Assembly (NCBI GenBank): GCA_014381945.1
Contig: JACNKQ010000044.1
Location: 1 to 64,000, forward strand
Length of the DNA stretch: 64,000 bases
Origin: Actinomycetota bacterium
Lineage (GTDB): Bacteria; Actinomycetota; Acidimicrobiia; Acidimicrobiales; MedAcidi-G1
Reading direction: 5' to 3'
Shown here: positions 1-64,000 of the stretch, in pieces
Layout of the letters: each line of letters begins with the position of its first letter
Numbering within the stretch: the stretch's first letter is position 1
The notes under the pieces: model-generated
The model's input: only the letters and a program-made list of their open reading frames with translations
Databases searched by the model: none
Told to the model about the DNA's origin: nothing
Translations under genes and position numbers: made by a program

Positions 1-839
1 ACGAGGAACTCGACCGTGCCGGCGTTCGTGTAGCCGCAACCGAGGGCGACCTTCAGCGCCGCCTCGCCCATCGCCCGCCGGAGGTCGTCGGAGAGCCCGG
101 GTGCCGGCGCCTCCTCGATCAGCTTCTGGTGGCGACGCTGGGCCGAGCAGTCCCGGTCGCCGAGGTAGACGGCGTTGCCGTGCGCGTCGGCGAGGACCTG
201 GACCTCGACGTGGCGCGGTGCCGTCAGGTATCGCTCCATGTAGATCTCGTCGCGGCCGAAGTAGGCCATCGACTCGCGTCGGGCCGAGTCGATGGATTCG
301 GAGATCGACGCCTCGTCGGCGACGACCTTCATCCCGCGCCCGCCGCCTCCGTAGGCGGCCTTTATGGCGATGGGGTAGCCGTGCTCGGTGCCGAAGGTCC
401 GGACCTGGTCCGGGTCGGTGGTGAGGTCGGTGGTGCCCGTTACACCGAGGACACCGACCTGTTCGGCGGCGATGCGGGCGCTGATCTTGTCGCCCATGAC
501 CTCGATGGCCTCCGGCGGCGGGCCGATGAAGGTGACCCCCCGTTCGGTGATCGCCCGGGCGAAGTCGGCGTTTTCGGAGAAGAACCCGTAGCCGGGGTGC
601 ACGGCGTCGGCCCCGCTGCGCCCGATGGCTTCGAGGATGGCGTCGGTGTCGAGATAGCTCTCGGCTGCAGTCCGGCCACCGAGCGCATATGCCTCGTCGG
701 CGAGGCGCACGTGGAGGGCGTCGTGGTCGAGTTCCGAGTAGACGGCGACGGTGGCGATGCCGAGGTCGCGACATGCCCGGACGACCCGGACGGCGATCTC
801 GCCACGGTTTGCGATCAGAACCTTGGTGAACACGGCCAT
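1..839 (-). CDS. accC: Biotin carboxylase subunit of acyl-CoA carboxylase (3' part outside window)
   Basis: Carboxylates biotin on the carrier protein with ATP and bicarbonate, the first half-reaction of acetyl/propionyl-CoA carboxylase in the cytoplasm. The reading frame is open from an ATG at 839 to the window edge, giving about 279 residues. The N-terminus reads [20 protein letters not shown], the classic biotin-carboxylase start, followed by [10 protein letters not shown] and the ATP-grasp glycine loop [12 protein letters not shown], then [20 protein letters not shown]. In actinobacteria such subunits often continue into a biotin carrier domain (AccA3 type); that part cannot be seen here. 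It lies back to back with the biotin ligase that would biotinylate its carrier, which supports the call. No clear promoter box was found for this strand. Confidence 0.95.
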
Positions 840-844
840 ATGGT
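839..844 (+). promoter_or_regulatory. Putative -10 box of birA (leaderless)
   Basis: TATGGT followed by 7 bases and an in-frame ATG at 852. The box shares base 839 with the start codon of the divergent accC, so the two start regions overlap. Confidence 0.45.
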
Positions 845-851
845 TACCCGA

Positions 852-1667
852 ATGACGGGCATTCCGTACAAACCATCCGGGAATCCCGTTTCGGACCCGA
901 ACGTGCAGCGCTTCGGCCCGGTGCGCCATGTCGAACAGACCGGGTCCACGAACGCCGACCTGGTCGCCTGTGCCGGGGCCTCCGGGGACGGCACCGTGCT
1001 CGTTGCCGGCCACCAGACAGCGGGCCGTGGGCGGCTGGATCGCCGTTGGGAGGCGCCGCCGGACGCCAACCTGCTCATGTCGGTGCTGCTGCGACCGACC
1101 GGTGGGCCCGACCGACTCCCGCTGGTCACCTCCACGCTGGCGGTCGCCGTCGTCGACGCCCTGGACGACCTGATCTGCGACCAGGGGCCGACCGTCCGGA
1201 TCAAGTGGCCCAACGACGTCCTGCTCGTCGACGGCGACAGGTCGGGGAAGGTGGCCGGCATCCTCGCCGAACTGGTCGACGGCGATCCACCGGCGGTCGT
1301 CGTGGGCATGGGCCTCAACGTCGGTTGGCCGGGACCGGGCGACGAAGGCCCACCGGGCGCCACGTCCCTGGCAGCGACAGGCCTCGGAATCGACCCGAGG
1401 AGCCTGTGGGATCCCGTCCTCTCGTCCTTCGGACACTGGCTCGGCGTCCTCGAGGCCCCGGGGGGCGTCGAGGCGATGCGGCTCGAGCACCTGGCGCGGT
1501 CGGCGACCATGGGACAGGAAGTGCGGATCGAGTCACCGTCCGGTGCGGTCGAGGGGACCGCCGTCGACCTCACGACCGACGGCGCGCTGGTCGTCGAGGT
1601 CGAAGGGAACCGGCAGGAGTTCCGCTCTGGCGATGTCGTCCACCTCCGGCCCATCGGCCGGGACTGA
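852..1667 (+). CDS. birA: Biotin-[acetyl-CoA-carboxylase] ligase
   Basis: Activates biotin with ATP and attaches it to the biotin carrier domain of acyl-CoA carboxylases. Visible family motifs are GSTNAD (residues about 31-36), the biotinyl-AMP loop GRGR (58-61), KWPNDV (118-123) and a C-terminal SH3-like domain (about 220-271). There is no N-terminal winged-helix domain, so this is a monofunctional ligase rather than a repressor. The start at 852 was chosen because a TATGGT box sits 7 bases upstream. An ATG at 840 would abut the accC start, and a GTG at 903 is a shorter alternative that fits the family length. The gene is divergent from accC and convergent with the aminotransferase 15 bases downstream. 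Confidence 0.93.
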
Positions 1668-1682
1668 ACCGGCAGGCCCGGA

Positions 1683-2534
1683 TCAGGGGTCCAGCGAGCG
1701 GGCACACAGGTCGGCGAACGCCGCCTGCGCCGCCTTGGTGACGGGTCCCGGCGCATCGGGAAGCACCAGATCATCGACGCGGGCGATGGCGCTCACGTCC
1801 CGGGTCGACGAGGTCAGAAACGCCTCGGAGGCCTGGGTGAATTCGTCGGGATCGACAGGCCGCTCGGTCACGGCCATCTCCTCGAGCAGGAGTTCGCGCG
1901 TGACCCCGGCGAGGCAACCCGATGAAAGCGGAGGCGTCACGAGTTCGCCGTCGACCACCAGGAACACGTTGGTCCCTGTTCCCTCGCACAGGTCGCCGGC
2001 CGTGTTGGCGAACAGCGCCTCCGAACACCCACGGTCGTGGGCGGCCTCGAGGGCGACGACGTTCTCGGCATACGAGGTCGTCTTGAGTCCGACCAGTGCA
2101 CCGTGTTCGTTTCGCGTCCACCGGCAGAGGTGGACGGCCTCGGCAGGGGGCCAGGCCGACCCGGGTTCGGTGGCCACGATGAGGGTGCCCGGGCCGTCGC
2201 CACGCGACGAGCCGAGTGGGCCGATGCCACTCGACCAGGTGATTCGCAACTTTCCGCTGGTGGAATCTGCGTCGAGGACAGAGGCCACGGCGTCGCGGAT
2301 CCGGCCCTCGTCGGGAGGAAGCATTCCCATGCCGTCTGCGGAGAAGCGGAGGCGGCGGAGGTGCCGGGTGAGGGCGAAGGCGGTGCCGTCGACCACCTTC
2401 ATGGTCTCGAACACCCCGTCCCCGACCACGATGGCGTGGTCGTTGGCCGAGATCGCAGAACCTTCGACATCGGCCAGCAGCCGACCGTCGACCCAGACCA
2501 CGCCGGGTGACACGGGGATGGGCGGTTGCGGCAC
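1683..2534 (-). CDS. Class IV PLP aminotransferase (4-amino-4-deoxychorismate lyase-like)
   Basis: A fold-type IV PLP enzyme of 283 residues. The PLP lysine is K151 in GLKTTSYAENV, and the cofactor-binding CEGTGTNVF lies near residue 184. This family includes aminodeoxychorismate lyase (PabC, folate synthesis), D-amino-acid and branched-chain aminotransferases. The short length and the LKT motif favour PabC, but no pab genes are nearby, so substrate is uncertain. The start is a GTG with TAGCCT 6 bases upstream on the minus strand. It is transcribed alone, divergent from the LCP gene. Confidence 0.85.
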   Translation of the reverse strand: MPQPPIPVSPGVVWVDGRLLADVEGSAISANDHAIVVGDGVFETMKVVDGTAFALTRHLRRLRFSADGMGMLPPDEGRIRDAVASVLDADSTSGKLRITWSSGIGPLGSSRGDGPGTLIVATEPGSAWPPAEAVHLCRWTRNEHGALVGLKTTSYAENVVALEAAHDRGCSEALFANTAGDLCEGTGTNVFLVVDGELVTPPLSSGCLAGVTRELLLEEMAVTERPVDPDEFTQASEAFLTSSTRDVSAIARVDDLVLPDAPGPVTKAAQAAFADLCARSLDP

Positions 2535-2540
2535 CCGGGC

Positions 2541-2546
2541 AGGCTA
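2541..2546 (-). promoter_or_regulatory. Putative -10 box of the aminotransferase gene
   Basis: TAGCCT on the minus strand, 6 bases before the GTG start at 2534, predicting a leaderless transcript. Confidence 0.5.
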
Positions 2547-2577
2547 GGCCGCGACGGTCGACCGGGGGGTGCGCTGG

Positions 2578-2583
2578 TACCCT
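2578..2583 (+). promoter_or_regulatory. Putative -10 box of the LCP gene
   Basis: TACCCT, 6 bases before the GTG at 2590. It is divergent from the aminotransferase box, with only 31 bases between the two hexamers. Confidence 0.5.
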
Positions 2584-2589
2584 CCGGAC

Positions 2590-4230
2590 GTGACGTCGGC
2601 AACGGAGGCGGGACTGCGACGTACCTGGCCGCAGCGACTCCTGCTCGCGTCCAGCGTGGTGTTCGCCGTCTCGCTGCTCTACGTGACCGCCCGCCTCGAC
2701 CAGTTCGAGGAGTCGGTCAGCAGCATCATCCGGATCGACGTGCCCGCCGGCGTGCTGGCCGACCTGCCGGGAACCGAAGGCGCATCGACTGGCGGGCAGG
2801 GTTCGACGGGCGTTGATGGCTCCAACACACCGGGTTCCGAAACGGGCGACAGCGGCCGGGCAGAAGTCCCGGGCGACACGACGGGCGACGGCCAGGGGGA
2901 ACCCGACTCCACGCCCGTCTACGGCCCCGCAGGGCCGCCTCGCACCCTGCTCCTGATCGGAACCGACAGCGCTGTCGGCATGGATCCGAACGACCCTGCG
3001 GCCCAACGCGACACCACCAGCGGCGTGGCCCTCGCCGACGTCATCATGCTCGTCCGCATCGATCCGGGCCTCCGGCGGGCAGCGGTCCTGTCGATCCCCC
3101 GCGACCTCTACCTGCCCATCTACGTGGACGGCGTGCCCGTAAGGTCGGAGAAGTTGGCATCGTCGCTGATCGTCGGTGGCATCAGCCGGGGGGCCCCCAC
3201 TCTCGTCGAGACGATCAGCCGCAACTTCGACGTCCCGATCCACAACTTCGTGCTGCTCGACTTCACCGGCTTCGTGCAGGTCATCGACGAACTCGACGGC
3301 ATCCCGATGTGGTTCGACCAGCCGATACGCGATGTGGCGTCGGGCCTCTCGATCCCTGAGCCCGGATGCACGGTGCTCGACGGTTCGTCTTCGCTGGCCT
3401 TCGTGCGTAGCAGGAAGCTCGAGGCGTTCGTCGGCGGGCGTTGGCGCAGGGTCGGGGTGTCGAACGACCTCGAGCGCAACGATCGACAGCAGGATTTCAT
3501 CATCCTCGCCCTCGAACGCCTCGTGGACCGTGGCGCTCGGTCGGTCCTCGTCCGCAACGACCTCATCGAGGCGGGTTCCGATGCGGTGATCCTCGACGAA
3601 CGCCTCACGTTGCGCACCCTGCTCGACATCGGCAGGGCATTCGGAGACTTCGAGCCGACCGACCTCGAGCGCTACTCGTTGCCGGTCTTCGACGACCTGG
3701 TCGGCGAGTCGATGGTGCTGAGGTTGCGGGACGGTGACGAGGCCGAGGCGGCGTTCGACGTGTTCCGCGGCGTACAGATGCGTCCCGAGCAGGTCGAGGT
3801 GGTGCTCATCGACGGTCGGGACCCGGTGGTAGCAGACGCCGAGGAGGTCACGGTGGTCGACCAGTTGGCAGGTCGGGGGTTCGTGATCGGGGGAAGCCGG
3901 GGGGAGCGGACATCGCAGACGGTGATCCGCGTGGCCCCCCACCGGTTCGATGCCGCCGTGCTCGTTGCCCAGAGCCTCAGCCGGACGCCGCTTGTCGAGG
4001 TCGTCGACGGCCTTGGCGACTCGGTCGAACTCACCCTCGGTGACGACTTCGGCATCCTCCTGCTGGCGCCACGCGACCGGCTGGTGGTCGAAGCCGAGGC
4101 GAGGGCACAACTACCGGGGATCCTGCTCGAGGGCGAAGGTGCCACGGCAGTCGGTCGGGGCTGGTGGTCGATGCCGCGCATCACGGTCGACGTGGATGGC
4201 CGACCCCCGGAGGGGGAGTCCTGCCCATGA
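2590..4230 (+). CDS. LytR-CpsA-Psr (LCP) family glycopolymer ligase
   Basis: LCP enzymes move lipid-linked glycans (arabinogalactan, teichoic acid or capsule) onto peptidoglycan outside the membrane. The protein has 546 residues: a short basic cytoplasmic end, one membrane segment (about 16-35), a low-complexity Gly/Ser/Thr linker, then the LCP domain with TLLLIGTDSA, ADVIMLVRIDP, LSIPRDLYLP, and the conserved arginine in LAFVRSRK. A C-terminal LytR_C-like domain (TVIRVAPHRFDAA region) follows. The start at GTG 2590 fits a TACCCT box 6 bases upstream; an in-frame GTG at 2569 is the longer alternative. The stop overlaps the next start (ATGA), so it heads the glycosyltransferase block. Confidence 0.92.
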   Translation: MTSATEAGLRRTWPQRLLLASSVVFAVSLLYVTARLDQFEESVSSIIRIDVPAGVLADLPGTEGASTGGQGSTGVDGSNTPGSETGDSGRAEVPGDTTGDGQGEPDSTPVYGPAGPPRTLLLIGTDSAVGMDPNDPAAQRDTTSGVALADVIMLVRIDPGLRRAAVLSIPRDLYLPIYVDGVPVRSEKLASSLIVGGISRGAPTLVETISRNFDVPIHNFVLLDFTGFVQVIDELDGIPMWFDQPIRDVASGLSIPEPGCTVLDGSSSLAFVRSRKLEAFVGGRWRRVGVSNDLERNDRQQDFIILALERLVDRGARSVLVRNDLIEAGSDAVILDERLTLRTLLDIGRAFGDFEPTDLERYSLPVFDDLVGESMVLRLRDGDEAEAAFDVFRGVQMRPEQVEVVLIDGRDPVVADAEEVTVVDQLAGRGFVIGGSRGERTSQTVIRVAPHRFDAAVLVAQSLSRTPLVEVVDGLGDSVELTLGDDFGILLLAPRDRLVVEAEARAQLPGILLEGEGATAVGRGWWSMPRITVDVDGRPPEGESCP

Positions 4231-5327
4231 CCGGGGACCCGATCCGTGCAGCCCTCCTGCTGGAGCAGTGCTGGCACCGGGTTCCCGGCGGAACGGCGGT
4301 CGCCGCCGTCGAGCTGGCCCGGGCCATCGCACAACGCACCGACGTCGAGGTCGTCGGCATCGCAGCGGCGCACCGTGGCGGGCCCGTCGTCTTCCCGCCG
4401 GACGGCATCGAGATCGCCCACCTGCGCCTTCCGCGCCCCCTCCTCTACGAGTCCTGGGCCCGGCTGGGCCGTCCACGTGTCGATCGGCGGTGTGGAGGGC
4501 CCGACCTCGTACATGCCACCGGCGGTGCCGTGCCCGCCACCAGGGCGCCCCTCGTCGCCACGGTCCACGACCTGGCGTGGCGCCACCGGCCCGACCACTT
4601 CACCACCCGGGGCCGCCGGATGTTCGAGGCGTGGCTCGATGCGGCCGGTCGGGCCCGCTGCGTGCTGTGCCCGTCGGCTGCTACCGCCACCGACCTTGCG
4701 GATGCGGGCATCCCGACCGAGAGGATCCGCGTCGTGCCCCTGGGAGCAGACCTGCGACCGGCCGAACAGGCGGATGTCGAGGCCCTGCGGGTGAGGCACG
4801 GGCTGACAGGCAACGTCGTTCTCTGGGTGGGCGTGGCGGAACCCCGCAAGAACCTGGCAGTGCTCGCCGAGGCCATGGAAGCGGTCCCCGATGCGGTGCT
4901 GGTGATGGTGGGCGCACCCGGCTGGGGGGTCGACATCGTGAATCTCGTCAGACCGCTAGGCGAACGGGTCCGCATCGTCGGACCCGTCGACGACGCAGAG
5001 AAGCGGGCGTGGTACGCCCTCGCCGACGTGTTCGCCTTTCCCAGCCTGCTCGAGGGGTTCGGCCTCCCGGTCCTCGAGGCCATGGCCCAGGGGGCACCGG
5101 TCGTGACATCGGCCGGCACGTCCACCGAGGAGGTCGTCGGATCGGCCGGCATCGTCGTCCAACCATCGGACGTCGACGCCTGGACCGCTGCCATCCGCCA
5201 CCTGCTGGACGATCCCGACGAGGCTCGACGGCTGGGAGGATCCGGACGCTCCCGGGCTGCAGCCTTCACCTGGGACAGGACGGCGGCCGGAACGGTCGAC
5301 TGCTATCGGGAGGCACTTGCGGCATGA
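4227..5327 (+). CDS. GT4-family glycosyltransferase
   Basis: A GT-B fold retaining glycosyltransferase of 366 residues that moves a sugar from a nucleotide donor to a growing glycan. The N-terminal domain carries TVHDLAWRHRPD. The C-terminal donor domain has GVAEPRKNL and the EX7E motif EGFGLPVLE. No signal peptide or membrane segment is evident, so it acts on the cytoplasmic face. The ATG at 4227 overlaps the LCP stop by 4 bases. Its own stop overlaps the next glycosyltransferase in the same way, which points to translational coupling. Donor and acceptor cannot be told from sequence; mannosyl- or rhamnosyl-transfer would fit the GDP-sugar genes nearby. Confidence 0.9.
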   Translation: MTGDPIRAALLLEQCWHRVPGGTAVAAVELARAIAQRTDVEVVGIAAAHRGGPVVFPPDGIEIAHLRLPRPLLYESWARLGRPRVDRRCGGPDLVHATGGAVPATRAPLVATVHDLAWRHRPDHFTTRGRRMFEAWLDAAGRARCVLCPSAATATDLADAGIPTERIRVVPLGADLRPAEQADVEALRVRHGLTGNVVLWVGVAEPRKNLAVLAEAMEAVPDAVLVMVGAPGWGVDIVNLVRPLGERVRIVGPVDDAEKRAWYALADVFAFPSLLEGFGLPVLEAMAQGAPVVTSAGTSTEEVVGSAGIVVQPSDVDAWTAAIRHLLDDPDEARRLGGSGRSRAAAFTWDRTAAGTVDCYREALAA

Positions 5328-6427
5328 GGCACGTCGGGGTGAACCTGCTGTTTCTCGTACCCGGCCACGTGGGTGGCTCGGAGGAGTATGCGATCCGGAC
5401 GTTGCGGGCGTTCAGCCGCCATGGTCCCGACGACCTGAGACCGGTCCTATTCGTCCTCGAACCCTTTCTCGACGCCCACCCGGGGCTTGCCACCGAGTTC
5501 GACATCGAAGCCTGTCCCATCGACGGAGGCAACCGGCTCCGCAGGATCCTGGCCGAATCGACGTGGCTGTCGAAGCGCACCGACGGGCTCGCCGCCGTGC
5601 ACCACGTCGGTGGACGCATCCCGATGCGTACATCCAGGCCGGCGGTGGTCACCGTCCACGACCTGCAGCCGTTCGACCACCCCGAGCACTTCTCCGTCGT
5701 CAAGGAGGGCTTCCTGTCCTGGTCGGTCCCCCGGTCGCTCCGCCGCGCCGATGTCGTGGTCACCGTCAGCGACACCGTCGGCGAGCAGGTCGTACGGCAC
5801 TTCGGCGTCGATCCCGACCGGGTCGTGACCGTGACATCCGGCGTGGAGCGTGTGGCGGACCGCATGGCCGAGCCGGCATCGCCACCGGTCGTCATCTATC
5901 CGGCCGCCAGCTACCCGCACAAGAACCATTCGGTCCTCATCCGGGCGTTTGCCCGGATAGCCGACCTGCATCCGGAGGCGAGGCTCGTCCTGACCGGAGG
6001 CCCGGGACGTGGCGAAGGGACCCTGGTCGTCGCCGTCGAGGAATCTGGTGTCGCCGACCGGATCGAGCGAACCGGACGCATCCCCTCGGCCGAACTGGCG
6101 GAGCGGATGGCCGGCGCTTCGGTGCTGGCATTCCCTTCGCTCTACGAGGGCTTCGGGATCCCGGTACTCGAGGCGATGGCGGCCGGCATACCGGTCATCG
6201 TGGCAGGCGGAACACCGGCCGACGACGTGGCGGGCGGCGCCGGTTGGTCGATCGATGGCGACGACATCGAGGGCTGGGCAGAGGCGCTCGACAGGGCGCT
6301 CAGCGACGCCGAGGCACGTCGCACCGCCGCCGAGGCCGGGCTGCTACGGGCCGCACAGTTCTCCTGGGAGGCATCTGCCGAGCAGCTCGAGCGGGCGTGG
6401 CGCCTCGCCCTCGACACCGGCTCCTGA
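5324..6427 (+). CDS. GT4-family glycosyltransferase
   Basis: Second of three consecutive GT-B glycosyltransferases, 367 residues. It has the N-terminal glycine loop PGHVGGSEEYAIRTL, VTVHDLQPFDHPEH, the donor-domain opening YPAASYPHKNHSVLI and the EX7E motif EGFGIPVLE. The layout resembles mannosyltransferase WbdA/MtfB-like enzymes of polysaccharide clusters. The ATG at 5324 overlaps the preceding stop (ATGA). Six bases separate it from the third enzyme. Cytoplasmic, with specificity unknown. Confidence 0.9.
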   Translation: MRHVGVNLLFLVPGHVGGSEEYAIRTLRAFSRHGPDDLRPVLFVLEPFLDAHPGLATEFDIEACPIDGGNRLRRILAESTWLSKRTDGLAAVHHVGGRIPMRTSRPAVVTVHDLQPFDHPEHFSVVKEGFLSWSVPRSLRRADVVVTVSDTVGEQVVRHFGVDPDRVVTVTSGVERVADRMAEPASPPVVIYPAASYPHKNHSVLIRAFARIADLHPEARLVLTGGPGRGEGTLVVAVEESGVADRIERTGRIPSAELAERMAGASVLAFPSLYEGFGIPVLEAMAAGIPVIVAGGTPADDVAGGAGWSIDGDDIEGWAEALDRALSDAEARRTAAEAGLLRAAQFSWEASAEQLERAWRLALDTGS

Positions 6428-6433
6428 GCAGCC

Positions 6434-7660
6434 ATGCGCCTGCTGGTCATCACCCCCCACCTCAGCCCGGACACCGCACCCACCGGTGTCGTCGTGTCGC
6501 GCATCGTCGGGGAGTTCGCCGCAGCCGGCCACGACATACACGTGGTGACGTCGCTGCCGTGGTACCGGGAGCACCGGGTCGAGGAGGGGTGGCGGGGGCG
6601 CTTCCTCCGCAGGGGCGTCGAGGGGTCGGCCTCGGTCGTCCGCCTGCAGCCCTTCGCCGGCCGCAAGGAACGCCTCGTCGGCAGGGCACTCGGCTTTGCA
6701 GCGTTCTCCGGTGCGGCGGCTCTGGCCGCCGTCGCCGCCCGTGGCCCGTTCGACGCGGTCATGGCCCTGTCGCCGCCCCTGACCCTTGGCCCCGCAGGAT
6801 GGATCGCCGCCCGCCGCCACCGGTGCCCGCTGGTGCTCAACGTCCAGGACGTCTTTCCCGATGTCGCCATCGAGGTCGAGGCGATCACATCACCCCGTGC
6901 GATCAGGGCGTTCCGGTCCCTCGAACGCTTCAGCTACCGGAGATCCGACGCCGTCACGGTCCTGTCCGACGAACTGGCGGCGAACGTGGCGGGCAAGCTC
7001 TCCGGCTCGTCGGGCGACCCGCTCGTCCGGGTCATCCCCAACTTCGTCGACACCGAGACGATCCGTCCACTCGACCGCGACACCGCCTACCGGTCCGAAC
7101 TCGGACTCGGCGACCGGACGGTCGTGATGTACGCAGGCAACCTCGGCCATTCGCAGCCCCTGGGGATCATCGTCGAGGCGGCACGGCACCATCGGGACCG
7201 CGACGACATCGCCTACGTCATCAACGGCGGGGGCGTGGCCGCAGCGGAACTCAGCCGTGTCGCCCGGGACCTGCCGAACCTCACCGTCGTCGGCTACCAG
7301 CCCGCCGAACGGGTCCCCGAGGTCCTGGCCACCGCCGACGTGCACGTCGTGGCGCTGCGCCGCGGCCTGTCGGCCAGCAGCGTCCCGTCCAAGATGTACT
7401 CGATCCTGGCGGCAGGGCGCCCGCTGATAGCCAGCGTCGACGAGGGCAGCGAGGTCGCCCGGGTCGTCGGGGAGGCGGGCGCCGGGGTGGCGGTACCGCC
7501 GGAGGACGCCGGGGCGTTCATCGCAGCAGTCGAGGAACTGGCCGGTGATGCCGCCGCACGGGCGACCATGGGAACATCCGGACGCGCCTGGGCGCAGCAG
7601 TGGGCGTCACCGCGATCCGTCGCCGAGGCCCACATGCGGCTCATCGGCGAACTCCTGTAG
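6434..7660 (+). CDS. GT4-family glycosyltransferase, WbuB-like
   Basis: A 408-residue GT-B enzyme that resembles WbuB/WcaI-type transferases of O-antigen and colanic-acid clusters. It has the long N-terminal domain with VTSLPWYREHR, LNVQDVFPDVAIE, VIPNFVDTE, MYAGNLGHSQPL and the donor-site segment ASSVPSKMYSILAAGRP. It lacks the canonical EGFG EX7E and has the SK-M-S variant usual in this subfamily. It is the last gene of the LCP-GT block; 55 bases and a new promoter box follow. Confidence 0.88.
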   Translation: MRLLVITPHLSPDTAPTGVVVSRIVGEFAAAGHDIHVVTSLPWYREHRVEEGWRGRFLRRGVEGSASVVRLQPFAGRKERLVGRALGFAAFSGAAALAAVAARGPFDAVMALSPPLTLGPAGWIAARRHRCPLVLNVQDVFPDVAIEVEAITSPRAIRAFRSLERFSYRRSDAVTVLSDELAANVAGKLSGSSGDPLVRVIPNFVDTETIRPLDRDTAYRSELGLGDRTVVMYAGNLGHSQPLGIIVEAARHHRDRDDIAYVINGGGVAAAELSRVARDLPNLTVVGYQPAERVPEVLATADVHVVALRRGLSASSVPSKMYSILAAGRPLIASVDEGSEVARVVGEAGAGVAVPPEDAGAFIAAVEELAGDAAARATMGTSGRAWAQQWASPRSVAEAHMRLIGELL

Positions 7661-7700
7661 CGATGACGGGATCCGCCCGCTGAACCGGGACTGGTGCCGG

Positions 7701-7706
7701 TAGCGT
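7701..7706 (+). promoter_or_regulatory. Putative -10 box before the His-rich secreted protein gene
   Basis: TAGCGT, 9 bases before the ATG at 7716, so the leader would be at most a few bases. Confidence 0.45.
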
Positions 7707-7715
7707 GTCCGCCCG

Positions 7716-8396
7716 ATGGCACGTGGAGATTCAGGCAGGAAGGTTGCCCGCGCCGCCCGGGCGGGAGCCTCAGCCGGCACCGGAGAACGACGGGCGCTGG
7801 GCTTTCCCCTCGCGCTCGCCCTCGTAGTCGTCCTCGGCGTCTCCCTCGTTGCCTTCGCCCGCTCCGGACGCGAGGCGACGGCTGCTCCGCGGCTGGGCGA
7901 CCACTGGCACACGGCCTACGACATCTACGTCTGCGACACCTTCCGGGCCAAGATCGTCAACGAAAACGACCCCAACGGCATCCACACGCACGGCGACGGC
8001 CTCATGCACATCCACCCGTTCAACTCCCTCGCCTCCGGGAAGAACGCCACGATCGGTGAGTTCTTCAGGTCGTTCGGCGGGATGATCGACGACACCTCCA
8101 TCCGGCTCGACACGGGGGAGACGATCACCGAGGGGGCCGACTGCGGTGGAGAGCCGACCGTGCTGAAGGTGGCCCGCTTCGACGCCCAGGACCGCGACCG
8201 TGCCCCCCAGGTCATCACGGAGGGCCTCGACGCTGTCCGCTTCCTGAAGAACCTCGAGGCGATCACCATCGCCTTCGTGCCCGAGGGCGTCGAGCCGCCG
8301 CCGCCACGTGCCGAACGCTTCACGTTCCTCGAAACGGTGGATCCGCGGGCGATCTCGTCGGGAAACCCCGAAGTACCGACCACCACAGCCGGATAG
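7716..8396 (+). CDS. Conserved-looking membrane-anchored protein with His clusters, function unknown
   Basis: A protein of 226 residues. A basic cytoplasmic end is followed by one hydrophobic segment (about residues 29-47, FPLALALVVVLGVSLVAFA) and a soluble extracytoplasmic part. That part opens with GDHWHTAYDIYVCD and carries GIHTHGDGLMHIHPF, a cluster of histidines suited to metal binding, plus two cysteines (C in YVCD and in GADCGGEP) that could form a disulfide. It ends in a Thr-rich tail. No catalytic motif is recognised. It sits between the glycosyltransferases and the nucleotidyltransferase with its own promoter, so a role at the cell envelope is plausible but not shown. Confidence 0.8.
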   Translation: MARGDSGRKVARAARAGASAGTGERRALGFPLALALVVVLGVSLVAFARSGREATAAPRLGDHWHTAYDIYVCDTFRAKIVNENDPNGIHTHGDGLMHIHPFNSLASGKNATIGEFFRSFGGMIDDTSIRLDTGETITEGADCGGEPTVLKVARFDAQDRDRAPQVITEGLDAVRFLKNLEAITIAFVPEGVEPPPPRAERFTFLETVDPRAISSGNPEVPTTTAG

Positions 8397-8406
8397 GACG
8401 AGCGCC

Positions 8407-9411
8407 GTGCGCGCCGTGGTGCTGGTCGGGGGCTTCGGGACGAGGCTCCGTCCGCTCACCACCGACCTCCCCAAGCAGATGCTGCCGATCCTGGATCAGC
8501 CCATGATCGAACACGTGGTCGGGCACCTCTCCGCCCACGGGGTCGACGAGGTGGTGCTCTCGCTCGGCTTCCTGCCCGATGCCTTCAGCGACGTCTACCC
8601 GGACAGTTGCTGCGCCGGTGTCCCGCTCCACTACGCCGTCGAACCCGAGCCGCTCGATACCGCAGGGGCCATCCGCTTCGCCGCCGGGGACGCAGGGATC
8701 GACGAGACGTTCCTGGTACTCAACGGCGACGTGATCACCGACCTCGACGTCGGAGAGCTGGTCGGCTTCCACCTGGCATCCGGGGCCGAGGGAACCATCT
8801 CGCTGACGCCGGTCGACGACCCCTCTCGCTACGGCGTCGTGCCGACCGATGCAGACGGGCGGGTCACCGGCTTCATCGAGAAGCCACCTGCGGCCGAGGC
8901 CCCCTGCAACTGGATCAACGCCGGCACCTACGTGTTCGAACCATCGGTGCTGCAACGCATCGAGCCAGGTTGCCGGGTATCGGTCGAGCGAGAGGTCTTC
9001 CCGGCCATGGCCGATGCCGGGACCCTGTTCGGCTTCCGCTCTGACTGCTACTGGGTCGACACGGGCACCCCCGAGACGTACCTGGGCGTGCAACTCGACC
9101 TGCTCGACGGCGTCCGTGGGCCTGCCCGGTCGGGCGTCGACGATGCCGCCGAGGTCCATGCCGGTGCGACGGTCCGCCGTTCGGTGATCGGAGCGCAAGC
9201 CGTGGTGGCCGAGGGGGCACGGGTCTGCGACTCTGTGGTCATGGCCGGATCGAGGATCGGGAACGGAGCGGTCGTCGACGGCTCCCTCGTGGGGTGCGGA
9301 GCGACCGTCGGTCCTGATGCACAGGTGCTCGGGCTCTCGGTAGTCGGCCACCGGGCCGAGGTGGCGCCCGGCGAACTCCTCGACGGCCAGCGCCGACCGG
9401 AACAGGACTGA
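8407..9411 (+). CDS. Sugar-1-phosphate nucleotidyltransferase (mannose-1-phosphate guanylyltransferase-like)
   Basis: Makes an NDP-sugar from NTP and a sugar-1-phosphate. The 334-residue protein has the signature VVLVGGFGTRLRPLTTDLPK (residues about 4-23), the metal-binding LNGDVITD, FIEKP and NAGTYVF, then a left-handed beta-helix-like repeat tail from about 245. This two-domain plan is shared by GDP-mannose and glucose-1-phosphate enzymes. Since ManA, ManB, Gmd and Rmd are all in the window and no other candidate is, GDP-mannose formation is the best inference. The GTG at 8407 lies 10 bases after the previous stop. Confidence 0.85.
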   Translation: MRAVVLVGGFGTRLRPLTTDLPKQMLPILDQPMIEHVVGHLSAHGVDEVVLSLGFLPDAFSDVYPDSCCAGVPLHYAVEPEPLDTAGAIRFAAGDAGIDETFLVLNGDVITDLDVGELVGFHLASGAEGTISLTPVDDPSRYGVVPTDADGRVTGFIEKPPAAEAPCNWINAGTYVFEPSVLQRIEPGCRVSVEREVFPAMADAGTLFGFRSDCYWVDTGTPETYLGVQLDLLDGVRGPARSGVDDAAEVHAGATVRRSVIGAQAVVAEGARVCDSVVMAGSRIGNGAVVDGSLVGCGATVGPDAQVLGLSVVGHRAEVAPGELLDGQRRPEQD

Positions 9412-9421
9412 GGAGACCGGC

Positions 9422-10369
9422 GTGAAGGCCGTCGTCACCGGGGGTGCCGGATTCATCGGCTCGACGCTCGTCGACCGGCTCCTGGCCGACGGACACGACG
9501 TCGTCGTGCTGGACGACCTCTCCACCGGAAACGAGGAGAATCTCGCTGCGGCCAGGTCAACGGCCGGTGACCGGCTGCGGCTCGAGGTCGTCGACCTGCG
9601 CGAGGACCGAAGCATCGAACTCATCGCCGCTGCTGGCGCCGACGTCGTGTTCCACCTGGCCGCCCAGGCCGACGTGCGGGCCTCGGTCGACGATCCCATA
9701 GCCGATGCGCAGGCCAACGTCCTGGGCACCATCCGTGTCCTCGAGGGTGCCCGGCGTGCCGGGACCCGCAAGGTGGTCCTGGCTTCCAGCGGTGGCACGC
9801 TCTATGGAGACGCCGACCCGTCGCTGCTCCCGCTGGACGAGTCCACGCCACACCGCCCCGAGAGCCCATACGGGGCGTCGAAGCTGGCCGCCGGGGCCTA
9901 CCTGCGCGTCTACGGATCGCTGTACGGGATCCGTTGGACCGAGTTGGCCCTGGCCAACGTCTACGGCCCCCGGCAGGACGCCGACGGCGAGGCGGGCGTC
10001 GTGGCCATCTTCACGGGGAGGCTGCTGGCCGGCGAACCCTGCACCGTCTACGGGAGCGGCGAACAGACCCGAGACTTCGTCTACGTCGGCGATGTCGTCG
10101 ACGCCTTCGTTGCCGCAGCGGATCGGGGAGACGGGCAACTGTTCAACATCGGCGCCGGGGTCGAGACGTCGGTCAACGGGCTCTACCGCTCGATGGCATC
10201 CGCCGTCGGCGGACCGGACGAGCCCATCCGTGCACCTGCCCGCACCGGTGAGCTGCAGCGCTCGGCGCTCGATGCATCACTCGCTGCCGCGGACCTGGAC
10301 TGGCATGCCGACATCGACCTCGACGAGGGCATCCGCCGCACCATCGACTGGTTCCGCACCGGCAGCTAG
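9422..10369 (+). CDS. NAD-dependent epimerase, UDP-glucose 4-epimerase-like (SDR family)
   Basis: An extended short-chain dehydrogenase of 315 residues. It has the NAD loop GGAGFIG (7-13), the HLAAQADVR segment, the serine region SSGGTLYG and the catalytic YGASK, then NVYGPRQ and RDFVYVGDVV, which are typical of GalE and UDP-glucuronate epimerases. GAGGAG 6 bases before the GTG serves as ribosome binding site. It is the last gene of the plus-strand sugar block; its stop codon shares the palindrome CTAG with the stop of cofE on the other strand. Confidence 0.88.
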   Translation: MKAVVTGGAGFIGSTLVDRLLADGHDVVVLDDLSTGNEENLAAARSTAGDRLRLEVVDLREDRSIELIAAAGADVVFHLAAQADVRASVDDPIADAQANVLGTIRVLEGARRAGTRKVVLASSGGTLYGDADPSLLPLDESTPHRPESPYGASKLAAGAYLRVYGSLYGIRWTELALANVYGPRQDADGEAGVVAIFTGRLLAGEPCTVYGSGEQTRDFVYVGDVVDAFVAAADRGDGQLFNIGAGVETSVNGLYRSMASAVGGPDEPIRAPARTGELQRSALDASLAAADLDWHADIDLDEGIRRTIDWFRTGS

Positions 10370-11073
10370 CGGAACAGGTCCTCGTCGGGACTGCGGACCA
10401 GGTCGTCGACCACGCTTCCGTCGCCCAGCCACCCGGAATCGACACCCCTCAGCACGGCGACGGCGATACCCGTCGACTTGCCCATCACCAGCTCCGCTGC
10501 GGCCGCCAGCTCGTCGGCAACTGCAACCTCGGTTACCTGGAGTTCACGGCCCAGGGCGTCCTCGGTGCCGCGGAGGTCGATGACGGGGCGCAGCCCGGCG
10601 ACACCGATTGCGACGTCGGTGACCCCACGGCGCCACGGGCGCCCGAATGTGTCGCTCACGATCACGGCCACCTCGACGCCGAACCGGTGGGTGAGTGCGT
10701 CGCGTATGCGCCGCGCCGACCGGTCGGGGTCTTCGGGAAGCAGGGCCGCCCGGCCGGCCTCTACGTTCGAGAGATCGACGCCGGCGTTCGCACAGACGAA
10801 GCCGTGTTCGGTCTCCGAGATCACGAGATCGCCTCGGCGGCGCAGGATGCGCACCGATTCGGCCTCGACAATCGGACGGTGGCCGACCTCCGGGTCGATG
10901 TCGACCAGGCGGCCCTCGGCCTTGGACACGACCTTCTGGGTCACCACGACGACATCGCCGCCTTCGAGCCCGATGGCGGCCTCGCAGGCCGAAGCGACCA
11001 TCCCGGCAAGGTCGTCCCCCGGGCGGACCTCGGGCAGCCCGGAAACCGGTACCACACGGAGTTCGGCTGTCAT
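10366..11073 (-). CDS. cofE: Coenzyme F420-0:L-glutamate ligase
   Basis: Adds glutamates to F420-0 using GTP in coenzyme F420 synthesis. The 235-residue protein contains VVVTQKVVSKAEGR, SDTFGRPWRRG and the GVAGLRPVIDLRG region of the CofE family. It is the stand-alone form: the C-terminal nitroreductase-like domain that mycobacterial FbiB carries is absent. ATG 11073 overlaps the cofD stop (ATGA); the longer frame upstream lies inside cofD. Last gene of the rmd-gmd-cofD-cofE operon. Confidence 0.93.
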   Translation of the reverse strand: MTAELRVVPVSGLPEVRPGDDLAGMVASACEAAIGLEGGDVVVVTQKVVSKAEGRLVDIDPEVGHRPIVEAESVRILRRRGDLVISETEHGFVCANAGVDLSNVEAGRAALLPEDPDRSARRIRDALTHRFGVEVAVIVSDTFGRPWRRGVTDVAIGVAGLRPVIDLRGTEDALGRELQVTEVAVADELAAAAELVMGKSTGIAVAVLRGVDSGWLGDGSVVDDLVRSPDEDLFR

Positions 11074-11996
11074 CTCCCAGCCCCTATGGCCGTCTCCGCA
11101 AGCGCAGCCGCCACGTCGACAGACCGCATGACGGTGTCGGTGACGACGCATCGCACACCCTCGGCCTCGACCCCTCCCGCCAGGTCGGAGTCCACATCGT
11201 CGATCACGAGGGTGGCCACCAGGTCACGGTAGAGGCGGGCGACGCCGACGACAGACGACTCGTGCCCCATCTCGACGAGCATCCGGTCGGCCGGGCCCTT
11301 GATAGCCGAGCCTCCGACGATCGGGGAGACCGCCACGTTGGTCGCACGGCGGGCTCGCAGGACATCGGCGATGCCCGGAATGGCGAGGATCGGAGCGATG
11401 GAGACCAGGGGGTTCGAGGGGGCGACCACCACCACCTCGGCGGCCGTGAGCGCATCGAGGACGCCGGGCCCCGGGAGGGCGTCCCCGGCGCCTTCGAATC
11501 GGATCCCCGAGACGGGCACGTCGTGGCGGAGTCCGACGAAGTACTCCTGGAAGCCGACCTCCCCGCCGTCGGCCAGCGTCACCATGGTCCGCAGGCGGTC
11601 CTCGGTGGCGGGCAGCAGCCGGAAGCCCAGCCCCCAGGCCTCGGCGATCTCGGCGGTCACGCCGGCAAGTCCCGCCCCCTCGGCGAGCCGCCCGGTCCGG
11701 AACAGGTGCGTGCCGAGGTCGCGGTCGCCGAGCCGGAACCACGAGGGACCCCCGTAGCGGTCGAGCGAGTCCATGGCCTGCCACGACTCGCCGGCCAGTC
11801 CCCAGCCGGTCTCCTGGTTGCCCGCCTCGGCCAGCGTGTAGGTGACCGTGTCCAGGTCGGGAGATATGTGCAGCCCGTGCAGGACCAGGTCGTCGCCGGT
11901 GTTGGCCACCACGACGACCTCGGCAGGATCGACGATCCTCACCAGCCCCCGGAGCAGCCGCGCCGCCCCGACGCCACCGGCGAGGACGGCGATCAC
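11070..11996 (-). CDS. cofD: 2-phospho-L-lactate (or phosphoenolpyruvate) transferase of F420 synthesis
   Basis: CofD/FbiA joins the GDP-activated C3 acid to the deazaflavin Fo. The 308-residue protein opens with IAVLAGGVGAARLLRGL, followed by VVANTGDDLVLHGLHISPDLDTV and PSNPLVSIAPIL, all hallmark family segments. The start is a GTG 7 bases after the gmd stop. Together with CofE this shows that the organism makes F420, as many actinobacteria do. The Fo synthase and guanylyltransferase genes are not in this window. Confidence 0.95.
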   Translation of the reverse strand: MIAVLAGGVGAARLLRGLVRIVDPAEVVVVANTGDDLVLHGLHISPDLDTVTYTLAEAGNQETGWGLAGESWQAMDSLDRYGGPSWFRLGDRDLGTHLFRTGRLAEGAGLAGVTAEIAEAWGLGFRLLPATEDRLRTMVTLADGGEVGFQEYFVGLRHDVPVSGIRFEGAGDALPGPGVLDALTAAEVVVVAPSNPLVSIAPILAIPGIADVLRARRATNVAVSPIVGGSAIKGPADRMLVEMGHESSVVGVARLYRDLVATLVIDDVDSDLAGGVEAEGVRCVVTDTVMRSVDVAAALAETAIGAGR

Positions 11997-12003
11997 GGGA
12001 GCG

Positions 12004-13020
<1,017 letters not shown>

Positions 13021-13932
13021 TCAGTCTGCCGTCGAAAGTCGCCCGCGCCAGTCCTCGAGGAGGTCTACCAGCGTGTCGTCCAACACATGGTCCTGTTTCC
13101 AGCCCGTGTCGGACGAGATCCGGGAAGGGTCGCCGCGAAGTTCCACGAGGTCGGCCGGGCGGAACAGTTCGGGGTCGATGGAGAGGTGCATCTCGTGTTC
13201 TGCCATCGAGAGCAGCCTGTCCATGATCTCCTGGACGCTCGTCGAGGTTCCGGTGCAGACGTTGTACGCCTCGCCGGACAGTCCATGCTCGCCCAGCAAC
13301 CGGTAGGCACGGACCACATCGCGTACATCGGTGAAATCACGTCGCGGCGAGAGGTTGCCCACGCTGACCTCGGTCCCGCCGGACCGCTCGTTGGCCACGA
13401 TCCGGGCGGCCAGCGCAGAGCAGACGAAGCGGTCGCTCTGACCCGGCCCCAGGTGGTTGAAAGAACGTGCCCGGACGACGTGCTGGCCGAATCCGAGGTG
13501 GGCCTGCAGGGCCACCATGTCTGCGGCCGCCTTGCTCGCCGCATACGGGGACACCGGCCGGACCGGGGCCGACTCGGTGAGCGGCAGGTCGTCGGGCGAC
13601 ACGAGCCCGTAGATGTCGGCGCTGGTCACGGTGACCACCCGTCCCACGTCCGCCGACCGGGCTGCGGCAAGGACGTTGTAGGTGCCCTCCACGTTTGCCC
13701 GGAGCGTCTCGACCGGCGCCGACCAGGAACGACCCACGTCCGCCTGGCCGGCGAGGTGGTACACGACATCCGGGCGCACCTCGGCGACCAGCGCAGCGAA
13801 CCCCTCGGCATCGAGCAGGTCCGGCCCACCGTCTGACCGGTCGGTGGGCACCACCTCGTCGCCACAGTCCTCGAGGTGTGCCATCAGGTGCTGTCCGACG
13901 AAGCCGGATGCACCGGTCACGAACGCCTTCAC
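13021..13932 (-). CDS. rmd: GDP-6-deoxy-4-keto-D-mannose reductase (GDP-D-rhamnose synthesis)
   Basis: Reduces the Gmd product to GDP-D-rhamnose. The 303-residue SDR protein has AFVTGASGFVGQHL, HLAGQADVGRSW, TSADIYG, the catalytic YAASKAA, RARSFNHLGPGQ and the Rmd-type FVCSALAARI. Overall it looks like Rmd rather than fucose synthase. The GTG at 13932 was chosen because the fold starts two residues later and because the TGA of a small upstream ORF overlaps it (GTGA). First gene of the four-gene minus-strand operon. Confidence 0.88.
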   Translation of the reverse strand: MKAFVTGASGFVGQHLMAHLEDCGDEVVPTDRSDGGPDLLDAEGFAALVAEVRPDVVYHLAGQADVGRSWSAPVETLRANVEGTYNVLAAARSADVGRVVTVTSADIYGLVSPDDLPLTESAPVRPVSPYAASKAAADMVALQAHLGFGQHVVRARSFNHLGPGQSDRFVCSALAARIVANERSGGTEVSVGNLSPRRDFTDVRDVVRAYRLLGEHGLSGEAYNVCTGTSTSVQEIMDRLLSMAEHEMHLSIDPELFRPADLVELRGDPSRISSDTGWKQDHVLDDTLVDLLEDWRGRLSTAD

Positions 13933-13961
13933 GGGCGGCAAAGGGGGTCGATCGGATTCAC
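13929..13961 (-). other. Putative leaderless upstream ORF of rmd (10 codons)
   Basis: A GTG 6 bases after a TAGGGT box opens a frame encoding MNPIDPLCRP and stops with TGA overlapping the GTG of rmd. If the transcript starts at this GTG, ribosomes would translate the peptide and re-start at rmd. Coding potential of so short a frame cannot be judged from sequence alone. Confidence 0.4.
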
Positions 13962-13967
13962 CGCCGC

Positions 13968-13973
13968 ACCCTA
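13968..13973 (-). promoter_or_regulatory. Putative -10 box of the rmd-gmd-cofD-cofE operon
   Basis: TAGGGT on the minus strand, 6 bases before the GTG of the small upstream ORF and 35 bases before the rmd start. Confidence 0.5.
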
Positions 13974-14029
13974 GGTCATACCCGTGAGGACATCGTTCCC
14001 GCTGCGCCGATGGCGGAGGCACCCGGGGC

Positions 14030-14035
14030 TAGGGT
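14030..14035 (+). promoter_or_regulatory. Putative -10 box of the giant GT2 gene
   Basis: TAGGGT, 9 bases before the GTG at 14045. Confidence 0.45.
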
Positions 14036-14044
14036 CCGGTCACC

Positions 14045-17000
14045 GTGGACACCGACCAGACCGCCGGCCGGCATGGCGCCGGAGACCCGGCAGCGGAGGA
14101 CCAGGGACCCGCTCCGGCGATCCCGCTCGTCGGCCTGGTGCTCGTAGCCCACGACCCGGGCGACTGGTTCGAAGACGTCCTGGCGGCGATCGGCGCCCAG
14201 GACCACAGCGACCTCGAGGTGCTCGTGGTCGACGCCGGCCGACGCAAGGGCCTTGCGGAACGGGTGGCTGCTGTCCTGCCGTGGGCCGAGGTGACGGCGG
14301 CACCGGGCGATCCCGGCTTCGGCAAGGCGGCGAACGTCGCCATCGGGCGCAACCGCCGAGGGGCATTCCACCTCTTCCTCCACGACGACCTCGTCCTCGA
14401 CGGAACGGCGGTGCGGCGCATGGTCGAGTGCGCACTCGGGTCCAACGCCGGCATCGTCGGACCCAAGGTCCTCGACGGGTCCGACCCCCGGTACCTCGAG
14501 GACATGGGCTCATGGGTCGACCGGTACGGGGCGGCGGTCCCACGCTTCGAACCAGGCGAGCTCGACCAGGGCCAGTACGACGCCGACCCCGAGGTCTTCG
14601 CCACGTCCGAGTCGGCCCTGCTGGTCCGCAGCGACCTGTTCGAGGCGATCGGCGGCTTCGACCCCGAGATCCGCTTCCTCGACGGCTCGCTGGACCTCTG
14701 CTGGCGTGCCCGCCTGGCAGGAGCATCGGTGCAGACCGCTCCGACGGCCGTCGGCAGGAGCGTCGGCGGCCGTCGGACCAGAAGGCGGCGGACCGACCCC
14801 TGGCGCTTCCGGCCGCGTCACAAGCTGCGCATGACGCTCGTCAACCAGGACCCGGTGCACCGCGGTGCCGCGGTGGCCGAACTGCTGCTGGCGACCCTGC
14901 TGGGGGTCGCCTACGGGCTCCTCGTCGGCCGGTTCCGACACGTCAGGGGCCTGGTAGCCGCCTGGCCATGGAACCTGCGCAGGATGGCATCCGCCCGGTC
15001 CCGGCGTGCCACCGTCGACCGACACTTCGGAGGCGAGCAGGCCCGCCTGTACGTGCGCCACGACATCCCGCACCGTTCCTTCCACCGGGCGGTCACCGGC
15101 GGGGCATCTGTCGGCACGGGCTCGGAGGCGCCCGGTCGCCTCCGGCTGCACCAGCTCTGGTCGGCGCTGCTCGGGCCGGGGGGCATTGCGCTGCTGGTCG
15201 GGGGAGCGGTTCTCGGGTTCGGTTCCCGGCACCTGCTGACCAGGGGCCTGCCGGCCATCGGGAGGTTTCAGGCCGTCCCCTCGGACCCGTTCGACCTCGC
15301 CTGGTCCTGGTGGACCGGCTGGCGACCCACCGGCGGGGGCATCGCCTCGCCTCCGAACGAGGGGTTCGCCTTCATCGGCCTCCTCGGACAGGTGTTCCCC
15401 TGGGGCGGGGCGGTCCTGCTGGCCGCCGTGGTGCTTGCGACATTCCCGATCGGGGCCGTCGGCGTCTGGCGCCTGGTGCGCCCGATCGGAGGCGGAAGGT
15501 CGAGGGCGGTGGCCGTCCTCACATACCTCGCCGTCCCGTTGCCCTACAACTCGTTGGCCGAGGGTCGCCTCGCCCCGTTGGCCGCCTACGCAGCGCTGCC
15601 ATGGGTGGCGCACCGGCTGGCGGCGGCACAGGGCGTGGTGCCGTACGGACGCAAGGGTGGCGACCCGGGCCCCGGCGCCCGCCTCGGCGGACTCTGGGGG
15701 GAGGCGCTGGTTGCCGGCCTCGTGCTGGCGCTTGCGATCGGCATGGAACCGACGGTGGTCGTGCTCGCAGGCGTCGTGGCGGCCGGGCTGGTTGCGGGCA
15801 GCATCCTGGCCGGCAGCCTCGCCGGCATACCGAGGCTCCTGCTGGTGGCGACCGGTGCGACTGTCGTTGCGGCCCTCCTCCATGTCCACCAGTTGGATCG
15901 CCTGCCCGGGGGCGACCAGGTCGCCGCATTCGTCGAGCCCGGAACCTGGGTGCCTGCCGACCTGGGCATCCCCGCCATCCTGCGATTCGACACGGGGCCA
16001 TTCGGAGGCGGCAGCCTGGGCTGGGCCCTGCTCGTCATTCCGGTCACGGCGCTACTCACGGCGTCCGGCTGGCGCCTCGCCCTGGTGGTCAGGGCGTTGA
16101 TGGTCGCAGCGGGCGGGTTCGGCCTGGCCTGGGTGCTCGACCAGGGCTGGTGGTCGGGACCGATGCCGGCGGCCGAGCTGGTGCTCGTCCCGGCCGCACT
16201 GGGGCTGGCCTGGGCGGCCGCCGTCGGGGCGGCATCGATCGGTGCGGGCATCTACCGCCGCGCCTTCGGCTGGCGCCACTTCCTGCCACCCGTCGCCGCC
16301 CTGGCGCTGCTGGTGGGCGTGGCCCCCGTCGTCGCAGCCTCGCTCGACGGCAGGTGGGGACTGCCGCCACGCGGGCTCGACGCAGCCCTGCCGATCTTCG
16401 GCGACGAGGGCGGCGCCGCCTACGACGGATCGCGCGGCGGCGTAGGGCGCGTGCTCTGGCTGGGAGAGCCGTCGATCCTGCCGGCCTCGGGGATCGCCCT
16501 CGATGACGGCCTGGCGATGGCGTTGACCGACGGCGTCCCCACCCTGTCGGACCAGGTGCCGTTCCGGGCGAGTGACGGACCGGGGATACGGGAGGTCCGC
16601 ACGGCGATGCTCGAACTCCTCGGGGGCAGGACCAGCCGCCTCGGCATCGAGGTGGCCGCCTGGGGCATCCAGCACCTCGTGGTGGTCGAGCGCAGCGCAG
16701 CAGCCCCCTACACGGCGGTCGAACCTCCGCCGCCCGTCGAACTCCTGGCGGCGCTCACCAGACAGCTCGACCTCGAGCGGGTCGAGGGCCTGAACCGGTC
16801 CGTCACGGTGTTCCGGAACACGGTTGCCGAACCCGTCCATGCGGTGGTCCGGGACCGGACGGGCAGCGCCGTGCCGGTCGCAGTCGAGCGACCGGCGTGG
16901 GACCGGTTCGAGGTGGTCCCGCCGGTCGACGGAACGTTCCGGGCAATGGTCGGACCGGCGGGGTGGTGGAGCCTGGAACCGATCGAGGGCGCCGGATCCG

Positions 17001-17185
17001 TCGAAGTGCTCGAGGGTCCGTTCCCGTCGGCCCGCATCGCCGCCGGTACGCGGGCGGCGGTCGTGATGGATGCCGAGGTGGGCTCGCGGGGAATCCGGAC
17101 ACGGCAGTCGGTCGTCGTGCTCGTCGTGCTGTTGGCGACCAGCTGGGCGCACGTCGGTCGGGGCAGGCGGCGGGTGGACGCATGA
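14045..17185 (+). CDS. Large GT2-family glycosyltransferase with polytopic membrane domain
   Basis: A 1046-residue protein. Residues about 25-250 are a GT2 domain: VGLVLVAHDPGDWFEDVL, LVVDAGRRKG, GFGKAANVAIG, the metal-binding HDDLVLDG and FLDGSLDLCWRARLAG. After a basic loop (about 235-255) come some ten hydrophobic segments between about 275 and 770. A largely extracytoplasmic domain follows, then a last membrane segment near the end. Such fusions occur in actinobacteria next to DUF5719 proteins and are thought to act on cell-wall glycans. The GTG start is fixed by the TAGGGT box. The stop overlaps the next gene (ATGA). Substrate is unknown. Confidence 0.85.
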   Translation: MDTDQTAGRHGAGDPAAEDQGPAPAIPLVGLVLVAHDPGDWFEDVLAAIGAQDHSDLEVLVVDAGRRKGLAERVAAVLPWAEVTAAPGDPGFGKAANVAIGRNRRGAFHLFLHDDLVLDGTAVRRMVECALGSNAGIVGPKVLDGSDPRYLEDMGSWVDRYGAAVPRFEPGELDQGQYDADPEVFATSESALLVRSDLFEAIGGFDPEIRFLDGSLDLCWRARLAGASVQTAPTAVGRSVGGRRTRRRRTDPWRFRPRHKLRMTLVNQDPVHRGAAVAELLLATLLGVAYGLLVGRFRHVRGLVAAWPWNLRRMASARSRRATVDRHFGGEQARLYVRHDIPHRSFHRAVTGGASVGTGSEAPGRLRLHQLWSALLGPGGIALLVGGAVLGFGSRHLLTRGLPAIGRFQAVPSDPFDLAWSWWTGWRPTGGGIASPPNEGFAFIGLLGQVFPWGGAVLLAAVVLATFPIGAVGVWRLVRPIGGGRSRAVAVLTYLAVPLPYNSLAEGRLAPLAAYAALPWVAHRLAAAQGVVPYGRKGGDPGPGARLGGLWGEALVAGLVLALAIGMEPTVVVLAGVVAAGLVAGSILAGSLAGIPRLLLVATGATVVAALLHVHQLDRLPGGDQVAAFVEPGTWVPADLGIPAILRFDTGPFGGGSLGWALLVIPVTALLTASGWRLALVVRALMVAAGGFGLAWVLDQGWWSGPMPAAELVLVPAALGLAWAAAVGAASIGAGIYRRAFGWRHFLPPVAALALLVGVAPVVAASLDGRWGLPPRGLDAALPIFGDEGGAAYDGSRGGVGRVLWLGEPSILPASGIALDDGLAMALTDGVPTLSDQVPFRASDGPGIREVRTAMLELLGGRTSRLGIEVAAWGIQHLVVVERSAAAPYTAVEPPPPVELLAALTRQLDLERVEGLNRSVTVFRNTVAEPVHAVVRDRTGSAVPVAVERPAWDRFEVVPPVDGTFRAMVGPAGWWSLEPIEGAGSVEVLEGPFPSARIAAGTRAAVVMDAEVGSRGIRTRQSVVVLVVLLATSWAHVGRGRRRVDA

Positions 17186-18657
17186 ACGCCGTCCGCGCCC
17201 CGGCGATCGTTGCGCTCCTGGCGCTGCTCATCGGCGCCGTCATGTTCGCCGTCGACCCCGAGGAACGGCTTCCCACCGATCATGTGGCATCGGCGGTCGC
17301 CGAGCGGGCGACAACCGAAGGCTCGGCCGATGTCTGGTTCTGCGAGGGCCCGACGCCCGGGGCGCCCGGGGTCGATGACCGGATCGTGGCCCTCACCAAC
17401 CCGACGGAGGCGCCGGTCGAGGGCCGCGTCACGGTCGTCGACGAGGGCGACCATCGGGTGGCGCGCACCTTCCAGATCGAGGCCGGTGAGCGCTTGGAGT
17501 TCCGACCCGGCCCGTTCGTCCCCGATGGCCGGTTCGCAGCGGTCACCGTCGAGGTCCCGGCGGGCGGGCTGTTCGTCGACCAGCGGATCGCCGGCGAGGC
17601 GTCCGCCGGGATGGACGCCGAGCCGTGCGCCACGGCCACCTCTGCAACCTGGCGGCATCCGTGGGGGACCACCGAGCGACCCGGCACGTCCGCCGTCCTG
17701 CTCCTCCACAACCCCTTCCCCGGCACGGCGGTAGCCGACATCCGCCTGATCGGCGACCTGGGACGCCGCGAGTCGCTCGACTCGCAGGGCATCGTGGTGG
17801 CCGGCCGCTCACTGGTCGCCTTCGACCTGACCGGGCGGATCGCCGACTCCGAGGTCGTCTCGGCCATCGTCGACGTGCGCGTCGGGCAACTGGTGTCGGC
17901 GCTGTACCAACACGGTGACGGCACCTCACCGAACGCCTGGCACGGCGTCGACCTCTCGCTGGGAGCGCCGGATGATGCAGGGCGACTGTTCCTTCCGGGC
18001 CCGCCCGGGGCTGGTGACCGTGCCTCGGTCGTGCTGCTCAACGCCGGTGGCGAGACGGTCGACGTCGAGGTCGTTCCGCATCCGGTTTCGGGTGATTTCT
18101 CCGTCGAACCCTTCCGGGTCGTCCTCCGCGCCGGCCGGAGGGAGGTTCTGGACCTGTTCGGGGACGGCCGACTCGACGGTGCGGGACCGTTCCTGATCGA
18201 GGTCCGGTCCCTCGACGGGCCGACCGTCTCGGCCACCCTCGTCACCCGCGCCGCCGTGGACCAGGAGGTGGGCCAGGCCCCTGTCGGGCTGGATGTCACC
18301 GGTGCCGTCGACCATGCCGCCACGACGTGGTGGGTGCGTTCCGATCGGGCACAGAGCGCAGGGTCGGCGTCACTGGTCGTGTTCAACCCGGCGGGGGCCG
18401 GCATCGCCTCAGTCGAACTGACCCTCGTTCAGATGGGCGAGGGCGCCATCGCAACCGAGGTCGGGGACACGGACGCATTCCTGCCCACCCACCTCGAACT
18501 GGACCCGGGAATGATGGTCGAGTTCGCCCTTCCGCCCGGAGTCGTGGAGATCGGGTCATCTGCCGCGATCGTCGTCGTGGCAAGGATGGACGGACCGTCC
18601 GGCCGGACCAGCTTCGTCGGGACAGCGGGCGCCGGGACGGTCGTTCGGCCCCAGTGA
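17182..18657 (+). CDS. DUF5719-like secreted/anchored protein
   Basis: A protein of 491 residues with one N-terminal hydrophobic segment (about 5-23), the rest being outside the cell. It is built of repeated beta-rich units with motifs like VALTNPTEAPVEGRVTV, VLLLHNPFPGTAVADIRL, VVLLNAGGETVDVEV and LVVFNPAGAGIASVELTL, which look like three to four Ig-like or beta-sandwich repeats. This matches my memory of the DUF5719 family that accompanies membrane GT2 genes in actinobacteria. Function unknown. It is translationally coupled to the giant GT2, so the two products probably work together. Convergent with the thioredoxin-like gene, 16 bases away. Confidence 0.75.
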   Translation: MNAVRAPAIVALLALLIGAVMFAVDPEERLPTDHVASAVAERATTEGSADVWFCEGPTPGAPGVDDRIVALTNPTEAPVEGRVTVVDEGDHRVARTFQIEAGERLEFRPGPFVPDGRFAAVTVEVPAGGLFVDQRIAGEASAGMDAEPCATATSATWRHPWGTTERPGTSAVLLLHNPFPGTAVADIRLIGDLGRRESLDSQGIVVAGRSLVAFDLTGRIADSEVVSAIVDVRVGQLVSALYQHGDGTSPNAWHGVDLSLGAPDDAGRLFLPGPPGAGDRASVVLLNAGGETVDVEVVPHPVSGDFSVEPFRVVLRAGRREVLDLFGDGRLDGAGPFLIEVRSLDGPTVSATLVTRAAVDQEVGQAPVGLDVTGAVDHAATTWWVRSDRAQSAGSASLVVFNPAGAGIASVELTLVQMGEGAIATEVGDTDAFLPTHLELDPGMMVEFALPPGVVEIGSSAAIVVVARMDGPSGRTSFVGTAGAGTVVRPQ

Positions 18658-18673
18658 GCGGCCCGCCGAACGA

Positions 18674-19117
18674 TCAGGAGGCGCTGCAGCCGTCCGGGAC
18701 CGAGCCGGGCTGCCGGACCTCGGCCAGCGACGCCCAGAGGTGCGTGCTGGTGACCGGACCCAGATGGTGGTGGCGCACGACGCCCTCGTCGTCGACGACC
18801 AGGACCAGCGGCACGGCATCGATCCCGTAGCGGTCGTGCACCTCGCGGTCGGCGTTCGACTCGACCTCGGCCACGGCCACCTCGGGGCTCTCGAGCGGAC
18901 GGGCACGGGACAGGACCCCGGCGCAGGCCTCGCAGGCCGAGCTGGTGAACACGGCTACCAGCCAGGGGGCCTCGGGTCGGGCGAAGTCGGATCTCCGCAC
19001 CTGTCCGGGAACCGTCCAACCGGTGCGTACGGGCCTGTGGTCGGTGCGCCGCTGGAGGAGGGCCGCCGCCGCTCCGGCGGCGGCGGCGACGCCGAGGAGG
19101 AGCAGGAGGCGGTCCAC
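18674..19117 (-). CDS. Membrane-anchored thioredoxin-like protein
   Basis: A protein of 147 residues. One N-terminal hydrophobic segment (about 3-21) is followed by a thioredoxin fold with the redox motif CEAC in VAVFTSSACEACAG, and the cis-proline region IDAVPLVLVVDDEG. The anchor suggests it works outside the membrane in disulfide exchange, for example on secreted proteins. It starts 3 bases after the ftsH stop, so it is co-transcribed with ftsH. The partner proteins are unknown; the convergent DUF5719/GT2 pair is only a neighbour. Confidence 0.83.
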   Translation of the reverse strand: MDRLLLLLGVAAAAGAAAALLQRRTDHRPVRTGWTVPGQVRRSDFARPEAPWLVAVFTSSACEACAGVLSRARPLESPEVAVAEVESNADREVHDRYGIDAVPLVLVVDDEGVVRHHHLGPVTSTHLWASLAEVRQPGSVPDGCSAS

Positions 19118-19120
19118 GGA

Positions 19121-21037
19121 TCAGTCGACGGAGGAGTGGTCCCCGACAGGGGCTTCGACGGCTGCGGTCGATTCGTCGGCCTGACCGTGCCCGGCGAGGG
19201 CCACCAGGCGGTCCACCTCGGCGCCGTCGATGGTCTCGTGTTCGAGCAGGGCCCGGGCGACGAGGTCCAGGGCGTGCCGGTGCCGGGCCAGGAGGTCACG
19301 GCACCGGGTCTCCTGGTCGGCGAGGATCCGCTGGACCTCCTCGTCGATCACCCGGGCCGTGTCGTCGCTGTAGTCGCGCGACGTCATCATGTCGTCGCCG
19401 AGGAACACCTTGTTCTGGCCGTCCCAGGCCATGGGTCCGAGGCGCTCGCTCATGCCCCATTCCCGCACCATCTTGCGGGCCAACTCGGTGGCACCCACGA
19501 GGTCGTTGTTGGCGCCGGTGGAGAAGACCCCGAAGACCATCTGCTCGGCGATGCGGCCCCCCATGCGCACCACGAGGGTGTCCTCGATGTAGTCCTGCCG
19601 GTAGAGGTGGCGCTCTTCTTCGGGGAGTTGCATCGTCACGCCGAGGGCCATGCCGCTGGGGATGATGGTGACCTTGTGGAGCGGGTCGGCGGTGGGGAGC
19701 ACTGCGGCACAGAGCGCATGGCCCGCCTCGTGGTAGGCGATGGCCTCCTTTTCGGCGTCGGTGAGCGCCATCGACTCGCGCTTCTGGCCCATGAGGATGC
19801 GATCCCTGGCGACCTCGAAGTGCTCGGCGTGGACGGTGTCGGCGCCCTCGCGGACGGCCACGAGGGCCGCCTCGTTGACCAGGTTCGACAGGTCCGCACC
19901 GCTCATCCCCGGGGTGCCACGGGCGACCACGCCCAGGTCGACGTCGTCGTCCATCTGCTTGCCCTTGACGTGCACGCCGAGGATCTCGCGCCGGTCCTCG
20001 AGTTCGGGCAACGGCACGACCACCTGGCGGTCGAAGCGGCCGGGGCGCAGCAGGGCCGGGTCGAGGATGTCGGGGCGGTTGGTGGCGGCCATCATCACGA
20101 TGCCCTCGCTGCTCTCGAAGCCGTCCATCTCGGAGAGCATCTGGTTGAGGGTCTGCTCGCGTTCGTCGTGGCCGCCGCCGAGGCCGGCGCCCCGCTTGCG
20201 TCCGATGGAGTCGATCTCGTCGATGAAGATGATCGCCTTGCCCATCTTGCGGGCCGATTCGAACAGGTCGCGGACCCGGCTGGCGCCGACGCCCACGAAC
20301 ATCTCCATGAAGTCGGAGCCGGTGACCGAGAGGAACGGAACGCCCGCCTCGCCGGCGACGGCGCGGGCGATGAGGGTCTTGCCGGTGCCGGGCGGGCCGA
20401 CGAGGAGGATCCCCTTCGGGACCCTGGCCCCGATCTCGGCGAAGCGCTCGGGGGCCTTGAGGAAGTCGACGACCTCGCGTATCTCCTGCTTGACGCCCGT
20501 GTAGCCGGCGACGTCGTCGAAGGTCGTGCCGGGACGCTCGGACGAGTAGGTCTTGGCCCGGGAGCGCCCGATCGACATCATGGAACCCATCTGGCCCTGG
20601 GCACGTCGGCTCATCCACCAGAAGAACAGGATGATCAGGCCGACCGGGAGCAGCAGGGGCAGCCAGGTCTGGAGCACACCGGGCTCCGGGGTGTTGAACT
20701 CGACGGCCGCCCTGCTGTCGGCCAGCAGGGTCCGGTCGTCGGGCGAGAGCTCGAGCGGGCCGGTGGTGGTGAAGCCGGTTCCGTCTGCGTGGTGGAAGTC
20801 GATGCGGCCGGTCTGGTTGTCGATCAGGATGTCGGTGACGGTGCCGGCGGCCACATCGTCGAGGAACTGGTCGTAGGTGACGTCCTCGCTGGACTCGCTG
20901 GGCAGCATCGAGGAGAACAGCAGGACGCTGGTCAACAGGCCCAGCACGACCCAGACCCCCCATCTGGGCCACCCACGTGCGCGGCCCGGGCCCCTGCGCT
21001 CTGGTCCGGGGGCCTGCTGCGGCCGCTTGTCGTCCAT
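19121..21037 (-). CDS. ftsH: ATP-dependent zinc metalloprotease FtsH
   Basis: A membrane-bound AAA+ protease that degrades misfolded membrane proteins and short-lived regulators. The 638-residue protein has two membrane segments (about 28-43 and 125-142) flanking an extracytoplasmic domain, Walker A GPPGTGKT (214-221), Walker [12 protein letters not shown], the second region of homology [20 protein letters not shown] and the zinc motif HEAGH. Length is normal for the family. ATG 21037 has a TACGAT box 6 bases upstream, so the transcript is probably leaderless. Confidence 0.98.
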
Positions 21038-21043
21038 GGTCCC

Positions 21044-21049
21044 ATCGTA
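21044..21049 (-). promoter_or_regulatory. Putative -10 box of ftsH
   Basis: TACGAT on the minus strand, 6 bases before the ATG at 21037. Confidence 0.5.
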
Positions 21050-21119
21050 CGGGGCGGGTCCACGGCTCGGGCCCCGGGCCCAGGCCGCGTGCCGATGCGG
21101 TCGCCGGTGGGACCCTCGC

Positions 21120-21125
21120 TAGGGT
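21120..21125 (+). promoter_or_regulatory. Putative -10 box of the CPBP protease gene
   Basis: TAGGGT, 7 bases before the ATG at 21133; divergent from the ftsH box. Confidence 0.5.
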
Positions 21126-21132
21126 GCGCCCG

Positions 21133-21849
21133 ATGAACGGCCCGCCTGTCGATCCGGCCGACCCGGCCGTCGCCGAGATCCCGTGGGGCGTCCGCCACGT
21201 GGCGGCCGGACTGGCGATCGGCTGGGCGGTGACGGTCCTCGTGCAGGCCGCCCTCATGTTCCTGGATGCCTACGAGGTCGGCGAGGAACTCTCGCTCGAA
21301 GCGGTGTCGGTGTTCCAGATGGCGCTCTGGTTCGGGTTGTTAGGCGTTCCGGTCTGGATCGTGTCGAACCGGGGGCTCGACTGGTCGGTGCTCGGGTTGT
21401 CCATCGAGCGCCGTGACATCCTCCCGGGCCTCGCCATCGGCGTGTTCGCACAGGCGATCGCCGTGCCCGTCGTCTATGCCCCGATCCTGTTGTTCAGCGA
21501 CGACCTCGACGTCTCCGAGAATGCACGCACGCTGGTCGACAAGGCCGACGGCTTCGGGGTGGTGCTGCTCGCCCTGGTCGTGGTCGTGGGGGCACCCGTC
21601 GTCGAGGAGGTCTTCTTCCGCGGGCTCGCCCTGCGGGCATTCGAGCGGCACCTCGGTCAACGGCCGGGGCTGGTGGTCTCGGCCGTCGTGTTCGGCCTGG
21701 TCCACTTCCAGGTCCTGCAGTTCCCGGCGCTGGCGCTGTTCGGCCTGATTGCCGGCTGGCTGGCACAACGCGACGGCCGCCTCGGACGGGCGATCTGGGC
21801 CCACGTCGGGTTCAACGCATGGACGGTGGGGCTGCTGCTGTGGATGTGA
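21133..21849 (+). CDS. CPBP-family intramembrane metalloprotease
   Basis: A protein of 238 residues with about six to seven hydrophobic segments. It has the three CPBP/Abi motifs: VVEEVFFRGLALRAFE (EExxxR), FGLVHFQ and HVGFNAW. These residues form the active site in Rce1-type glutamyl proteases. Substrate is unknown; bacterial members have been linked to bacteriocin self-immunity or envelope processing. The ATG is fixed by a TAGGGT box 7 bases upstream. Its stop overlaps the GTG of the next gene. Confidence 0.88.
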   Translation: MNGPPVDPADPAVAEIPWGVRHVAAGLAIGWAVTVLVQAALMFLDAYEVGEELSLEAVSVFQMALWFGLLGVPVWIVSNRGLDWSVLGLSIERRDILPGLAIGVFAQAIAVPVVYAPILLFSDDLDVSENARTLVDKADGFGVVLLALVVVVGAPVVEEVFFRGLALRAFERHLGQRPGLVVSAVVFGLVHFQVLQFPALALFGLIAGWLAQRDGRLGRAIWAHVGFNAWTVGLLLWM

Positions 21850-24434
21850 CCGTGCACGTGGAGCCCGAGGAACCCGGGCAGGCCGCTCCCACCGGACCTC
21901 CCGGGCCGCGGCGGCACCTGGGCCTGACGGCCACCGGCTGGGTGACGCTGTTCTGCGTCGGCCTCTCCACCTTCTTCGTGTTCATGATGGTGAACCCCGG
22001 TGGCGTGCTGTTCACGAGGAGCACCCCCACCGGGGGCGACCTCGGCGCCCACGTCTGGGGGCCTGCATTCCTGCGCGACGAGGTGCTGCCCCGGTTCCGC
22101 CTGACCGGCTGGACCCCGGACTGGTACGCCGGGTTCCCCGCCTACCACTTCTACATGGTCGTGCCGATGCTCATGGTCGTGGCGGTCGACGTCGGCCTGC
22201 TCGTGCCGCTGGCCCTTCCGGTGTCGGCCCTGGCGGTCGCAGGGCTCGTCCGCGTGGTCCGTCGCCGCCCACGGGGCTGGGTGCCGATGGCGTGGGCGCT
22301 GGGATGCGCCGCGTTCCTCGTCTGGCCCGTCCACTACGGCATGGCGATCAAGCTCGTGGCGGTCGCCGGCCTGGTCGCCATGCCGGCCGCCGGCTGGGCC
22401 CTGGGCCGCCTCTCCGGCCTGCCCTTCCCGGGCCCCGCCCTGCTGTCGGCGGCGACCCTGCTGTTCGTGTTCGACCGCTCGTTCAACATCATGGGCGGCA
22501 ACCTCATGTCGACGATGGCGGGGGAGTTCGCCTTCGCCCTCGCCGTCCCCGCCTGCCTCGTCTACATCGGCCTCATGGTGCGGGGCATCGAGACGGGCCG
22601 TGACCGGGCCTGGGCGGCGCTGCTCCTCGCCCTCACGGGCCTCTGCCACCTCCTGGTGGCGTTCTTCGCCCTGGTCGCCACCGGCGTGGCCCTACTGCTG
22701 CGCCCCGGTCGGGCGACGCTGCGCTGGCTGACCGGCACGGGGGCCCTGGCCGGGCTGCTGGCGGCGTTCTGGGTGCTTCCCTTCTGGTGGCGCAGCGACC
22801 ACCTCAACGACATGTCCTGGACCAAGCTGACGCGCTTCCGCTCCTACCTCTGGGACCGCGAGAGCCTGGCGGCGGACTTCCTCACGAACGACCCGCCCCT
22901 GCAACCGGTGCTCATCGCAGCCCTGGTCGGTGCTGTCCTCTCCTTGCTGTTCCGACGCCGCCTCGGCATGGTGCTCGCCGGCACCGGCCTGCTCCTGCTG
23001 CTGGCCTTCATCCACCTCCCGGAGGGGCGCCTGTACAACGGACGGATCCTCCCGGCGTACTACCTGTGCGCCTACCTCCTGGCCGCCCTTGCCGTGGCCG
23101 AGGTCCTGCGCCTGCTGGGCCGTCTCCTCGACGGGCTCATCGGCAGACAGGGCTGGCGGGGCAGGGGTGGCCGAGGGCTGGCAGGGATCGGGGCGGTGGG
23201 CATCACGCTCGTCACGGTCGTGATACTGGCGCTGCCGCTGCGCGCCCTGCCCGGCGGCTCCATGGAGGGCAACTCGTACAGGTGGCTGGGCCTCGAGACC
23301 GAGGAGCTGAACCTCGGACGCTCGTGGGCGCGCTGGAACTTCGACGGCTACGAGGCCCGCACCGGCGACTCCACGGGCGGGGGATGGGACGAACTGCGGG
23401 AGTTCACGGCCACGCTGGAGGCGGTAGCCGACGAACACGGCTGCGGTCGCCTCATGTGGGAGTACAACAAGGACCTCACGAGGTACGGCACGCCGATGTC
23501 GCTGATGCTCATACCGCTGTGGACCGACGGCTGCATCGGTTCGATGGAGGGCCTCTACTTCGAGTCCTCGACCACCACGCCGTTCCACTTCCTCGTCCAG
23601 TCGGAGCTCTCGGTGGGGCCATCCAGGGCCCAGCGCTACCTGCCGTACCGGGGCTTCAACCTCGAACAGGGGCTCGGGCACCTCCAGCAGCTCGGGGTGC
23701 CCTACTACGCGGCCTTCTCCGAGCGCCCCGTCAGCGAGGCCCGTGCGCATCCGGGGTACACCGAGGTCGCCAACAGCGGGCCCTGGACCATCTTCCTCGT
23801 GGCCGACGCCCCGCTGGTCGAGGGCCTCGACCTCGAGCCCGCCGTCTACACCGACGTCGAACACGCCACCTGGCTGGATCCGGCCGTCGACGTCTTCCAG
23901 GCCGACCCCGGTGCGGTTCCCCGCACGGTCGGGGGCCCCGAGGAATGGCAACGGGTGGCGTCCGACGAACAGCCCGAGCGGGTGGAGTTGCAAGCGGTGG
24001 CCGTCTCCGACATCGAGGCCGGGGTCGACAGCGTGTCGTTCACCGTCGACCGGGTCGGTGTGCCCGTCGTGGTCAAGGTCTCGTACTTTCCCAACTGGGA
24101 GGTCGACGGCGCCGACGGGCCGTGGCGCATCACCCCGAACCTCATGGTGGTCGTCCCGACGGAGGAATCGGTCTCCCTCTCGTACGGCCGGACAGGCATC
24201 GACATGCTCGCCATGCTCCTGACCTTCGTGGGCCTCGTCGCCCTCGTCGTGCTCTGGCGCCGTCGGGAACCAACCTGGCCGATGGACGCCTGGTATGACG
24301 TGCTCGAGGCCACCCCCGACGTCGGAGCGGCACTCGACCGATGGGTCGACCGCCGGGAGGAGTCGCACAACCCACCGGACCCGGTCGAGGCCGACACCGG
24401 TGGAGACCCGGAGCCCGCCGGAGAGATCGCATGA
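21846..24434 (+). CDS. Large polytopic membrane protein, GT-C / PTPS-related type
   Basis: A protein of 862 residues. After about 25 soluble residues come some 11-12 membrane segments up to about residue 460, then an extracytoplasmic domain of about 310 residues and a final membrane segment near residue 795. The first loop reads GGDLGAHVWGPAFLRDEVLP followed by TPDWYAGFPAYHFYMVVP, like the acidic first loop of GT-C transferases and the membrane family misnamed 6-pyruvoyl-tetrahydropterin synthase-related. It probably uses a lipid-linked sugar outside the membrane. The GTG at 21846 overlaps the previous stop (GTGA); an ATG at 21819 would overlap by 31 bases. It is coupled to the next gene (ATGA), which may supply the polyprenyl-phosphate sugar. 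Confidence 0.78.
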   Translation: MTVHVEPEEPGQAAPTGPPGPRRHLGLTATGWVTLFCVGLSTFFVFMMVNPGGVLFTRSTPTGGDLGAHVWGPAFLRDEVLPRFRLTGWTPDWYAGFPAYHFYMVVPMLMVVAVDVGLLVPLALPVSALAVAGLVRVVRRRPRGWVPMAWALGCAAFLVWPVHYGMAIKLVAVAGLVAMPAAGWALGRLSGLPFPGPALLSAATLLFVFDRSFNIMGGNLMSTMAGEFAFALAVPACLVYIGLMVRGIETGRDRAWAALLLALTGLCHLLVAFFALVATGVALLLRPGRATLRWLTGTGALAGLLAAFWVLPFWWRSDHLNDMSWTKLTRFRSYLWDRESLAADFLTNDPPLQPVLIAALVGAVLSLLFRRRLGMVLAGTGLLLLLAFIHLPEGRLYNGRILPAYYLCAYLLAALAVAEVLRLLGRLLDGLIGRQGWRGRGGRGLAGIGAVGITLVTVVILALPLRALPGGSMEGNSYRWLGLETEELNLGRSWARWNFDGYEARTGDSTGGGWDELREFTATLEAVADEHGCGRLMWEYNKDLTRYGTPMSLMLIPLWTDGCIGSMEGLYFESSTTTPFHFLVQSELSVGPSRAQRYLPYRGFNLEQGLGHLQQLGVPYYAAFSERPVSEARAHPGYTEVANSGPWTIFLVADAPLVEGLDLEPAVYTDVEHATWLDPAVDVFQADPGAVPRTVGGPEEWQRVASDEQPERVELQAVAVSDIEAGVDSVSFTVDRVGVPVVVKVSYFPNWEVDGADGPWRITPNLMVVVPTEESVSLSYGRTGIDMLAMLLTFVGLVALVVLWRRREPTWPMDAWYDVLEATPDVGAALDRWVDRREESHNPPDPVEADTGGDPEPAGEIA

Positions 24435-25615
24435 GGGAACGGCTGCGCCGGTTCGCCGTCGTCGGCCTCGTCGCCACGACCGTCGACATCGTGCTGCTCG
24501 TGGTGCTGCGCCGGGCCGGATGCACGCTGCTAGTCGCCGACCTGGCGGCTCTGGCCGCAGCGGCGCTGGTGGCACGGCCCCTGCACCGGCTGATCACACT
24601 GCGCGACGACCCGTTCGCCCGCTGGATCCGGTCACCCGGCCTCTTCGTCTCGGTCGTGCTGACCGCCGGTGCGGTCGACCTGCTGGTCCTGGCCCTGCTG
24701 GCCCCGTCCGAACCCGGGTCGGGCGACCTCGCAGCCAAGGCGGTCGCCGTCGCCGCGGCCGCCATCGTCCGGAGCCTGGCCTACCGGACGATCCTGTTCC
24801 GGGTGATCCGGCGCGAACAGGACGAGCCGGCCAACCGGCCACCGCCAGAGGGCGCCCTCCGGCTCTCGGTGGTCGTCCCCGCCTACCGCGAGGCCGATCG
24901 CATCGCAGCGACCGTGTCCCGCATCCGGGCGGAGCTCGCCACCGTGGTCGACCGGTCCGACCTCGAGGTCGTCGTCGCCGACGACGGGTCCGAGGACGGG
25001 ACGGCCGACGCAGCAGAGGCCGCCGGTGCCGACGTCGTGGTCCGACTGGACCGCAACCGGGGCAAGGGGGCGGCACTCCGGGAGGGCGTCCGGGCAGCGT
25101 CCGGACGCACCGTCGTGTTCACCGACGCCGACCTCGCCTACGCACCGTCCCAGGTCGCAGGCCTGCTCGACGCCGTCGAATCGGGGTACGACATGGTCGT
25201 CGGCAGCCGCCGCCACGCCGGCTCGCAGGACGTCGCCCGTGCCGGACGCCTCCGGCAGGCCGGCGGGCGCCTCGTCAACCTGGCGACCCACGCCCTGCTC
25301 CTCGGCCAGTACCGGGACACCCAGTGCGGGCTCAAGGCGTTCCGGGCCGACGTCGCCGGGGCGCTGTTCGACGCCACCACCATCGACGGCTTCGCATTCG
25401 ACGTCGAGCTGTTCCACCTCGCCGAGCGTTGGCGCCTGACCCTGGCGGAGGTCCCAGTACAGGTCGAGCACTCCGAGCGCACGACCGTGCGCGCCCTCCA
25501 CGACGGGCTCGCCATGCTGGGCAACCTCGTGCTCATCCGCCAACGGGCCCGACGTGGCGCCTACCCCGTCGATGCGGGCCTTGCGGCCCCGGGTAGCGTC
25601 TCCGCCGATGGGTGA
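24431..25615 (+). CDS. GtrA-like membrane domain fused to polyprenyl-phosphate glycosyltransferase (GT2)
   Basis: A protein of 394 residues. Residues 1-125 form four hydrophobic segments beginning RRFAVVGLVATTVDIVLL, as in GtrA flippase-like proteins. Residues about 140-365 are a GT2 domain of the dolichyl-phosphate glucosyltransferase (ALG5) type: LSVVVPAYREADRI, DDGSEDGT, RNRGKGAALREG, TDADLAYAP and GSRRHAGSQD. The natural reading is a single protein that makes a polyprenyl-phosphate sugar and helps to move it across the membrane. In most fusions I know of, GtrA is C-terminal; here it is N-terminal. The start overlaps the preceding stop; the 3' end overlaps manB by 8 bases. Confidence 0.85.
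   Translation: MRERLRRFAVVGLVATTVDIVLLVVLRRAGCTLLVADLAALAAAALVARPLHRLITLRDDPFARWIRSPGLFVSVVLTAGAVDLLVLALLAPSEPGSGDLAAKAVAVAAAAIVRSLAYRTILFRVIRREQDEPANRPPPEGALRLSVVVPAYREADRIAATVSRIRAELATVVDRSDLEVVVADDGSEDGTADAAEAAGADVVVRLDRNRGKGAALREGVRAASGRTVVFTDADLAYAPSQVAGLLDAVESGYDMVVGSRRHAGSQDVARAGRLRQAGGRLVNLATHALLLGQYRDTQCGLKAFRADVAGALFDATTIDGFAFDVELFHLAERWRLTLAEVPVQVEHSERTTVRALHDGLAMLGNLVLIRQRARRGAYPVDAGLAAPGSVSADG
25594..25599 (+). promoter_or_regulatory. Putative -10 box of manB
   Basis: TAGCGT inside the end of the preceding gene, 8 bases before the ATG at 25608. Confidence 0.5.
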
Positions 25616-26969
25616 TGCGGCGGCGGTGTTCAAGGCGTACGACGTACGTGGGCTGGTGCCCGGCGAACTCGACGCCGACCTGACACGCTCGATCGGTGGG
25701 GCCTTCGCCCGGCTCGTCCGCTCCGAGGAGCCCGCAACGACCTCGGTGGCCGTAGCCCGCGACATGCGCCCGAGCGGTGCAGAACTCTCGGCGGCCTTCA
25801 CCGAAGGCGTCACCGCCCTGGGCCTCGACGTCGTCGACATCGGCCTGGCATCGACCGACATGCTCTACTACGCATCCGGTCACCTCGGGATCCCCGGAGC
25901 GGTGTTCACCGCCAGCCACAACCCCGCCGGGTACAACGGCATCAAGATGTGCCTCTCCGCCGCCCGGCCCATCGGGGGCGACATGGGCCTCGGAGCAATG
26001 CGCGACGACGTGCTCGCAGGCCCAGGCGACGCCTATGCAGGCAGGCCCGGCAGCGTCACGACGGTCGACCTGCTCGACGGGTTCGCCGACCATGTCCGGT
26101 CGTTCGTCGACGTACCGGCACTCCGACCGCTCCGGGTGATCGCCGACACGGCGAACGGCATGGGCGGCCTCGTGGTCCCGGCCGTGTTCGAGGCTCTGCC
26201 GTTCGACCTCGAGGTGCTCTTCGCCGAACTCGACGGCACGTTCCCCAACCACCCCGCCGACCCCATCCAGCCGGAAAACCTCGTCGACCTCCGGGAACGG
26301 GTGCTCGCCACGGGAGCGGACGTGGGGCTCGCCTTCGACGGCGACGCCGACCGGGTCTTTCTGGTCGACGAGCTCGGCCGGCCGGTCTCCGGCACGTTGA
26401 CCACGGCGCTCGTCGCACGGTCGGTCCTGCAGAGGGAGCCCGGAGCGACGATCGTGCACAACCTCATCTGCGGCAGCGTGGTCCCCGAGGTCATCGCCGA
26501 GGGTGGGGGACATGCGATCCGGACGAGGGTCGGCCATTCTTTCATCAAGGCGGTCATGGCCGACGAGGGTGCCGCCTTCGGTGGCGAGCACTCCGGCCAC
26601 TACTACTTCCGCGACAACTGGCGGGCCGACTCCGGCCTGATCGCCGCCCTCACCGTGCTCGAGGAGCTCTCGAGATCGGAGGGGACGCTGAGCGGGCTGC
26701 TCGAGCCATTCGACCGCTACGCCGCCTCGGGCGAGATCAACTCCCGGGTGGATGACCCCGCAGCGGTGATCGACCGGGTGGCACAGCACTACGCTGACTC
26801 TCCACAGGACCGACTCGACGGCCTCACCGTCGAACCCGGCGGCTGGTGGTTCAACCTCCGACCGTCGAACACGGAGCCGCTGCTCCGACTCAACCTCGAG
26901 GCCGCCGATGCCGAATCCTGTGCCGCACGCGTGGCCGAGGTCAGGGCACTGATCGACGCCGCAGGCTGA
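25608..26969 (+). CDS. manB: Phosphomannomutase/phosphoglucomutase
   Basis: Interconverts mannose-6-phosphate and mannose-1-phosphate (possibly also the glucose phosphates). The 453-residue alpha-D-phosphohexomutase has the phosphoserine loop TASHNPAGYNGIK (S103), the metal-binding FDGDADRVF (about 243-250), the sugar-binding GGEHSGHYYF and the phosphate-binding RPSNTEPLLRLN at the end. The ATG at 25608 fits a TAGCGT box 8 bases upstream. It opens the manB-trm112-manA-tobH run, a gene set also grouped in mycobacteria. Confidence 0.96.
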   Translation: MGDAAAVFKAYDVRGLVPGELDADLTRSIGGAFARLVRSEEPATTSVAVARDMRPSGAELSAAFTEGVTALGLDVVDIGLASTDMLYYASGHLGIPGAVFTASHNPAGYNGIKMCLSAARPIGGDMGLGAMRDDVLAGPGDAYAGRPGSVTTVDLLDGFADHVRSFVDVPALRPLRVIADTANGMGGLVVPAVFEALPFDLEVLFAELDGTFPNHPADPIQPENLVDLRERVLATGADVGLAFDGDADRVFLVDELGRPVSGTLTTALVARSVLQREPGATIVHNLICGSVVPEVIAEGGGHAIRTRVGHSFIKAVMADEGAAFGGEHSGHYYFRDNWRADSGLIAALTVLEELSRSEGTLSGLLEPFDRYAASGEINSRVDDPAAVIDRVAQHYADSPQDRLDGLTVEPGGWWFNLRPSNTEPLLRLNLEAADAESCAARVAEVRALIDAAG

Positions 26970-26992
26970 CCGCCCGACCGGAGGAACCGACG

Positions 26993-27229
26993 ATGACACT
27001 CGATCCGATGCTGCTCGAGATCCTGGCCTGCCCGGACGACAAGGGCCCGCTGCTCTACTTCGCCGACGAACAGGCCCTCTACAACCCGAGGCTGCGCCGC
27101 CGCTACGTGGTCCGCGACGGAATCCCCGTGCTCCTCGTCGACGAGGCCGAGGCCGTCGACGATGCCGAACACGACCGCCTGCTGGCATCCGCCGAGGCAT
27201 CGGGCATCCGTCCCACCTTCGACGCCTGA
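26993..27229 (+). CDS. Trm112-family small protein
   Basis: A 78-residue member of the Trm112/YcaR family: LLEILACPDDKGPLLYF, then LYNPRLRRRYVVRDGIPVLL. In eukaryotes and archaea Trm112 activates methyltransferases, but the bacterial role is not settled. Of the usual zinc cysteines only one (ACPDD) is left, as is common in actinobacterial versions, so zinc binding is doubtful. GGAGG lies 8 bases before the ATG. It sits between manB and manA in a conserved arrangement. Confidence 0.9.
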   Translation: MTLDPMLLEILACPDDKGPLLYFADEQALYNPRLRRRYVVRDGIPVLLVDEAEAVDDAEHDRLLASAEASGIRPTFDA

Positions 27230-27250
27230 CGGCCCCCACCGCCGCATCCG

Positions 27251-28411
27251 ATGGACCACCTCCTGGGCCGGCTCCAGCACTACGACTGGGGATCGCACAC
27301 GGCCCTGGCCGGGCTGAGGGGCTGCGAGCCCACGGGCCGACCCGAGGCCGAGGTCTGGTTCGGGGCGCACCCATCGTCGCCGGCGACGGTGGACCGGGAC
27401 GGCGGACCCGAGACGCTCGCCGCCCTCGTCGCCGCCGATCCGCCAGCACACCTGGGGCCGGCCGCCCGCCTGCGAACGGGCACCCTGCCGTACCTCGTGA
27501 AGCTCCTCGCCGCCGACGCACCGCTGTCGATCCAGGCACATCCGGACAGGGCGACCGCCGAGGCCGGCTTCGCAGCCGAAAACGACGCAGGCGTACCGCT
27601 CGATGCGCCGCAGCGCACCTTCCGGGACCCCCACCACAAGCCCGAACTGCTCATCGCCGTGACACCCTTCCGGGCCCTGTGCGGCTTCCGCCCTGTGGAC
27701 GAGGCGATCGAGGTCGGGTCCGCCGTGGGCCTGCCCGACGACCTACTCGCACCGCTCCGCCGGCAGGGACCGGCCGCCCGGGCCGAGCTGGTGGGCAGGA
27801 TCCTCGCTGGCGACACGGTCGGGGACATGGTGGCGCAGTGCAGCAGGGGCGTCGCCGGACCCTGGCAGGTGACCGCCGACCTGGTCCTCGAACTCTCGGA
27901 GCGGTTCCCCGGCGACCCCGCCCTGGCACTCGTGCCCCTGCTCACAGACCACCACCTCCAGCCCGGCGAGGCACTGTTCCTGGGACCAGGGGTCCTCCAC
28001 GCCTACCTCGGAGGCGTAGCCGTGGAGGTGATGGCCGCATCCGACAACGTCCTGCGGGGGGGCCTGACCGGCAAGCACGTCGACGTCGACCGGCTGGTCG
28101 AGGTGCTGGACTCCGGGGCGCCGGCCACGACCGTCCAGAGCCCGGGCCGGGGCGTGCACCGGTACGACACGCCCGCCGAGGAGTTCTCGGTGTGGCGAAT
28201 CGAGCACACCGCCGTCGACGTCGACCAGCGGACCGGGCCCGACATCGTCGTATGCATCGCAGGCCCGGCGGTCCTCTCCTCCGGCGCAACCGCCGCCGGG
28301 CTCGAACTGGCTCCGGGCAACGCAGCATGGATCCCCCACGGCGACGGCGACTACCGGATCGACGCCGTCGGCCTGGCATACCGGATCACCACCGGCGAAC
28401 CGGTGGCATGA
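27251..28411 (+). CDS. manA: Mannose-6-phosphate isomerase, class I
   Basis: A zinc enzyme linking fructose-6-phosphate and mannose-6-phosphate, the entry to GDP-mannose. The 386-residue protein has the N-terminal LQHYDWGSHTALA, EVWFGAHPSSPA, the zinc-site SIQAHPDRATAEAGF and DPHHKPELLIAVTPF, and the cupin segment ALFLGPGVLHAYLGGVAVEVMAASDN (split by loops) with the conserved ending. Length is normal. It lies 21 bases after trm112 and one base before tobH. Confidence 0.95.
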   Translation: MDHLLGRLQHYDWGSHTALAGLRGCEPTGRPEAEVWFGAHPSSPATVDRDGGPETLAALVAADPPAHLGPAARLRTGTLPYLVKLLAADAPLSIQAHPDRATAEAGFAAENDAGVPLDAPQRTFRDPHHKPELLIAVTPFRALCGFRPVDEAIEVGSAVGLPDDLLAPLRRQGPAARAELVGRILAGDTVGDMVAQCSRGVAGPWQVTADLVLELSERFPGDPALALVPLLTDHHLQPGEALFLGPGVLHAYLGGVAVEVMAASDNVLRGGLTGKHVDVDRLVEVLDSGAPATTVQSPGRGVHRYDTPAEEFSVWRIEHTAVDVDQRTGPDIVVCIAGPAVLSSGATAAGLELAPGNAAWIPHGDGDYRIDAVGLAYRITTGEPVA

Positions 28412-28412
28412 C

Positions 28413-29315
28413 ATGGCGATGCTGGACGGTCCACGCGACAGCCTCGGGCTGGTGGCGGCGTCGCTGAAGGCGCCTGACGAGATGCGCCGGCTGGCCGCCG
28501 AGGCCCGGGAGGCCGGCGGCGATGCACCTCCCCCCGCATTCGTGGTCCTCGAAGGAGAGGGCCTGGCCCGCCTCGTGGCCAGGGCCGTTGCGGCGTTCGT
28601 CGCCCCGGTCGCACCCTGTCCCGTGGTCGTGCGGTCATCGGACCTGGCCGGCGGGGCACTGCCACCGGACACGCTCGTCGCCCGCTTCGGACCAGCGCCG
28701 ACCGATGCCGGCCCACAGGCACATTCGGGGCTCACCGACCGGCTGGGCCTCGCCCCGCAGCTCGTGGCCGGCCTCGTGCTCCTGGCAGGCGCCGGGATCG
28801 GACCGGAACCGGACGTGGCATCCACCGCCGACCGGCTCGAGGAGCGCCTCGACGCCCTGGAGGGGGACGGCACCGTCGGGCGCCTCGTCGGACGCATCGG
28901 CCGGACCCTGCCGCTGGTCCACGGTGCCGGACCGGTCGGGAGCGTGCTCGCCGACCACGCCAAGTTCCAGGTGAACCGCCACGGCAAGGTCGCCTGCTGG
29001 GCTGCGGCGACACCCGACCTGGCCTACGACGAGGTCTGCTCCTGGGGACAGCACGGCGACGTCACCCGCCAGGTGTTCACGGCGGTCTTCCTGCGGGGTG
29101 CCCACGAACCACGATCCGACGCCGGGTCCCTCGACCGCTACACGGACCTGGTCGACGAGTTCGTCGCCTCGGTCACGACGATCGACGGCGGCACCGGCGA
29201 ACCGCTCACCGACGCCTGCGTGCTGGCGGTCGTCGGCGAGCAGCTGGGCCTGCGCCTGGCGCTCGCCGAGGGCTTCGACCCTGCCCCGGTCCCCGGCCTC
29301 GAGTGGGGCGTCTGA
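28413..29315 (+). CDS. TobH-like SIS-domain protein (phosphoglucose/phosphomannose isomerase-like)
   Basis: A 300-residue protein of the SIS-type bifunctional phosphoglucose/phosphomannose isomerase superfamily, similar in position and length to the mycobacterial TobH protein between manA and manB. The C-terminal half has HAKFQVNRHGKVACW, LAYDEVCSWGQHGD and the RYTDLVDEFV helix, corresponding to the Pgi C-terminal domain. The N-terminal SIS half is weakly conserved and lacks an obvious phosphosugar loop, so catalytic activity is doubtful. The ATG at 28413 lies one base after manA; an ATG at 28419 is an alternative. Confidence 0.78.
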   Translation: MAMLDGPRDSLGLVAASLKAPDEMRRLAAEAREAGGDAPPPAFVVLEGEGLARLVARAVAAFVAPVAPCPVVVRSSDLAGGALPPDTLVARFGPAPTDAGPQAHSGLTDRLGLAPQLVAGLVLLAGAGIGPEPDVASTADRLEERLDALEGDGTVGRLVGRIGRTLPLVHGAGPVGSVLADHAKFQVNRHGKVACWAAATPDLAYDEVCSWGQHGDVTRQVFTAVFLRGAHEPRSDAGSLDRYTDLVDEFVASVTTIDGGTGEPLTDACVLAVVGEQLGLRLALAEGFDPAPVPGLEWGV

Positions 29316-29320
29316 CCCGG

Positions 29321-29326
29321 TAGCCT
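29321..29326 (+). promoter_or_regulatory. Putative -10 box of ahcY
   Basis: TAGCCT, about 102 bases before the ahcY start. A transcript beginning about 7 bases later would carry a 5' leader of roughly 95 bases, long for this window. Confidence 0.4.
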
Positions 29327-29380
29327 GACCGCAGCGGCTGCCCGAACGGCGTCAGACGACCCCAGCCCGACCAGCGCCCG

Positions 29381-29395
29381 GCCCCGTGCCGGGGC
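29381..29395 (+). other. GC-rich hairpin in the ahcY 5' leader
   Basis: GCCCCG, a TGC loop and CGGGGC form a 6-bp stem 33 bases before the start codon. No U-run follows, so it is not a standard terminator. I could not match the leader to an S-adenosylhomocysteine or SAM riboswitch. Confidence 0.35.
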
Positions 29396-29428
29396 GGCAC
29401 AATGATCAACAGTTCCCAAGGAGTCGTC

Positions 29429-30871
<1,443 letters not shown>

Positions 30872-30891
30872 ACCGAACGGGGTCGCAGAAG

Positions 30892-31521
30892 GTGTCCGTC
30901 GTCTGCGGAATCTGCGGAGGCAGCGGCGCCGGCAAGTCGACCCTTGCGGGGGCCGTGGTCGAGATACTGGAGGGGAGCGGCGTCGGCGTCGTCGTGCTGC
31001 CGTTCGACGACTACTACCGCGACCACGGCCACCTCGGGATCGCCGAACGGGCACTGGTCAACTACGACCACCCCGACTCGCTGGACCTCGCTCAGTTCGC
31101 CGCCGACCTGGGCGACCTGGCCCGTGGCCGGCCGGTCGACGTACCCGTCTACGACTTCGCCACCCACCGCCGCCACCCCGGGACGCGGCGGCTGTCGCCA
31201 CAGCCAGTCGTGCTCACCGAGGGCATCCTGCTGCTGGCCACCCCGGAGGTCCGACGGCTACTGGACGTGGCCGTATTCGTCGAGGCACCCGAGGACATCC
31301 GGAGGGAGCGCCGCGTCATCCGCGACGTAGGCGAACGGGGCCGGACGCCGGAGAGCGTTCGCTCACAGTTCGCCGCCACCGTGGCGCCGATGTACGGGCG
31401 CTTCGTGGAACCCTTCGCCGGTGGGGCCGACCGCACCGTCGACGGCACAGGGGACCTTGCCCGACAGGCCGCCGACCTGGCCGACCTGCTCGTCGACCGG
31501 CTCGAAGGGGCCTCCTCCTGA
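30892..31521 (+). CDS. udk: Uridine kinase-like P-loop phosphotransferase
   Basis: Phosphorylates uridine or cytidine with ATP or GTP (nucleoside salvage). The 209-residue protein has the P-loop GGSGAGKST (about 9-17), the lid and substrate region FDDYYRDHG, NYDHPDSLD and the VPVYDFATHRR motif typical of Udk. The GTG start lies 20 bases after ahcY, which releases adenosine; a salvage link is possible but an inference. A role in phosphoribulokinase-like reactions is less likely. Confidence 0.9.
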   Translation: MSVVCGICGGSGAGKSTLAGAVVEILEGSGVGVVVLPFDDYYRDHGHLGIAERALVNYDHPDSLDLAQFAADLGDLARGRPVDVPVYDFATHRRHPGTRRLSPQPVVLTEGILLLATPEVRRLLDVAVFVEAPEDIRRERRVIRDVGERGRTPESVRSQFAATVAPMYGRFVEPFAGGADRTVDGTGDLARQAADLADLLVDRLEGASS

Positions 31522-31541
31522 CGGGTGTCGCACCCGGTTCC

Positions 31542-31547
31542 TAGTGT
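31542..31547 (+). promoter_or_regulatory. Putative -10 box of the comF-like gene
   Basis: TAGTGT, 7 bases before the ATG at 31555. Confidence 0.5.
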
Positions 31548-31554
31548 CGGCGGC

Positions 31555-32202
31555 ATGCCGAACCCACCCCGAACGTCCAGGCGCCGGCCCGGTCGCTGCA
31601 GAACCTGCCCATTGTCCGAATCGGCCTCCTGCGAGGCATGCATGGCGCACCTGGGACCCGAGCCCCTGGTATGGACGCCCCCGGGCGTGGACCGGATCCG
31701 GGTGCTGGGGTGCTACGACGGACCGGCAGGCGTGCTCGTGAGGGGGCTCAAGTTCGCCAACCGGCGCACGCCGGTCCGGGCGCTGGGAGCGGCCCTCGCA
31801 GGCATCGGCATCCGGAACGACGACCCTCCGGACCTCGTGACCTGGGTGCCCAGCACCGTCGAGCGTCGCAACAGGCGGGGCGTCGAACACGCAGCCCTGC
31901 TGGCCAGGGCCACCGGCCGTGAACTCGGCATACCTGTGCGCCGCCTCCTGCTCCGTGCGCCGGGCCCTCCCCAGTCGACCCGGGACCTCCGCCAGCGGCG
32001 AAACGGCCCCACGTTGCGCTCCCGCCGTTTCGCCCACGGCGCATCCATAGTCATCGTCGACGACGTGGTGACCACCGGGACATCGCTGTCCACGGCCGCC
32101 GACGCACTCCGGGCCGCCGGAGCGTCGCGGGTCTCGGCGGTCGCCGTCGCCGCCACCACGGGAGGCACCACGCGGCGCCCGGCACCACGCCACCCTCGAT
32201 AG
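31555..32202 (+). CDS. ComF-family phosphoribosyltransferase-like protein
   Basis: A 215-residue protein with four N-terminal cysteines in a zinc-ribbon-like pattern (CRTC, CEAC), then ALAGIG, VPSTVERRNRRGVEHAALLA and the PRPP loop VIVDDVVTTGTS. This is the ComFC plan, tied to DNA uptake or to restart of stalled replication in other bacteria; no other competence gene is here. The start is fixed by TAGTGT 7 bases upstream. Its TAG stop is the first half of the promoter box of the next gene. Confidence 0.88.
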   Translation: MPNPPRTSRRRPGRCRTCPLSESASCEACMAHLGPEPLVWTPPGVDRIRVLGCYDGPAGVLVRGLKFANRRTPVRALGAALAGIGIRNDDPPDLVTWVPSTVERRNRRGVEHAALLARATGRELGIPVRRLLLRAPGPPQSTRDLRQRRNGPTLRSRRFAHGASIVIVDDVVTTGTSLSTAADALRAAGASRVSAVAVAATTGGTTRRPAPRHPR

Positions 32203-32205
32203 CGT
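32200..32205 (+). promoter_or_regulatory. Putative -10 box overlapping the comF stop codon
   Basis: TAGCGT, 7 bases before the ATG at 32213. Its TAG is the stop codon of the preceding gene. Confidence 0.5.
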
Positions 32206-32212
32206 CCGGCGC

Positions 32213-32716
32213 ATGCACCCCGATGATCCCGTGGCCGATGAAGACACCCGCGACGAGTTGCCGGCCGACCTCGATGTCGCCACCGCCATGGGCGACTACA
32301 TCTTCCCCGACAACAGCCGTCGCCGCATCCCCGGATTCGTCTACCTCGGCCTGGGCCTCACCGCCCTCGCCGTCGGCCTCCTCGCCGACGGGTCCCCGCT
32401 GGTCAACGGCGGCTTCCAGGTCGGGGGAGCGGCCCTCGCCCTGCTGGGTGCGTTCCACCTCCAGGCCGGGATGCACGTGGCCTTCGACGAGCGCGAGGCC
32501 CTCGTCGCCGCCACCCGGGCGGTCGGCTTCCCGATCGGACACGCTTCGGCGCAGATGGCCTGGCGGGGCCTGCGCAGCCGACCCACCTGGCGGATCCTGC
32601 TCTACTCCAACGAATCGCCACCCGACCGGCGCGGGCTCGTCCAGGTCGACGCCGTCGACGGCTCGATCGTGGCCCAGTTCGTAGAGGCCAACCCTGAGGA
32701 CTGGTCGGCGGACTGA
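32213..32716 (+). CDS. Small membrane protein of unknown function
   Basis: A protein of 167 residues. An acidic N-terminus (about 25 residues) is followed by two hydrophobic segments (about 43-60 and 65-85), then a soluble domain of about 80 residues with MAWRGLRSRPTWRILLYSNE and ending ANPEDWSAD. The last domain looks like an alpha/beta fold facing the cytoplasm. I do not recognise a family. A clear leaderless promoter and normal codon use support a real gene. It lies between comF and the phospholipid genes. Confidence 0.75.
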   Translation: MHPDDPVADEDTRDELPADLDVATAMGDYIFPDNSRRRIPGFVYLGLGLTALAVGLLADGSPLVNGGFQVGGAALALLGAFHLQAGMHVAFDEREALVAATRAVGFPIGHASAQMAWRGLRSRPTWRILLYSNESPPDRRGLVQVDAVDGSIVAQFVEANPEDWSAD

Positions 32717-32771
32717 ACGGGCGTGCCGTGTGGCACGCCGGGCACTCCGACCCCCGACCACACCGCACTGG

Positions 32772-32777
32772 TAGCGT
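32772..32777 (+). promoter_or_regulatory. Putative -10 box of the phosphatidylinositol-mannoside operon
   Basis: TAGCGT in the 136-base gap before the CDP-alcohol transferase. A leader of about 69 bases would precede a Shine-Dalgarno AGGAGG at 32841-32846. Confidence 0.4.
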
Positions 32778-32852
32778 GGTACCGATCCCAGCCCTGCCCG
32801 CAGCGCACCGTACGGAACGCCGCACGTCGGATCGGGCCACAGGAGGCTCCAC

Positions 32853-33545
32853 ATGTTGGACGGAAACTGGCGTGCCGCAGTAGATCGCGGCCTGACGCCC
32901 ATCGGCCGCAGCCTGCGGCGCACCGGAATCTCAGCCGACGCTGTCACGGTCACCGGGATCGTGATGGCCACGGCCGCAGCGGTCAGCATCGGACTCGGAA
33001 ACCTGCGGTTCGGCCTGCTGTTCCTCGTCCTCACCGGGATACCCGACGCCCTCGACGGTGCCGTGGCGAAGGCCTCCGGCACGTCTTCGAAGCGTGGCGC
33101 CTTCTTCGACTCGGTCTCCGACCGGATCACCGACGCCCTCCTGTTCGGCGGCATCGCCTGGCACTTCGCCAGGACCGAACCCGGCAGCACCATGATGCTC
33201 CCCGTCGCCGTCATGGCCGCCGCCATGCTCGTCTCGTACATGCGGGCCAAGGCCGAGTCGCTGGGCTTCGACGCCAAGGGCGGCCTCATGGAACGGGCTG
33301 AACGGTTCATAGTGCTCGGCCTGGGACTGCTCTTCGCCGAGGTCCTGATCCCCGTCCTCTGGCTGATGCTCGTGCTGACCCTTGCGACAGCGGTGCAGCG
33401 CTTCGTCAAGGTGTGGCGTCAGGCCGGCCTCGAACGAGAGGCGCCCTACCGCCGCCGGGCCGAACGCCGCCGCCAACTGCGCACCGACCGACGCGCCGAA
33501 CGTCGGGCCCGCCTCGCCGCACGCCGCAGCAGGCTCGACCGCTAG
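32853..33545 (+). CDS. pgsA: CDP-alcohol phosphatidyltransferase, phosphatidylinositol-phosphate synthase-like
   Basis: Joins CDP-diacylglycerol to an inositol phosphate in the membrane. The 230-residue protein has about five to six hydrophobic segments and the CDP-alcohol signature in DALDGAVAKASG followed by SSKRGAFFDSVSD (all four aspartates and both glycines present). A lysine replaces the arginine of the usual AR pair. A very basic C-terminal tail (about 195-230) is typical of actinobacterial enzymes. AGGAGG lies 6 bases before the ATG. The acyltransferase and PimA genes that follow make the inositol-phospholipid role much more likely than phosphatidylglycerol synthesis. Confidence 0.9.
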   Translation: MLDGNWRAAVDRGLTPIGRSLRRTGISADAVTVTGIVMATAAAVSIGLGNLRFGLLFLVLTGIPDALDGAVAKASGTSSKRGAFFDSVSDRITDALLFGGIAWHFARTEPGSTMMLPVAVMAAAMLVSYMRAKAESLGFDAKGGLMERAERFIVLGLGLLFAEVLIPVLWLMLVLTLATAVQRFVKVWRQAGLEREAPYRRRAERRRQLRTDRRAERRARLAARRSRLDR

Positions 33546-33554
33546 CCGACCGAC

Positions 33555-34466
33555 GTGGCCGCCAGTTCGGTCGCCCTCGCCTACCGGCTGGGCTCCAGGG
33601 CGGTCCAGTTCGTCCCATGGCGGATGGGGGAGGCGGCATCCAGGGGGCTCGGACGGATCGCCGGCCGCTTCGGACCGGATCGCCGGCGTACCGTCGAACG
33701 CCACGTCCGGCGGGTGCAGGGCACCGACCTGACAGGAGGCGACCTCCGGAGGGCGGTCGACGACGTCTTCGCCTCGTACGCAAACTACTGGTTCCAGAGC
33801 CTCCGACTGCCGGCCATGGACCCGGACGAGATCGACGCCGGCTTCACCGAGGAGGGCTTCGAACACGTGGTCGAGGCCCAGGAGTCCGGCCGGGGGGTGA
33901 TCATCGCCATGCCGCACCTCGGGGGATGGGAATGGGCGGGATCCTGGGTCAGCCGGGTCGTGGAGTATCCGGTGGCCGCAGTGGTAGAGCCGCTCGAGCC
34001 GCCGGAACTGTTCGAGTGGTTCCGCGACTACCGCCGGTCATACGGCATCGAGGTCATCGCACTGGGCCCCGATGCCGGCGGCGAGGTACAGAGGGCCCTA
34101 CACGACGGCGCCGTCGTCGTCCTGCTCAGCGACCGGCACGTCGGCGGCAGCGGCGTGGACGTCGAGTTCTTCGGCGAGGTCACCACCCTCCCCGCCGGTC
34201 CTGCGCTGCTGGCCCTGCGGACAGGAGCGGCCCTGATTCCGGCGACCGCCTACATCCGACGGCATGGCTGCCACGGCGTGGCCCGTCCGCCCGTTCCGGC
34301 GCAGCGCAAGGGACGGTTCCGCGACGACGTCGCCCGCGTGACACAGGCACTGGCCGCCGAATTCGAGGACCTGATCCGGGCCGAGCCCGAACAGTGGCAC
34401 CTGCTCCAGCCCAACTGGCCCAGCGACCGCGTCCCCGCCGGAAACGGTGCCGGGGACAGGGGCTAG
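33555..34466 (+). CDS. patA: Phosphatidylinositol mannoside acyltransferase (LpxL/HtrB family)
   Basis: Acylates a mannose of phosphatidylinositol mannosides at the inner leaflet. The 303-residue protein has the catalytic HX4E in MPHLGGWEWAG, LLSDRHVGGSGVDVEFFG and the LLQPNWPSDR ending of the lysophospholipid acyltransferase family. Its position between the phosphatidylinositol enzyme and PimA matches mycobacterial gene order (pgsA-Rv2611c-pimA). The GTG start lies 9 bases after the preceding stop. Confidence 0.93.
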   Translation: MAASSVALAYRLGSRAVQFVPWRMGEAASRGLGRIAGRFGPDRRRTVERHVRRVQGTDLTGGDLRRAVDDVFASYANYWFQSLRLPAMDPDEIDAGFTEEGFEHVVEAQESGRGVIIAMPHLGGWEWAGSWVSRVVEYPVAAVVEPLEPPELFEWFRDYRRSYGIEVIALGPDAGGEVQRALHDGAVVVLLSDRHVGGSGVDVEFFGEVTTLPAGPALLALRTGAALIPATAYIRRHGCHGVARPPVPAQRKGRFRDDVARVTQALAAEFEDLIRAEPEQWHLLQPNWPSDRVPAGNGAGDRG

Positions 34467-34469
34467 CGT
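34464..34469 (+). promoter_or_regulatory. Putative -10 box of pimA overlapping the patA stop codon
   Basis: TAGCGT, 7 bases before the GTG at 34477. Its TAG is the stop codon of patA. Confidence 0.5.
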
Positions 34470-34476
34470 CGACATC

Positions 34477-35547
34477 GTGCGCATCGGCCTGGTCTGTCCG
34501 TACAGCCTGACCCTGCCCGGCGGCGTGCAGGGCCAGGTACTCGCCCTGGCACGCGCACTGCGGGCATCGGGCCACCCGACGCGCGTGCTCGGACCCTGCG
34601 ACGGCCCACCCCCCGACGCCGGCGTCACCCCGCTCGGCAACAGCCTGCCCACGGCCGCCAACGGCTCCATGGCGCCGATCGCCCCCGACGTCCCCTGCGC
34701 ACTGCGCACCATCCGTGCGCTCCGGGACGAGGAATTCGACGTGCTGCACCTGCACGAACCGCTGGCCCCGGGGCCCACCGTGACGGCCCTGTTCCTGGCG
34801 TCGATCCCGATGGTGGGGACCTTCCACGCCGCCGGGGGAAGCCGCGCCTACGACCTGTTGAACCCTCCGGTCCGCTGGCTCCGACAGCGTCTCGCTGCGT
34901 CCTTCGCCGTGTCCGAGGACGCCGCGGCAATGGCCGGAGGAGCACTCGGCGGCGACTACGAGGTGCTGTTCAACGGTGTCGAGATCGACCGCTGCGCACA
35001 TGCCGATCCATGGCCGACCGAGGGCCCGACCGTGTTCTTCGTCGGCCGCCACGAACCCCGCAAGGGCCTGGCGGTCCTCCTCGAGGCACTGCAGCACCTC
35101 CCGGACGACGTCCGGCTCTGGGTGGCGGGCGACGGCCCCGAGACAACGGAACTCCAGCAGCGCATGGCCGGTGACCAGCGGGTCGAATGGCTCGGCCGCA
35201 TAGCCGAGCAGGAGAAGCTCTCCCGGATGCGCGGCGCCGACGTCTTCTGCGCCCCGTCGCTGCGCGGTGAGTCGTTCGGCGTGGTGCTCCTCGAGGCCAT
35301 GGCGGCCGGCACGCCTGTGGTTGCCGGCGACATCGCCGGCTACGCACGCGTCGCCCGACCGGGCAGCGAGGCGGTGCTGGTGCCGCCGGGTGACGCCCCC
35401 GGCCTCGCCGTGGCGCTCGAGAAGGTGCTCGGCGAACCGGGGCTGAGCGACGACCTCGTCGCCAACGGCCTCGACCGTGCCGAGGAGTTCTCGATGCGAC
35501 GCCTGGCCGACCGGTACCTCGAGGCCTACGAGGGCGTCCGCTCCTGA
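34477..35547 (+). CDS. pimA: Phosphatidylinositol alpha-mannosyltransferase
   Basis: Transfers the first mannose from GDP-mannose to phosphatidylinositol. The 356-residue GT4 protein has the PimA opening IGLVCPYSLTLPGGVQGQVL, HLHEPLAPGPT, FVGRHEPRKGLAVLLEA and the EX7E motif ESFGVVLLE. It is the third gene of the phosphatidylinositol-mannoside cluster, though it seems to have its own promoter at the end of patA. GTG 34477 is fixed by that box; a longer frame from 34447 would overlap patA by 20 bases. Confidence 0.96.
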   Translation: MRIGLVCPYSLTLPGGVQGQVLALARALRASGHPTRVLGPCDGPPPDAGVTPLGNSLPTAANGSMAPIAPDVPCALRTIRALRDEEFDVLHLHEPLAPGPTVTALFLASIPMVGTFHAAGGSRAYDLLNPPVRWLRQRLAASFAVSEDAAAMAGGALGGDYEVLFNGVEIDRCAHADPWPTEGPTVFFVGRHEPRKGLAVLLEALQHLPDDVRLWVAGDGPETTELQQRMAGDQRVEWLGRIAEQEKLSRMRGADVFCAPSLRGESFGVVLLEAMAAGTPVVAGDIAGYARVARPGSEAVLVPPGDAPGLAVALEKVLGEPGLSDDLVANGLDRAEEFSMRRLADRYLEAYEGVRS

Positions 35548-35584
35548 ATCGTCCAGCAGGCCAGCGGACCGGTCGCGTCCGCCA

Positions 35585-35590
35585 TAGCAT
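35585..35590 (+). promoter_or_regulatory. Putative -10 box of the M48-like gene
   Basis: TAGCAT, 8 bases before the ATG of a small upstream ORF at 35599. Confidence 0.45.
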
Positions 35591-35598
35591 GCGGGCCG

Positions 35599-35625
35599 AT
35601 GCCGCGACCCCGATGCCGAACATGA
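35599..35625 (+). other. Putative leaderless upstream ORF (8 codons)
   Basis: ATG 8 bases after TAGCAT encodes MPRPRCRT and stops with TGA that overlaps the ATG of the M48-like gene at 35622 (ATGA). Same plan as upstream of rmd and rel. Confidence 0.38.
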
Positions 35626-36347
35626 CCTCCCGACCCTCCCCGACGCTGACCCTGGCCCTGATCGCAGGGCTCGTCGTCGGCCTCGTTGCCACGCTCGCCC
35701 TCGGCATCTACGGACTCGGTGTCGGCGTGCTCTGCCTCATCGGGGCCGGCTGGGTCGGTGTCGCCGCCGACCGGGGCTCAGCGGTGCGACTCCTGCAGGC
35801 CGTCGGAACACGACCAGCGTCCCCCGATGACCACCCCCGCCTCCACAACACCATGGACCAACTCTGCCTTGTCCAGGGGATCGAACCCCCCTCGCTCCAT
35901 GTGGTCGATGTGCCGACGGGCAATGCGGCGGCGCTGGGATCCCCGAAACCAGCCCTGATCTTCACGGCGGGCGCCCTCGACGCTCTCGAGGTCGTCGAGC
36001 TCGAAGGCCTCGTCGCCGACCTGCTGGTGCGCACCACCGACAGTGACCTCGCCGCACAGACAGGGGCCGCCGCCCACGGCTACCTGCCCGGATCTGCGAG
36101 GATGCGGCGCCGCTGGACCCGCCCCGACCGGCAGGTCAGGTTCGACCTCGAAGCGGCGTCGGTGACCCGCTACCCGCCCGGCCTCCAACGTGCACTGCGG
36201 ACACTCGCCGGCCTCGGTTCGGCCGTTCCGTCGGCACCCGCGGCCAGCGCACACCTCTGGGTGCTCCAACCGGGGGGATCGCCTGAGGCGCCTACGCCCG
36301 TCCATCCTTCCGTCGAGCTGCGCCTCGCTGCGCTCGGCGAGGCCTGA
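35622..36347 (+). CDS. M48 peptidase-like membrane protein lacking the HExxH zinc motif
   Basis: A protein of 241 residues with two hydrophobic segments (about 8-30 and 32-50) followed by an HtpX/M48-like domain. The alignment landmarks are LCLVQGIEPPSLHVVDV, GNAAALGSPKPALIFTAGAL (for NAFATG... TAGLL) and the C-terminal HPSVELRLAAL. Where M48 enzymes have AHELxH, this one reads ELEGLVADLLV, with neither histidine nor the catalytic glutamate. The frame is intact, so it is a pseudo-protease rather than a decaying gene. The start at 35622 is chosen because the TGA of the small upstream ORF overlaps it; an in-frame ATG at 35589 would overlap the promoter box. It overlaps the next gene by one base (TGATG). 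Confidence 0.75.
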   Translation: MTSRPSPTLTLALIAGLVVGLVATLALGIYGLGVGVLCLIGAGWVGVAADRGSAVRLLQAVGTRPASPDDHPRLHNTMDQLCLVQGIEPPSLHVVDVPTGNAAALGSPKPALIFTAGALDALEVVELEGLVADLLVRTTDSDLAAQTGAAAHGYLPGSARMRRRWTRPDRQVRFDLEAASVTRYPPGLQRALRTLAGLGSAVPSAPAASAHLWVLQPGGSPEAPTPVHPSVELRLAALGEA

Positions 36348-37603
36348 TGCGGGTCCGGACCGCCTGCTGCGCCCTCCTGGTCCTGGCTGCCGCAGCCTGT
36401 GGCGGCGGAGAAGGTGGGGAAGGCGGGCCGGGCGGCGTGTCGACCACAGGGACCCCGTCCACAGCGGACCCGGCAGGTTCGACGAATTCGACGGGTGCCA
36501 CGGGGGAGGCCTCGACGACCTCGGCCCCGGACGACCAGGCGCTCTCCGAGGCCGACGAACCGGTCGCCGTGCCGAGCACGACCGAGGACATCGTCACATC
36601 GCCCACCGTGAGGACCGAGATCGGCGACACAGAGGTGTCAGCCGACGGGACCACGACGACCACGACCGAGGCGCCATGGGACGGCCTGACGATGCCCCTG
36701 ACCGGTGAGCCGGCACCGGACGGGCTGCCCGAGCGTCCTGCACTGGTCGTCAAGGTCGGCAACAACGACTGGCGCTCCCTGCCACAGGTCGGCCTGGAGG
36801 CCGCCGACATCGTCTACGAGCTGATGGTCGAGAACTTCGTGACCCGATTCGCCGCCGTGTTCCACAGCGAGCTCCCGGAGGCAATCCGGCCGGTCCGCTC
36901 GGCCCGGTCCAGCGACATCGACCTGGTGGCCAACCTGGACCGCCCCATGTTCGTCTACTGGGGAAGCAACGCCGGGGTCGCCGCAGAGGTCGAAGGGGCC
37001 GAACGCCTCGGCATGCTGCAGGTCAGGTCGACGACCGGCAGGGGACAGGAGCACTTCCGGCGCGACGACACCAGGAAGGCCCCCTACAACGGCGTCGTGG
37101 ACCCGGCGGGCGTCTTAACCTCGCTGGACGGTGAGGCACTACCACCGGGACCGGTCTTCACCTACGGGCCACCCGCCGAATCGGCGATACAGGCCGCAGG
37201 CGTCCGCTGGACGACGGCGAACCGCGACGTGGCCTTCGTATGGGATGGTGATTCCGGGCAGTGGATCAGGTACCAGGACGGGCTGCCCCACCTCGACGCC
37301 AACGGGGCGCCCCTCGCAGCCGACAATGTTCTCAAGCTCACGGTCGGCTACCGGCAGTCCGCCGCCGACCAGACCTCCCCACAGCTGCTGAGCACCGGAT
37401 CGGGCGACGGCTGGCTGTTCCGCGACGGAACCGTCACCGGCATCGTCTGGAGCCGGCAGTTCATCGCCGACGGGTGGGCGATCCTCGACGACGACACCGG
37501 CGAACGCCTGCACCTCGACCGGGGTTCCACCTGGGTGCTCATGACACGCATCGGCGAGGGCGAGATCCTCGACGCCATGGAGGCCCGCGAACTGGTCGGC
37601 TGA
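36347..37603 (+). CDS. DUF3048 (YerB-like) lipoprotein
   Basis: A protein of 418 residues. The signal peptide ends in a lipobox LAAAAC (Cys near residue 19), followed by a Gly/Thr/Ser-rich linker of about 90 residues. The DUF3048 domain then begins at PALVVKVGNNDWRSLPQVGLEAADIVYE (read in two parts), with RFAAVFHSELPEAIRPVRSARSSD and the late DGTVTGIVWSRQF and LDRGSTWVLM. Function is unknown; it is an outward-facing lipid-anchored protein. Translation is coupled to the M48-like gene through TGATG. Confidence 0.88.
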   Translation: MRVRTACCALLVLAAAACGGGEGGEGGPGGVSTTGTPSTADPAGSTNSTGATGEASTTSAPDDQALSEADEPVAVPSTTEDIVTSPTVRTEIGDTEVSADGTTTTTTEAPWDGLTMPLTGEPAPDGLPERPALVVKVGNNDWRSLPQVGLEAADIVYELMVENFVTRFAAVFHSELPEAIRPVRSARSSDIDLVANLDRPMFVYWGSNAGVAAEVEGAERLGMLQVRSTTGRGQEHFRRDDTRKAPYNGVVDPAGVLTSLDGEALPPGPVFTYGPPAESAIQAAGVRWTTANRDVAFVWDGDSGQWIRYQDGLPHLDANGAPLAADNVLKLTVGYRQSAADQTSPQLLSTGSGDGWLFRDGTVTGIVWSRQFIADGWAILDDDTGERLHLDRGSTWVLMTRIGEGEILDAMEARELVG

Positions 37604-37641
37604 AGCCCTGCCCCGCGGCGACGACCAGCCGGGTGCGGCCG

Positions 37642-37647
37642 TACACT
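37642..37647 (+). promoter_or_regulatory. Putative -10 box of pdxS
   Basis: TACACT, 7 bases before the ATG at 37655. Confidence 0.5.
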
Positions 37648-37654
37648 CGCCGGC

Positions 37655-38545
37655 ATGAGCGAAACGAACCGTTCCACGGGAACACAGATGGTCAAGCGCG
37701 GGCTCGCCGAGATGCTCAAGGGCGGCGTCATCATGGACGTCGTCGACGCCCGGCAGGCCCGCATCGCCGAGGACGCCGGGGCAACGGCCGTTATGGCCCT
37801 CGAACGGGTCCCATCGGACATCCGACGCGACGGCGGCGTGGCCCGCATGTCCGACCCGGAGATGATCGAGGCGATCAAGGAGGCCGTGACCATCCCGGTC
37901 ATGGCCAAGGCCCGCATCGGCCACTTCGCCGAAGCCCAGATCCTCGAGGCCCTCGGCGTCGACTACGTCGACGAGAGCGAGGTGCTCACCCCGGCCGACG
38001 AGGCCCACCACATCGACAAGTGGGCGTTCACCGTTCCGTTCGTGTGCGGAGCCACCAACCTGGGCGAGGCACTCCGCCGCATCTCCGAAGGCGCCTGCCT
38101 CATCCGCTCGAAGGGTGAGGCCGGCACCGGCAACATCGTCGAGGCCGTCAGGCACCTGCGGTCGATCCTCGGCGACCTGCGCCGCATCACCCAGGCCGAT
38201 TCCGCCGAACTGTTCGACTGGGCCAAGCGCCTCCAGTCGCCGCTGCCCCTCGTCCAGGAGGTCGCCGAAACCGGACGCCTCCCGGTGCCCATGTTCTGCG
38301 CAGGCGGCATCGCCACCCCGGCCGACGCCTCGCTCGTCATGCAGCTGGGAGCCGAGGCGGTCTTCGTCGGCTCCGGCATCTTCAAAAGCGACGACCCTGC
38401 ACCCCGGGCCCGCGCCATCGTCGAGGCCACGACCAACTTCGCCGACCCGACCCTGCTGGCCAAGGTCAGCCGCGGCCTCGGCGACGCCATGCCCGGCCTC
38501 GAGATCGACACGCTCGAGACCCGCCTGGCCGACCGGGGCTGGTAG
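37655..38545 (+). CDS. pdxS: Pyridoxal 5'-phosphate synthase, synthase subunit
   Basis: Makes PLP from ribose-5-phosphate, glyceraldehyde-3-phosphate and ammonia supplied by PdxT. The 296-residue protein has [21 protein letters not shown]85 in [10 protein letters not shown]153 in [10 protein letters not shown] and [11 protein letters not shown], matching the two catalytic lysines of the family. The start is fixed by TACACT 7 bases upstream. A 14-bp tandem repeat array lies between its stop and pdxT. Confidence 0.98.
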
Positions 38546-38657
38546 GCGATCAGTTGAAGGCGATCAGTTGAAGGCGATCAGTTGAAGGCGATCAGTTGAA
38601 GGCGATCAGTTGAAGGCGATCAGTTGAAGGCGATCAGTTGAAGGCGATCAGTTGAAG
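38546..38657 (+). repeat. Eight perfect 14-bp tandem repeats ending in the pdxT start
   Basis: GCGATCAGTTGAAG is repeated eight times without a mismatch (112 bases), beginning at the base after the pdxS stop. Each unit holds TTG and, with its neighbour, a GAAGG 7 bases before the next TTG. From each internal TTG the frame runs five codons (MKAIS) and stops at TGA overlapping the next TTG (TTGA). The eighth TTG, at 38652, is the pdxT start codon. The unit is not a multiple of three. Confidence 0.97.
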
Positions 38658-39236
38658 GTAGGCGTGCTGGCGCTTCAGGGGGCGTTCGCCAGCCATGCCG
38701 AGATGCTCGGCGAGGCGGGGGCTACACCGATCGAGGTCCGCACGGCCGGTGAGCTCGCCGAGGCCGACGCCCTGGTGATGCCCGGAGGCGAGTCCACGAC
38801 GATGTCGATGCTGCTCGACATCGCCGAACTCCGCGCACCGCTGGCCGGTCGGCTGGCCGACGGGATGCCCGTCTTCGGAACCTGTGCCGGAATGATCCTG
38901 CTGGCCGTCAACGTGCTGGACGGCCGCTCCGACCAACGGTCCCTGGGCGCCATCGACCTCGACGTCCGACGCAACGGCTACGGCCGCCAGGTCGACTCCT
39001 TCGAAACCGACCTGGTGGTCGACGGGCTCGAGGGCACGTTCCCCGGAATCTTCATCCGCTCGCCCGTGGTCGAACGGATCGGCCCGGACGTCGAGGTGGT
39101 TGCAGAGGTCGAGGGGCGGCCGGTGCTGTGCCGGCAGGGCAACGTCCTCGTGGCGTCCTTCCACCCCGAGTTGGCGGGCGACGCCCGCATCCACCGACGG
39201 TTCCTCGAGTCGGCGTTCGCCTCCGACGCCGCCTGA
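38652..39236 (+). CDS. pdxT: Pyridoxal 5'-phosphate synthase, glutaminase subunit
   Basis: Hydrolyses glutamine and passes ammonia to PdxS. The 194-residue class I amidotransferase has KVGVLALQGAFASH, MPGGESTTMSMLL, the nucleophile C78 in GTCAGM, and the His-Glu pair in SFHPELAGD. The start is a TTG in the last of eight 14-bp repeats; the family start KxGVLALQG makes this position certain. The GAAGG of the seventh repeat acts as ribosome binding site. Confidence 0.97.
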   Translation: MKVGVLALQGAFASHAEMLGEAGATPIEVRTAGELAEADALVMPGGESTTMSMLLDIAELRAPLAGRLADGMPVFGTCAGMILLAVNVLDGRSDQRSLGAIDLDVRRNGYGRQVDSFETDLVVDGLEGTFPGIFIRSPVVERIGPDVEVVAEVEGRPVLCRQGNVLVASFHPELAGDARIHRRFLESAFASDAA

Positions 39237-39257
39237 GCCCATAGGAGCAGCCACGCA

Positions 39258-40007
39258 GTGTCCGGTCATTCCAAGTGGGCGACGATCAAGCACAAGAAGG
39301 GGGCCGCCGACGCCAGGCGCGGCAAGCTCTTCGCCAAGCTGATCAAGCAGGTCGAGACAGCGGCACGTCAGGGCGGCGGCGATCAGGACGCCAACCCGAC
39401 CCTGCGGACCATGTTCCAGAAGGCCCGCGATGCCTCGGTCCCGCTCGACACCATCGAACGGGCGGTCAAGCGGGGGACCGGCGAACTCGAGGGCGTCGTC
39501 TACGAGCCCGTCACCTACGAGGGCTATGCGCCCCACGGTGTGGCGCTCTACGTCGAGACCCTCACCGACAACCGCAACCGCACCAGCTCCGACGTGCGTT
39601 CGGTCCTAGTGAAAAACGGCGGCTCCCTCGCCGAGCCGGGATCGGTCGCATGGCAGTTCGAGCGCAAGGGGGTCGTCCTGCTGCCGGGGTCGACCGACGA
39701 GGACGAGATCATGCTGGCGGCCCTCGACGCCGGTGCCGAGGACCTGGTCGACGACGGCGGGATCTGGCGCCTGACCTGTGAGGCCTCCGACCTTCCGACC
39801 GTGCGGGCGGCGGTCGAGGCAGCCGAGATCGCCTTCGACTCGGCCGACGTCACGATGGTGGCCACCTCGACGGTTGCCCTCGGGACGGCGGAGGAGGCCA
39901 GGGCCGTCCTGCGGGTCATCGACCTGATCGACGACCTCGACGACGTCCAGGACGTCCACGCCAACTTCGACATTCCCGACGAGCTGTTCGCAGCCCTCGA
40001 AGCCTGA
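39258..40007 (+). CDS. yebC: YebC/PmpR-family regulator or translation factor
   Basis: The 249-residue protein starts SGHSKWATIKHKKGAADARR and continues with GKLFAKLIKQVETAARQGGG, DTIERAVKRGTG, YEGYAPHGVALYVE and NRTSSDVR, the YebC signature. Members have been described as DNA-binding regulators, and some help ribosomes through proline runs. AGGAG is 10 bases before the GTG. It precedes ruvC, an order kept across many bacteria. Confidence 0.97.
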   Translation: MSGHSKWATIKHKKGAADARRGKLFAKLIKQVETAARQGGGDQDANPTLRTMFQKARDASVPLDTIERAVKRGTGELEGVVYEPVTYEGYAPHGVALYVETLTDNRNRTSSDVRSVLVKNGGSLAEPGSVAWQFERKGVVLLPGSTDEDEIMLAALDAGAEDLVDDGGIWRLTCEASDLPTVRAAVEAAEIAFDSADVTMVATSTVALGTAEEARAVLRVIDLIDDLDDVQDVHANFDIPDELFAALEA

Positions 40008-40051
40008 TCCCAGCAGTTGGCAGCGGTCCCCCTGCCTGCGACCCGCACTGC

Positions 40052-40057
40052 TAGAGT
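40052..40057 (+). promoter_or_regulatory. Putative -10 box of ruvCAB
   Basis: TAGAGT, 7 bases before the ATG at 40065. Confidence 0.5.
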
Positions 40058-40064
40058 CGTACAT

Positions 40065-40571
40065 ATGTTCGTTCTGGGGATAGATCCCGGGCTCACCCGC
40101 TGCGGTTACGGCGTCATCGAGCGCCTGTCTCCCCGCCGCACCCGGGCCGTAGCCGCCGGCGTCCTGCGGACCGACCCCGACGCCGAGCTCCCCGACCGTC
40201 TCGCCGAACTCCAGGCCGAGGTCCGTGGCCTGCTCCACGACTACCGGCCGGACGCCGTCGCCATCGAGCGGGTGCTGTTCCAGGTCAACGTGCGTACGGC
40301 AATGCAGGTCGGCCAGGCGGCCGGCGTCGTCATGGCCGAGGCGGCAGCCACGGGATGCCGGGTCGCCCTCTACTCGCCCAACGAGGTCAAGTCGGCCGTG
40401 GCCGGATGGGGCGGCGCCGACAAGCGTCAGATGGAGCAGATGGTCCGGGCCCAACTCGACATCGAGCAGGCCCTGCGGCCCGTCGATGCCGCCGATGCCG
40501 TCGCCGTCGCCCTCTGCCACCTGGCCATCGCACCCATGGCCGATGCCGTGGCCCGTGGGGGGTCGACATGA
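40065..40571 (+). CDS. ruvC: Holliday junction endonuclease RuvC
   Basis: Cuts four-way DNA junctions in the RuvABC resolvasome. The 168-residue protein opens FVLGIDPGLTRCGYGVIE with the first catalytic Asp, then IERVLFQVNVRTAMQVGQAAG, PNEVKSAVAGWGGADKRQM and VDAADAVAVALCH with the last acidic residues. The ATG is fixed by TAGAGT 7 bases upstream. Its stop overlaps ruvA (ATGA). Confidence 0.98.
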   Translation: MFVLGIDPGLTRCGYGVIERLSPRRTRAVAAGVLRTDPDAELPDRLAELQAEVRGLLHDYRPDAVAIERVLFQVNVRTAMQVGQAAGVVMAEAAATGCRVALYSPNEVKSAVAGWGGADKRQMEQMVRAQLDIEQALRPVDAADAVAVALCHLAIAPMADAVARGGST

Positions 40572-41164
40572 TCGGATCGCTGCGCGGCCATCTGCTCGAG
40601 TGCGGTGAGGATGGTCTGGTGCTGCTCGAGGTCGGCGGCGTCGGCTACCGCATCACCGTCACGCCCACCACCGCCTACCGCCTCGGCGAGGCGTCCGGCG
40701 ACGAGGTCTTCGTCCACGTGCACCACCACATCCGCGAGGCCGACCAGGCCCTCTACGGCTTCCTCGAGCGCTCGGAGCGGGCCTGCTTCGAGGCCCTCCT
40801 GTCGGCACACGGGGTCGGACCGGCGCTGGCGCTGGCCGTGCTCGGCGTCCACGGACCCGACGAGCTGGCCCGGGTGGTCGCCATCGATGACATCGCTGCG
40901 CTGTGCCTCGTCCCGGGCATCGGCAAGAAGACCGCAGCCCGGCTCCTCGTCGACCTCAAGGGCACCCTCGACCTGCCCGTCGACGCCATACCCGACGTAT
41001 CCGGAAACGGCGGGCCTCCCCAATCGCCGCTGGCAGAGGTGCAGGGGGCGCTGGGAGGCCTGGGCTACTCCCCGGAAGAGGTCCGCACGGTGCTGGCCGA
41101 CCTGGCCGGAGACGATCCCGCCGACCTCCTGCGCGAGGCGTTGCGGCGCCTGGCCAGGTCCTAG
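40568..41164 (+). CDS. ruvA: Holliday junction DNA helicase subunit RuvA
   Basis: Binds the junction and loads RuvB. The 198-residue protein begins [11 protein letters not shown] and has an OB fold (1-65), helix-hairpin-helix motifs in [15 protein letters not shown] and [19 protein letters not shown], and a C-terminal RuvB-contacting domain (about 145-198). It overlaps ruvC by four bases and lies four bases before ruvB. Confidence 0.98.
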
Positions 41165-41168
41165 GGCC

Positions 41169-42209
41169 GTGGCACGCGACGAGCTGCTGTCCCCGGCGGC
41201 CGAACCCGAAGAGGTCGAGGCCGAGGTCGGGCTCCGCCCCCGCAACCTCGACGAGTTCGTCGGCCAGGAGGAACTCAAGGGCCACCTGCGGGTGATGCTC
41301 GAAGCCGCCCGCCAGCGGGGCCAGGCGGCCGACCACTTCCTGTTCGGCGGCCCCCCCGGGCTCGGCAAGACCACGCTGGCGCACATCGTCGCCGTCGAGA
41401 TGGGTGCCGAACTCCACGTGACCTCCGGCCCGGCGCTCGAACGGGCAGGCGACCTGGCGGCAATCCTCACCAAGCTCGAAGAAGGCGACGTCCTGTTCAT
41501 CGACGAGATCCACGGCCTGGCCCGGGCCGTCGAAGAAATCCTCTACCCGGCAATGGAGGACTTCGAGCTCGACATCGTCCTGGGCAAGGGCCCGGCGGCC
41601 CGCTCGATCCGTCTCGAGCTGCCGCGCTTCACCCTCGTCGGGGCCACCACGCGCACCGGCCTCATCACCGGCCCGCTGCGCGACCGCTTCGGCCTCACCG
41701 CCCGGCTCGACTACTACGAACCCGCCGACCTGCGCACGATCGTGCGGCGGGCGGCCGGAATCCTCGACGTCGAACTCGACGAGGAGGGCGCCACCGAGAT
41801 CGCCCGCCGTTCGCGTGGCACACCCCGCATCGCCAACCGCCTGCTGCGCCAGGTGCGCGACTTCGCCCAGGTCGAACGCCCCGAGACCGGCGGGCGCATC
41901 GGTGGCGACACGGCCCGCGACGGGCTCACCTTCTTCGCCGTCGACGAACTCGGACTCGACAAGCCCACCAGGGCGATCCTGGCTTCACTCTGCGAGATGT
42001 TCGGTGGCGGACCCGTCGGGCTCAAGACGCTCGCCATCAGCATCGGCGAACCGGAGGACACCGTCGAAGACGTCTACGAGCCGTTCCTGATCCAGCAGGG
42101 CCTGCTGATGCGCACACCCAAGGGACGCGTCGCCACGCCGGCGGCATTCGGCCACCTCGGCCTGCAGGTGCCATCCGACGGACGGGGCAACGCCCTGTTC
42201 GGTGGCTGA
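41169..42209 (+). CDS. ruvB: Holliday junction branch-migration ATPase RuvB
   Basis: AAA+ motor of RuvAB. The 346-residue protein has [20 protein letters not shown], Walker [13 protein letters not shown], Walker [31 protein letters not shown] and a C-terminal winged helix with [16 protein letters not shown]. The GTG at 41169 lies four bases after ruvA; the longer upstream frame is inside ruvA. Confidence 0.98.
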
Positions 42210-42231
42210 CCGCCGCTGCACCTCCCCGTTC

Positions 42232-42237
42232 TAGGAT
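42232..42237 (+). promoter_or_regulatory. Putative -10 box of queA-tgt
   Basis: TAGGAT, 8 bases before the GTG at 42246. Confidence 0.5.
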
Positions 42238-42245
42238 CGTCCGCC

Positions 42246-43265
42246 GTGCGACCGGCAGACTTCGCCTACGACCTGCCGGCGGCATCGATCGCCCAGGTGC
42301 CGCTCTACGACCGACCGTCGGCCAGGCTCCTCGTCGACATCGGCGACGGCGTCCGCCACCTCACGGTCCACGACCTGCCGACCCTGGTCGGGCCGGGCGA
42401 CGTGATCGTGCTCAACGACACCCGGGTGCTGCCCGCCCGCCTCCACCTGGCCAAAGAGACCGGAGGGGCCGTCGAGGTGCTGCTGCTCGAACGACTCGAC
42501 GGCACCGGGACCAGCGAGGCCTGGGAGGCCCTCGTGAAGCCCAGCCGCCGGATCGCCCCCGGCACCGTCCTGCACAGCGGCCCCGACCTCGCAGTCACGG
42601 TCGAAGATGACCTGGGGGAGGGCCGACGAAGGGTCCGACTCGACGCCGTCGACGGCGTGCCCGGCGCACTCGACCGATACGGAGAGATGCCGCTGCCGCC
42701 CTACCTCTCGACCGTGCTCGATGACCCCGACCGCTACCAGACCGTCTACGCCGACCGGCCCGCCTCGGCAGCGGCCCCGACCGCCGGACTCCACCTCACC
42801 GACGACATCCTCGATTCGTGCCGCGCAGCGGGAGCACGAACCGAACGCCTCGAACTGGTGGTCGGCCTCGACACGTTCCGGCCGATCGCCGTCGACGACC
42901 TCGACGACCACCGGATGCACAGCGAGGCGTACGACGTACCCGCCGCGACCCTTGACGCCTGCCGGGCCGCCGAAAGGGTCATCGCCGTGGGGACGACGAC
43001 GGTACGGGCTCTCGAAGCCGCTGCACGCGGCGACGCCGCCGGCCGCACCGAACTGTTCATCCGCCGACCGTTCGATTTCAGGGTTGTCGACCTGATGCTC
43101 ACCAACTTCCACCTGCCCGGCTCGACCCTGCTGGTGATGCTCGACGCCTTCGTCGGCCCCGGCTGGCGCGACCTGTATGCGACGGCGCTGGCCGAGGGGT
43201 ACCGGTTCCTCTCCTTCGGCGACGCCATGCTGGTGGCCCCCGGCGACAGCGGAGGTGCAACGTGA
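42246..43265 (+). CDS. queA: S-adenosylmethionine:tRNA ribosyltransferase-isomerase
   Basis: Moves the ribosyl part of SAM onto preQ1 at tRNA position 34, giving epoxyqueuosine. The 339-residue protein has FAYDLPAASIAQVPLYDR, LNDTRVLPARLH, SAAAPTAGLHLTDDIL, MHSEAYDVP, AVGTTTVRALE and LTNFHLPGSTLLVMLDAFVG (read in parts), the QueA hallmarks. The GTG start has TAGGAT 8 bases upstream. It overlaps tgt (GTGA), so the two are made together. Confidence 0.97.
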   Translation: MRPADFAYDLPAASIAQVPLYDRPSARLLVDIGDGVRHLTVHDLPTLVGPGDVIVLNDTRVLPARLHLAKETGGAVEVLLLERLDGTGTSEAWEALVKPSRRIAPGTVLHSGPDLAVTVEDDLGEGRRRVRLDAVDGVPGALDRYGEMPLPPYLSTVLDDPDRYQTVYADRPASAAAPTAGLHLTDDILDSCRAAGARTERLELVVGLDTFRPIAVDDLDDHRMHSEAYDVPAATLDACRAAERVIAVGTTTVRALEAAARGDAAGRTELFIRRPFDFRVVDLMLTNFHLPGSTLLVMLDAFVGPGWRDLYATALAEGYRFLSFGDAMLVAPGDSGGAT

Positions 43266-44371
43266 GATCCGACTTCCTTCCTGAGGCCACCGACGGCGGC
43301 GCCCGTGCCGGATCAGCGACGACGCCGGGCGGCACGTTCCGGACTCCCTGCTTCATGCCCGTGGGCACCCGTGGCGCCGTGAGGCACCTCTCGTCGACCG
43401 ACCTCGCCGACCTGGGAGCCCATGTGGTGCTCGCCAACACATACCACCTGATGCTGCGACCCGGCACCGACATCGTCCGGGACCTCGGCGGCCTCGGTGC
43501 GTTCGCCGCATGGGACGGCCTCACCCTCACCGACTCCGGCGGCTACCAGATCTTCTCGCTGCAGCCGAAGGTCGACGACGAAGGGGCGGTCTTCCGGTCG
43601 ACATACGACGGCAGCACCCACCGCCTGACACCGGAAGGGGCCGCCCTCATACAGGCCGACCTCGGGGCCGACATCCAGATGGTCCTCGACGTGTGCCCGG
43701 CGCTCCCCGCCACCGGACAGGTGCTCGGGGAGGCGGTCGAGCGGACCGCCGCCTGGGCGGAACGTGGCCGACGCGCCTTCCTGGAGCACCCGGACGCCTC
43801 GCATCGGCAGTGCCAGTTCGGCATCGTGCAGGGTGGTGTCGATGTGGCGCTGCGGGCCGAAAGCGCCCGACGGACGGTCGAGGTCGGCTTCGACGGCTAT
43901 GCGGTGGGCGGGCTGAGCGTGGGGGAGACCCGGGGGGAGATGCTCGATCCGCTCTCATCGGCCGTCGACCACCTGCCCACCGACCAGCCCCGGTACTTCA
44001 TGGGCCTGGGCGACCCTGCCGGCCTCGTCGAGGTCGTCGCCCGCGGCATCGACATGTTCGACTGCGTGCTCCCCACCCGCCACGCCCGCCACGGCACGAT
44101 CCTCACCTCGGCCGGCCGCATCAACCTGCGTAACGCCCGCTTCGCCACCGACGAATCGCCGCTCGACCCGGACTTCCCTTCGAGCCCCGCGGCGGCCTGG
44201 AGCCGCGCATACCTCCGCCACCTGCTGCTCACGGATGAACCGACCGGCCGTCGCCTGCTTACGCTCCACAACCTGGCCTGGCTGTTCGACTTCGTGGAAC
44301 GACTGCGGGCCTCGATCACCGAAGGCCGCTTCGAGGCGTTCCGGGGCGAGACCCTCGAGGTCTGGGCCTGA
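43262..44371 (+). CDS. tgt: tRNA-guanine transglycosylase without the zinc cysteines
   Basis: Replaces guanine 34 of GU(N) tRNAs with preQ1. The 369-residue protein keeps the active-site parts: LANTYHLMLRPG, the DSGGYQIFSL aspartate, VGGLSVGE, and the nucleophile Asp in MFDCVLPTRHARHG. Bacterial Tgt then has CxCxxC plus a distant His to hold zinc. Here the region reads SPLDPDFPSSPAAAWSRAYLRH with no cysteine, although the later TLHNLAW histidine remains. The frame and both flanks are intact, so it is a real change in the protein. Coupling to queA supports a tRNA-modification role. Confidence 0.93.
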   Translation: MRSDFLPEATDGGARAGSATTPGGTFRTPCFMPVGTRGAVRHLSSTDLADLGAHVVLANTYHLMLRPGTDIVRDLGGLGAFAAWDGLTLTDSGGYQIFSLQPKVDDEGAVFRSTYDGSTHRLTPEGAALIQADLGADIQMVLDVCPALPATGQVLGEAVERTAAWAERGRRAFLEHPDASHRQCQFGIVQGGVDVALRAESARRTVEVGFDGYAVGGLSVGETRGEMLDPLSSAVDHLPTDQPRYFMGLGDPAGLVEVVARGIDMFDCVLPTRHARHGTILTSAGRINLRNARFATDESPLDPDFPSSPAAAWSRAYLRHLLLTDEPTGRRLLTLHNLAWLFDFVERLRASITEGRFEAFRGETLEVWA

Positions 44372-44395
44372 GGTACGGGAGCGGATCCTGCCGCC

Positions 44396-44401
44396 TAGGC
44401 T
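44396..44401 (+). promoter_or_regulatory. Putative -10 box of yajC-secD-secF
   Basis: TAGGCT, 43 bases before the yajC start. A leader of about 37 bases with AGAGG some 14 bases before the ATG would follow. Confidence 0.4.
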
Positions 44402-44444
44402 TCCGACGGTCCGCCGGTCGATCCACAGAGGTATTGCGTTCACC

Positions 44445-44738
44445 ATGTCATTTCTCCCCATTGTCCTCATGTTCGGCGTGCTGTACATGGTCATGATCCG
44501 CCCCCAGCAGAAGCGGGCCCGCGAGCACCGCGACCTGGTCGGGTCGATCGCCGCCGGCGACGAGGTCGTGACCACCGCCGGGATCTTCGGCGTCGTCTCC
44601 GAGGTCGAGGGCGAGGTCGTCTGGCTGGAGGTCGCCAAGGACCTGGAACTGAAGGTGCTCAAGGGGACCGTGGACCGCCGCTTCAACACGGACGAGCCCG
44701 ACCAGCCCGACGAGCCGGAGGGCCCGATCGAGGGCTGA
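44445..44738 (+). CDS. yajC: Preprotein translocase accessory subunit YajC
   Basis: A 97-residue membrane partner of SecDF. One N-terminal membrane segment (about 3-18, FLPIVLMFGVLYMVMI) is followed by RPQQKRAREH and the small soluble domain GDEVVTTAGIFGVV, then an acidic Pro-rich tail. The ATG at 44445 is the family start. It precedes secD by 44 bases, the usual order. Confidence 0.95.
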   Translation: MSFLPIVLMFGVLYMVMIRPQQKRAREHRDLVGSIAAGDEVVTTAGIFGVVSEVEGEVVWLEVAKDLELKVLKGTVDRRFNTDEPDQPDEPEGPIEG

Positions 44739-44782
44739 TCCTCCGGTCCCGGCCCGCCGCCTCCCTGATCCAGCCCACCTCC

Positions 44783-46297
44783 ATGTTCCGCCGTCAGGTC
44801 ATCCTGCTCGTCGGCATAATCGTCGTGTCGGTCACCGCAGCGGCCCTGACTCTGCTCTGGGGCAACCAGCCGCTGCTGGGCCTCGACCTCCAGGGCGGCG
44901 TGTCGGTGCGCCTGACCGCCACGGAGCCGGCCACCGAGGAGATGCTCGACCAGTCGGTCGAGATCCTCCGCAACCGCGTCGACGCCCTCGGCGTGGCCGA
45001 ACCCGAGATCTCCCGCACCGTCGACGGCGTGATGGTCTCGCTACCCGGTGTCAACGACCAGGAACGGGCACTCGAACTGGTCGGCACGACGGCCGAACTC
45101 CGCTTCCGCCCGGTCTGCGAGGTCCTACCGGCGGCCATCGTCGGCACACGCGGGTCAGCGGGAAGCGGCAACATGACCGCTGAGCCGTTCGCCTCGTGCA
45201 ACCTGGTCCGCAGCGGAACCGTGCGACCCGCCACCGGCGACGACGGCGTGACGCCACCCGAGGCCGACCACGCCGAGGACTTCGTGATCCTCGGCGGATC
45301 CGGCACGGGCAGCACAGATGGCCGCCGATACGTGCTGGGCCCCACGGTCCTGACCGGTGAAGCACTCGAGGACGCCGACGCCGACTTCATCGACTTCCGG
45401 TGGCAGGTCGGGATCACCCTCGAGAAGGGCGCCGTCGGGATCGACGCCTTCAACGCTGCGTCCGCCCGGTGCTTCCGGGGCGACGAGTCCTGCCCGGTGC
45501 TGCAGGGCTTCACCAACGGACTCATCGCCATCGTCCTCGACGGTGAGGTCATCACAGCCCCGCAGATCCGTGCGGAGGCATTCGAACGGGACCGCATCGT
45601 CATCTCAGGTGCCTTCGAGAAGCAGGATGCCGAGGACGTGGCCCTGGCCCTGCGCTACGGCGCCCTGCCGGTAGAACTCGTCGCCGAGAACACCAGGGTC
45701 GTGTCGGCGACCATCGGCCAGGACTCGCTCGATGCGGGCATCGTGGCCGGACTCGTGGGCCTCGCCCTGGTCGCCCTGTTCATAGTCGCCTACTACCGGG
45801 TGCTCGGCCTCGTCGCCCTCGCCAGCCTGGCGATCTCCGGATCGCTGCTCTGGTCGATCGTGGCCCACCTCGGCACCCAGTCCGGCCTGGCGCTCACGCT
45901 CGCCGGCGTCACCGGGATCATCGTCGCCGTCGGTGTGTCCGTCGACTCCAACGTCGTGTACTTCGAACACCTCAAGGAGGACATCCGCGACGGCCGTTCC
46001 GCCCGTTCGGCAGTGGACCGCGCCTTCCCGATCGCCTTCTCCACGATCGTCAAGGCCGACTTCGCCTCGCTGATCGGTGCGGCACTGCTCTACACGTTCG
46101 GGGTCGGTTCCGTCAGGGGCTTCGCCTTCTACCTGGGGCTGGCCACGATCCTGGACCTGGTGGCGACCTACTTCTTCATGGGACCGATGGTCCGGGTCCT
46201 GGCCAGGACCTCGTGGTTCGCCGGGAGGCCGGACCGCTTCGGCCTGCCCGCATCCGGTGCGGTGGCCCAGCTCGCCGGGAAGTCGAGCGCCACGTGA
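44783..46297 (+). CDS. secD: Protein-export membrane protein SecD
   Basis: Uses the proton gradient to pull secreted proteins out of the SecYEG channel. The 504-residue protein has one membrane segment near the start, GLDLQGGVSVRL, the P1 periplasmic domain with ILRNRVDALGVAEPEI, and five membrane segments at the end, with GVSVDSNVVYFEHLKEDIR and FSTIVKADFASLIGA. It ends with GTGA overlapping secF. Confidence 0.96.
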   Translation: MFRRQVILLVGIIVVSVTAAALTLLWGNQPLLGLDLQGGVSVRLTATEPATEEMLDQSVEILRNRVDALGVAEPEISRTVDGVMVSLPGVNDQERALELVGTTAELRFRPVCEVLPAAIVGTRGSAGSGNMTAEPFASCNLVRSGTVRPATGDDGVTPPEADHAEDFVILGGSGTGSTDGRRYVLGPTVLTGEALEDADADFIDFRWQVGITLEKGAVGIDAFNAASARCFRGDESCPVLQGFTNGLIAIVLDGEVITAPQIRAEAFERDRIVISGAFEKQDAEDVALALRYGALPVELVAENTRVVSATIGQDSLDAGIVAGLVGLALVALFIVAYYRVLGLVALASLAISGSLLWSIVAHLGTQSGLALTLAGVTGIIVAVGVSVDSNVVYFEHLKEDIRDGRSARSAVDRAFPIAFSTIVKADFASLIGAALLYTFGVGSVRGFAFYLGLATILDLVATYFFMGPMVRVLARTSWFAGRPDRFGLPASGAVAQLAGKSSAT

Positions 46298-47412
46298 TCG
46301 GCATCCTGAGGGGCCTGTACGCCGGCGACACGGTGGTCGACTTCCCCCGACTCTGGCGCAGCGCAGCGCTGGTGTCCGGGGCCGCACTCCTGGTCAGCCT
46401 CGGGTCGTTCGGCCTGCGCGGCCTCGAGCTCGGAATCGACTTCGCCGGCGGCACCTCCTACGAGGTGTCGGCCCCGGATGCGTCGGTTGCCGACGCCCGC
46501 AGCCTCCTGGGCAGGTTCGACGCCGACGGCGCCCGCATCCAGATCGTCGACGGCGACATGCTCCGGATCCGGTCCGACATCGACGACCCCGTCAGGGCCG
46601 CAGAGATCCGCGACGCCCTCTCAGCCGAGTTGGGAAGGGTCGAGACCTTCGAACAGGTGGGCCCGACATGGGGCGACCAGGTCACCGACAAGGCCGTGAA
46701 GGCGCTCGTCTACTTCTTCCTGGCCGTGGCCCTGTACATCAGCGTCCGGCTCGAGTGGAAGATGGCGGCCGGGGCCCTCGCAGCGGTCGCCCACGACATC
46801 GTCATCAGCGTCGGCGTCTATTCGCTGTTCGGTGTCGAGGTGACGCCGGCGACCGTGATCGCCTTCCTCACGATCATGGGCTACTCGCTCTACGACACCA
46901 TCGTCGTCTACGACAAGGTCCGGGAGATGACGGGCCGCCTCGGGGCGACCGAGCGCCACACCTACACCGAGCTCATGAACCTGGCCCTCAACCGGGTCGC
47001 CATGCGCTCGATCAACACCAGCATCACCTCGGCGCTGCCCGTGCTGTCGCTGATCATCGTCGGCTCCGTGGCGCTGGGCGCCACGGCCCTGCGCGAGTTC
47101 GCCCTCGCCCTGCTGGTGGGCATCGTCGTCGGCTCGTACTCGTCGCTGTTCCTCGCCGCAGCCCTGGTGGCCCGCCTCAAGGAGGGCGAGCAGCGGTGGG
47201 CCCAGATCCGGGACAAGCTCGCCGGGCGCGGCCTGCTCGAAGGGCCGACCCGGACAATAGGGCGCGCCGAGGCCTCGGTAGCCGATTCACGGTCCGGCGG
47301 TCCGTCCGGACGGGCCGGCGGTCCTGCCCGGCGACGGCCCGCACCGACTGTCCGACCTGCTGGAGCGGGCAGCGGGGCACCGCCACGCCCCCGCAAGAAG
47401 CGCCGCCGCTGA
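46294..47412 (+). CDS. secF: Protein-export membrane protein SecF
   Basis: Partner of SecD. The 372-residue protein has six membrane segments, GLELGIDFAGGTSYEVS after the first, the GDQVTDKAVKALVYFF start of the second block, GYSLYDTIVVYDKVRE and NTSITSALPVLSLI. A basic Pro/Gly/Arg-rich tail (about 320-372) is typical of actinobacterial SecF. The GTG at 46294 overlaps the secD stop. The apt gene that often follows in actinobacteria is absent here. Confidence 0.96.
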   Translation: MIGILRGLYAGDTVVDFPRLWRSAALVSGAALLVSLGSFGLRGLELGIDFAGGTSYEVSAPDASVADARSLLGRFDADGARIQIVDGDMLRIRSDIDDPVRAAEIRDALSAELGRVETFEQVGPTWGDQVTDKAVKALVYFFLAVALYISVRLEWKMAAGALAAVAHDIVISVGVYSLFGVEVTPATVIAFLTIMGYSLYDTIVVYDKVREMTGRLGATERHTYTELMNLALNRVAMRSINTSITSALPVLSLIIVGSVALGATALREFALALLVGIVVGSYSSLFLAAALVARLKEGEQRWAQIRDKLAGRGLLEGPTRTIGRAEASVADSRSGGPSGRAGGPARRRPAPTVRPAGAGSGAPPRPRKKRRR

Positions 47413-47458
47413 CCACCTCCGGCCCCCACACGGAATCCGACCGGTGGCCGCCGACCGC

Positions 47459-47464
47459 TACCGT
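47459..47464 (+). promoter_or_regulatory. Putative -10 box of rel
   Basis: TACCGT, 6 bases before the ATG of a small upstream ORF at 47471 and 52 bases before the rel start. Confidence 0.45.
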
Positions 47465-47470
47465 GGAGGG

Positions 47471-47515
47471 ATGAGGAACCTGTCCGACCAGGACGCCCTA
47501 TCCGGGCGGCGCTGA
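47471..47515 (+). other. Putative leaderless upstream ORF of rel (14 codons)
   Basis: ATG 6 bases after TACCGT encodes MRNLSDQDALSGRR and stops with TGA one base before the rel ATG (TGACATG). Third case in this window of a tiny ORF placed exactly between a promoter box and a gene start. Confidence 0.42.
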
Positions 47516-47516
47516 C

Positions 47517-49745
47517 ATGGCCACAGTCAGCCGGGTGCTGCCGTGGCGTCGTCGGCCCCAGCGCCTGAGAGGAGGCGAGGAGACCTCGCTGCTGCTGACA
47601 GCCTTCCTCGAACACCACCCCGACGCCGACTCCGACCTCATCGAGCGCGCATATCAGGTGGCGCTGCGTGCCCACGAGGGCCAGACCCGCAAGTCCGGCG
47701 AGCCCTACATCAACCATCCGCTCTCGGTGGCGACGATCGTCGCCCGCCAGGGACTCGACGACATCACGGTGGCTGCTGCGCTGCTCCACGATGCCGTTGA
47801 GGACACCCTCGTCGACCTCGACGACCTCGAGAGCGAGTTCGGCGCCGACGTGGCCCGGATCGTCGACGGGGTCACCAAGCTCGACCGGCTCACCTTCGAG
47901 AGCAGGGAGGAACAGCAGGCCGCCAGCATGCGCAAGATGCTCGTTGCGCTGGCCAAGGACCTGAGGGTCCTGATCATCAAGCTGGCCGACCGCCTGCACA
48001 ACATGCGGACCGTGGCCGCCCTCCCCGAGTCCAAGCAGCAGCGCGTGGCGCGCGAGACGCTCGACATCTACGCCCCCCTGGCCCACCGGCTCGGAATGCA
48101 GGACGTCAAGGTGCAACTCGAGGACCTCGCCCTCGCCACGTTGCACCCGAAGCGCTACAGCCAGATCGACCAGATGGTCCAGGACCGGGCGCCCGAACGC
48201 GACCTCTACCTAGACCAGGTCGTCGGCGAGGTCGAGCAGAGGCTGGAGGGCTTCGGCATCGAGGCCGACGTCGACGGCCGCCCCAAGCACCTCTGGAGCA
48301 TCTACGAGAAGATGATCGTCAAGGGTCGCCCGTTCGACGAGATCCACGACCTGGTCGGCATCCGGGTCGTGGTCGAGACTGTGCGCGACTGCTACGCCGC
48401 CCTCGGCGTGATCCACGCCGTCTGGGCCCCCGTGCAGGGACGCTTCAAGGACTACGTGGCGATGCCCAAGTTCAACCTCTACCAGTCACTGCACACCACG
48501 GTCATCGGCCCCCAGGGCAAACAGGTCGAGTTCCAGATCCGTACAGTCGAAATGCACAGGCGGGCGGAAACCGGCGTGGCCGCCCACTGGGACTACAAGG
48601 GCACGCTCCCCTCCGACGAGATGGCCTGGCTGGGACGCATCGTCGAATGGCAGGACGACACCCCCGACCACGGGACGTTCATGGACAACCTCAAGACCGA
48701 CCTCGAACAGGACGAGGTCTACGTCTTCACACCACAGGGCAACGTCGTTGCCCTGCCCGTCGGCGCCACACCCGTCGACTTCGCCTATGCCATCCACACC
48801 GAGGTCGGGGACGCCTGCGTCGGCGCACGCGTCGAGGGCCGCCTCGTGCCGCTCGACACCCGCCTCGAGTCCGGCGAGACCGTCGAGGTCATCGCCTCGA
48901 AACAGCCAGGGGCCGGTCCCAGCCGCGACTGGCTGAAGTTCGTCGCCAGCCACCGTGCAGCCAACAAGATCCGCCACTGGCACACCAGGGAGCGTCGCAG
49001 CGAGGCCATCGACACCGGCCACGACGACCTCGTTGCGGAACTCCGACACGCCGGCCTGCCGATCAAGGAGGTCCTCGACGGCGAGGCGCTGGCCGAGATC
49101 GGCGAATCGATGAACTACACGGACCTCGACGCCCTGTTCGCCGCCGTCGGCGAGAACCACGTGTCGGCCCGGGCCGTGGTCGGCAGGGTCGAGCGGCAAC
49201 TGCGCGAGCACACCCCTGACGTCGCCGAACACCTGTCGGTCGCCGCACTCGCCCAGCGCCCGCTGCGGCGCGATCGTGGTTCGGTAGGCGTCCACGTCGA
49301 GGGCCTCGACGATGTCATGGTCCGCCTCTCCCGATGCTGCACGCCGGTACCGCCCGACGAGATCATGGGCTTTGTCACACGGGGACGCGGGGTGTCGGTC
49401 CACCGCGCCGACTGCGCCAACGCCGTGTCGCTGTCGGGGGGCCAACCCGACCGCCTCATCGACGTCGACTGGGACGAACAGACCACCGCCCACTTCGTGG
49501 CCTCGTTCGAGGTCAAGGCCCTGGACAGGCCGTTGCTGCTGCACGATGTCGTGTCCGTGCTCGCCGACCACCGTGTCAACGTGCTCAGCAACTCGACCAT
49601 GACGAGCGGAACCGACCGGGTGGCCCGGATGCGCTTCGAGTTCGAGATGGGCGACGCCGGGCACCTCGAGCGCGTACTGCACCAGATACGCGACATCGAC
49701 TCGGTCTACGACGTTTACCGGGTGGTGCCCGGAAGCGGCTCCTGA
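47517..49745 (+). CDS. rel: Bifunctional (p)ppGpp synthetase/hydrolase Rel
   Basis: Makes and destroys the stringent-response alarmone. The 742-residue protein has an HD hydrolase domain (about 65-200) with YINHPLSVATIVA and the intact ALLHDAVEDT, then the synthetase domain with DLVGIRVVVETVRDCYAALG and the RFKD motif in QGRFKDYVAMPKFNLYQSLH, both marks of a bifunctional enzyme. TGS (about 395-455, VYVFTPQGNVVALPVG), the conserved RCCTPVPPDEIMGFVTRGRG and a C-terminal ACT domain follow. The ATG at 47517 sits one base after the small upstream ORF, whose translation could control rel. Confidence 0.98.
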   Translation: MATVSRVLPWRRRPQRLRGGEETSLLLTAFLEHHPDADSDLIERAYQVALRAHEGQTRKSGEPYINHPLSVATIVARQGLDDITVAAALLHDAVEDTLVDLDDLESEFGADVARIVDGVTKLDRLTFESREEQQAASMRKMLVALAKDLRVLIIKLADRLHNMRTVAALPESKQQRVARETLDIYAPLAHRLGMQDVKVQLEDLALATLHPKRYSQIDQMVQDRAPERDLYLDQVVGEVEQRLEGFGIEADVDGRPKHLWSIYEKMIVKGRPFDEIHDLVGIRVVVETVRDCYAALGVIHAVWAPVQGRFKDYVAMPKFNLYQSLHTTVIGPQGKQVEFQIRTVEMHRRAETGVAAHWDYKGTLPSDEMAWLGRIVEWQDDTPDHGTFMDNLKTDLEQDEVYVFTPQGNVVALPVGATPVDFAYAIHTEVGDACVGARVEGRLVPLDTRLESGETVEVIASKQPGAGPSRDWLKFVASHRAANKIRHWHTRERRSEAIDTGHDDLVAELRHAGLPIKEVLDGEALAEIGESMNYTDLDALFAAVGENHVSARAVVGRVERQLREHTPDVAEHLSVAALAQRPLRRDRGSVGVHVEGLDDVMVRLSRCCTPVPPDEIMGFVTRGRGVSVHRADCANAVSLSGGQPDRLIDVDWDEQTTAHFVASFEVKALDRPLLLHDVVSVLADHRVNVLSNSTMTSGTDRVARMRFEFEMGDAGHLERVLHQIRDIDSVYDVYRVVPGSGS

Positions 49746-49777
49746 ACGGATCCCGAACCGAGGCCGGGGGCCACCGG

Positions 49778-49783
49778 TAACCT
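49778..49783 (+). promoter_or_regulatory. Putative -10 box of hisS
   Basis: TAACCT, 8 bases before the GTG at 49792. Confidence 0.5.
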
Positions 49784-49791
49784 CTGCCCTC

Positions 49792-51051
49792 GTGGCCGAC
49801 TCCATCTATCGGGCCCCGAAGGGCACACGCGACATCCTCTGGCCGGACTCCGCCCGCTGGCGGACGCTGGTCGAGGTGTTCGCCGACGTGGTCGGCGCTG
49901 CCGGCTACACGCAGGTGGTGCCGCCCATGTTCGAACACGTCGAGGTGTTCCGCCGCCTGGGCGACGCCACAGACGTGGTCGCCAAGGAGATGTACGAGTT
50001 CCTCGACAAGGGCGGGCGCAGCATCGCCCTGCGGCCCGAACAGACCGCCTCGGTCGTGCGGGCATTCGCCGAACACCGACCGGTCGTGCCATGGAAGGTC
50101 TGGTATGCCGGGCCCAACTTCCGCTACGAACGGGCCCAGAAGGGCCGCTTCCGGCAGTTCGACCAGGTCGGGGTCGAGGCCCTCGGGCCCGACGACCCCC
50201 ACCTCGACGCCGAGGTCATAGCCCTGGCCTGGCGCTTCTACGAGCGGCTCGGCCTGCGACAGGTGACCCTGCTGCTCAACTCGCTCGGCAACCCGGACGA
50301 CCGGTCCCGCTATGTCGAAGCCCTCACCGCCCACTTCTCGGCCGACGCCGACGCCCTCTCGGCGGAGTCCCGCAAGACGCTCACCACGAACCCGCTGCGG
50401 GTGCTCGACTCCCAACGCCCCGACGACGCCGAACTCATCGACGCAGCACCCCGGATGCCCGACTTCCTGTCCGAAGATGCGGCCACACACTTTGCAACCG
50501 TTCGGGCCGCACTCGACGCACTCGGCATCCCCTACACGGTCTCACCCCGCCTGGTACGGGGTCTCGACTACTACCTGCGCACCACCTTCGAGTTCACAGC
50601 CGAGGCTCTCGACGCCGCCCAGGACGCCATCGGCGGTGGTGGCCGCTACGACCGCCTGGCCGAGGCGATGGGCGCACCAGCGACGCCGGGAGTCGGCTTC
50701 GCCCTCGGGGTCGACCGCACCCTGCTGGCCTGCGACGCCGAAGCCGTGTTCGACGCTCCCGCTACGGTCGTCGACGTCTTCGTCGTCGACACCTGCGGCG
50801 GCGACGAGGCGGTACTGCTCACCGACGAGGTACGCCGGGCGGGGCTGCGCTGCGACCGGGCCTGGGACGACCGCTCCATGAAGGCCCAGATGAAGGCCGC
50901 CGACCGCAGCGGAGCAGCCATCGCCGTGATCATCGGCGAGGACGAGCGCTCCGGCGGAAACGTCACCGTCCGGGACCTGCGTGGCGGCGCCGGCCAGGAG
51001 ACCTTGGCCCGAACAGACCTGATCGAGAACCTGCGAACGAGGCTCCAGTGA
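49792..51051 (+). CDS. hisS: Histidyl-tRNA synthetase
   Basis: Charges tRNA-His. The 419-residue class II enzyme has APKGTRDILWPDSARW, motif 2 in WYAGPNFRYERAQKGRFRQF, the histidine-specific VRGLDYYLRTTFEF, GGGGRYDRLAEAMG and motif 3 in GVGFALGVDRTLLA, plus a C-terminal anticodon domain. The GTG start fits TAACCT 8 bases upstream. It overlaps aspS (GTGA). Confidence 0.98.
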   Translation: MADSIYRAPKGTRDILWPDSARWRTLVEVFADVVGAAGYTQVVPPMFEHVEVFRRLGDATDVVAKEMYEFLDKGGRSIALRPEQTASVVRAFAEHRPVVPWKVWYAGPNFRYERAQKGRFRQFDQVGVEALGPDDPHLDAEVIALAWRFYERLGLRQVTLLLNSLGNPDDRSRYVEALTAHFSADADALSAESRKTLTTNPLRVLDSQRPDDAELIDAAPRMPDFLSEDAATHFATVRAALDALGIPYTVSPRLVRGLDYYLRTTFEFTAEALDAAQDAIGGGGRYDRLAEAMGAPATPGVGFALGVDRTLLACDAEAVFDAPATVVDVFVVDTCGGDEAVLLTDEVRRAGLRCDRAWDDRSMKAQMKAADRSGAAIAVIIGEDERSGGNVTVRDLRGGAGQETLARTDLIENLRTRLQ

Positions 51052-52802
51052 ACGACCGCCCCACCCCCGACTACACCACCTCGATGCGTTCCACCCGCTG
51101 CGGCGACCTGCGCGCAGACGACATCGGCACCGAGGCCACCCTGTGCGGCTGGGTCGACAGCGTGCGCGAGCACGGCGAGCACCTCGCCTTCGTCGACCTC
51201 CGCGACCGCAGCGGCATAGTCCAGGTGGTCGTGGACGGAGCCCACGACCTGCGATCCGAGTTCGTCCTCCAGGTGACCGGCACCGTGCGCGCACGGCCGG
51301 ACGAAACCGTCAACGAGGCACTGGCCACAGGCATGATCGAGGTCGCGGCAGACGAGGTGAAGATCCTCGCCCGGTCCGAACCGCCGCCGTTCCCGATCGA
51401 CGACCGCACCGACGTCGACGAGGTGCTGCGCCTCCGCCACCGCTACGTAGACCTCCGCCGCACCCGACTCCAACGGAACCTCGAGATCCGGGCCACGGTC
51501 AACTCGTCCATCCGGGGCGCCATGGAGGAGCAGGGCTTCATCGAGGTCGAGACGCCGATGCTCATCGCCAGCACGCCGGAGGGGGCCCGCGACTTCGTCG
51601 TGCCTTCACGCAAGGAGCCCGGAGCGTTCTACGCCCTGCCACAGAGCCCACAGATCTTCAAGCAGCTGTGCATGGTGGGTGGCGTCGACCGCTACTACCA
51701 GATCGCCCGCTGCCTGCGCGACGAGGACCTGCGGGCCGACCGCCAGTTCGAGTTCATGCAACTCGACGCCGAGGCCAGCTTCGTCGACCAGGACGACGTC
51801 CTCGGGTTCATCACCCATGCGGTCGGTGCCGCCGTCGAAGCCGTGACAGGCGAACACCCCGGAGAGTTCCCACACATGACCTGGCTCGAGGCCCAGGAAC
51901 GCTTCGGCTCCGACAAGCCCGACACCCGCTTCGGGCTCGAGCTGGTCGAGCTGACCGAGGTGTTCGCCGACACCGGGTTCCGGGCGTTCCAGGCGCCCTG
52001 CGTCAAGGGCATTCGGGTACCGGGCGGCGCCGACGTCTCCCGCAGCCGTCTCGACGACCTGACCGACCGGTGCAGGCAGTGGGGTGCCAAGGGCCTGGTC
52101 TGGATGCGCGTCGAGGCCGACGCCCTCAACTCGCCGGTCGCCAAGTTCCTCTCCGACGACGAGATGGTCGCCCTGCGGACCGCAATGGCCGCCGAAGAGG
52201 GCGACCTGCTGTTTCTCGTGGCCGACGAGCGCCGCCGGGCCCGCCACGTGCTCGGCCTGCTGCGCCTCGAGTTGGGCCGACCCCCGGTGACCGAAGGCGG
52301 GCTGAACTTCCTGTGGGTCGTCGACTTTCCCCTGTACGAGGGCCGGGACGAGGCCGGCAACCCGATCCCCGCCCACCACCCCTTCACGATGCCGCACGAG
52401 GAGGACCTCGGCCTCCTCGAATCGGGCGAGCTGCTCGAGGTGCGGTCGCAGGCCTACGACCTCGTCGTCAACGGCTGGGAACTGGGTTCGGGCAGTGTCC
52501 GGATCCACCGGCGCGAGGTCCAGGAGCAGATCTTCGCCACGCTCGGCATCGGCCCCGACGAGGCGCAGGAGAAGTTCGGCTTCCTGCTCGACGCCTTCCG
52601 ATACGGCGCACCCCCCCATGCGGGCTTCGCCTTCGGCATGGACCGCCTCACCGCCATCCTCGCCGGCGAGGACAACATCCGCGAGGTGATCGCATTCCCG
52701 AAGACCCAGTCGGGTGCCGATCCGCTCACCGGGGCGCCGACGACGATCGACGACCGCCACCTCGAGGAACTCGGCCTGCGGGTGCTGCCCCCGAAGCAGT
52801 GA
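51048..52802 (+). CDS. aspS: Aspartyl-tRNA synthetase
   Basis: Charges tRNA-Asp. The 584-residue class IIb enzyme has an OB-fold anticodon domain (GWVDSVREHGEHLAFVDLRD), FIEVETPMLIASTPEGARDF, motif 2 around QIARCLRDEDLRADRQFEF, the bacterial GAD insert (about 290-410) and motif 3 GFAFGMDRLTAILAGEDNIR. The GTG at 51048 overlaps the hisS stop; an ATG at 51084 is an alternative. Whether it also serves tRNA-Asn depends on the absence of AsnRS, which cannot be seen here. Confidence 0.97.
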   Translation: MNDRPTPDYTTSMRSTRCGDLRADDIGTEATLCGWVDSVREHGEHLAFVDLRDRSGIVQVVVDGAHDLRSEFVLQVTGTVRARPDETVNEALATGMIEVAADEVKILARSEPPPFPIDDRTDVDEVLRLRHRYVDLRRTRLQRNLEIRATVNSSIRGAMEEQGFIEVETPMLIASTPEGARDFVVPSRKEPGAFYALPQSPQIFKQLCMVGGVDRYYQIARCLRDEDLRADRQFEFMQLDAEASFVDQDDVLGFITHAVGAAVEAVTGEHPGEFPHMTWLEAQERFGSDKPDTRFGLELVELTEVFADTGFRAFQAPCVKGIRVPGGADVSRSRLDDLTDRCRQWGAKGLVWMRVEADALNSPVAKFLSDDEMVALRTAMAAEEGDLLFLVADERRRARHVLGLLRLELGRPPVTEGGLNFLWVVDFPLYEGRDEAGNPIPAHHPFTMPHEEDLGLLESGELLEVRSQAYDLVVNGWELGSGSVRIHRREVQEQIFATLGIGPDEAQEKFGFLLDAFRYGAPPHAGFAFGMDRLTAILAGEDNIREVIAFPKTQSGADPLTGAPTTIDDRHLEELGLRVLPPKQ

Positions 52803-54103
52803 ACGACGACCTGTTCGCCTCGGCGGTCGGGCAGCGCCTGGCCCGGCGTGCACCGCTCGCCGACCGCCTCCGCCCCACCTGCCTGGACGACATCGTCGGG
52901 CAGGCCCACCTCGTGGGCGACGGTAGGCCGCTGCGGTGCCTCATCGAGGCAGACCGGCTCTCGTCGGTCGTGCTCTGGGGGCCACCGGGTACCGGCAAGA
53001 CCTCGCTGGCCCGCCTCATCGCCCGCGTCACCGCCAAGGAATTCGTGGAGCTCTCCGCCGTGAACGCCAGCGTCAAGGACGTCCGCGAGGTTATGGCGGC
53101 GGCCACGGCCCGCCTCGGCGAACGCGACGTCGGCACGATCCTGTTCCTCGACGAGGTCCACCGCTTCAACAAGGCCCAGCAGGACGCCCTGCTGCCGTCG
53201 GTCGAATCCGGGCTCCTGGTGCTCATCGGCGCAACGACCGAAAACCCGTACTTCGAGGTCAACCCGCCCCTGCTGTCTCGCTCCACGCTGTTCCGCCTCG
53301 AACCCCTCGACAGCGAGGCCACCCACGTGCTGCTGCGTCGGGGACTCGAGGCCGAGGAGGCGACCGCAACCGACGAGGCGCTCGACCTGCTGGCCGACCG
53401 GGCGGCCGGCGACGGTCGCCTCGCCCTGACCAGCCTCGAGGTTGCCGTCGCCCTTGCCAGAGGCCGGGACGACACCACGGTCACCTTCGACGACGCCGAA
53501 GCCGCCCTCGGCACCAAGGCCGTCCGCTACGGCCGCGACGAGCACTACGACGTCATCAGCGCCTTCATCAAGAGCATCCGGGGGTCCGACCCGGACGCCG
53601 GCCTCTACTGGCTGGCCCGCATGCTCGAAGCAGGCGAGGAGGCCCGGTTCATCGCCCGCCGGCTCGTCATCCTCGCCAGCGAGGACATCGGCATGGCCGA
53701 CCCCATGGCGCTCGTCGTCGCCGACGCTGCCGCCAGGGCCGTCGAGTTCGTCGGCCTCCCCGAGGCGCGCCTCAACCTGGCCCAGGCCGTCGTGCACCTG
53801 GCGACCGCACCCAAGTCGAACCGGGTGTACCGGGCGCTCGCCGCAGCGGCCGTCGACGCACGGGCGCCCGGAACGGGCCTGGTGCCGCCGCACCTGCGCG
53901 ACGCCCACTACAAGGGGGCGGCCGGGCTGGGCCACGGGGACGGATACGACTATCCGCACGACGACCCGAGGGGCTGGGTCGAACAGGCTCACCGCCCCGA
54001 GGAGGTGGAGGGAAACGTGTACTACGAGCCGTCGCCACACGGCCACGAGGTCGAGGTGGCCCGCCGCCTCGCCGAACGGTCCGACCCGAAGGAGACCCCA
54101 TGA
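52799..54103 (+). CDS. rarA: Replication-associated recombination protein A (RarA/MgsA)
   Basis: An AAA+ ATPase of the clamp-loader group that acts at stalled replication forks. The 434-residue protein has RLRPTCLDDIVGQAHLVG, Walker [16 protein letters not shown], Walker B ILFLDEVHRFNKAQQDALLP, GATTENPYFEVNPPLLSRS and the C-terminal DEHYDVISAFIKSIRGSDPD and GLGHGDGYDYPHDDPRGW. GTG 52799 overlaps the aspS stop (GTGA). Confidence 0.96.
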   Translation: MNDDLFASAVGQRLARRAPLADRLRPTCLDDIVGQAHLVGDGRPLRCLIEADRLSSVVLWGPPGTGKTSLARLIARVTAKEFVELSAVNASVKDVREVMAAATARLGERDVGTILFLDEVHRFNKAQQDALLPSVESGLLVLIGATTENPYFEVNPPLLSRSTLFRLEPLDSEATHVLLRRGLEAEEATATDEALDLLADRAAGDGRLALTSLEVAVALARGRDDTTVTFDDAEAALGTKAVRYGRDEHYDVISAFIKSIRGSDPDAGLYWLARMLEAGEEARFIARRLVILASEDIGMADPMALVVADAAARAVEFVGLPEARLNLAQAVVHLATAPKSNRVYRALAAAAVDARAPGTGLVPPHLRDAHYKGAAGLGHGDGYDYPHDDPRGWVEQAHRPEEVEGNVYYEPSPHGHEVEVARRLAERSDPKETP

Positions 54104-54441
54104 GCGTCGGATGGGCCGCCCTTGTCGTGGCCGTGGCATGCCTCGGGCTCCTGCTCGTGGCCGTCGTGCGAATGGCCCGCATGCTCAGGGACCTGCATGC
54201 CGCCGTCGATGCCCTCCGCCGGGAGGCCGTCCCGTTGATAGCCGACATGCACAGGATGGTCGAACGAACGGCCGGCGACCTGGACCGCGTCGAAGACCTC
54301 CTCGACACCGCCGAGGGCCTGCGCGAGTCGGCTGGCAGGATCGGAGCCACCATCGAAGGAGCCGCAACCCTCACCTCGTCTCCGCTCGTGCGCCTGGTCG
54401 GGCTCCTCTCCGGGCTCCGACGGCGCAGGCCGGGATCCTGA
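54100..54441 (+). CDS. DUF948-like small membrane protein
   Basis: A protein of 113 residues. One membrane segment at the start (about 5-23, AALVVAVACLGLLLVAVVRM) is followed by a heptad-rich helix (LRDLHAAVDALRREAVPLIADMHRMV region), as in the DUF948 family, and a basic end. Function unknown. It overlaps rarA by four bases and precedes alaS, an arrangement also seen in other actinobacteria. Confidence 0.8.
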   Translation: MSVGWAALVVAVACLGLLLVAVVRMARMLRDLHAAVDALRREAVPLIADMHRMVERTAGDLDRVEDLLDTAEGLRESAGRIGATIEGAATLTSSPLVRLVGLLSGLRRRRPGS

Positions 54442-54465
54442 CCCGAGCCCGGAAGGGCCCACCGG

Positions 54466-54471
54466 TAGGCT
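54466..54471 (+). promoter_or_regulatory. Putative -10 box of alaS
   Basis: TAGGCT, 8 bases before the ATG at 54480. Confidence 0.5.
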
Positions 54472-54479
54472 GACCCGCC

Positions 54480-57053
54480 ATGTCCGATGAAACCGCCACA
54501 GCGCGCAGCGTCCGCCGGGCGTTCGTCGACTTCTTCGCCGGACACGGGCACCACCACGAGGCCTCGGCCAGCCTGATACCGCACGACCCGACGCTGCTGT
54601 TCACCGTGGCGGGGATGGTGCCGTTCAAGCCGTACTTCGTCGGCGAGCAGCAGGCACCGTGGGACCGGGCCGTCACCGTCCAGAAGTGCGTCCGCGCCGG
54701 CGGCAAGCACAACGACCTCGACGAGGTGGGCCGCACCAGCCGCCACCTCACCTTCTTCGAGATGATGGGCAACTTCAGCTTCGGCGACTACTTCAAGTCC
54801 GATGCCTGCGCCTTCGCCTGGGACTTCGTCACCACCCACCTCGGCCTCGACCCCGAACGCATCTGGATCACGGTCCACATCAGCGACGACGACGCCGAGG
54901 CCATCTGGCGCGACGAGGTAGGCGTGCCGGCCGAACGTATCCAGCGACTCGACGAGGACAACTACTGGCGCATGGCCGACACCGGCCCCTGCGGCCCCTG
55001 CTCCGAGATCTTCTGGGACAAGGGGCCCGAGTTCGGCGCCGACGGCGGACCCGAACACGGCGACCCCGAGCGCTTCATCGAGATCTGGAACCTCGTATTC
55101 ATGCAGTTCGAGCAGCACGCCGACGGCTCGATGACGCCGCTGCCCAAGCCCTCCATCGACACCGGCGCCGGCCTCGAACGGATCCTCTCTGTACTGCAGG
55201 GCGTCGACTCCGTCTGGGAGACCGACGAGTTCGTCCGACTGCTCGAAACCATCGGCAGGCTCAGCGGGGTCGCCCCCGGCTCGGACCAGCGCTCCGACGT
55301 CTCGCAGCGCATCCTCGCCGACCACATCCGTTCCTCGGCCTTCCTCATCGGCGACGGCGTGTTTCCCAGCAACGAGGACCGCGGCTACGTGCTGCGCCGC
55401 ATCATCCGACGTGCAGTCCGCCACGCCTGGCTGCTCGGCGTCGAGGACCGGATCATGCCGGAACTGCTCGACTCCCTCGTCGGGATCATGGGCGACGACT
55501 ACCCCGAACTGGTCCGCAACCACGACTTCGTACGCGGCGTGCTCGACCGTGAGGAGAAACGGTTCCGTGAAACCCTCCGATCGGGCATGGCCATCCTCGA
55601 CGCCGCCCTCGCCGACGTTGCCGAAGATGCCGTCCTCGCCGGCGACGTGGCCTTCAAGCTCCACGACACCTACGGCTTCCCCCTGGAGCTGACCGAGGAG
55701 ATCACCGCCGAACGGGAGGTGCGAATCGACCTCGACGGCTTCAATGCGGCCATGGCCGAGCAGAAGGACCGCGCCAAGGCCGCACGAAGGAACGCCGGGG
55801 CCGGGGACGGGGACGGCGACCTACGCCACGTCCTCGGGGCCCACGGAGCCACGGAGTTCGTCGGACGCGATGTCGACGAGTGCGACGCCGAGGTGCTCTC
55901 CATCGCCGACGGGGTCCTGATCCTGGACCGCACGCCGTTCTACGCAGAATCCGGAGGGCAGGTCGGCGACACCGGAACGGTCGGGTCGTCGACGGGCACG
56001 CTGCGGGTCCTCGACACGACCCTCGCCCTCGACGGCCTCCACTGCCACCACGTCGACGAGGTCGAAGGCGCCGTCGAGGTCGGCCAGACCGTGCGGGCGA
56101 CCATCGACGCCGACCGTCGGGCCGCCATCCGGCGCAACCACACCGGCACCCACATCCTCCACTGGGCACTCCGGCGGGTGCTGGGCGACCACGTCAGGCA
56201 GCAGGGCTCGTCGGTCGGTCCCGAACGGCTGCGCTTCGACTTCAGCCACTACGAGGGACTGACCGGTGGGCAGGTCGCCGAGATCGAGGACCTGGTCAAC
56301 GCCGAGGTCCTCGGCAACGCGGCCTGCACCCACTTCGAGGCCACCAGGGACGAGGCAGAGGCGCTGGGCGCAATCGCCTTCTTCGGCGACAAGTACGGCG
56401 ACACGGTCCGGGTCCTGCAGGCGGGCCCGAACTCGATCGAACTCTGCGGCGGCACGCACGTCAACGCCCTCGGCGACATCGGACTCCTCAAGATCGTCAG
56501 CGAGGGCTCGATCGGCTCGAACATCCGTCGGCTCGAAGCCGTCACGGGCGCCGCATCCATCGACCGGCTGCGCAGCGCCGAAGGCACCCTCGTCGAGGCA
56601 GCCGACCTGGTCGGCGTCCCCGTCGACGACGTACTCGACGGAATCCGGAAGCGGGTCGCCGAGGCCGGGGAACTCCGCAGCGAGGTCGACGCCCTGCGAC
56701 GCCAGTCGGCACTCGGTCGGGTCGACGAACTCGTCGAAGGTGCCGAAGACGGCCTCGTCATCCGTCGCATCGACGACATCGACCGGGACGGGCTCCGGGA
56801 CCTCGCCATCGCCATACGCGACCGGGACGGCATCCGCGCCGTTGTCCTGGCGACCGCCCCGGAGGGCGGGGGAGCGGCCCTCGTCTCGACCGTCTCACCG
56901 GACAGCGGGTTCGACGCCGGCGCCCTCGTAGCCGAGGCGGCAAAGACCATCGGCGGCGGCGGCCGCCCGAACCCCAGCCTCACGATCATCGGCGGTCGGG
57001 CGCCCGAGCACCTCGACGAGGCGCTCGAGCAGGCCCGCGCCGCCGCCGGCTGA
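54480..57053 (+). CDS. alaS: Alanyl-tRNA synthetase
   Basis: Charges tRNA-Ala and edits mischarged Ser/Gly. The 857-residue protein has the class II core (FVDFFAGHGHHHEASASLIP, VQKCVRAGGKHNDLDEVGRT, FEMMGNFSFGDYFK), the editing domain zinc site HTGTHILHWALRRVLG with CGGTHV, and a C-terminal coiled/DHHA1 region ending GGGGRPNPSLTIIGG. Length is normal. The transcript is probably leaderless. Confidence 0.98.
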   Translation: MSDETATARSVRRAFVDFFAGHGHHHEASASLIPHDPTLLFTVAGMVPFKPYFVGEQQAPWDRAVTVQKCVRAGGKHNDLDEVGRTSRHLTFFEMMGNFSFGDYFKSDACAFAWDFVTTHLGLDPERIWITVHISDDDAEAIWRDEVGVPAERIQRLDEDNYWRMADTGPCGPCSEIFWDKGPEFGADGGPEHGDPERFIEIWNLVFMQFEQHADGSMTPLPKPSIDTGAGLERILSVLQGVDSVWETDEFVRLLETIGRLSGVAPGSDQRSDVSQRILADHIRSSAFLIGDGVFPSNEDRGYVLRRIIRRAVRHAWLLGVEDRIMPELLDSLVGIMGDDYPELVRNHDFVRGVLDREEKRFRETLRSGMAILDAALADVAEDAVLAGDVAFKLHDTYGFPLELTEEITAEREVRIDLDGFNAAMAEQKDRAKAARRNAGAGDGDGDLRHVLGAHGATEFVGRDVDECDAEVLSIADGVLILDRTPFYAESGGQVGDTGTVGSSTGTLRVLDTTLALDGLHCHHVDEVEGAVEVGQTVRATIDADRRAAIRRNHTGTHILHWALRRVLGDHVRQQGSSVGPERLRFDFSHYEGLTGGQVAEIEDLVNAEVLGNAACTHFEATRDEAEALGAIAFFGDKYGDTVRVLQAGPNSIELCGGTHVNALGDIGLLKIVSEGSIGSNIRRLEAVTGAASIDRLRSAEGTLVEAADLVGVPVDDVLDGIRKRVAEAGELRSEVDALRRQSALGRVDELVEGAEDGLVIRRIDDIDRDGLRDLAIAIRDRDGIRAVVLATAPEGGGAALVSTVSPDSGFDAGALVAEAAKTIGGGGRPNPSLTIIGGRAPEHLDEALEQARAAAG

Positions 57054-57063
57054 GTCGAACGGC

Positions 57064-57492
57064 GTGCGTGCCCTGGGCCTCGACCTCGGCTCGAAGCGGA
57101 TCGGCATCGCTGTCAGCGACCCGGACGGCCGGCTGGCCACACCGGCCGATGTCCTACACCGCACCGGCGACCGGGCACGCGACCACCGGGCAGTCGCCGA
57201 CCTCGTGGCCGAATGGGAGGCCGATGTCGTCGTCGTGGGCGTCCCGTACTCGCTCGACGGTGGCACCGGGCCGGCGGCAGAGGCCATGCTCGCCGAATCC
57301 CGCCAACTGGCCCGACTCCTCGAAGTGCCGGTCGAGACCCACGACGAGCGCCTGACCACCGTGAGCGCCGAACGTCGACTCAGGGAGGCGGGCCTCGACA
57401 CAAGGGCGCAGCGCAAGGTGGTCGACCAGATGGCCGCAGCCGTCCTGCTCCAGGCCTGGCTCGATGGTCGCCGCCGGGAGGTGACCACGTGA
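57064..57492 (+). CDS. yqgF: Putative pre-16S rRNA nuclease / Holliday junction resolvase-like YqgF
   Basis: A 142-residue RNase H-fold protein: ALGLDLGSKRIGIAVSDPDG, VVVGVPYSLDGGTGPAA, ETHDERLTTVSAERRLREAG and DQMAAAVLLQAWLD. In E. coli it trims the 5' end of 16S rRNA. The GTG start lies 10 bases after alaS; the stop overlaps mltG (GTGA). The alaS-yqgF-mltG-aroE order is common in actinobacteria. Confidence 0.96.
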   Translation: MRALGLDLGSKRIGIAVSDPDGRLATPADVLHRTGDRARDHRAVADLVAEWEADVVVVGVPYSLDGGTGPAAEAMLAESRQLARLLEVPVETHDERLTTVSAERRLREAGLDTRAQRKVVDQMAAAVLLQAWLDGRRREVTT

Positions 57493-58898
57493 GCGACGAG
57501 ATACCCACCGAAGAAGGCAACGACGCACCGGAGGTCCTCTCCTCGGCTGACCTGTCGCCACAGGGGCGATCCTCGGCGACGATCGGCGCCCGGGTCGCCG
57601 GCGCCCCGCCGACGGCTCCCGTCCCGCCGGGCGAACACCCCACGGTGCCGGGCGGCGTGCCGGCGGTGCCCACCGAGGAAGCCGTCGGCGAAGCCATGGT
57701 GTGGGGCCCGACGGTGTTCGACGAATCCGACGAGGGAACCGTGTTCGGGCCCGGCGAGGAGGCCCGGTCCGATGTCCGCTGGGTCCGCCACCGTCCGTCC
57801 TGGGGGCCGCTGCCCCGCTGGGGGCTCGTGGTGTTCGCCATCTTCATGACCTTCGTGGTGGGATACCGGCTTGTGACCGACTGGGCGGACGACCAGATGC
57901 GGCCCGAGCGCCTCTTCGGCGACGACGTCCGGTTCGTGATCGAGGAGGGATGGTCGACCAACGACGTCGCCGTGGCGCTCGGCACCGTCGACATCGTCGA
58001 CAACCCCGCCATGTTCCGCCAGTGGATGCGCTGCCCGTCGGCGCTGCGCTGGCTCATCGAATGCCCGGTGGACGTCGAGTACTCGTTCAAGGCGGGCGAA
58101 TACGTGCTCCGCGAGCACCTGACATTCCAAGATGTGGTCGACCGCATCAACGAGGGCCCGCTCCCCGAGGAGGTAATCACGGTGATGGTGCCCGAGGGCC
58201 TGACCCTCGCACAGACCATCACCCGGCTCGTCGAACAGATGCCCGCCTTCGCAGAGGACGAACTGCGGGCCGCCCTCATCAGCGAACGCCTCGTCTGGGA
58301 GCACTACCCCCGGGACCTGCCCTACCTGTTGGTCGAGGGCCTGCTCTTCCCCGACACCTACCAGCTGGCCGAGGAATCCCTTGGCGACGAACTCGACCTC
58401 GTCACCAGGATGCACCGACAGTTCCTCGCCGTGGTCACCGACCTGGGAATCGAGACGCGTGCCGCCGACCTCGGCCTGACGCCCTACGAGGCGGTGATCG
58501 TCGCCTCGCTCATCGAGGAGGAGGCCCGCATCGACGACGACCGGGGGCGCATCAGCCGGGTCATACACAACCGGATCGAGAAGGGCTGGACCCTCGGCAT
58601 CGATGCAAGCACCCGCTACGCCGTCGGCAAGACCGCCGGAGAGCCGCTCACCAGGGAAGACCTGGCATACGAGTCGCTGTGGAACACGCGGGTGTCGCCG
58701 GGCCTGCCCCCGACGCCAATCGCCGCTCCGGGACGGAAATCGCTCGAGGCGGCCCTCAACCCGACCGACGGCCCCTGGATGTACTACGTCCGCACCGACG
58801 AGGGCGGCGTGGCCGGTGCACACACGTTCGCTGTGACGGCTGAGGAATTCGAGCACGCACGACAGGTCTGCGTAGAGAAGAATCTGGGTTGTGGGTGA
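57489..58898 (+). CDS. mltG: Endolytic murein transglycosylase MltG (YceG-like)
   Basis: Cuts nascent peptidoglycan strands at the outer face of the membrane. The 469-residue protein has a long Pro/Gly-rich cytoplasmic part (about 1-110), one membrane segment (about 113-130), a LysM-like domain and the YceG catalytic domain: VEGLLFPDTYQLAEES, YEAVIVASLIEEEARIDDD with the catalytic Glu, GIDASTRYAVGK, YESLWNTRVSPGLPPTPIA and MYYVRTDEGG. It overlaps yqgF by four bases. Confidence 0.96.
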   Translation: MSDEIPTEEGNDAPEVLSSADLSPQGRSSATIGARVAGAPPTAPVPPGEHPTVPGGVPAVPTEEAVGEAMVWGPTVFDESDEGTVFGPGEEARSDVRWVRHRPSWGPLPRWGLVVFAIFMTFVVGYRLVTDWADDQMRPERLFGDDVRFVIEEGWSTNDVAVALGTVDIVDNPAMFRQWMRCPSALRWLIECPVDVEYSFKAGEYVLREHLTFQDVVDRINEGPLPEEVITVMVPEGLTLAQTITRLVEQMPAFAEDELRAALISERLVWEHYPRDLPYLLVEGLLFPDTYQLAEESLGDELDLVTRMHRQFLAVVTDLGIETRAADLGLTPYEAVIVASLIEEEARIDDDRGRISRVIHNRIEKGWTLGIDASTRYAVGKTAGEPLTREDLAYESLWNTRVSPGLPPTPIAAPGRKSLEAALNPTDGPWMYYVRTDEGGVAGAHTFAVTAEEFEHARQVCVEKNLGCG

Positions 58899-58905
58899 AC
58901 AGGAC

Positions 58906-59793
58906 ATGACGTCGACCTCACCGGAAGACCTTCGGCCGCCGATCAGCGGAAGCACGCGCCTGGCAGCGGTCGTCGGATCGCCGGTCCGCCACTCCCTCTC
59001 ACCGACCCTGCTCAACGCCGCCTTCGGCGCAACCGGACTGGACTGGACGTTCACGGCGTTCGAGGTGGCCGAGGGCGACCTCCCCCGGGCGCTGGACGGC
59101 ATGCGGGCGCTGGGCATCGTCGGCCTGTCCGTGACGATGCCGCACAAGGCGGTGGCAGCAGGGCTGGCCGACGACCTGACGGAAGCTGCGGCCCGCCTCG
59201 GAGCAGTCAACTGCCTCGTTCCCGTCGACGGCCGCCTGACCGGCCACAACACCGACGGCGGCGGCTTCCTCGACGGGCTGGCCCACGATGCCGGGATCTC
59301 CGTCGAGGGCAGGACCGTGGTCGTCATCGGCGCCGGAGGAGCGGCCAGGGCCGTGGTCGAGGCATGTGGTGCCGCAGGAGCCGTCGACATCGCCGTGGTC
59401 AACCGGACCTCCGACCGGGCCGGATCGGCGGCCGAACTGGCCGGAGCCGTCGGTCGCGTGGTCGTGCCGGACAGGGCGGCAACTGCCATCGCCGAGGCCG
59501 ACCTGGTGGTCAACGCCACGCCTGTCGGCATGTCGGGCGGGCCGGATGGCGACATGCCGGTAGACCCGCAGGACCTCAGGGTCGGACAGGTCGCCATCGA
59601 CCTGATCTACCACCCGCTCGAGACACCCTGGTTGGTGGCCCTGCGCCGACAGGGGATCGAGGCCCACGGGGGCCTCTCGATGCTGCTCTTCCAGGCCGCC
59701 CGTGCCTTTTCGCTCTGGACAGGAGTCGAAGCGCCGGTGGCGGCCATGGAAACGGCCGTCCGTGCGGCGCTCGCCGCACGCCCGGTCGCCTGA
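58906..59793 (+). CDS. aroE: Shikimate dehydrogenase
   Basis: NADP-dependent reduction of dehydroshikimate in the shikimate pathway. The 295-residue protein has VVGSPVRHSLSPTLLNAAF, SVTMPHKAVA with the catalytic Lys, GHNTDGGGFLDGL, the nucleotide loop IGAGGAARAV, VNRTSDRAG and the final HGGLSMLLFQAARAF. The ATG at 58906 was preferred; an in-frame GTG at 58891 would overlap mltG by eight bases. Confidence 0.96.
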   Translation: MTSTSPEDLRPPISGSTRLAAVVGSPVRHSLSPTLLNAAFGATGLDWTFTAFEVAEGDLPRALDGMRALGIVGLSVTMPHKAVAAGLADDLTEAAARLGAVNCLVPVDGRLTGHNTDGGGFLDGLAHDAGISVEGRTVVVIGAGGAARAVVEACGAAGAVDIAVVNRTSDRAGSAAELAGAVGRVVVPDRAATAIAEADLVVNATPVGMSGGPDGDMPVDPQDLRVGQVAIDLIYHPLETPWLVALRRQGIEAHGGLSMLLFQAARAFSLWTGVEAPVAAMETAVRAALAARPVA

Positions 59794-59808
59794 CGCGACA
59801 CAGGCTCC

Positions 59809-60273
59809 GTGGCCGCCGCCGCCGCCCTGGCCTGGCTGCTCGCCGGCTCGATCCTCCTCGCCCGCATCGACCTCCGCGAGCAGCGCCTGCCGACCCGGTG
59901 GATCTGGACCCTCGCCGTCGGACTGGTCGTGATCCACGGAATCGACGTGCTCGTCGGTGGCGACGGTGGACGCCTCGGCTGGGCGCTGGTGGGCGGACTG
60001 GTATTCGGCGGCCTGCTGCTCGGTCTGCACCTGGCCTCACCCCGGTCCCTCGGTGGCGGCGACGTGCGCCTGGCGGTACCGCTTGGCATCCAGGTCGGAT
60101 GGGCGACCGGCGGCGAAGTCGCCACGGGGATCGCCGCCGTCACGGCCCTGGCGGCGCTGCTGACCGTCGCCGGAGGCCTGATCGTCCGTCGGGGGCGACT
60201 CGGAACGGGGCCTCTGCCGTTCGGTCCGGGCCTCCTGACGGCGACGCTGCTCGTCACGGTCTGGAATCCGTGA
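59809..60273 (+). CDS. Prepilin peptidase (A24 family)
   Basis: A 154-residue membrane protein with about five hydrophobic segments and the two aspartates of type IV prepilin peptidases: D in ARIDLREQRLPTRW and D in SLGGGDVRLAV (GxGD-like). It lacks the N-terminal methylase domain, as usual in small actinobacterial versions. It would cleave the leaders of pilin-like proteins. It lies between aroE and aroK, with a GTG start 15 bases after aroE. Confidence 0.88.
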   Translation: MAAAAALAWLLAGSILLARIDLREQRLPTRWIWTLAVGLVVIHGIDVLVGGDGGRLGWALVGGLVFGGLLLGLHLASPRSLGGGDVRLAVPLGIQVGWATGGEVATGIAAVTALAALLTVAGGLIVRRGRLGTGPLPFGPGLLTATLLVTVWNP

Positions 60274-60329
60274 GCCGATCTCGGCACCGGTACCGCCGCT
60301 ATTCACCCGGCCGGGAGTGGCCCCGTCGC

Positions 60330-60335
60330 TAGCCT
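60330..60335 (+). promoter_or_regulatory. Putative -10 box of aroK-aroB
   Basis: TAGCCT, 6 bases before the ATG at 60342. Confidence 0.5.
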
Positions 60336-60341
60336 GCACCC

Positions 60342-60893
60342 ATGGCCACCCGGAATCGACCCCACCTTGCGCTCGTCGGGGGCATGGGCACCGGCAAGAC
60401 CTCCGTGGGCGCCATCGTGGCAGCGCAGGCCCGCCGCCGCCACATAGACCTCGACCGCTGGGTGCAGGCCGACACCGGACGCAGCATCGGCGTGCTGTTC
60501 GCCGAACTCGGGGAGGAGGGCTTCCGCGACGCCGAGCAGTCCAGCCTCGAACGGGCCCTCGAACTGCTCGAACCGATCGTCCTGTCCACCGGTGGCGGCG
60601 TGCTCGGCCGACCGGCCAACCGGGACGCCCTGTGCGCCCGCTCGCATGTGGTCTGGCTGCGGGCCACCCCGGAGACAGCCGCCGAAAGGGTCGGTGACGG
60701 ACACGGCCGGCCGCTCCTGTCGGACGACCCCACCGGATTGCCGGTCGACGTCCTGCGCCGCCTCGCCGAGGAGCGGGCGCCCCTCTACGAGGCGGCGGCT
60801 GACCTGGCCATCGACACCGACCACCGGTCCGCCGACGAGGTCGCCGACGAGGTCGGTGCCTTCCTCGAAGGCCGACAGGGGGCCCCGGCATGA
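60342..60893 (+). CDS. aroK: Shikimate kinase
   Basis: Phosphorylates shikimate with ATP. The 183-residue P-loop protein has LVGGMGTGKTSVGAIVA, DLDRWVQADTGRSI, FAELGEEGFRDAEQ, STGGGVLGRPANR and the lid arginine in GRPLLS. The ATG is fixed by TAGCCT 6 bases upstream. It overlaps aroB (ATGA). Confidence 0.96.
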   Translation: MATRNRPHLALVGGMGTGKTSVGAIVAAQARRRHIDLDRWVQADTGRSIGVLFAELGEEGFRDAEQSSLERALELLEPIVLSTGGGVLGRPANRDALCARSHVVWLRATPETAAERVGDGHGRPLLSDDPTGLPVDVLRRLAEERAPLYEAAADLAIDTDHRSADEVADEVGAFLEGRQGAPA

Positions 60894-61894
60894 TCCGCGT
60901 CGATGTAAACCTGCCCGGAAACCGGTCCTATCCGGTCCTCGTGGGTCCCGAAGCATCAGCGCACCTCGCTGAGGTCCTGCCCGGCCCGGCCCGCCGTGCG
61001 GCGATCGTGACCCAGTCGAACATCGGACACTCCGTGGAATCAGGACTGGACCAGGAGGTCTTCGCCATCGACGACGGCGAGGCAGCCAAGTCGATGGCGA
61101 CCGTCGAAGACCTCTGCCGCTCCTTCGCCAGGTGGGGGCTCACCCGAGGCGACGTCGTCGTCGGCGTGGGCGGCGGGGTGGTCACCGATGTGGCCGGATT
61201 CGCTGCGGCCACGTACCACCGGGGTGTCGCCGTCGTGCACGTGGCCACCTCGCTGCTGGCACAGATCGATGCCGCCATCGGAGGCAAGACCGGCGTCAAC
61301 CTGCCCGAGGGCAAAAACCTGGTGGGGGCCTTCTGGCAGCCCTCGGCGGTGCTGTGCGACACGACGGCGCTCGAGACCCTGCCCGAGGCCGAGATGCGCT
61401 GCGGGCTCGGCGAAATGGCCAAGTACCACTTCCTCGGTGGTAGTGCCCTCGATGCGCTCGACCTCGTCGACCAGATCGCCCTCTGCGTCGGAATCAAGGC
61501 ACGGGTGGTGGCCGAAGACGAGCGCGAGGCCGGTCGTCGGGCCGTCCTCAACTACGGGCACACGCTCGGACACGCCCTCGAGGCGACCGGCGGCTACGGC
61601 CTGAGACACGGTGAGGCGGTGGCCATCGGGTTGGTCTACGCCGCAGAGCTGGGGCGGGCCCTGGGCCGCATCGACGACGAGCGCGTGGCCGAACATCGCA
61701 GGATCGTCGAGGGATACGGATTGCCCACCGGCATCCCCGACGACGCCGACGGCGCAGAGCTGCTGGCCGCCATGGGCCGGGACAAAAAGGCCGTCGGAGG
61801 CCTCACGTTCGTGCTCGACGGCCCCGCCGGCGTCGAGGTGGTCGCCGGCGTGGAAGGGTCTCTGGTCGAGCAGGTACTCGACCGGGTCCGCTGA
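60890..61894 (+). CDS. aroB: 3-dehydroquinate synthase
   Basis: Second step of the shikimate pathway, NAD- and metal-dependent. The 334-residue protein has GVGGGVVTDVAGFAAATYHRG, PTSLLAQIDAAIGGKTGVNL-like VATSLLAQIDAAIGGKTGVN, GLGEMAKYHFL, RAVLNYGHTLGHALE and RHGEAVAIGLV. The start overlaps the aroK stop by four bases. Confidence 0.97.
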   Translation: MIRVDVNLPGNRSYPVLVGPEASAHLAEVLPGPARRAAIVTQSNIGHSVESGLDQEVFAIDDGEAAKSMATVEDLCRSFARWGLTRGDVVVGVGGGVVTDVAGFAAATYHRGVAVVHVATSLLAQIDAAIGGKTGVNLPEGKNLVGAFWQPSAVLCDTTALETLPEAEMRCGLGEMAKYHFLGGSALDALDLVDQIALCVGIKARVVAEDEREAGRRAVLNYGHTLGHALEATGGYGLRHGEAVAIGLVYAAELGRALGRIDDERVAEHRRIVEGYGLPTGIPDDADGAELLAAMGRDKKAVGGLTFVLDGPAGVEVVAGVEGSLVEQVLDRVR

Positions 61895-61922
61895 ACATCA
61901 CCAACCCAGAAACGGAGCCAAC

Positions 61923-62366
61923 ATGATGAACCAGACCCTGCTGGTCCTTTCCGGTCCCAACCTGAACCTGCTGGGAGAGCGCCAGCCCGAGGTCTACGGC
62001 GACGAAACCCTGGCCGACCTCGTGGCCGTGGCCGAGGTCACGGCGGCTGAACACGGGCTCGTCGTCGAGCACCTGCAGTCGAACCACGAGGGCGAACTGG
62101 TCGAGGCGATCCACTCGGCCCGGGGCCGGTGCGCCGCCATCGTGGTCAACCCCGGAGCGTTCACGCACTACGCCTGGGCCATCCACGACGCCCTGGCGGC
62201 CTTCGACGGACCTGTGGTCGAGGTCCACCTGTCGAACCCGGCGGCCCGGGAACCATGGCGACACACTTCGGTAGTGGCACCGGTTGCATCCGGTTCGATT
62301 GCAGGATTCGGTTCCGACGGCTACCGGTTGGCCGTGCAGGCCGTGGCCACATTGCTGGGCCGGTGA
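61923..62366 (+). CDS. aroQ: Type II 3-dehydroquinate dehydratase
   Basis: Third step of the shikimate pathway. The 147-residue protein has VLSGPNLNLLGERQPEVYG with the catalytic Tyr, EHLQSNHEGELVEAIH, VVNPGAFTHYAWAIHDAL, VEVHLSNPAAREPWRHTSV and GFGSDGYRLAVQA. GGAG lies shortly before the ATG at 61923; ATG 61926 is next to it. It overlaps the peptidase gene (GTGA). Confidence 0.97.
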   Translation: MMNQTLLVLSGPNLNLLGERQPEVYGDETLADLVAVAEVTAAEHGLVVEHLQSNHEGELVEAIHSARGRCAAIVVNPGAFTHYAWAIHDALAAFDGPVVEVHLSNPAAREPWRHTSVVAPVASGSIAGFGSDGYRLAVQAVATLLGR

Positions 62367-63451
62367 CCGGCGGGCTTCCACCGCCGGAGGTGGACGGGCG
62401 GCTCGACCGCCTCCGGGCCGGCTTCGAAGTCGCCGGAGTCGACGCACTCGTGGTCACGAACCCCACCAACATCAGGTACCTCACCGGCTTCACGGGCTCG
62501 GCGGGCGAGTTGCTGGTGGGTGCCGACGCAGCGCTGCTGGTCACCGACGGCCGCTACGCCGAGCAGGCGCCGACGCAGGTCGCCGAGTCGGGCACCGAGG
62601 TCGCAATCGCAGGCACCGACCGCCGCACGCTCGTCCTCGAGCGCCTCCACGGCTGCGACCGGGTGGGCCTCGAAGCCGGCTCGGTGACCTGGTCCGAACA
62701 ACGCCGCCTCGCCGACTGGTTCGACGATGCCGACCTGGTGCCCACCGACGGGCTGGTGGAGGAACTCCGACAGGTCAAGGATGCAGGAGAGGTCGCCCGG
62801 ATCGAGGCGGCGGCAGGCATCGCCGACGCCGCCCTCGTCGACGCCGTCGAACTGCTCGTCTGCGGGGTCACCGAACGCGACGTGGCAGCCGCCATCGACC
62901 ACGGCATGCGCACCCGGGGCGCCGACGACCGAGCCTTCGCGACGATCGTCGCCGCCGGCCCCAACAGCGCCCTTCCGCATGCCCGACCCACCGACCGGAT
63001 CCTTCTGGAGGGCGACCTCGTCGTCTGCGACTTCGGCGCCGTCATCGACGGCTACCGCTCCGACATGACCCGTTCGTTCCGGGTGGGCGGCAGGGCCGGC
63101 GGACACGAGGACGAAATACGCGATGCCGTCCGAGCCGCACAGGCGGCAGGGCTCGCCCGTGTGGCCGACGGCGTGGCGCTGGCCGAGGTCGACGCCGCAT
63201 GCCGGGGCGTCCTCGCCGATGCCGACCTGGCTGACGCGTTCCTCCACGGCACGGGACACGGGGTGGGCCTCGACATCCACGAGGCCCCGACCCTGTCGGC
63301 TTCGGCCACTGGTACCCTGCGCTCCGGCCACGTAGTCACCGTCGAGCCGGGCGCCTACCTCGCCGGGATGGGTGGCGTCCGCTGGGAGGACACCGTGCTC
63401 GTGACCGACGACGGCCACCGGGCGCTCACCCGTGCACCCAGGGCCGACTGA
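62363..63451 (+). CDS. M24-family Xaa-Pro aminopeptidase
   Basis: Removes N-terminal residues before proline. The 362-residue protein has a creatinase-like N-terminal domain (NPTNIRYLTGFTGSAGELLV) and a pita-bread domain with the metal ligands: Asp in VVCDFGAVIDGYRSDMTRSF (two), His in HGTGHGVGLDIHEAPTL, Glu in TVEPGAYL and Glu in VRWEDTVLV. The GTG start overlaps aroQ. The aroQ-peptidase-efp order is common. Confidence 0.94.
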   Translation: MTGGLPPPEVDGRLDRLRAGFEVAGVDALVVTNPTNIRYLTGFTGSAGELLVGADAALLVTDGRYAEQAPTQVAESGTEVAIAGTDRRTLVLERLHGCDRVGLEAGSVTWSEQRRLADWFDDADLVPTDGLVEELRQVKDAGEVARIEAAAGIADAALVDAVELLVCGVTERDVAAAIDHGMRTRGADDRAFATIVAAGPNSALPHARPTDRILLEGDLVVCDFGAVIDGYRSDMTRSFRVGGRAGGHEDEIRDAVRAAQAAGLARVADGVALAEVDAACRGVLADADLADAFLHGTGHGVGLDIHEAPTLSASATGTLRSGHVVTVEPGAYLAGMGGVRWEDTVLVTDDGHRALTRAPRAD

Positions 63452-63469
63452 TCGTCCACGGAGGACCAG

Positions 63470-64000
63470 ATGGCGACCATCACCACGAACGACCTGAAGA
63501 ACGGCATGGCCCTCGAACTCGGCGAGGGGCTGTTCACGGTTGTCGGATTCCAGCATGTGAAGCCCGGCAAGGGCCACGCATTCGTCCGCACGACCCTGCG
63601 CAACGTACGCACCGGCAGCACCGTCGACCGGACCTTCCGGGCCGGCGAGAAGGTCGAGCGGGCCATGATCGACAAGCGGTCGATGCAGTACCTGTACCGC
63701 GACGGCCCGGACTTCGTTTTCATGGACAACGAGACCTACGAGCAGATCTCGCTCCCGCCCGGGGCGCTCGGTTCGGCTGTCGACTACCTCGTAGACGGCA
63801 GCGCACCGATCATGCAGATGTACGGCACCGAGGTAATCGGCGTCGAACTGCCCGCAGCGGTCGAGCTCGTCATAACCGCGACGGAGCCGGGCCTGGCAGG
63901 CGACCGGGTGTCAGGCGCCCGCAAGCCGGCCACGCTCGAGACCGGCCTCATCGTCCAGGTGCCCCTCTTCATCGAACAGGGCGAGACGATCAAGGTCGAC
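63470..64000 (+). CDS. efp: Elongation factor P (3' end outside window)
   Basis: Helps ribosomes through proline stretches. 177 codons are visible: KOW-like domain with TTNDLKNGMALELGEGLFTV and the tip loop KPGKGHAFVRTTLRN, whose lysine contacts the P-site tRNA, then TFRAGEKVERAMIDKRSMQY, FMDNETYEQI and the start of the OB domains. GGAGG lies 5 bases before the ATG. The last few residues are beyond the window. Confidence 0.97.
   Translation, partial: MATITTNDLKNGMALELGEGLFTVVGFQHVKPGKGHAFVRTTLRNVRTGSTVDRTFRAGEKVERAMIDKRSMQYLYRDGPDFVFMDNETYEQISLPPGALGSAVDYLVDGSAPIMQMYGTEVIGVELPAAVELVITATEPGLAGDRVSGARKPATLETGLIVQVPLFIEQGETIKVD

Follow-up and report, generated by a model that had tools for sequence, protein, structure and literature searches.

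The gap between pdxS and pdxT is filled by eight perfect tandem units of GCGATCAGTTGAAG (the copy number being that of the draft assembly), each of them carrying a TTG. We narrowly favour the reading that this array is a tandem duplication of the pdxT initiation region, tolerated through self-terminating minigenes that would pass ribosomes on by termination-reinitiation. Within the window, that is, the whole 64,000-nt stretch analyzed, the array has by far the highest Tandem Repeats Finder score (230; period 14, 8.2 copies, 100% match). It begins directly behind the pdxS stop and reaches into pdxT, taking in the first two codons of this gene (Table 1). The last of the eight TTGs is the start of pdxT. 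The frames opened by TTG1 to TTG7 are minigenes of five codons each (MKAIS*) and every TGA overlaps the next TTG, giving seven consecutive TTGA overlaps. The motif GAAGG is located 7 nt upstream of TTG2 to TTG8; TTG1, at 8 nt from the pdxS stop, is without it and is served by the SD-like GGGGCTGG in the 3' end of pdxS. From the pdxS stop to the pdxT start the gap measures 106 nt. An earlier note on this DNA had described the eight perfect units reaching into the pdxT start, and repeat finding together with reading of the sequence confirmed them; all its reading-frame claims hold as well, and so does the spacing of GAAGG before seven starts, pdxT included. A chance origin of a perfect 112-bp array of a 14-mer is excluded. 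In the 2.49-Mb genome the unit has no exact copy elsewhere, only two sites with one mismatch, and for this reason the idea of a dispersed repeat was discarded.

Table 1. Features of the pdxS-pdxT junction, in positions of the window.
Feature	Position	Strand	Evidence and remarks
pdxS (PLP synthase subunit PdxS, SOR/SNZ family)	37655..38545	+	ORF; Pfam PF01680 SOR_SNZ 6e-104; stop TAG 38543-38545
SD-like GGGGCTGG in pdxS 3' end	38535..38542	+	11 nt upstream of first TTG
Eight-unit GCGATCAGTTGAAG array	38546..38657	+	Tandem Repeats Finder
Minigene 1 (TTG1)	38554..38571	+	TTG AAG GCG ATC AGT TGA; TGA overlaps TTG2
Minigenes 2-6 (TTG2-TTG6)	38568..38641	+	Starts 38568, 38582, 38596, 38610, 38624; GAAGG-7 nt-TTG; each ends on next TTGA
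Minigene 7 (TTG7)	38638..38655	+	TGA 38653-38655 overlaps pdxT TTG 38652
pdxT (glutaminase subunit, SNO family)	38652..39236	+	ORF; Pfam PF01174 SNO 1.9e-52; TTG start (TTG8) in unit 8

The duplicated element would be the translation-initiation region of pdxT itself, every further copy adding 14 nt. Since 14 is 3n+2 and the start is of the NTGA type, each copy makes a minigene of five codons whose stop falls exactly on the start that follows. Ribosomes leaving pdxS would enter at the first TTG and cross the seven minigenes by termination-reinitiation at the -4 overlaps, which would keep pdxS and pdxT coupled over the gap. It has been described that coupling falls steeply with the length of the gap and is nearly absent at about 20 nt, and that termination-reinitiation can work with no more than the last 15 nt of the upstream gene (PMC10666635). 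With coupling almost gone at ~20 nt, a gap of 106 nt should uncouple pdxT unless the minigenes carry the ribosomes across. In this genome the -4 overlap is the commonest same-strand junction. Expansions by 3n+2 would be tolerated at NTGA starts, and units of 1 mod 3 would lead ribosomes into pdxT out of frame. The 14-nt length may recur because it also puts the purine-rich codons 2-3 (AAGG/GAGG) at 7 nt from the following start, where they can act as its Shine-Dalgarno.

Some ribosomes should be lost at each step, and this counts against the relay. Besides, TTG is a weak start codon, and this weakness, the modest SD inside the array and the pairing of the TTGs in the predicted fold would point in the same direction. 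We found no demonstration of successive rounds of termination-reinitiation on five-codon frames in the open-access literature. That ribosomes could step along the array by stop and restart had been proposed before; the geometry on which this was based is real and finds support in its recurrence, observed at pdxT in other lineages and at other genes, and from it we infer the relay itself.

Pairing and folding were predicted for the array RNA. Using a general 16S tail rather than the one of this genome, pairing of GGGGCTGG was predicted at -8.2 kcal/mol and that of the GAAGG region inside the array at -5.0 kcal/mol. Opening the pdxT start was predicted to cost 7.9 kcal/mol for a single unit and 9.3 kcal/mol from five units upwards, i.e., accessibility did not gain with copy number and was flat beyond five copies. 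The array RNA was predicted to be more structured than its shuffles (z -2.5), with the TTGs paired. The seven candidate start sites of the earlier note are present in the sequence, but their standing as good sites is weakened by an SD inferior to GGGGCTGG and by an accessibility that does not improve. The array as an aid to independent initiation was rejected, being unsupported by either prediction. Translation of the array would open its RNA structure, something that fits coupling although it is no evidence for it.

Similar starts were found at pdxT in relatives (those with names are uncultured Acidimicrobiales). Three congeners (G001, G003 and G004) have 7 nt after the pdxS stop and then a single ATG start of pdxT, and in another one (G002) the gap is longer and has no repeat. 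The single-copy form of the array locus, TAG-GCGATCAG-TTG-AAG-GTA, matches the short gaps of the congeners. The congener G005 carries three 14-nt units at pdxT, CCCTGACGTGAAAG CCGGATCGTGAAAG CCAAGACGTGAAGG, with a diverged spacer and GTGAA kept, and G026, a member of another genus of the family, has GTGAAGGTGCCGGC twice and then GTGAAGGTC. Again in the distant family f56 a short frame ends on the NTGA of pdxT in 9/9 genomes, mostly of 14 nt (11 in G201, 29 in G174 and G269), and in 6/9 it also starts on the pdxS stop (GGTGA). In a PdxS+PdxT tree G005 falls outside the group formed by the array genome (G000), G004, G001 and G003, G026 is sister to repeat-less genomes and f56 is far away, indicating that several lineages either gained start repeats at pdxT or kept them. 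When tandem TGAAR starts at pdxT were searched for across the class, in a sample of 395 genomes that left aside G005, G026 and f56, the pattern matched the array genome only, and we did not find this array in any other genome or viral contig. An apparent insertion at pdxT of G004 was a scaffold gap of N. The earlier note had suggested that copy number may vary between strains; between relatives it does differ, with 0, 2 or 7 minigenes at pdxT within one genus and 1 versus 3 at the alcohol dehydrogenase-like gene described below, all of these being differences between species with one genome each.

We scanned ~1.27 Mb of the 2.49 Mb of the array genome for start-codon sequences repeated just upstream, using genes called by codon usage with a crude, home-made gene caller. 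At the junction between a CoA-transferase and a NUDIX gene (L258, 13310-13361; G000:C20 33310-33361) the stop of the upstream gene lies in the first ATGA and ATGAGGGCGATC[G/A]G is found three times before ATGACC, forming three 14-nt minigenes. The unit of this locus, ATGAGGGCGATCAG, shares GCGATCAG with that of pdxT and agrees with it at 12/14 positions in the same register, be it by descent, conversion or chance. A pyridine nucleotide-disulfide reductase gene (L049) is preceded by four copies of the 11-nt unit ATGACCCAGA[C/G], with the stop of the upstream gene once more in the first ATGA. One 14-nt copy was found at the start of a RACo-like gene (L254) and another at that of an amidohydrolase gene (L041). 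An in-frame array of 15 nt, GTGAAGGGCGCGAAC, is located at an anti-sigma-factor-like gene that follows a STAS-like gene (L038; G000:C5, about 13189-13257, minus strand); it would either extend the protein by VKGAN repeats or provide several starts. The names STAS, anti-sigma and amidohydrolase were assigned by inspection.

An interspecies comparison comes from an alcohol dehydrogenase-like gene (L085; G000:C53, reverse strand, start 15435), where the first ATGA contains the stop of the preceding gene and three diverged 14-nt minigenes, ATGAAGGCCCGACA ATGAACTCGCGACA ATGAACGCCCGACG, follow. Its ortholog in G003 (L105) has one 14-nt copy. Hence the two species differ in copy number at this gene, one against three, and its units have had time to diverge. 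The perfect identity of the pdxT array had been taken as a sign of fresh expansion or slippage; this does not extend to all chains, as those of the G005 pdxT and the G000 alcohol dehydrogenase-like gene are diverged. A structural scan gave a further 14-nt pair in L085, and a start repeat of 17 nt was found in G201. Some candidates were discarded: the predicted start behind a 16-bp array before rplM was a spurious upstream extension, and L071, with an 11-nt repeat, was left out of account, the true start probably being downstream. The former array (L039 11532-11674, G000:C6) has nearly nine copies and lies between truA-like and rplM-like genes. There is also a dense array of 9-/10-nt units, GTGAAGGGC/GTGAAGGGGC, upstream of a gene in L087 (about 1465-1640; G000:C24 21960-22140).

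Sequence identity alone gave nine authentic starts with repeats, all nine of them at NTGA, namely pdxT, L258, L254, L041, L049 and L038 in the array genome, L105 (G003), L124 (G026) and L130 (G201). To give a reference, NTGA makes up 28-29% of the called starts of the array genome and 26-36% across the genomes compared, and 0.29^9 is about 1e-5; the tests on NTGA are post hoc and based on small counts and crude gene calls. Unit lengths at these starts were 14, 11 and 17 nt (2 mod 3) or 15 (in frame), and never 1 mod 3. The ratio of upstream NTGA in frame 2 to frame 1 was 58:33 at NTGA starts and 67:89 at others (Fisher p 0.002), a shift in favour of the frame whose end lies on the start codon. 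Among non-coding arrays away from starts with a period not divisible by 3, about 19/25 are also 2 mod 3, which makes the frame preference alone weak evidence.

The strongest alternative is that the array results from neutral slippage in a repeat-prone genome, in which case pdxT would initiate independently at TTG8 by means of the GAAGG in front of it and the minigenes would remain unused. We consider it unlikely, although a good part of the data suits it. The density of tandem arrays is about 85 per Mb in this genome versus 33-38 in two congeners, and many arrays are unrelated to starts. The loss of NucS mismatch repair was rejected as the cause of this load, NucS being present. Perfect identity implies a recent expansion, the unit begins and ends with the 3-bp AGG, as would suit slippage between short repeats, and a duplication brings with it a usable SD-start pair. 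In the family, pairs of TGAAGG 14 nt apart showed no genome-wide enrichment, which speaks against the favoured reading. Slippage of this kind would hardly account for repeats appearing at authentic starts only when these are NTGA and never with units of 1 mod 3, nor for the 14 nt and NTGA being retained in the diverged chains of the G005 pdxT and the G000 alcohol dehydrogenase-like gene, nor for the occurrence of pdxT start repeats in several lineages.

Alternatively, the array could act as a copy-number rheostat, in which slippage within the population would be selected for the PdxT:PdxS ratio through the ribosomes lost at each hop. Such perfect repeats should be unstable, and the congeners do differ in copy number at pdxT and at the alcohol dehydrogenase-like gene. 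However, PdxS and PdxT function together in a 12:12 complex, so that a strong change in their ratio would be without obvious benefit, and the predicted accessibility of the start is flat beyond five copies. We regard this explanation as improbable.

Two more explanations have very little probability in our view. Iterated protein binding sites or an RNA-structure element, as proposed for TAACTGA repeats, would agree with a short repeated unit right before a start and with an array RNA that folds better than shuffles, but the other loci differ in unit sequence and have only the start geometry in common (the NUDIX unit does share GCGATCAG), and no Rfam family or promoter-like site was found in the array. 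Equally slight is the chance of an assembly artefact, with fewer copies in the true genome: the assembly is a draft of 78 contigs, some of which end in arrays, but this array is inside a 96-kb contig and is shorter than common read lengths, and assembly cannot explain the similar, diverged chains seen at other genes and in other genomes. Near-perfect 14-bp arrays (GTGACAGGGCCCCG and GCCCTAGGAAACAA) are located at contig ends (L036 1-54 and L040 1-67), suggesting that the assembly breaks at arrays and that more of them may be missing.

Returning to the duplicated initiation region with its minigenes, the nearest precedent is the mycobacterial MIRU. MIRUs are inserted at overlapping start and stop codons and contain an internal ORF coupled at -4 nt, with little harm to expression (PMC12548453). 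The array likewise has a repeat on the start codon and a small ORF with the geometry of coupling to the next gene at -4 nt. In contrast, MIRUs form a dispersed family thought to be mobile, while the start arrays are locus-specific tandem units of 11-17 nt derived from their own start and the unit of pdxT has in the rest of the genome just its two imperfect matches. MIRUs are also longer than the units of the array. Termination-reinitiation at -4 overlaps such as ATGA (PMC6728339, PMC10666635) involves the same NTGA overlap between consecutive frames, and the array has the geometry of such junctions (NTGA at -4 nt or a gap of few nt); in the known pairs a single step links two genes, whereas the array places as many as seven five-codon frames in a row between its two genes. 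In leader genes and bicistronic designs (PMC4833913, PMC10367133) a short leader frame that stops near the main start delivers ribosomes to it. The array does have leaders that carry an SD of their own and whose stop overlaps the start of the main frame, but it is tandem, copy-variable, natural and inside an operon, while the known leaders are single-step. The TAACTGA heptamers of Beggiatoaceae and cyanobacteria (PMC4679880) are similarly short direct repeats just before starts, with a suggested role in translation; they are one fixed heptamer at many genes, unlike the start arrays, which vary per locus and have the start codon inside the repeat. Our search of the open-access literature gave no account of minigene chains that are tandem and locally copied.

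More tentatively, these loci could represent a class of start-site arrays of the Acidimicrobiia, in which duplication at NTGA starts would build multi-step relays on minigenes of 4-6 codons whose length can change without breaking the coupling. If ribosomes do step along the pdxT array, a single natural mRNA would have seven successive termination-reinitiation events, and it would provide a direct test of the behaviour of post-termination ribosomes (scanning or reinitiating only at overlaps) with a built-in copy-number series. The relay, if true, would also explain how tandem expansions survive at gene starts, since only units of 3n or 3n+2 are frame-safe at NTGA.

Many other pdxS-pdxT gaps of Acidimicrobiia (L170, L172, L195, L197 and others) have a recurrent box of the GAGGCCCCCAGGTG type directly before pdxT, made of an SD-like GAGG, a conserved, near-fixed spacer and GTG. 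Five Acidimicrobiia-like pdxT loci (L180, L193, L203, L214 and L231) come from public records titled Bifidobacterium breve, and these titles look wrong.
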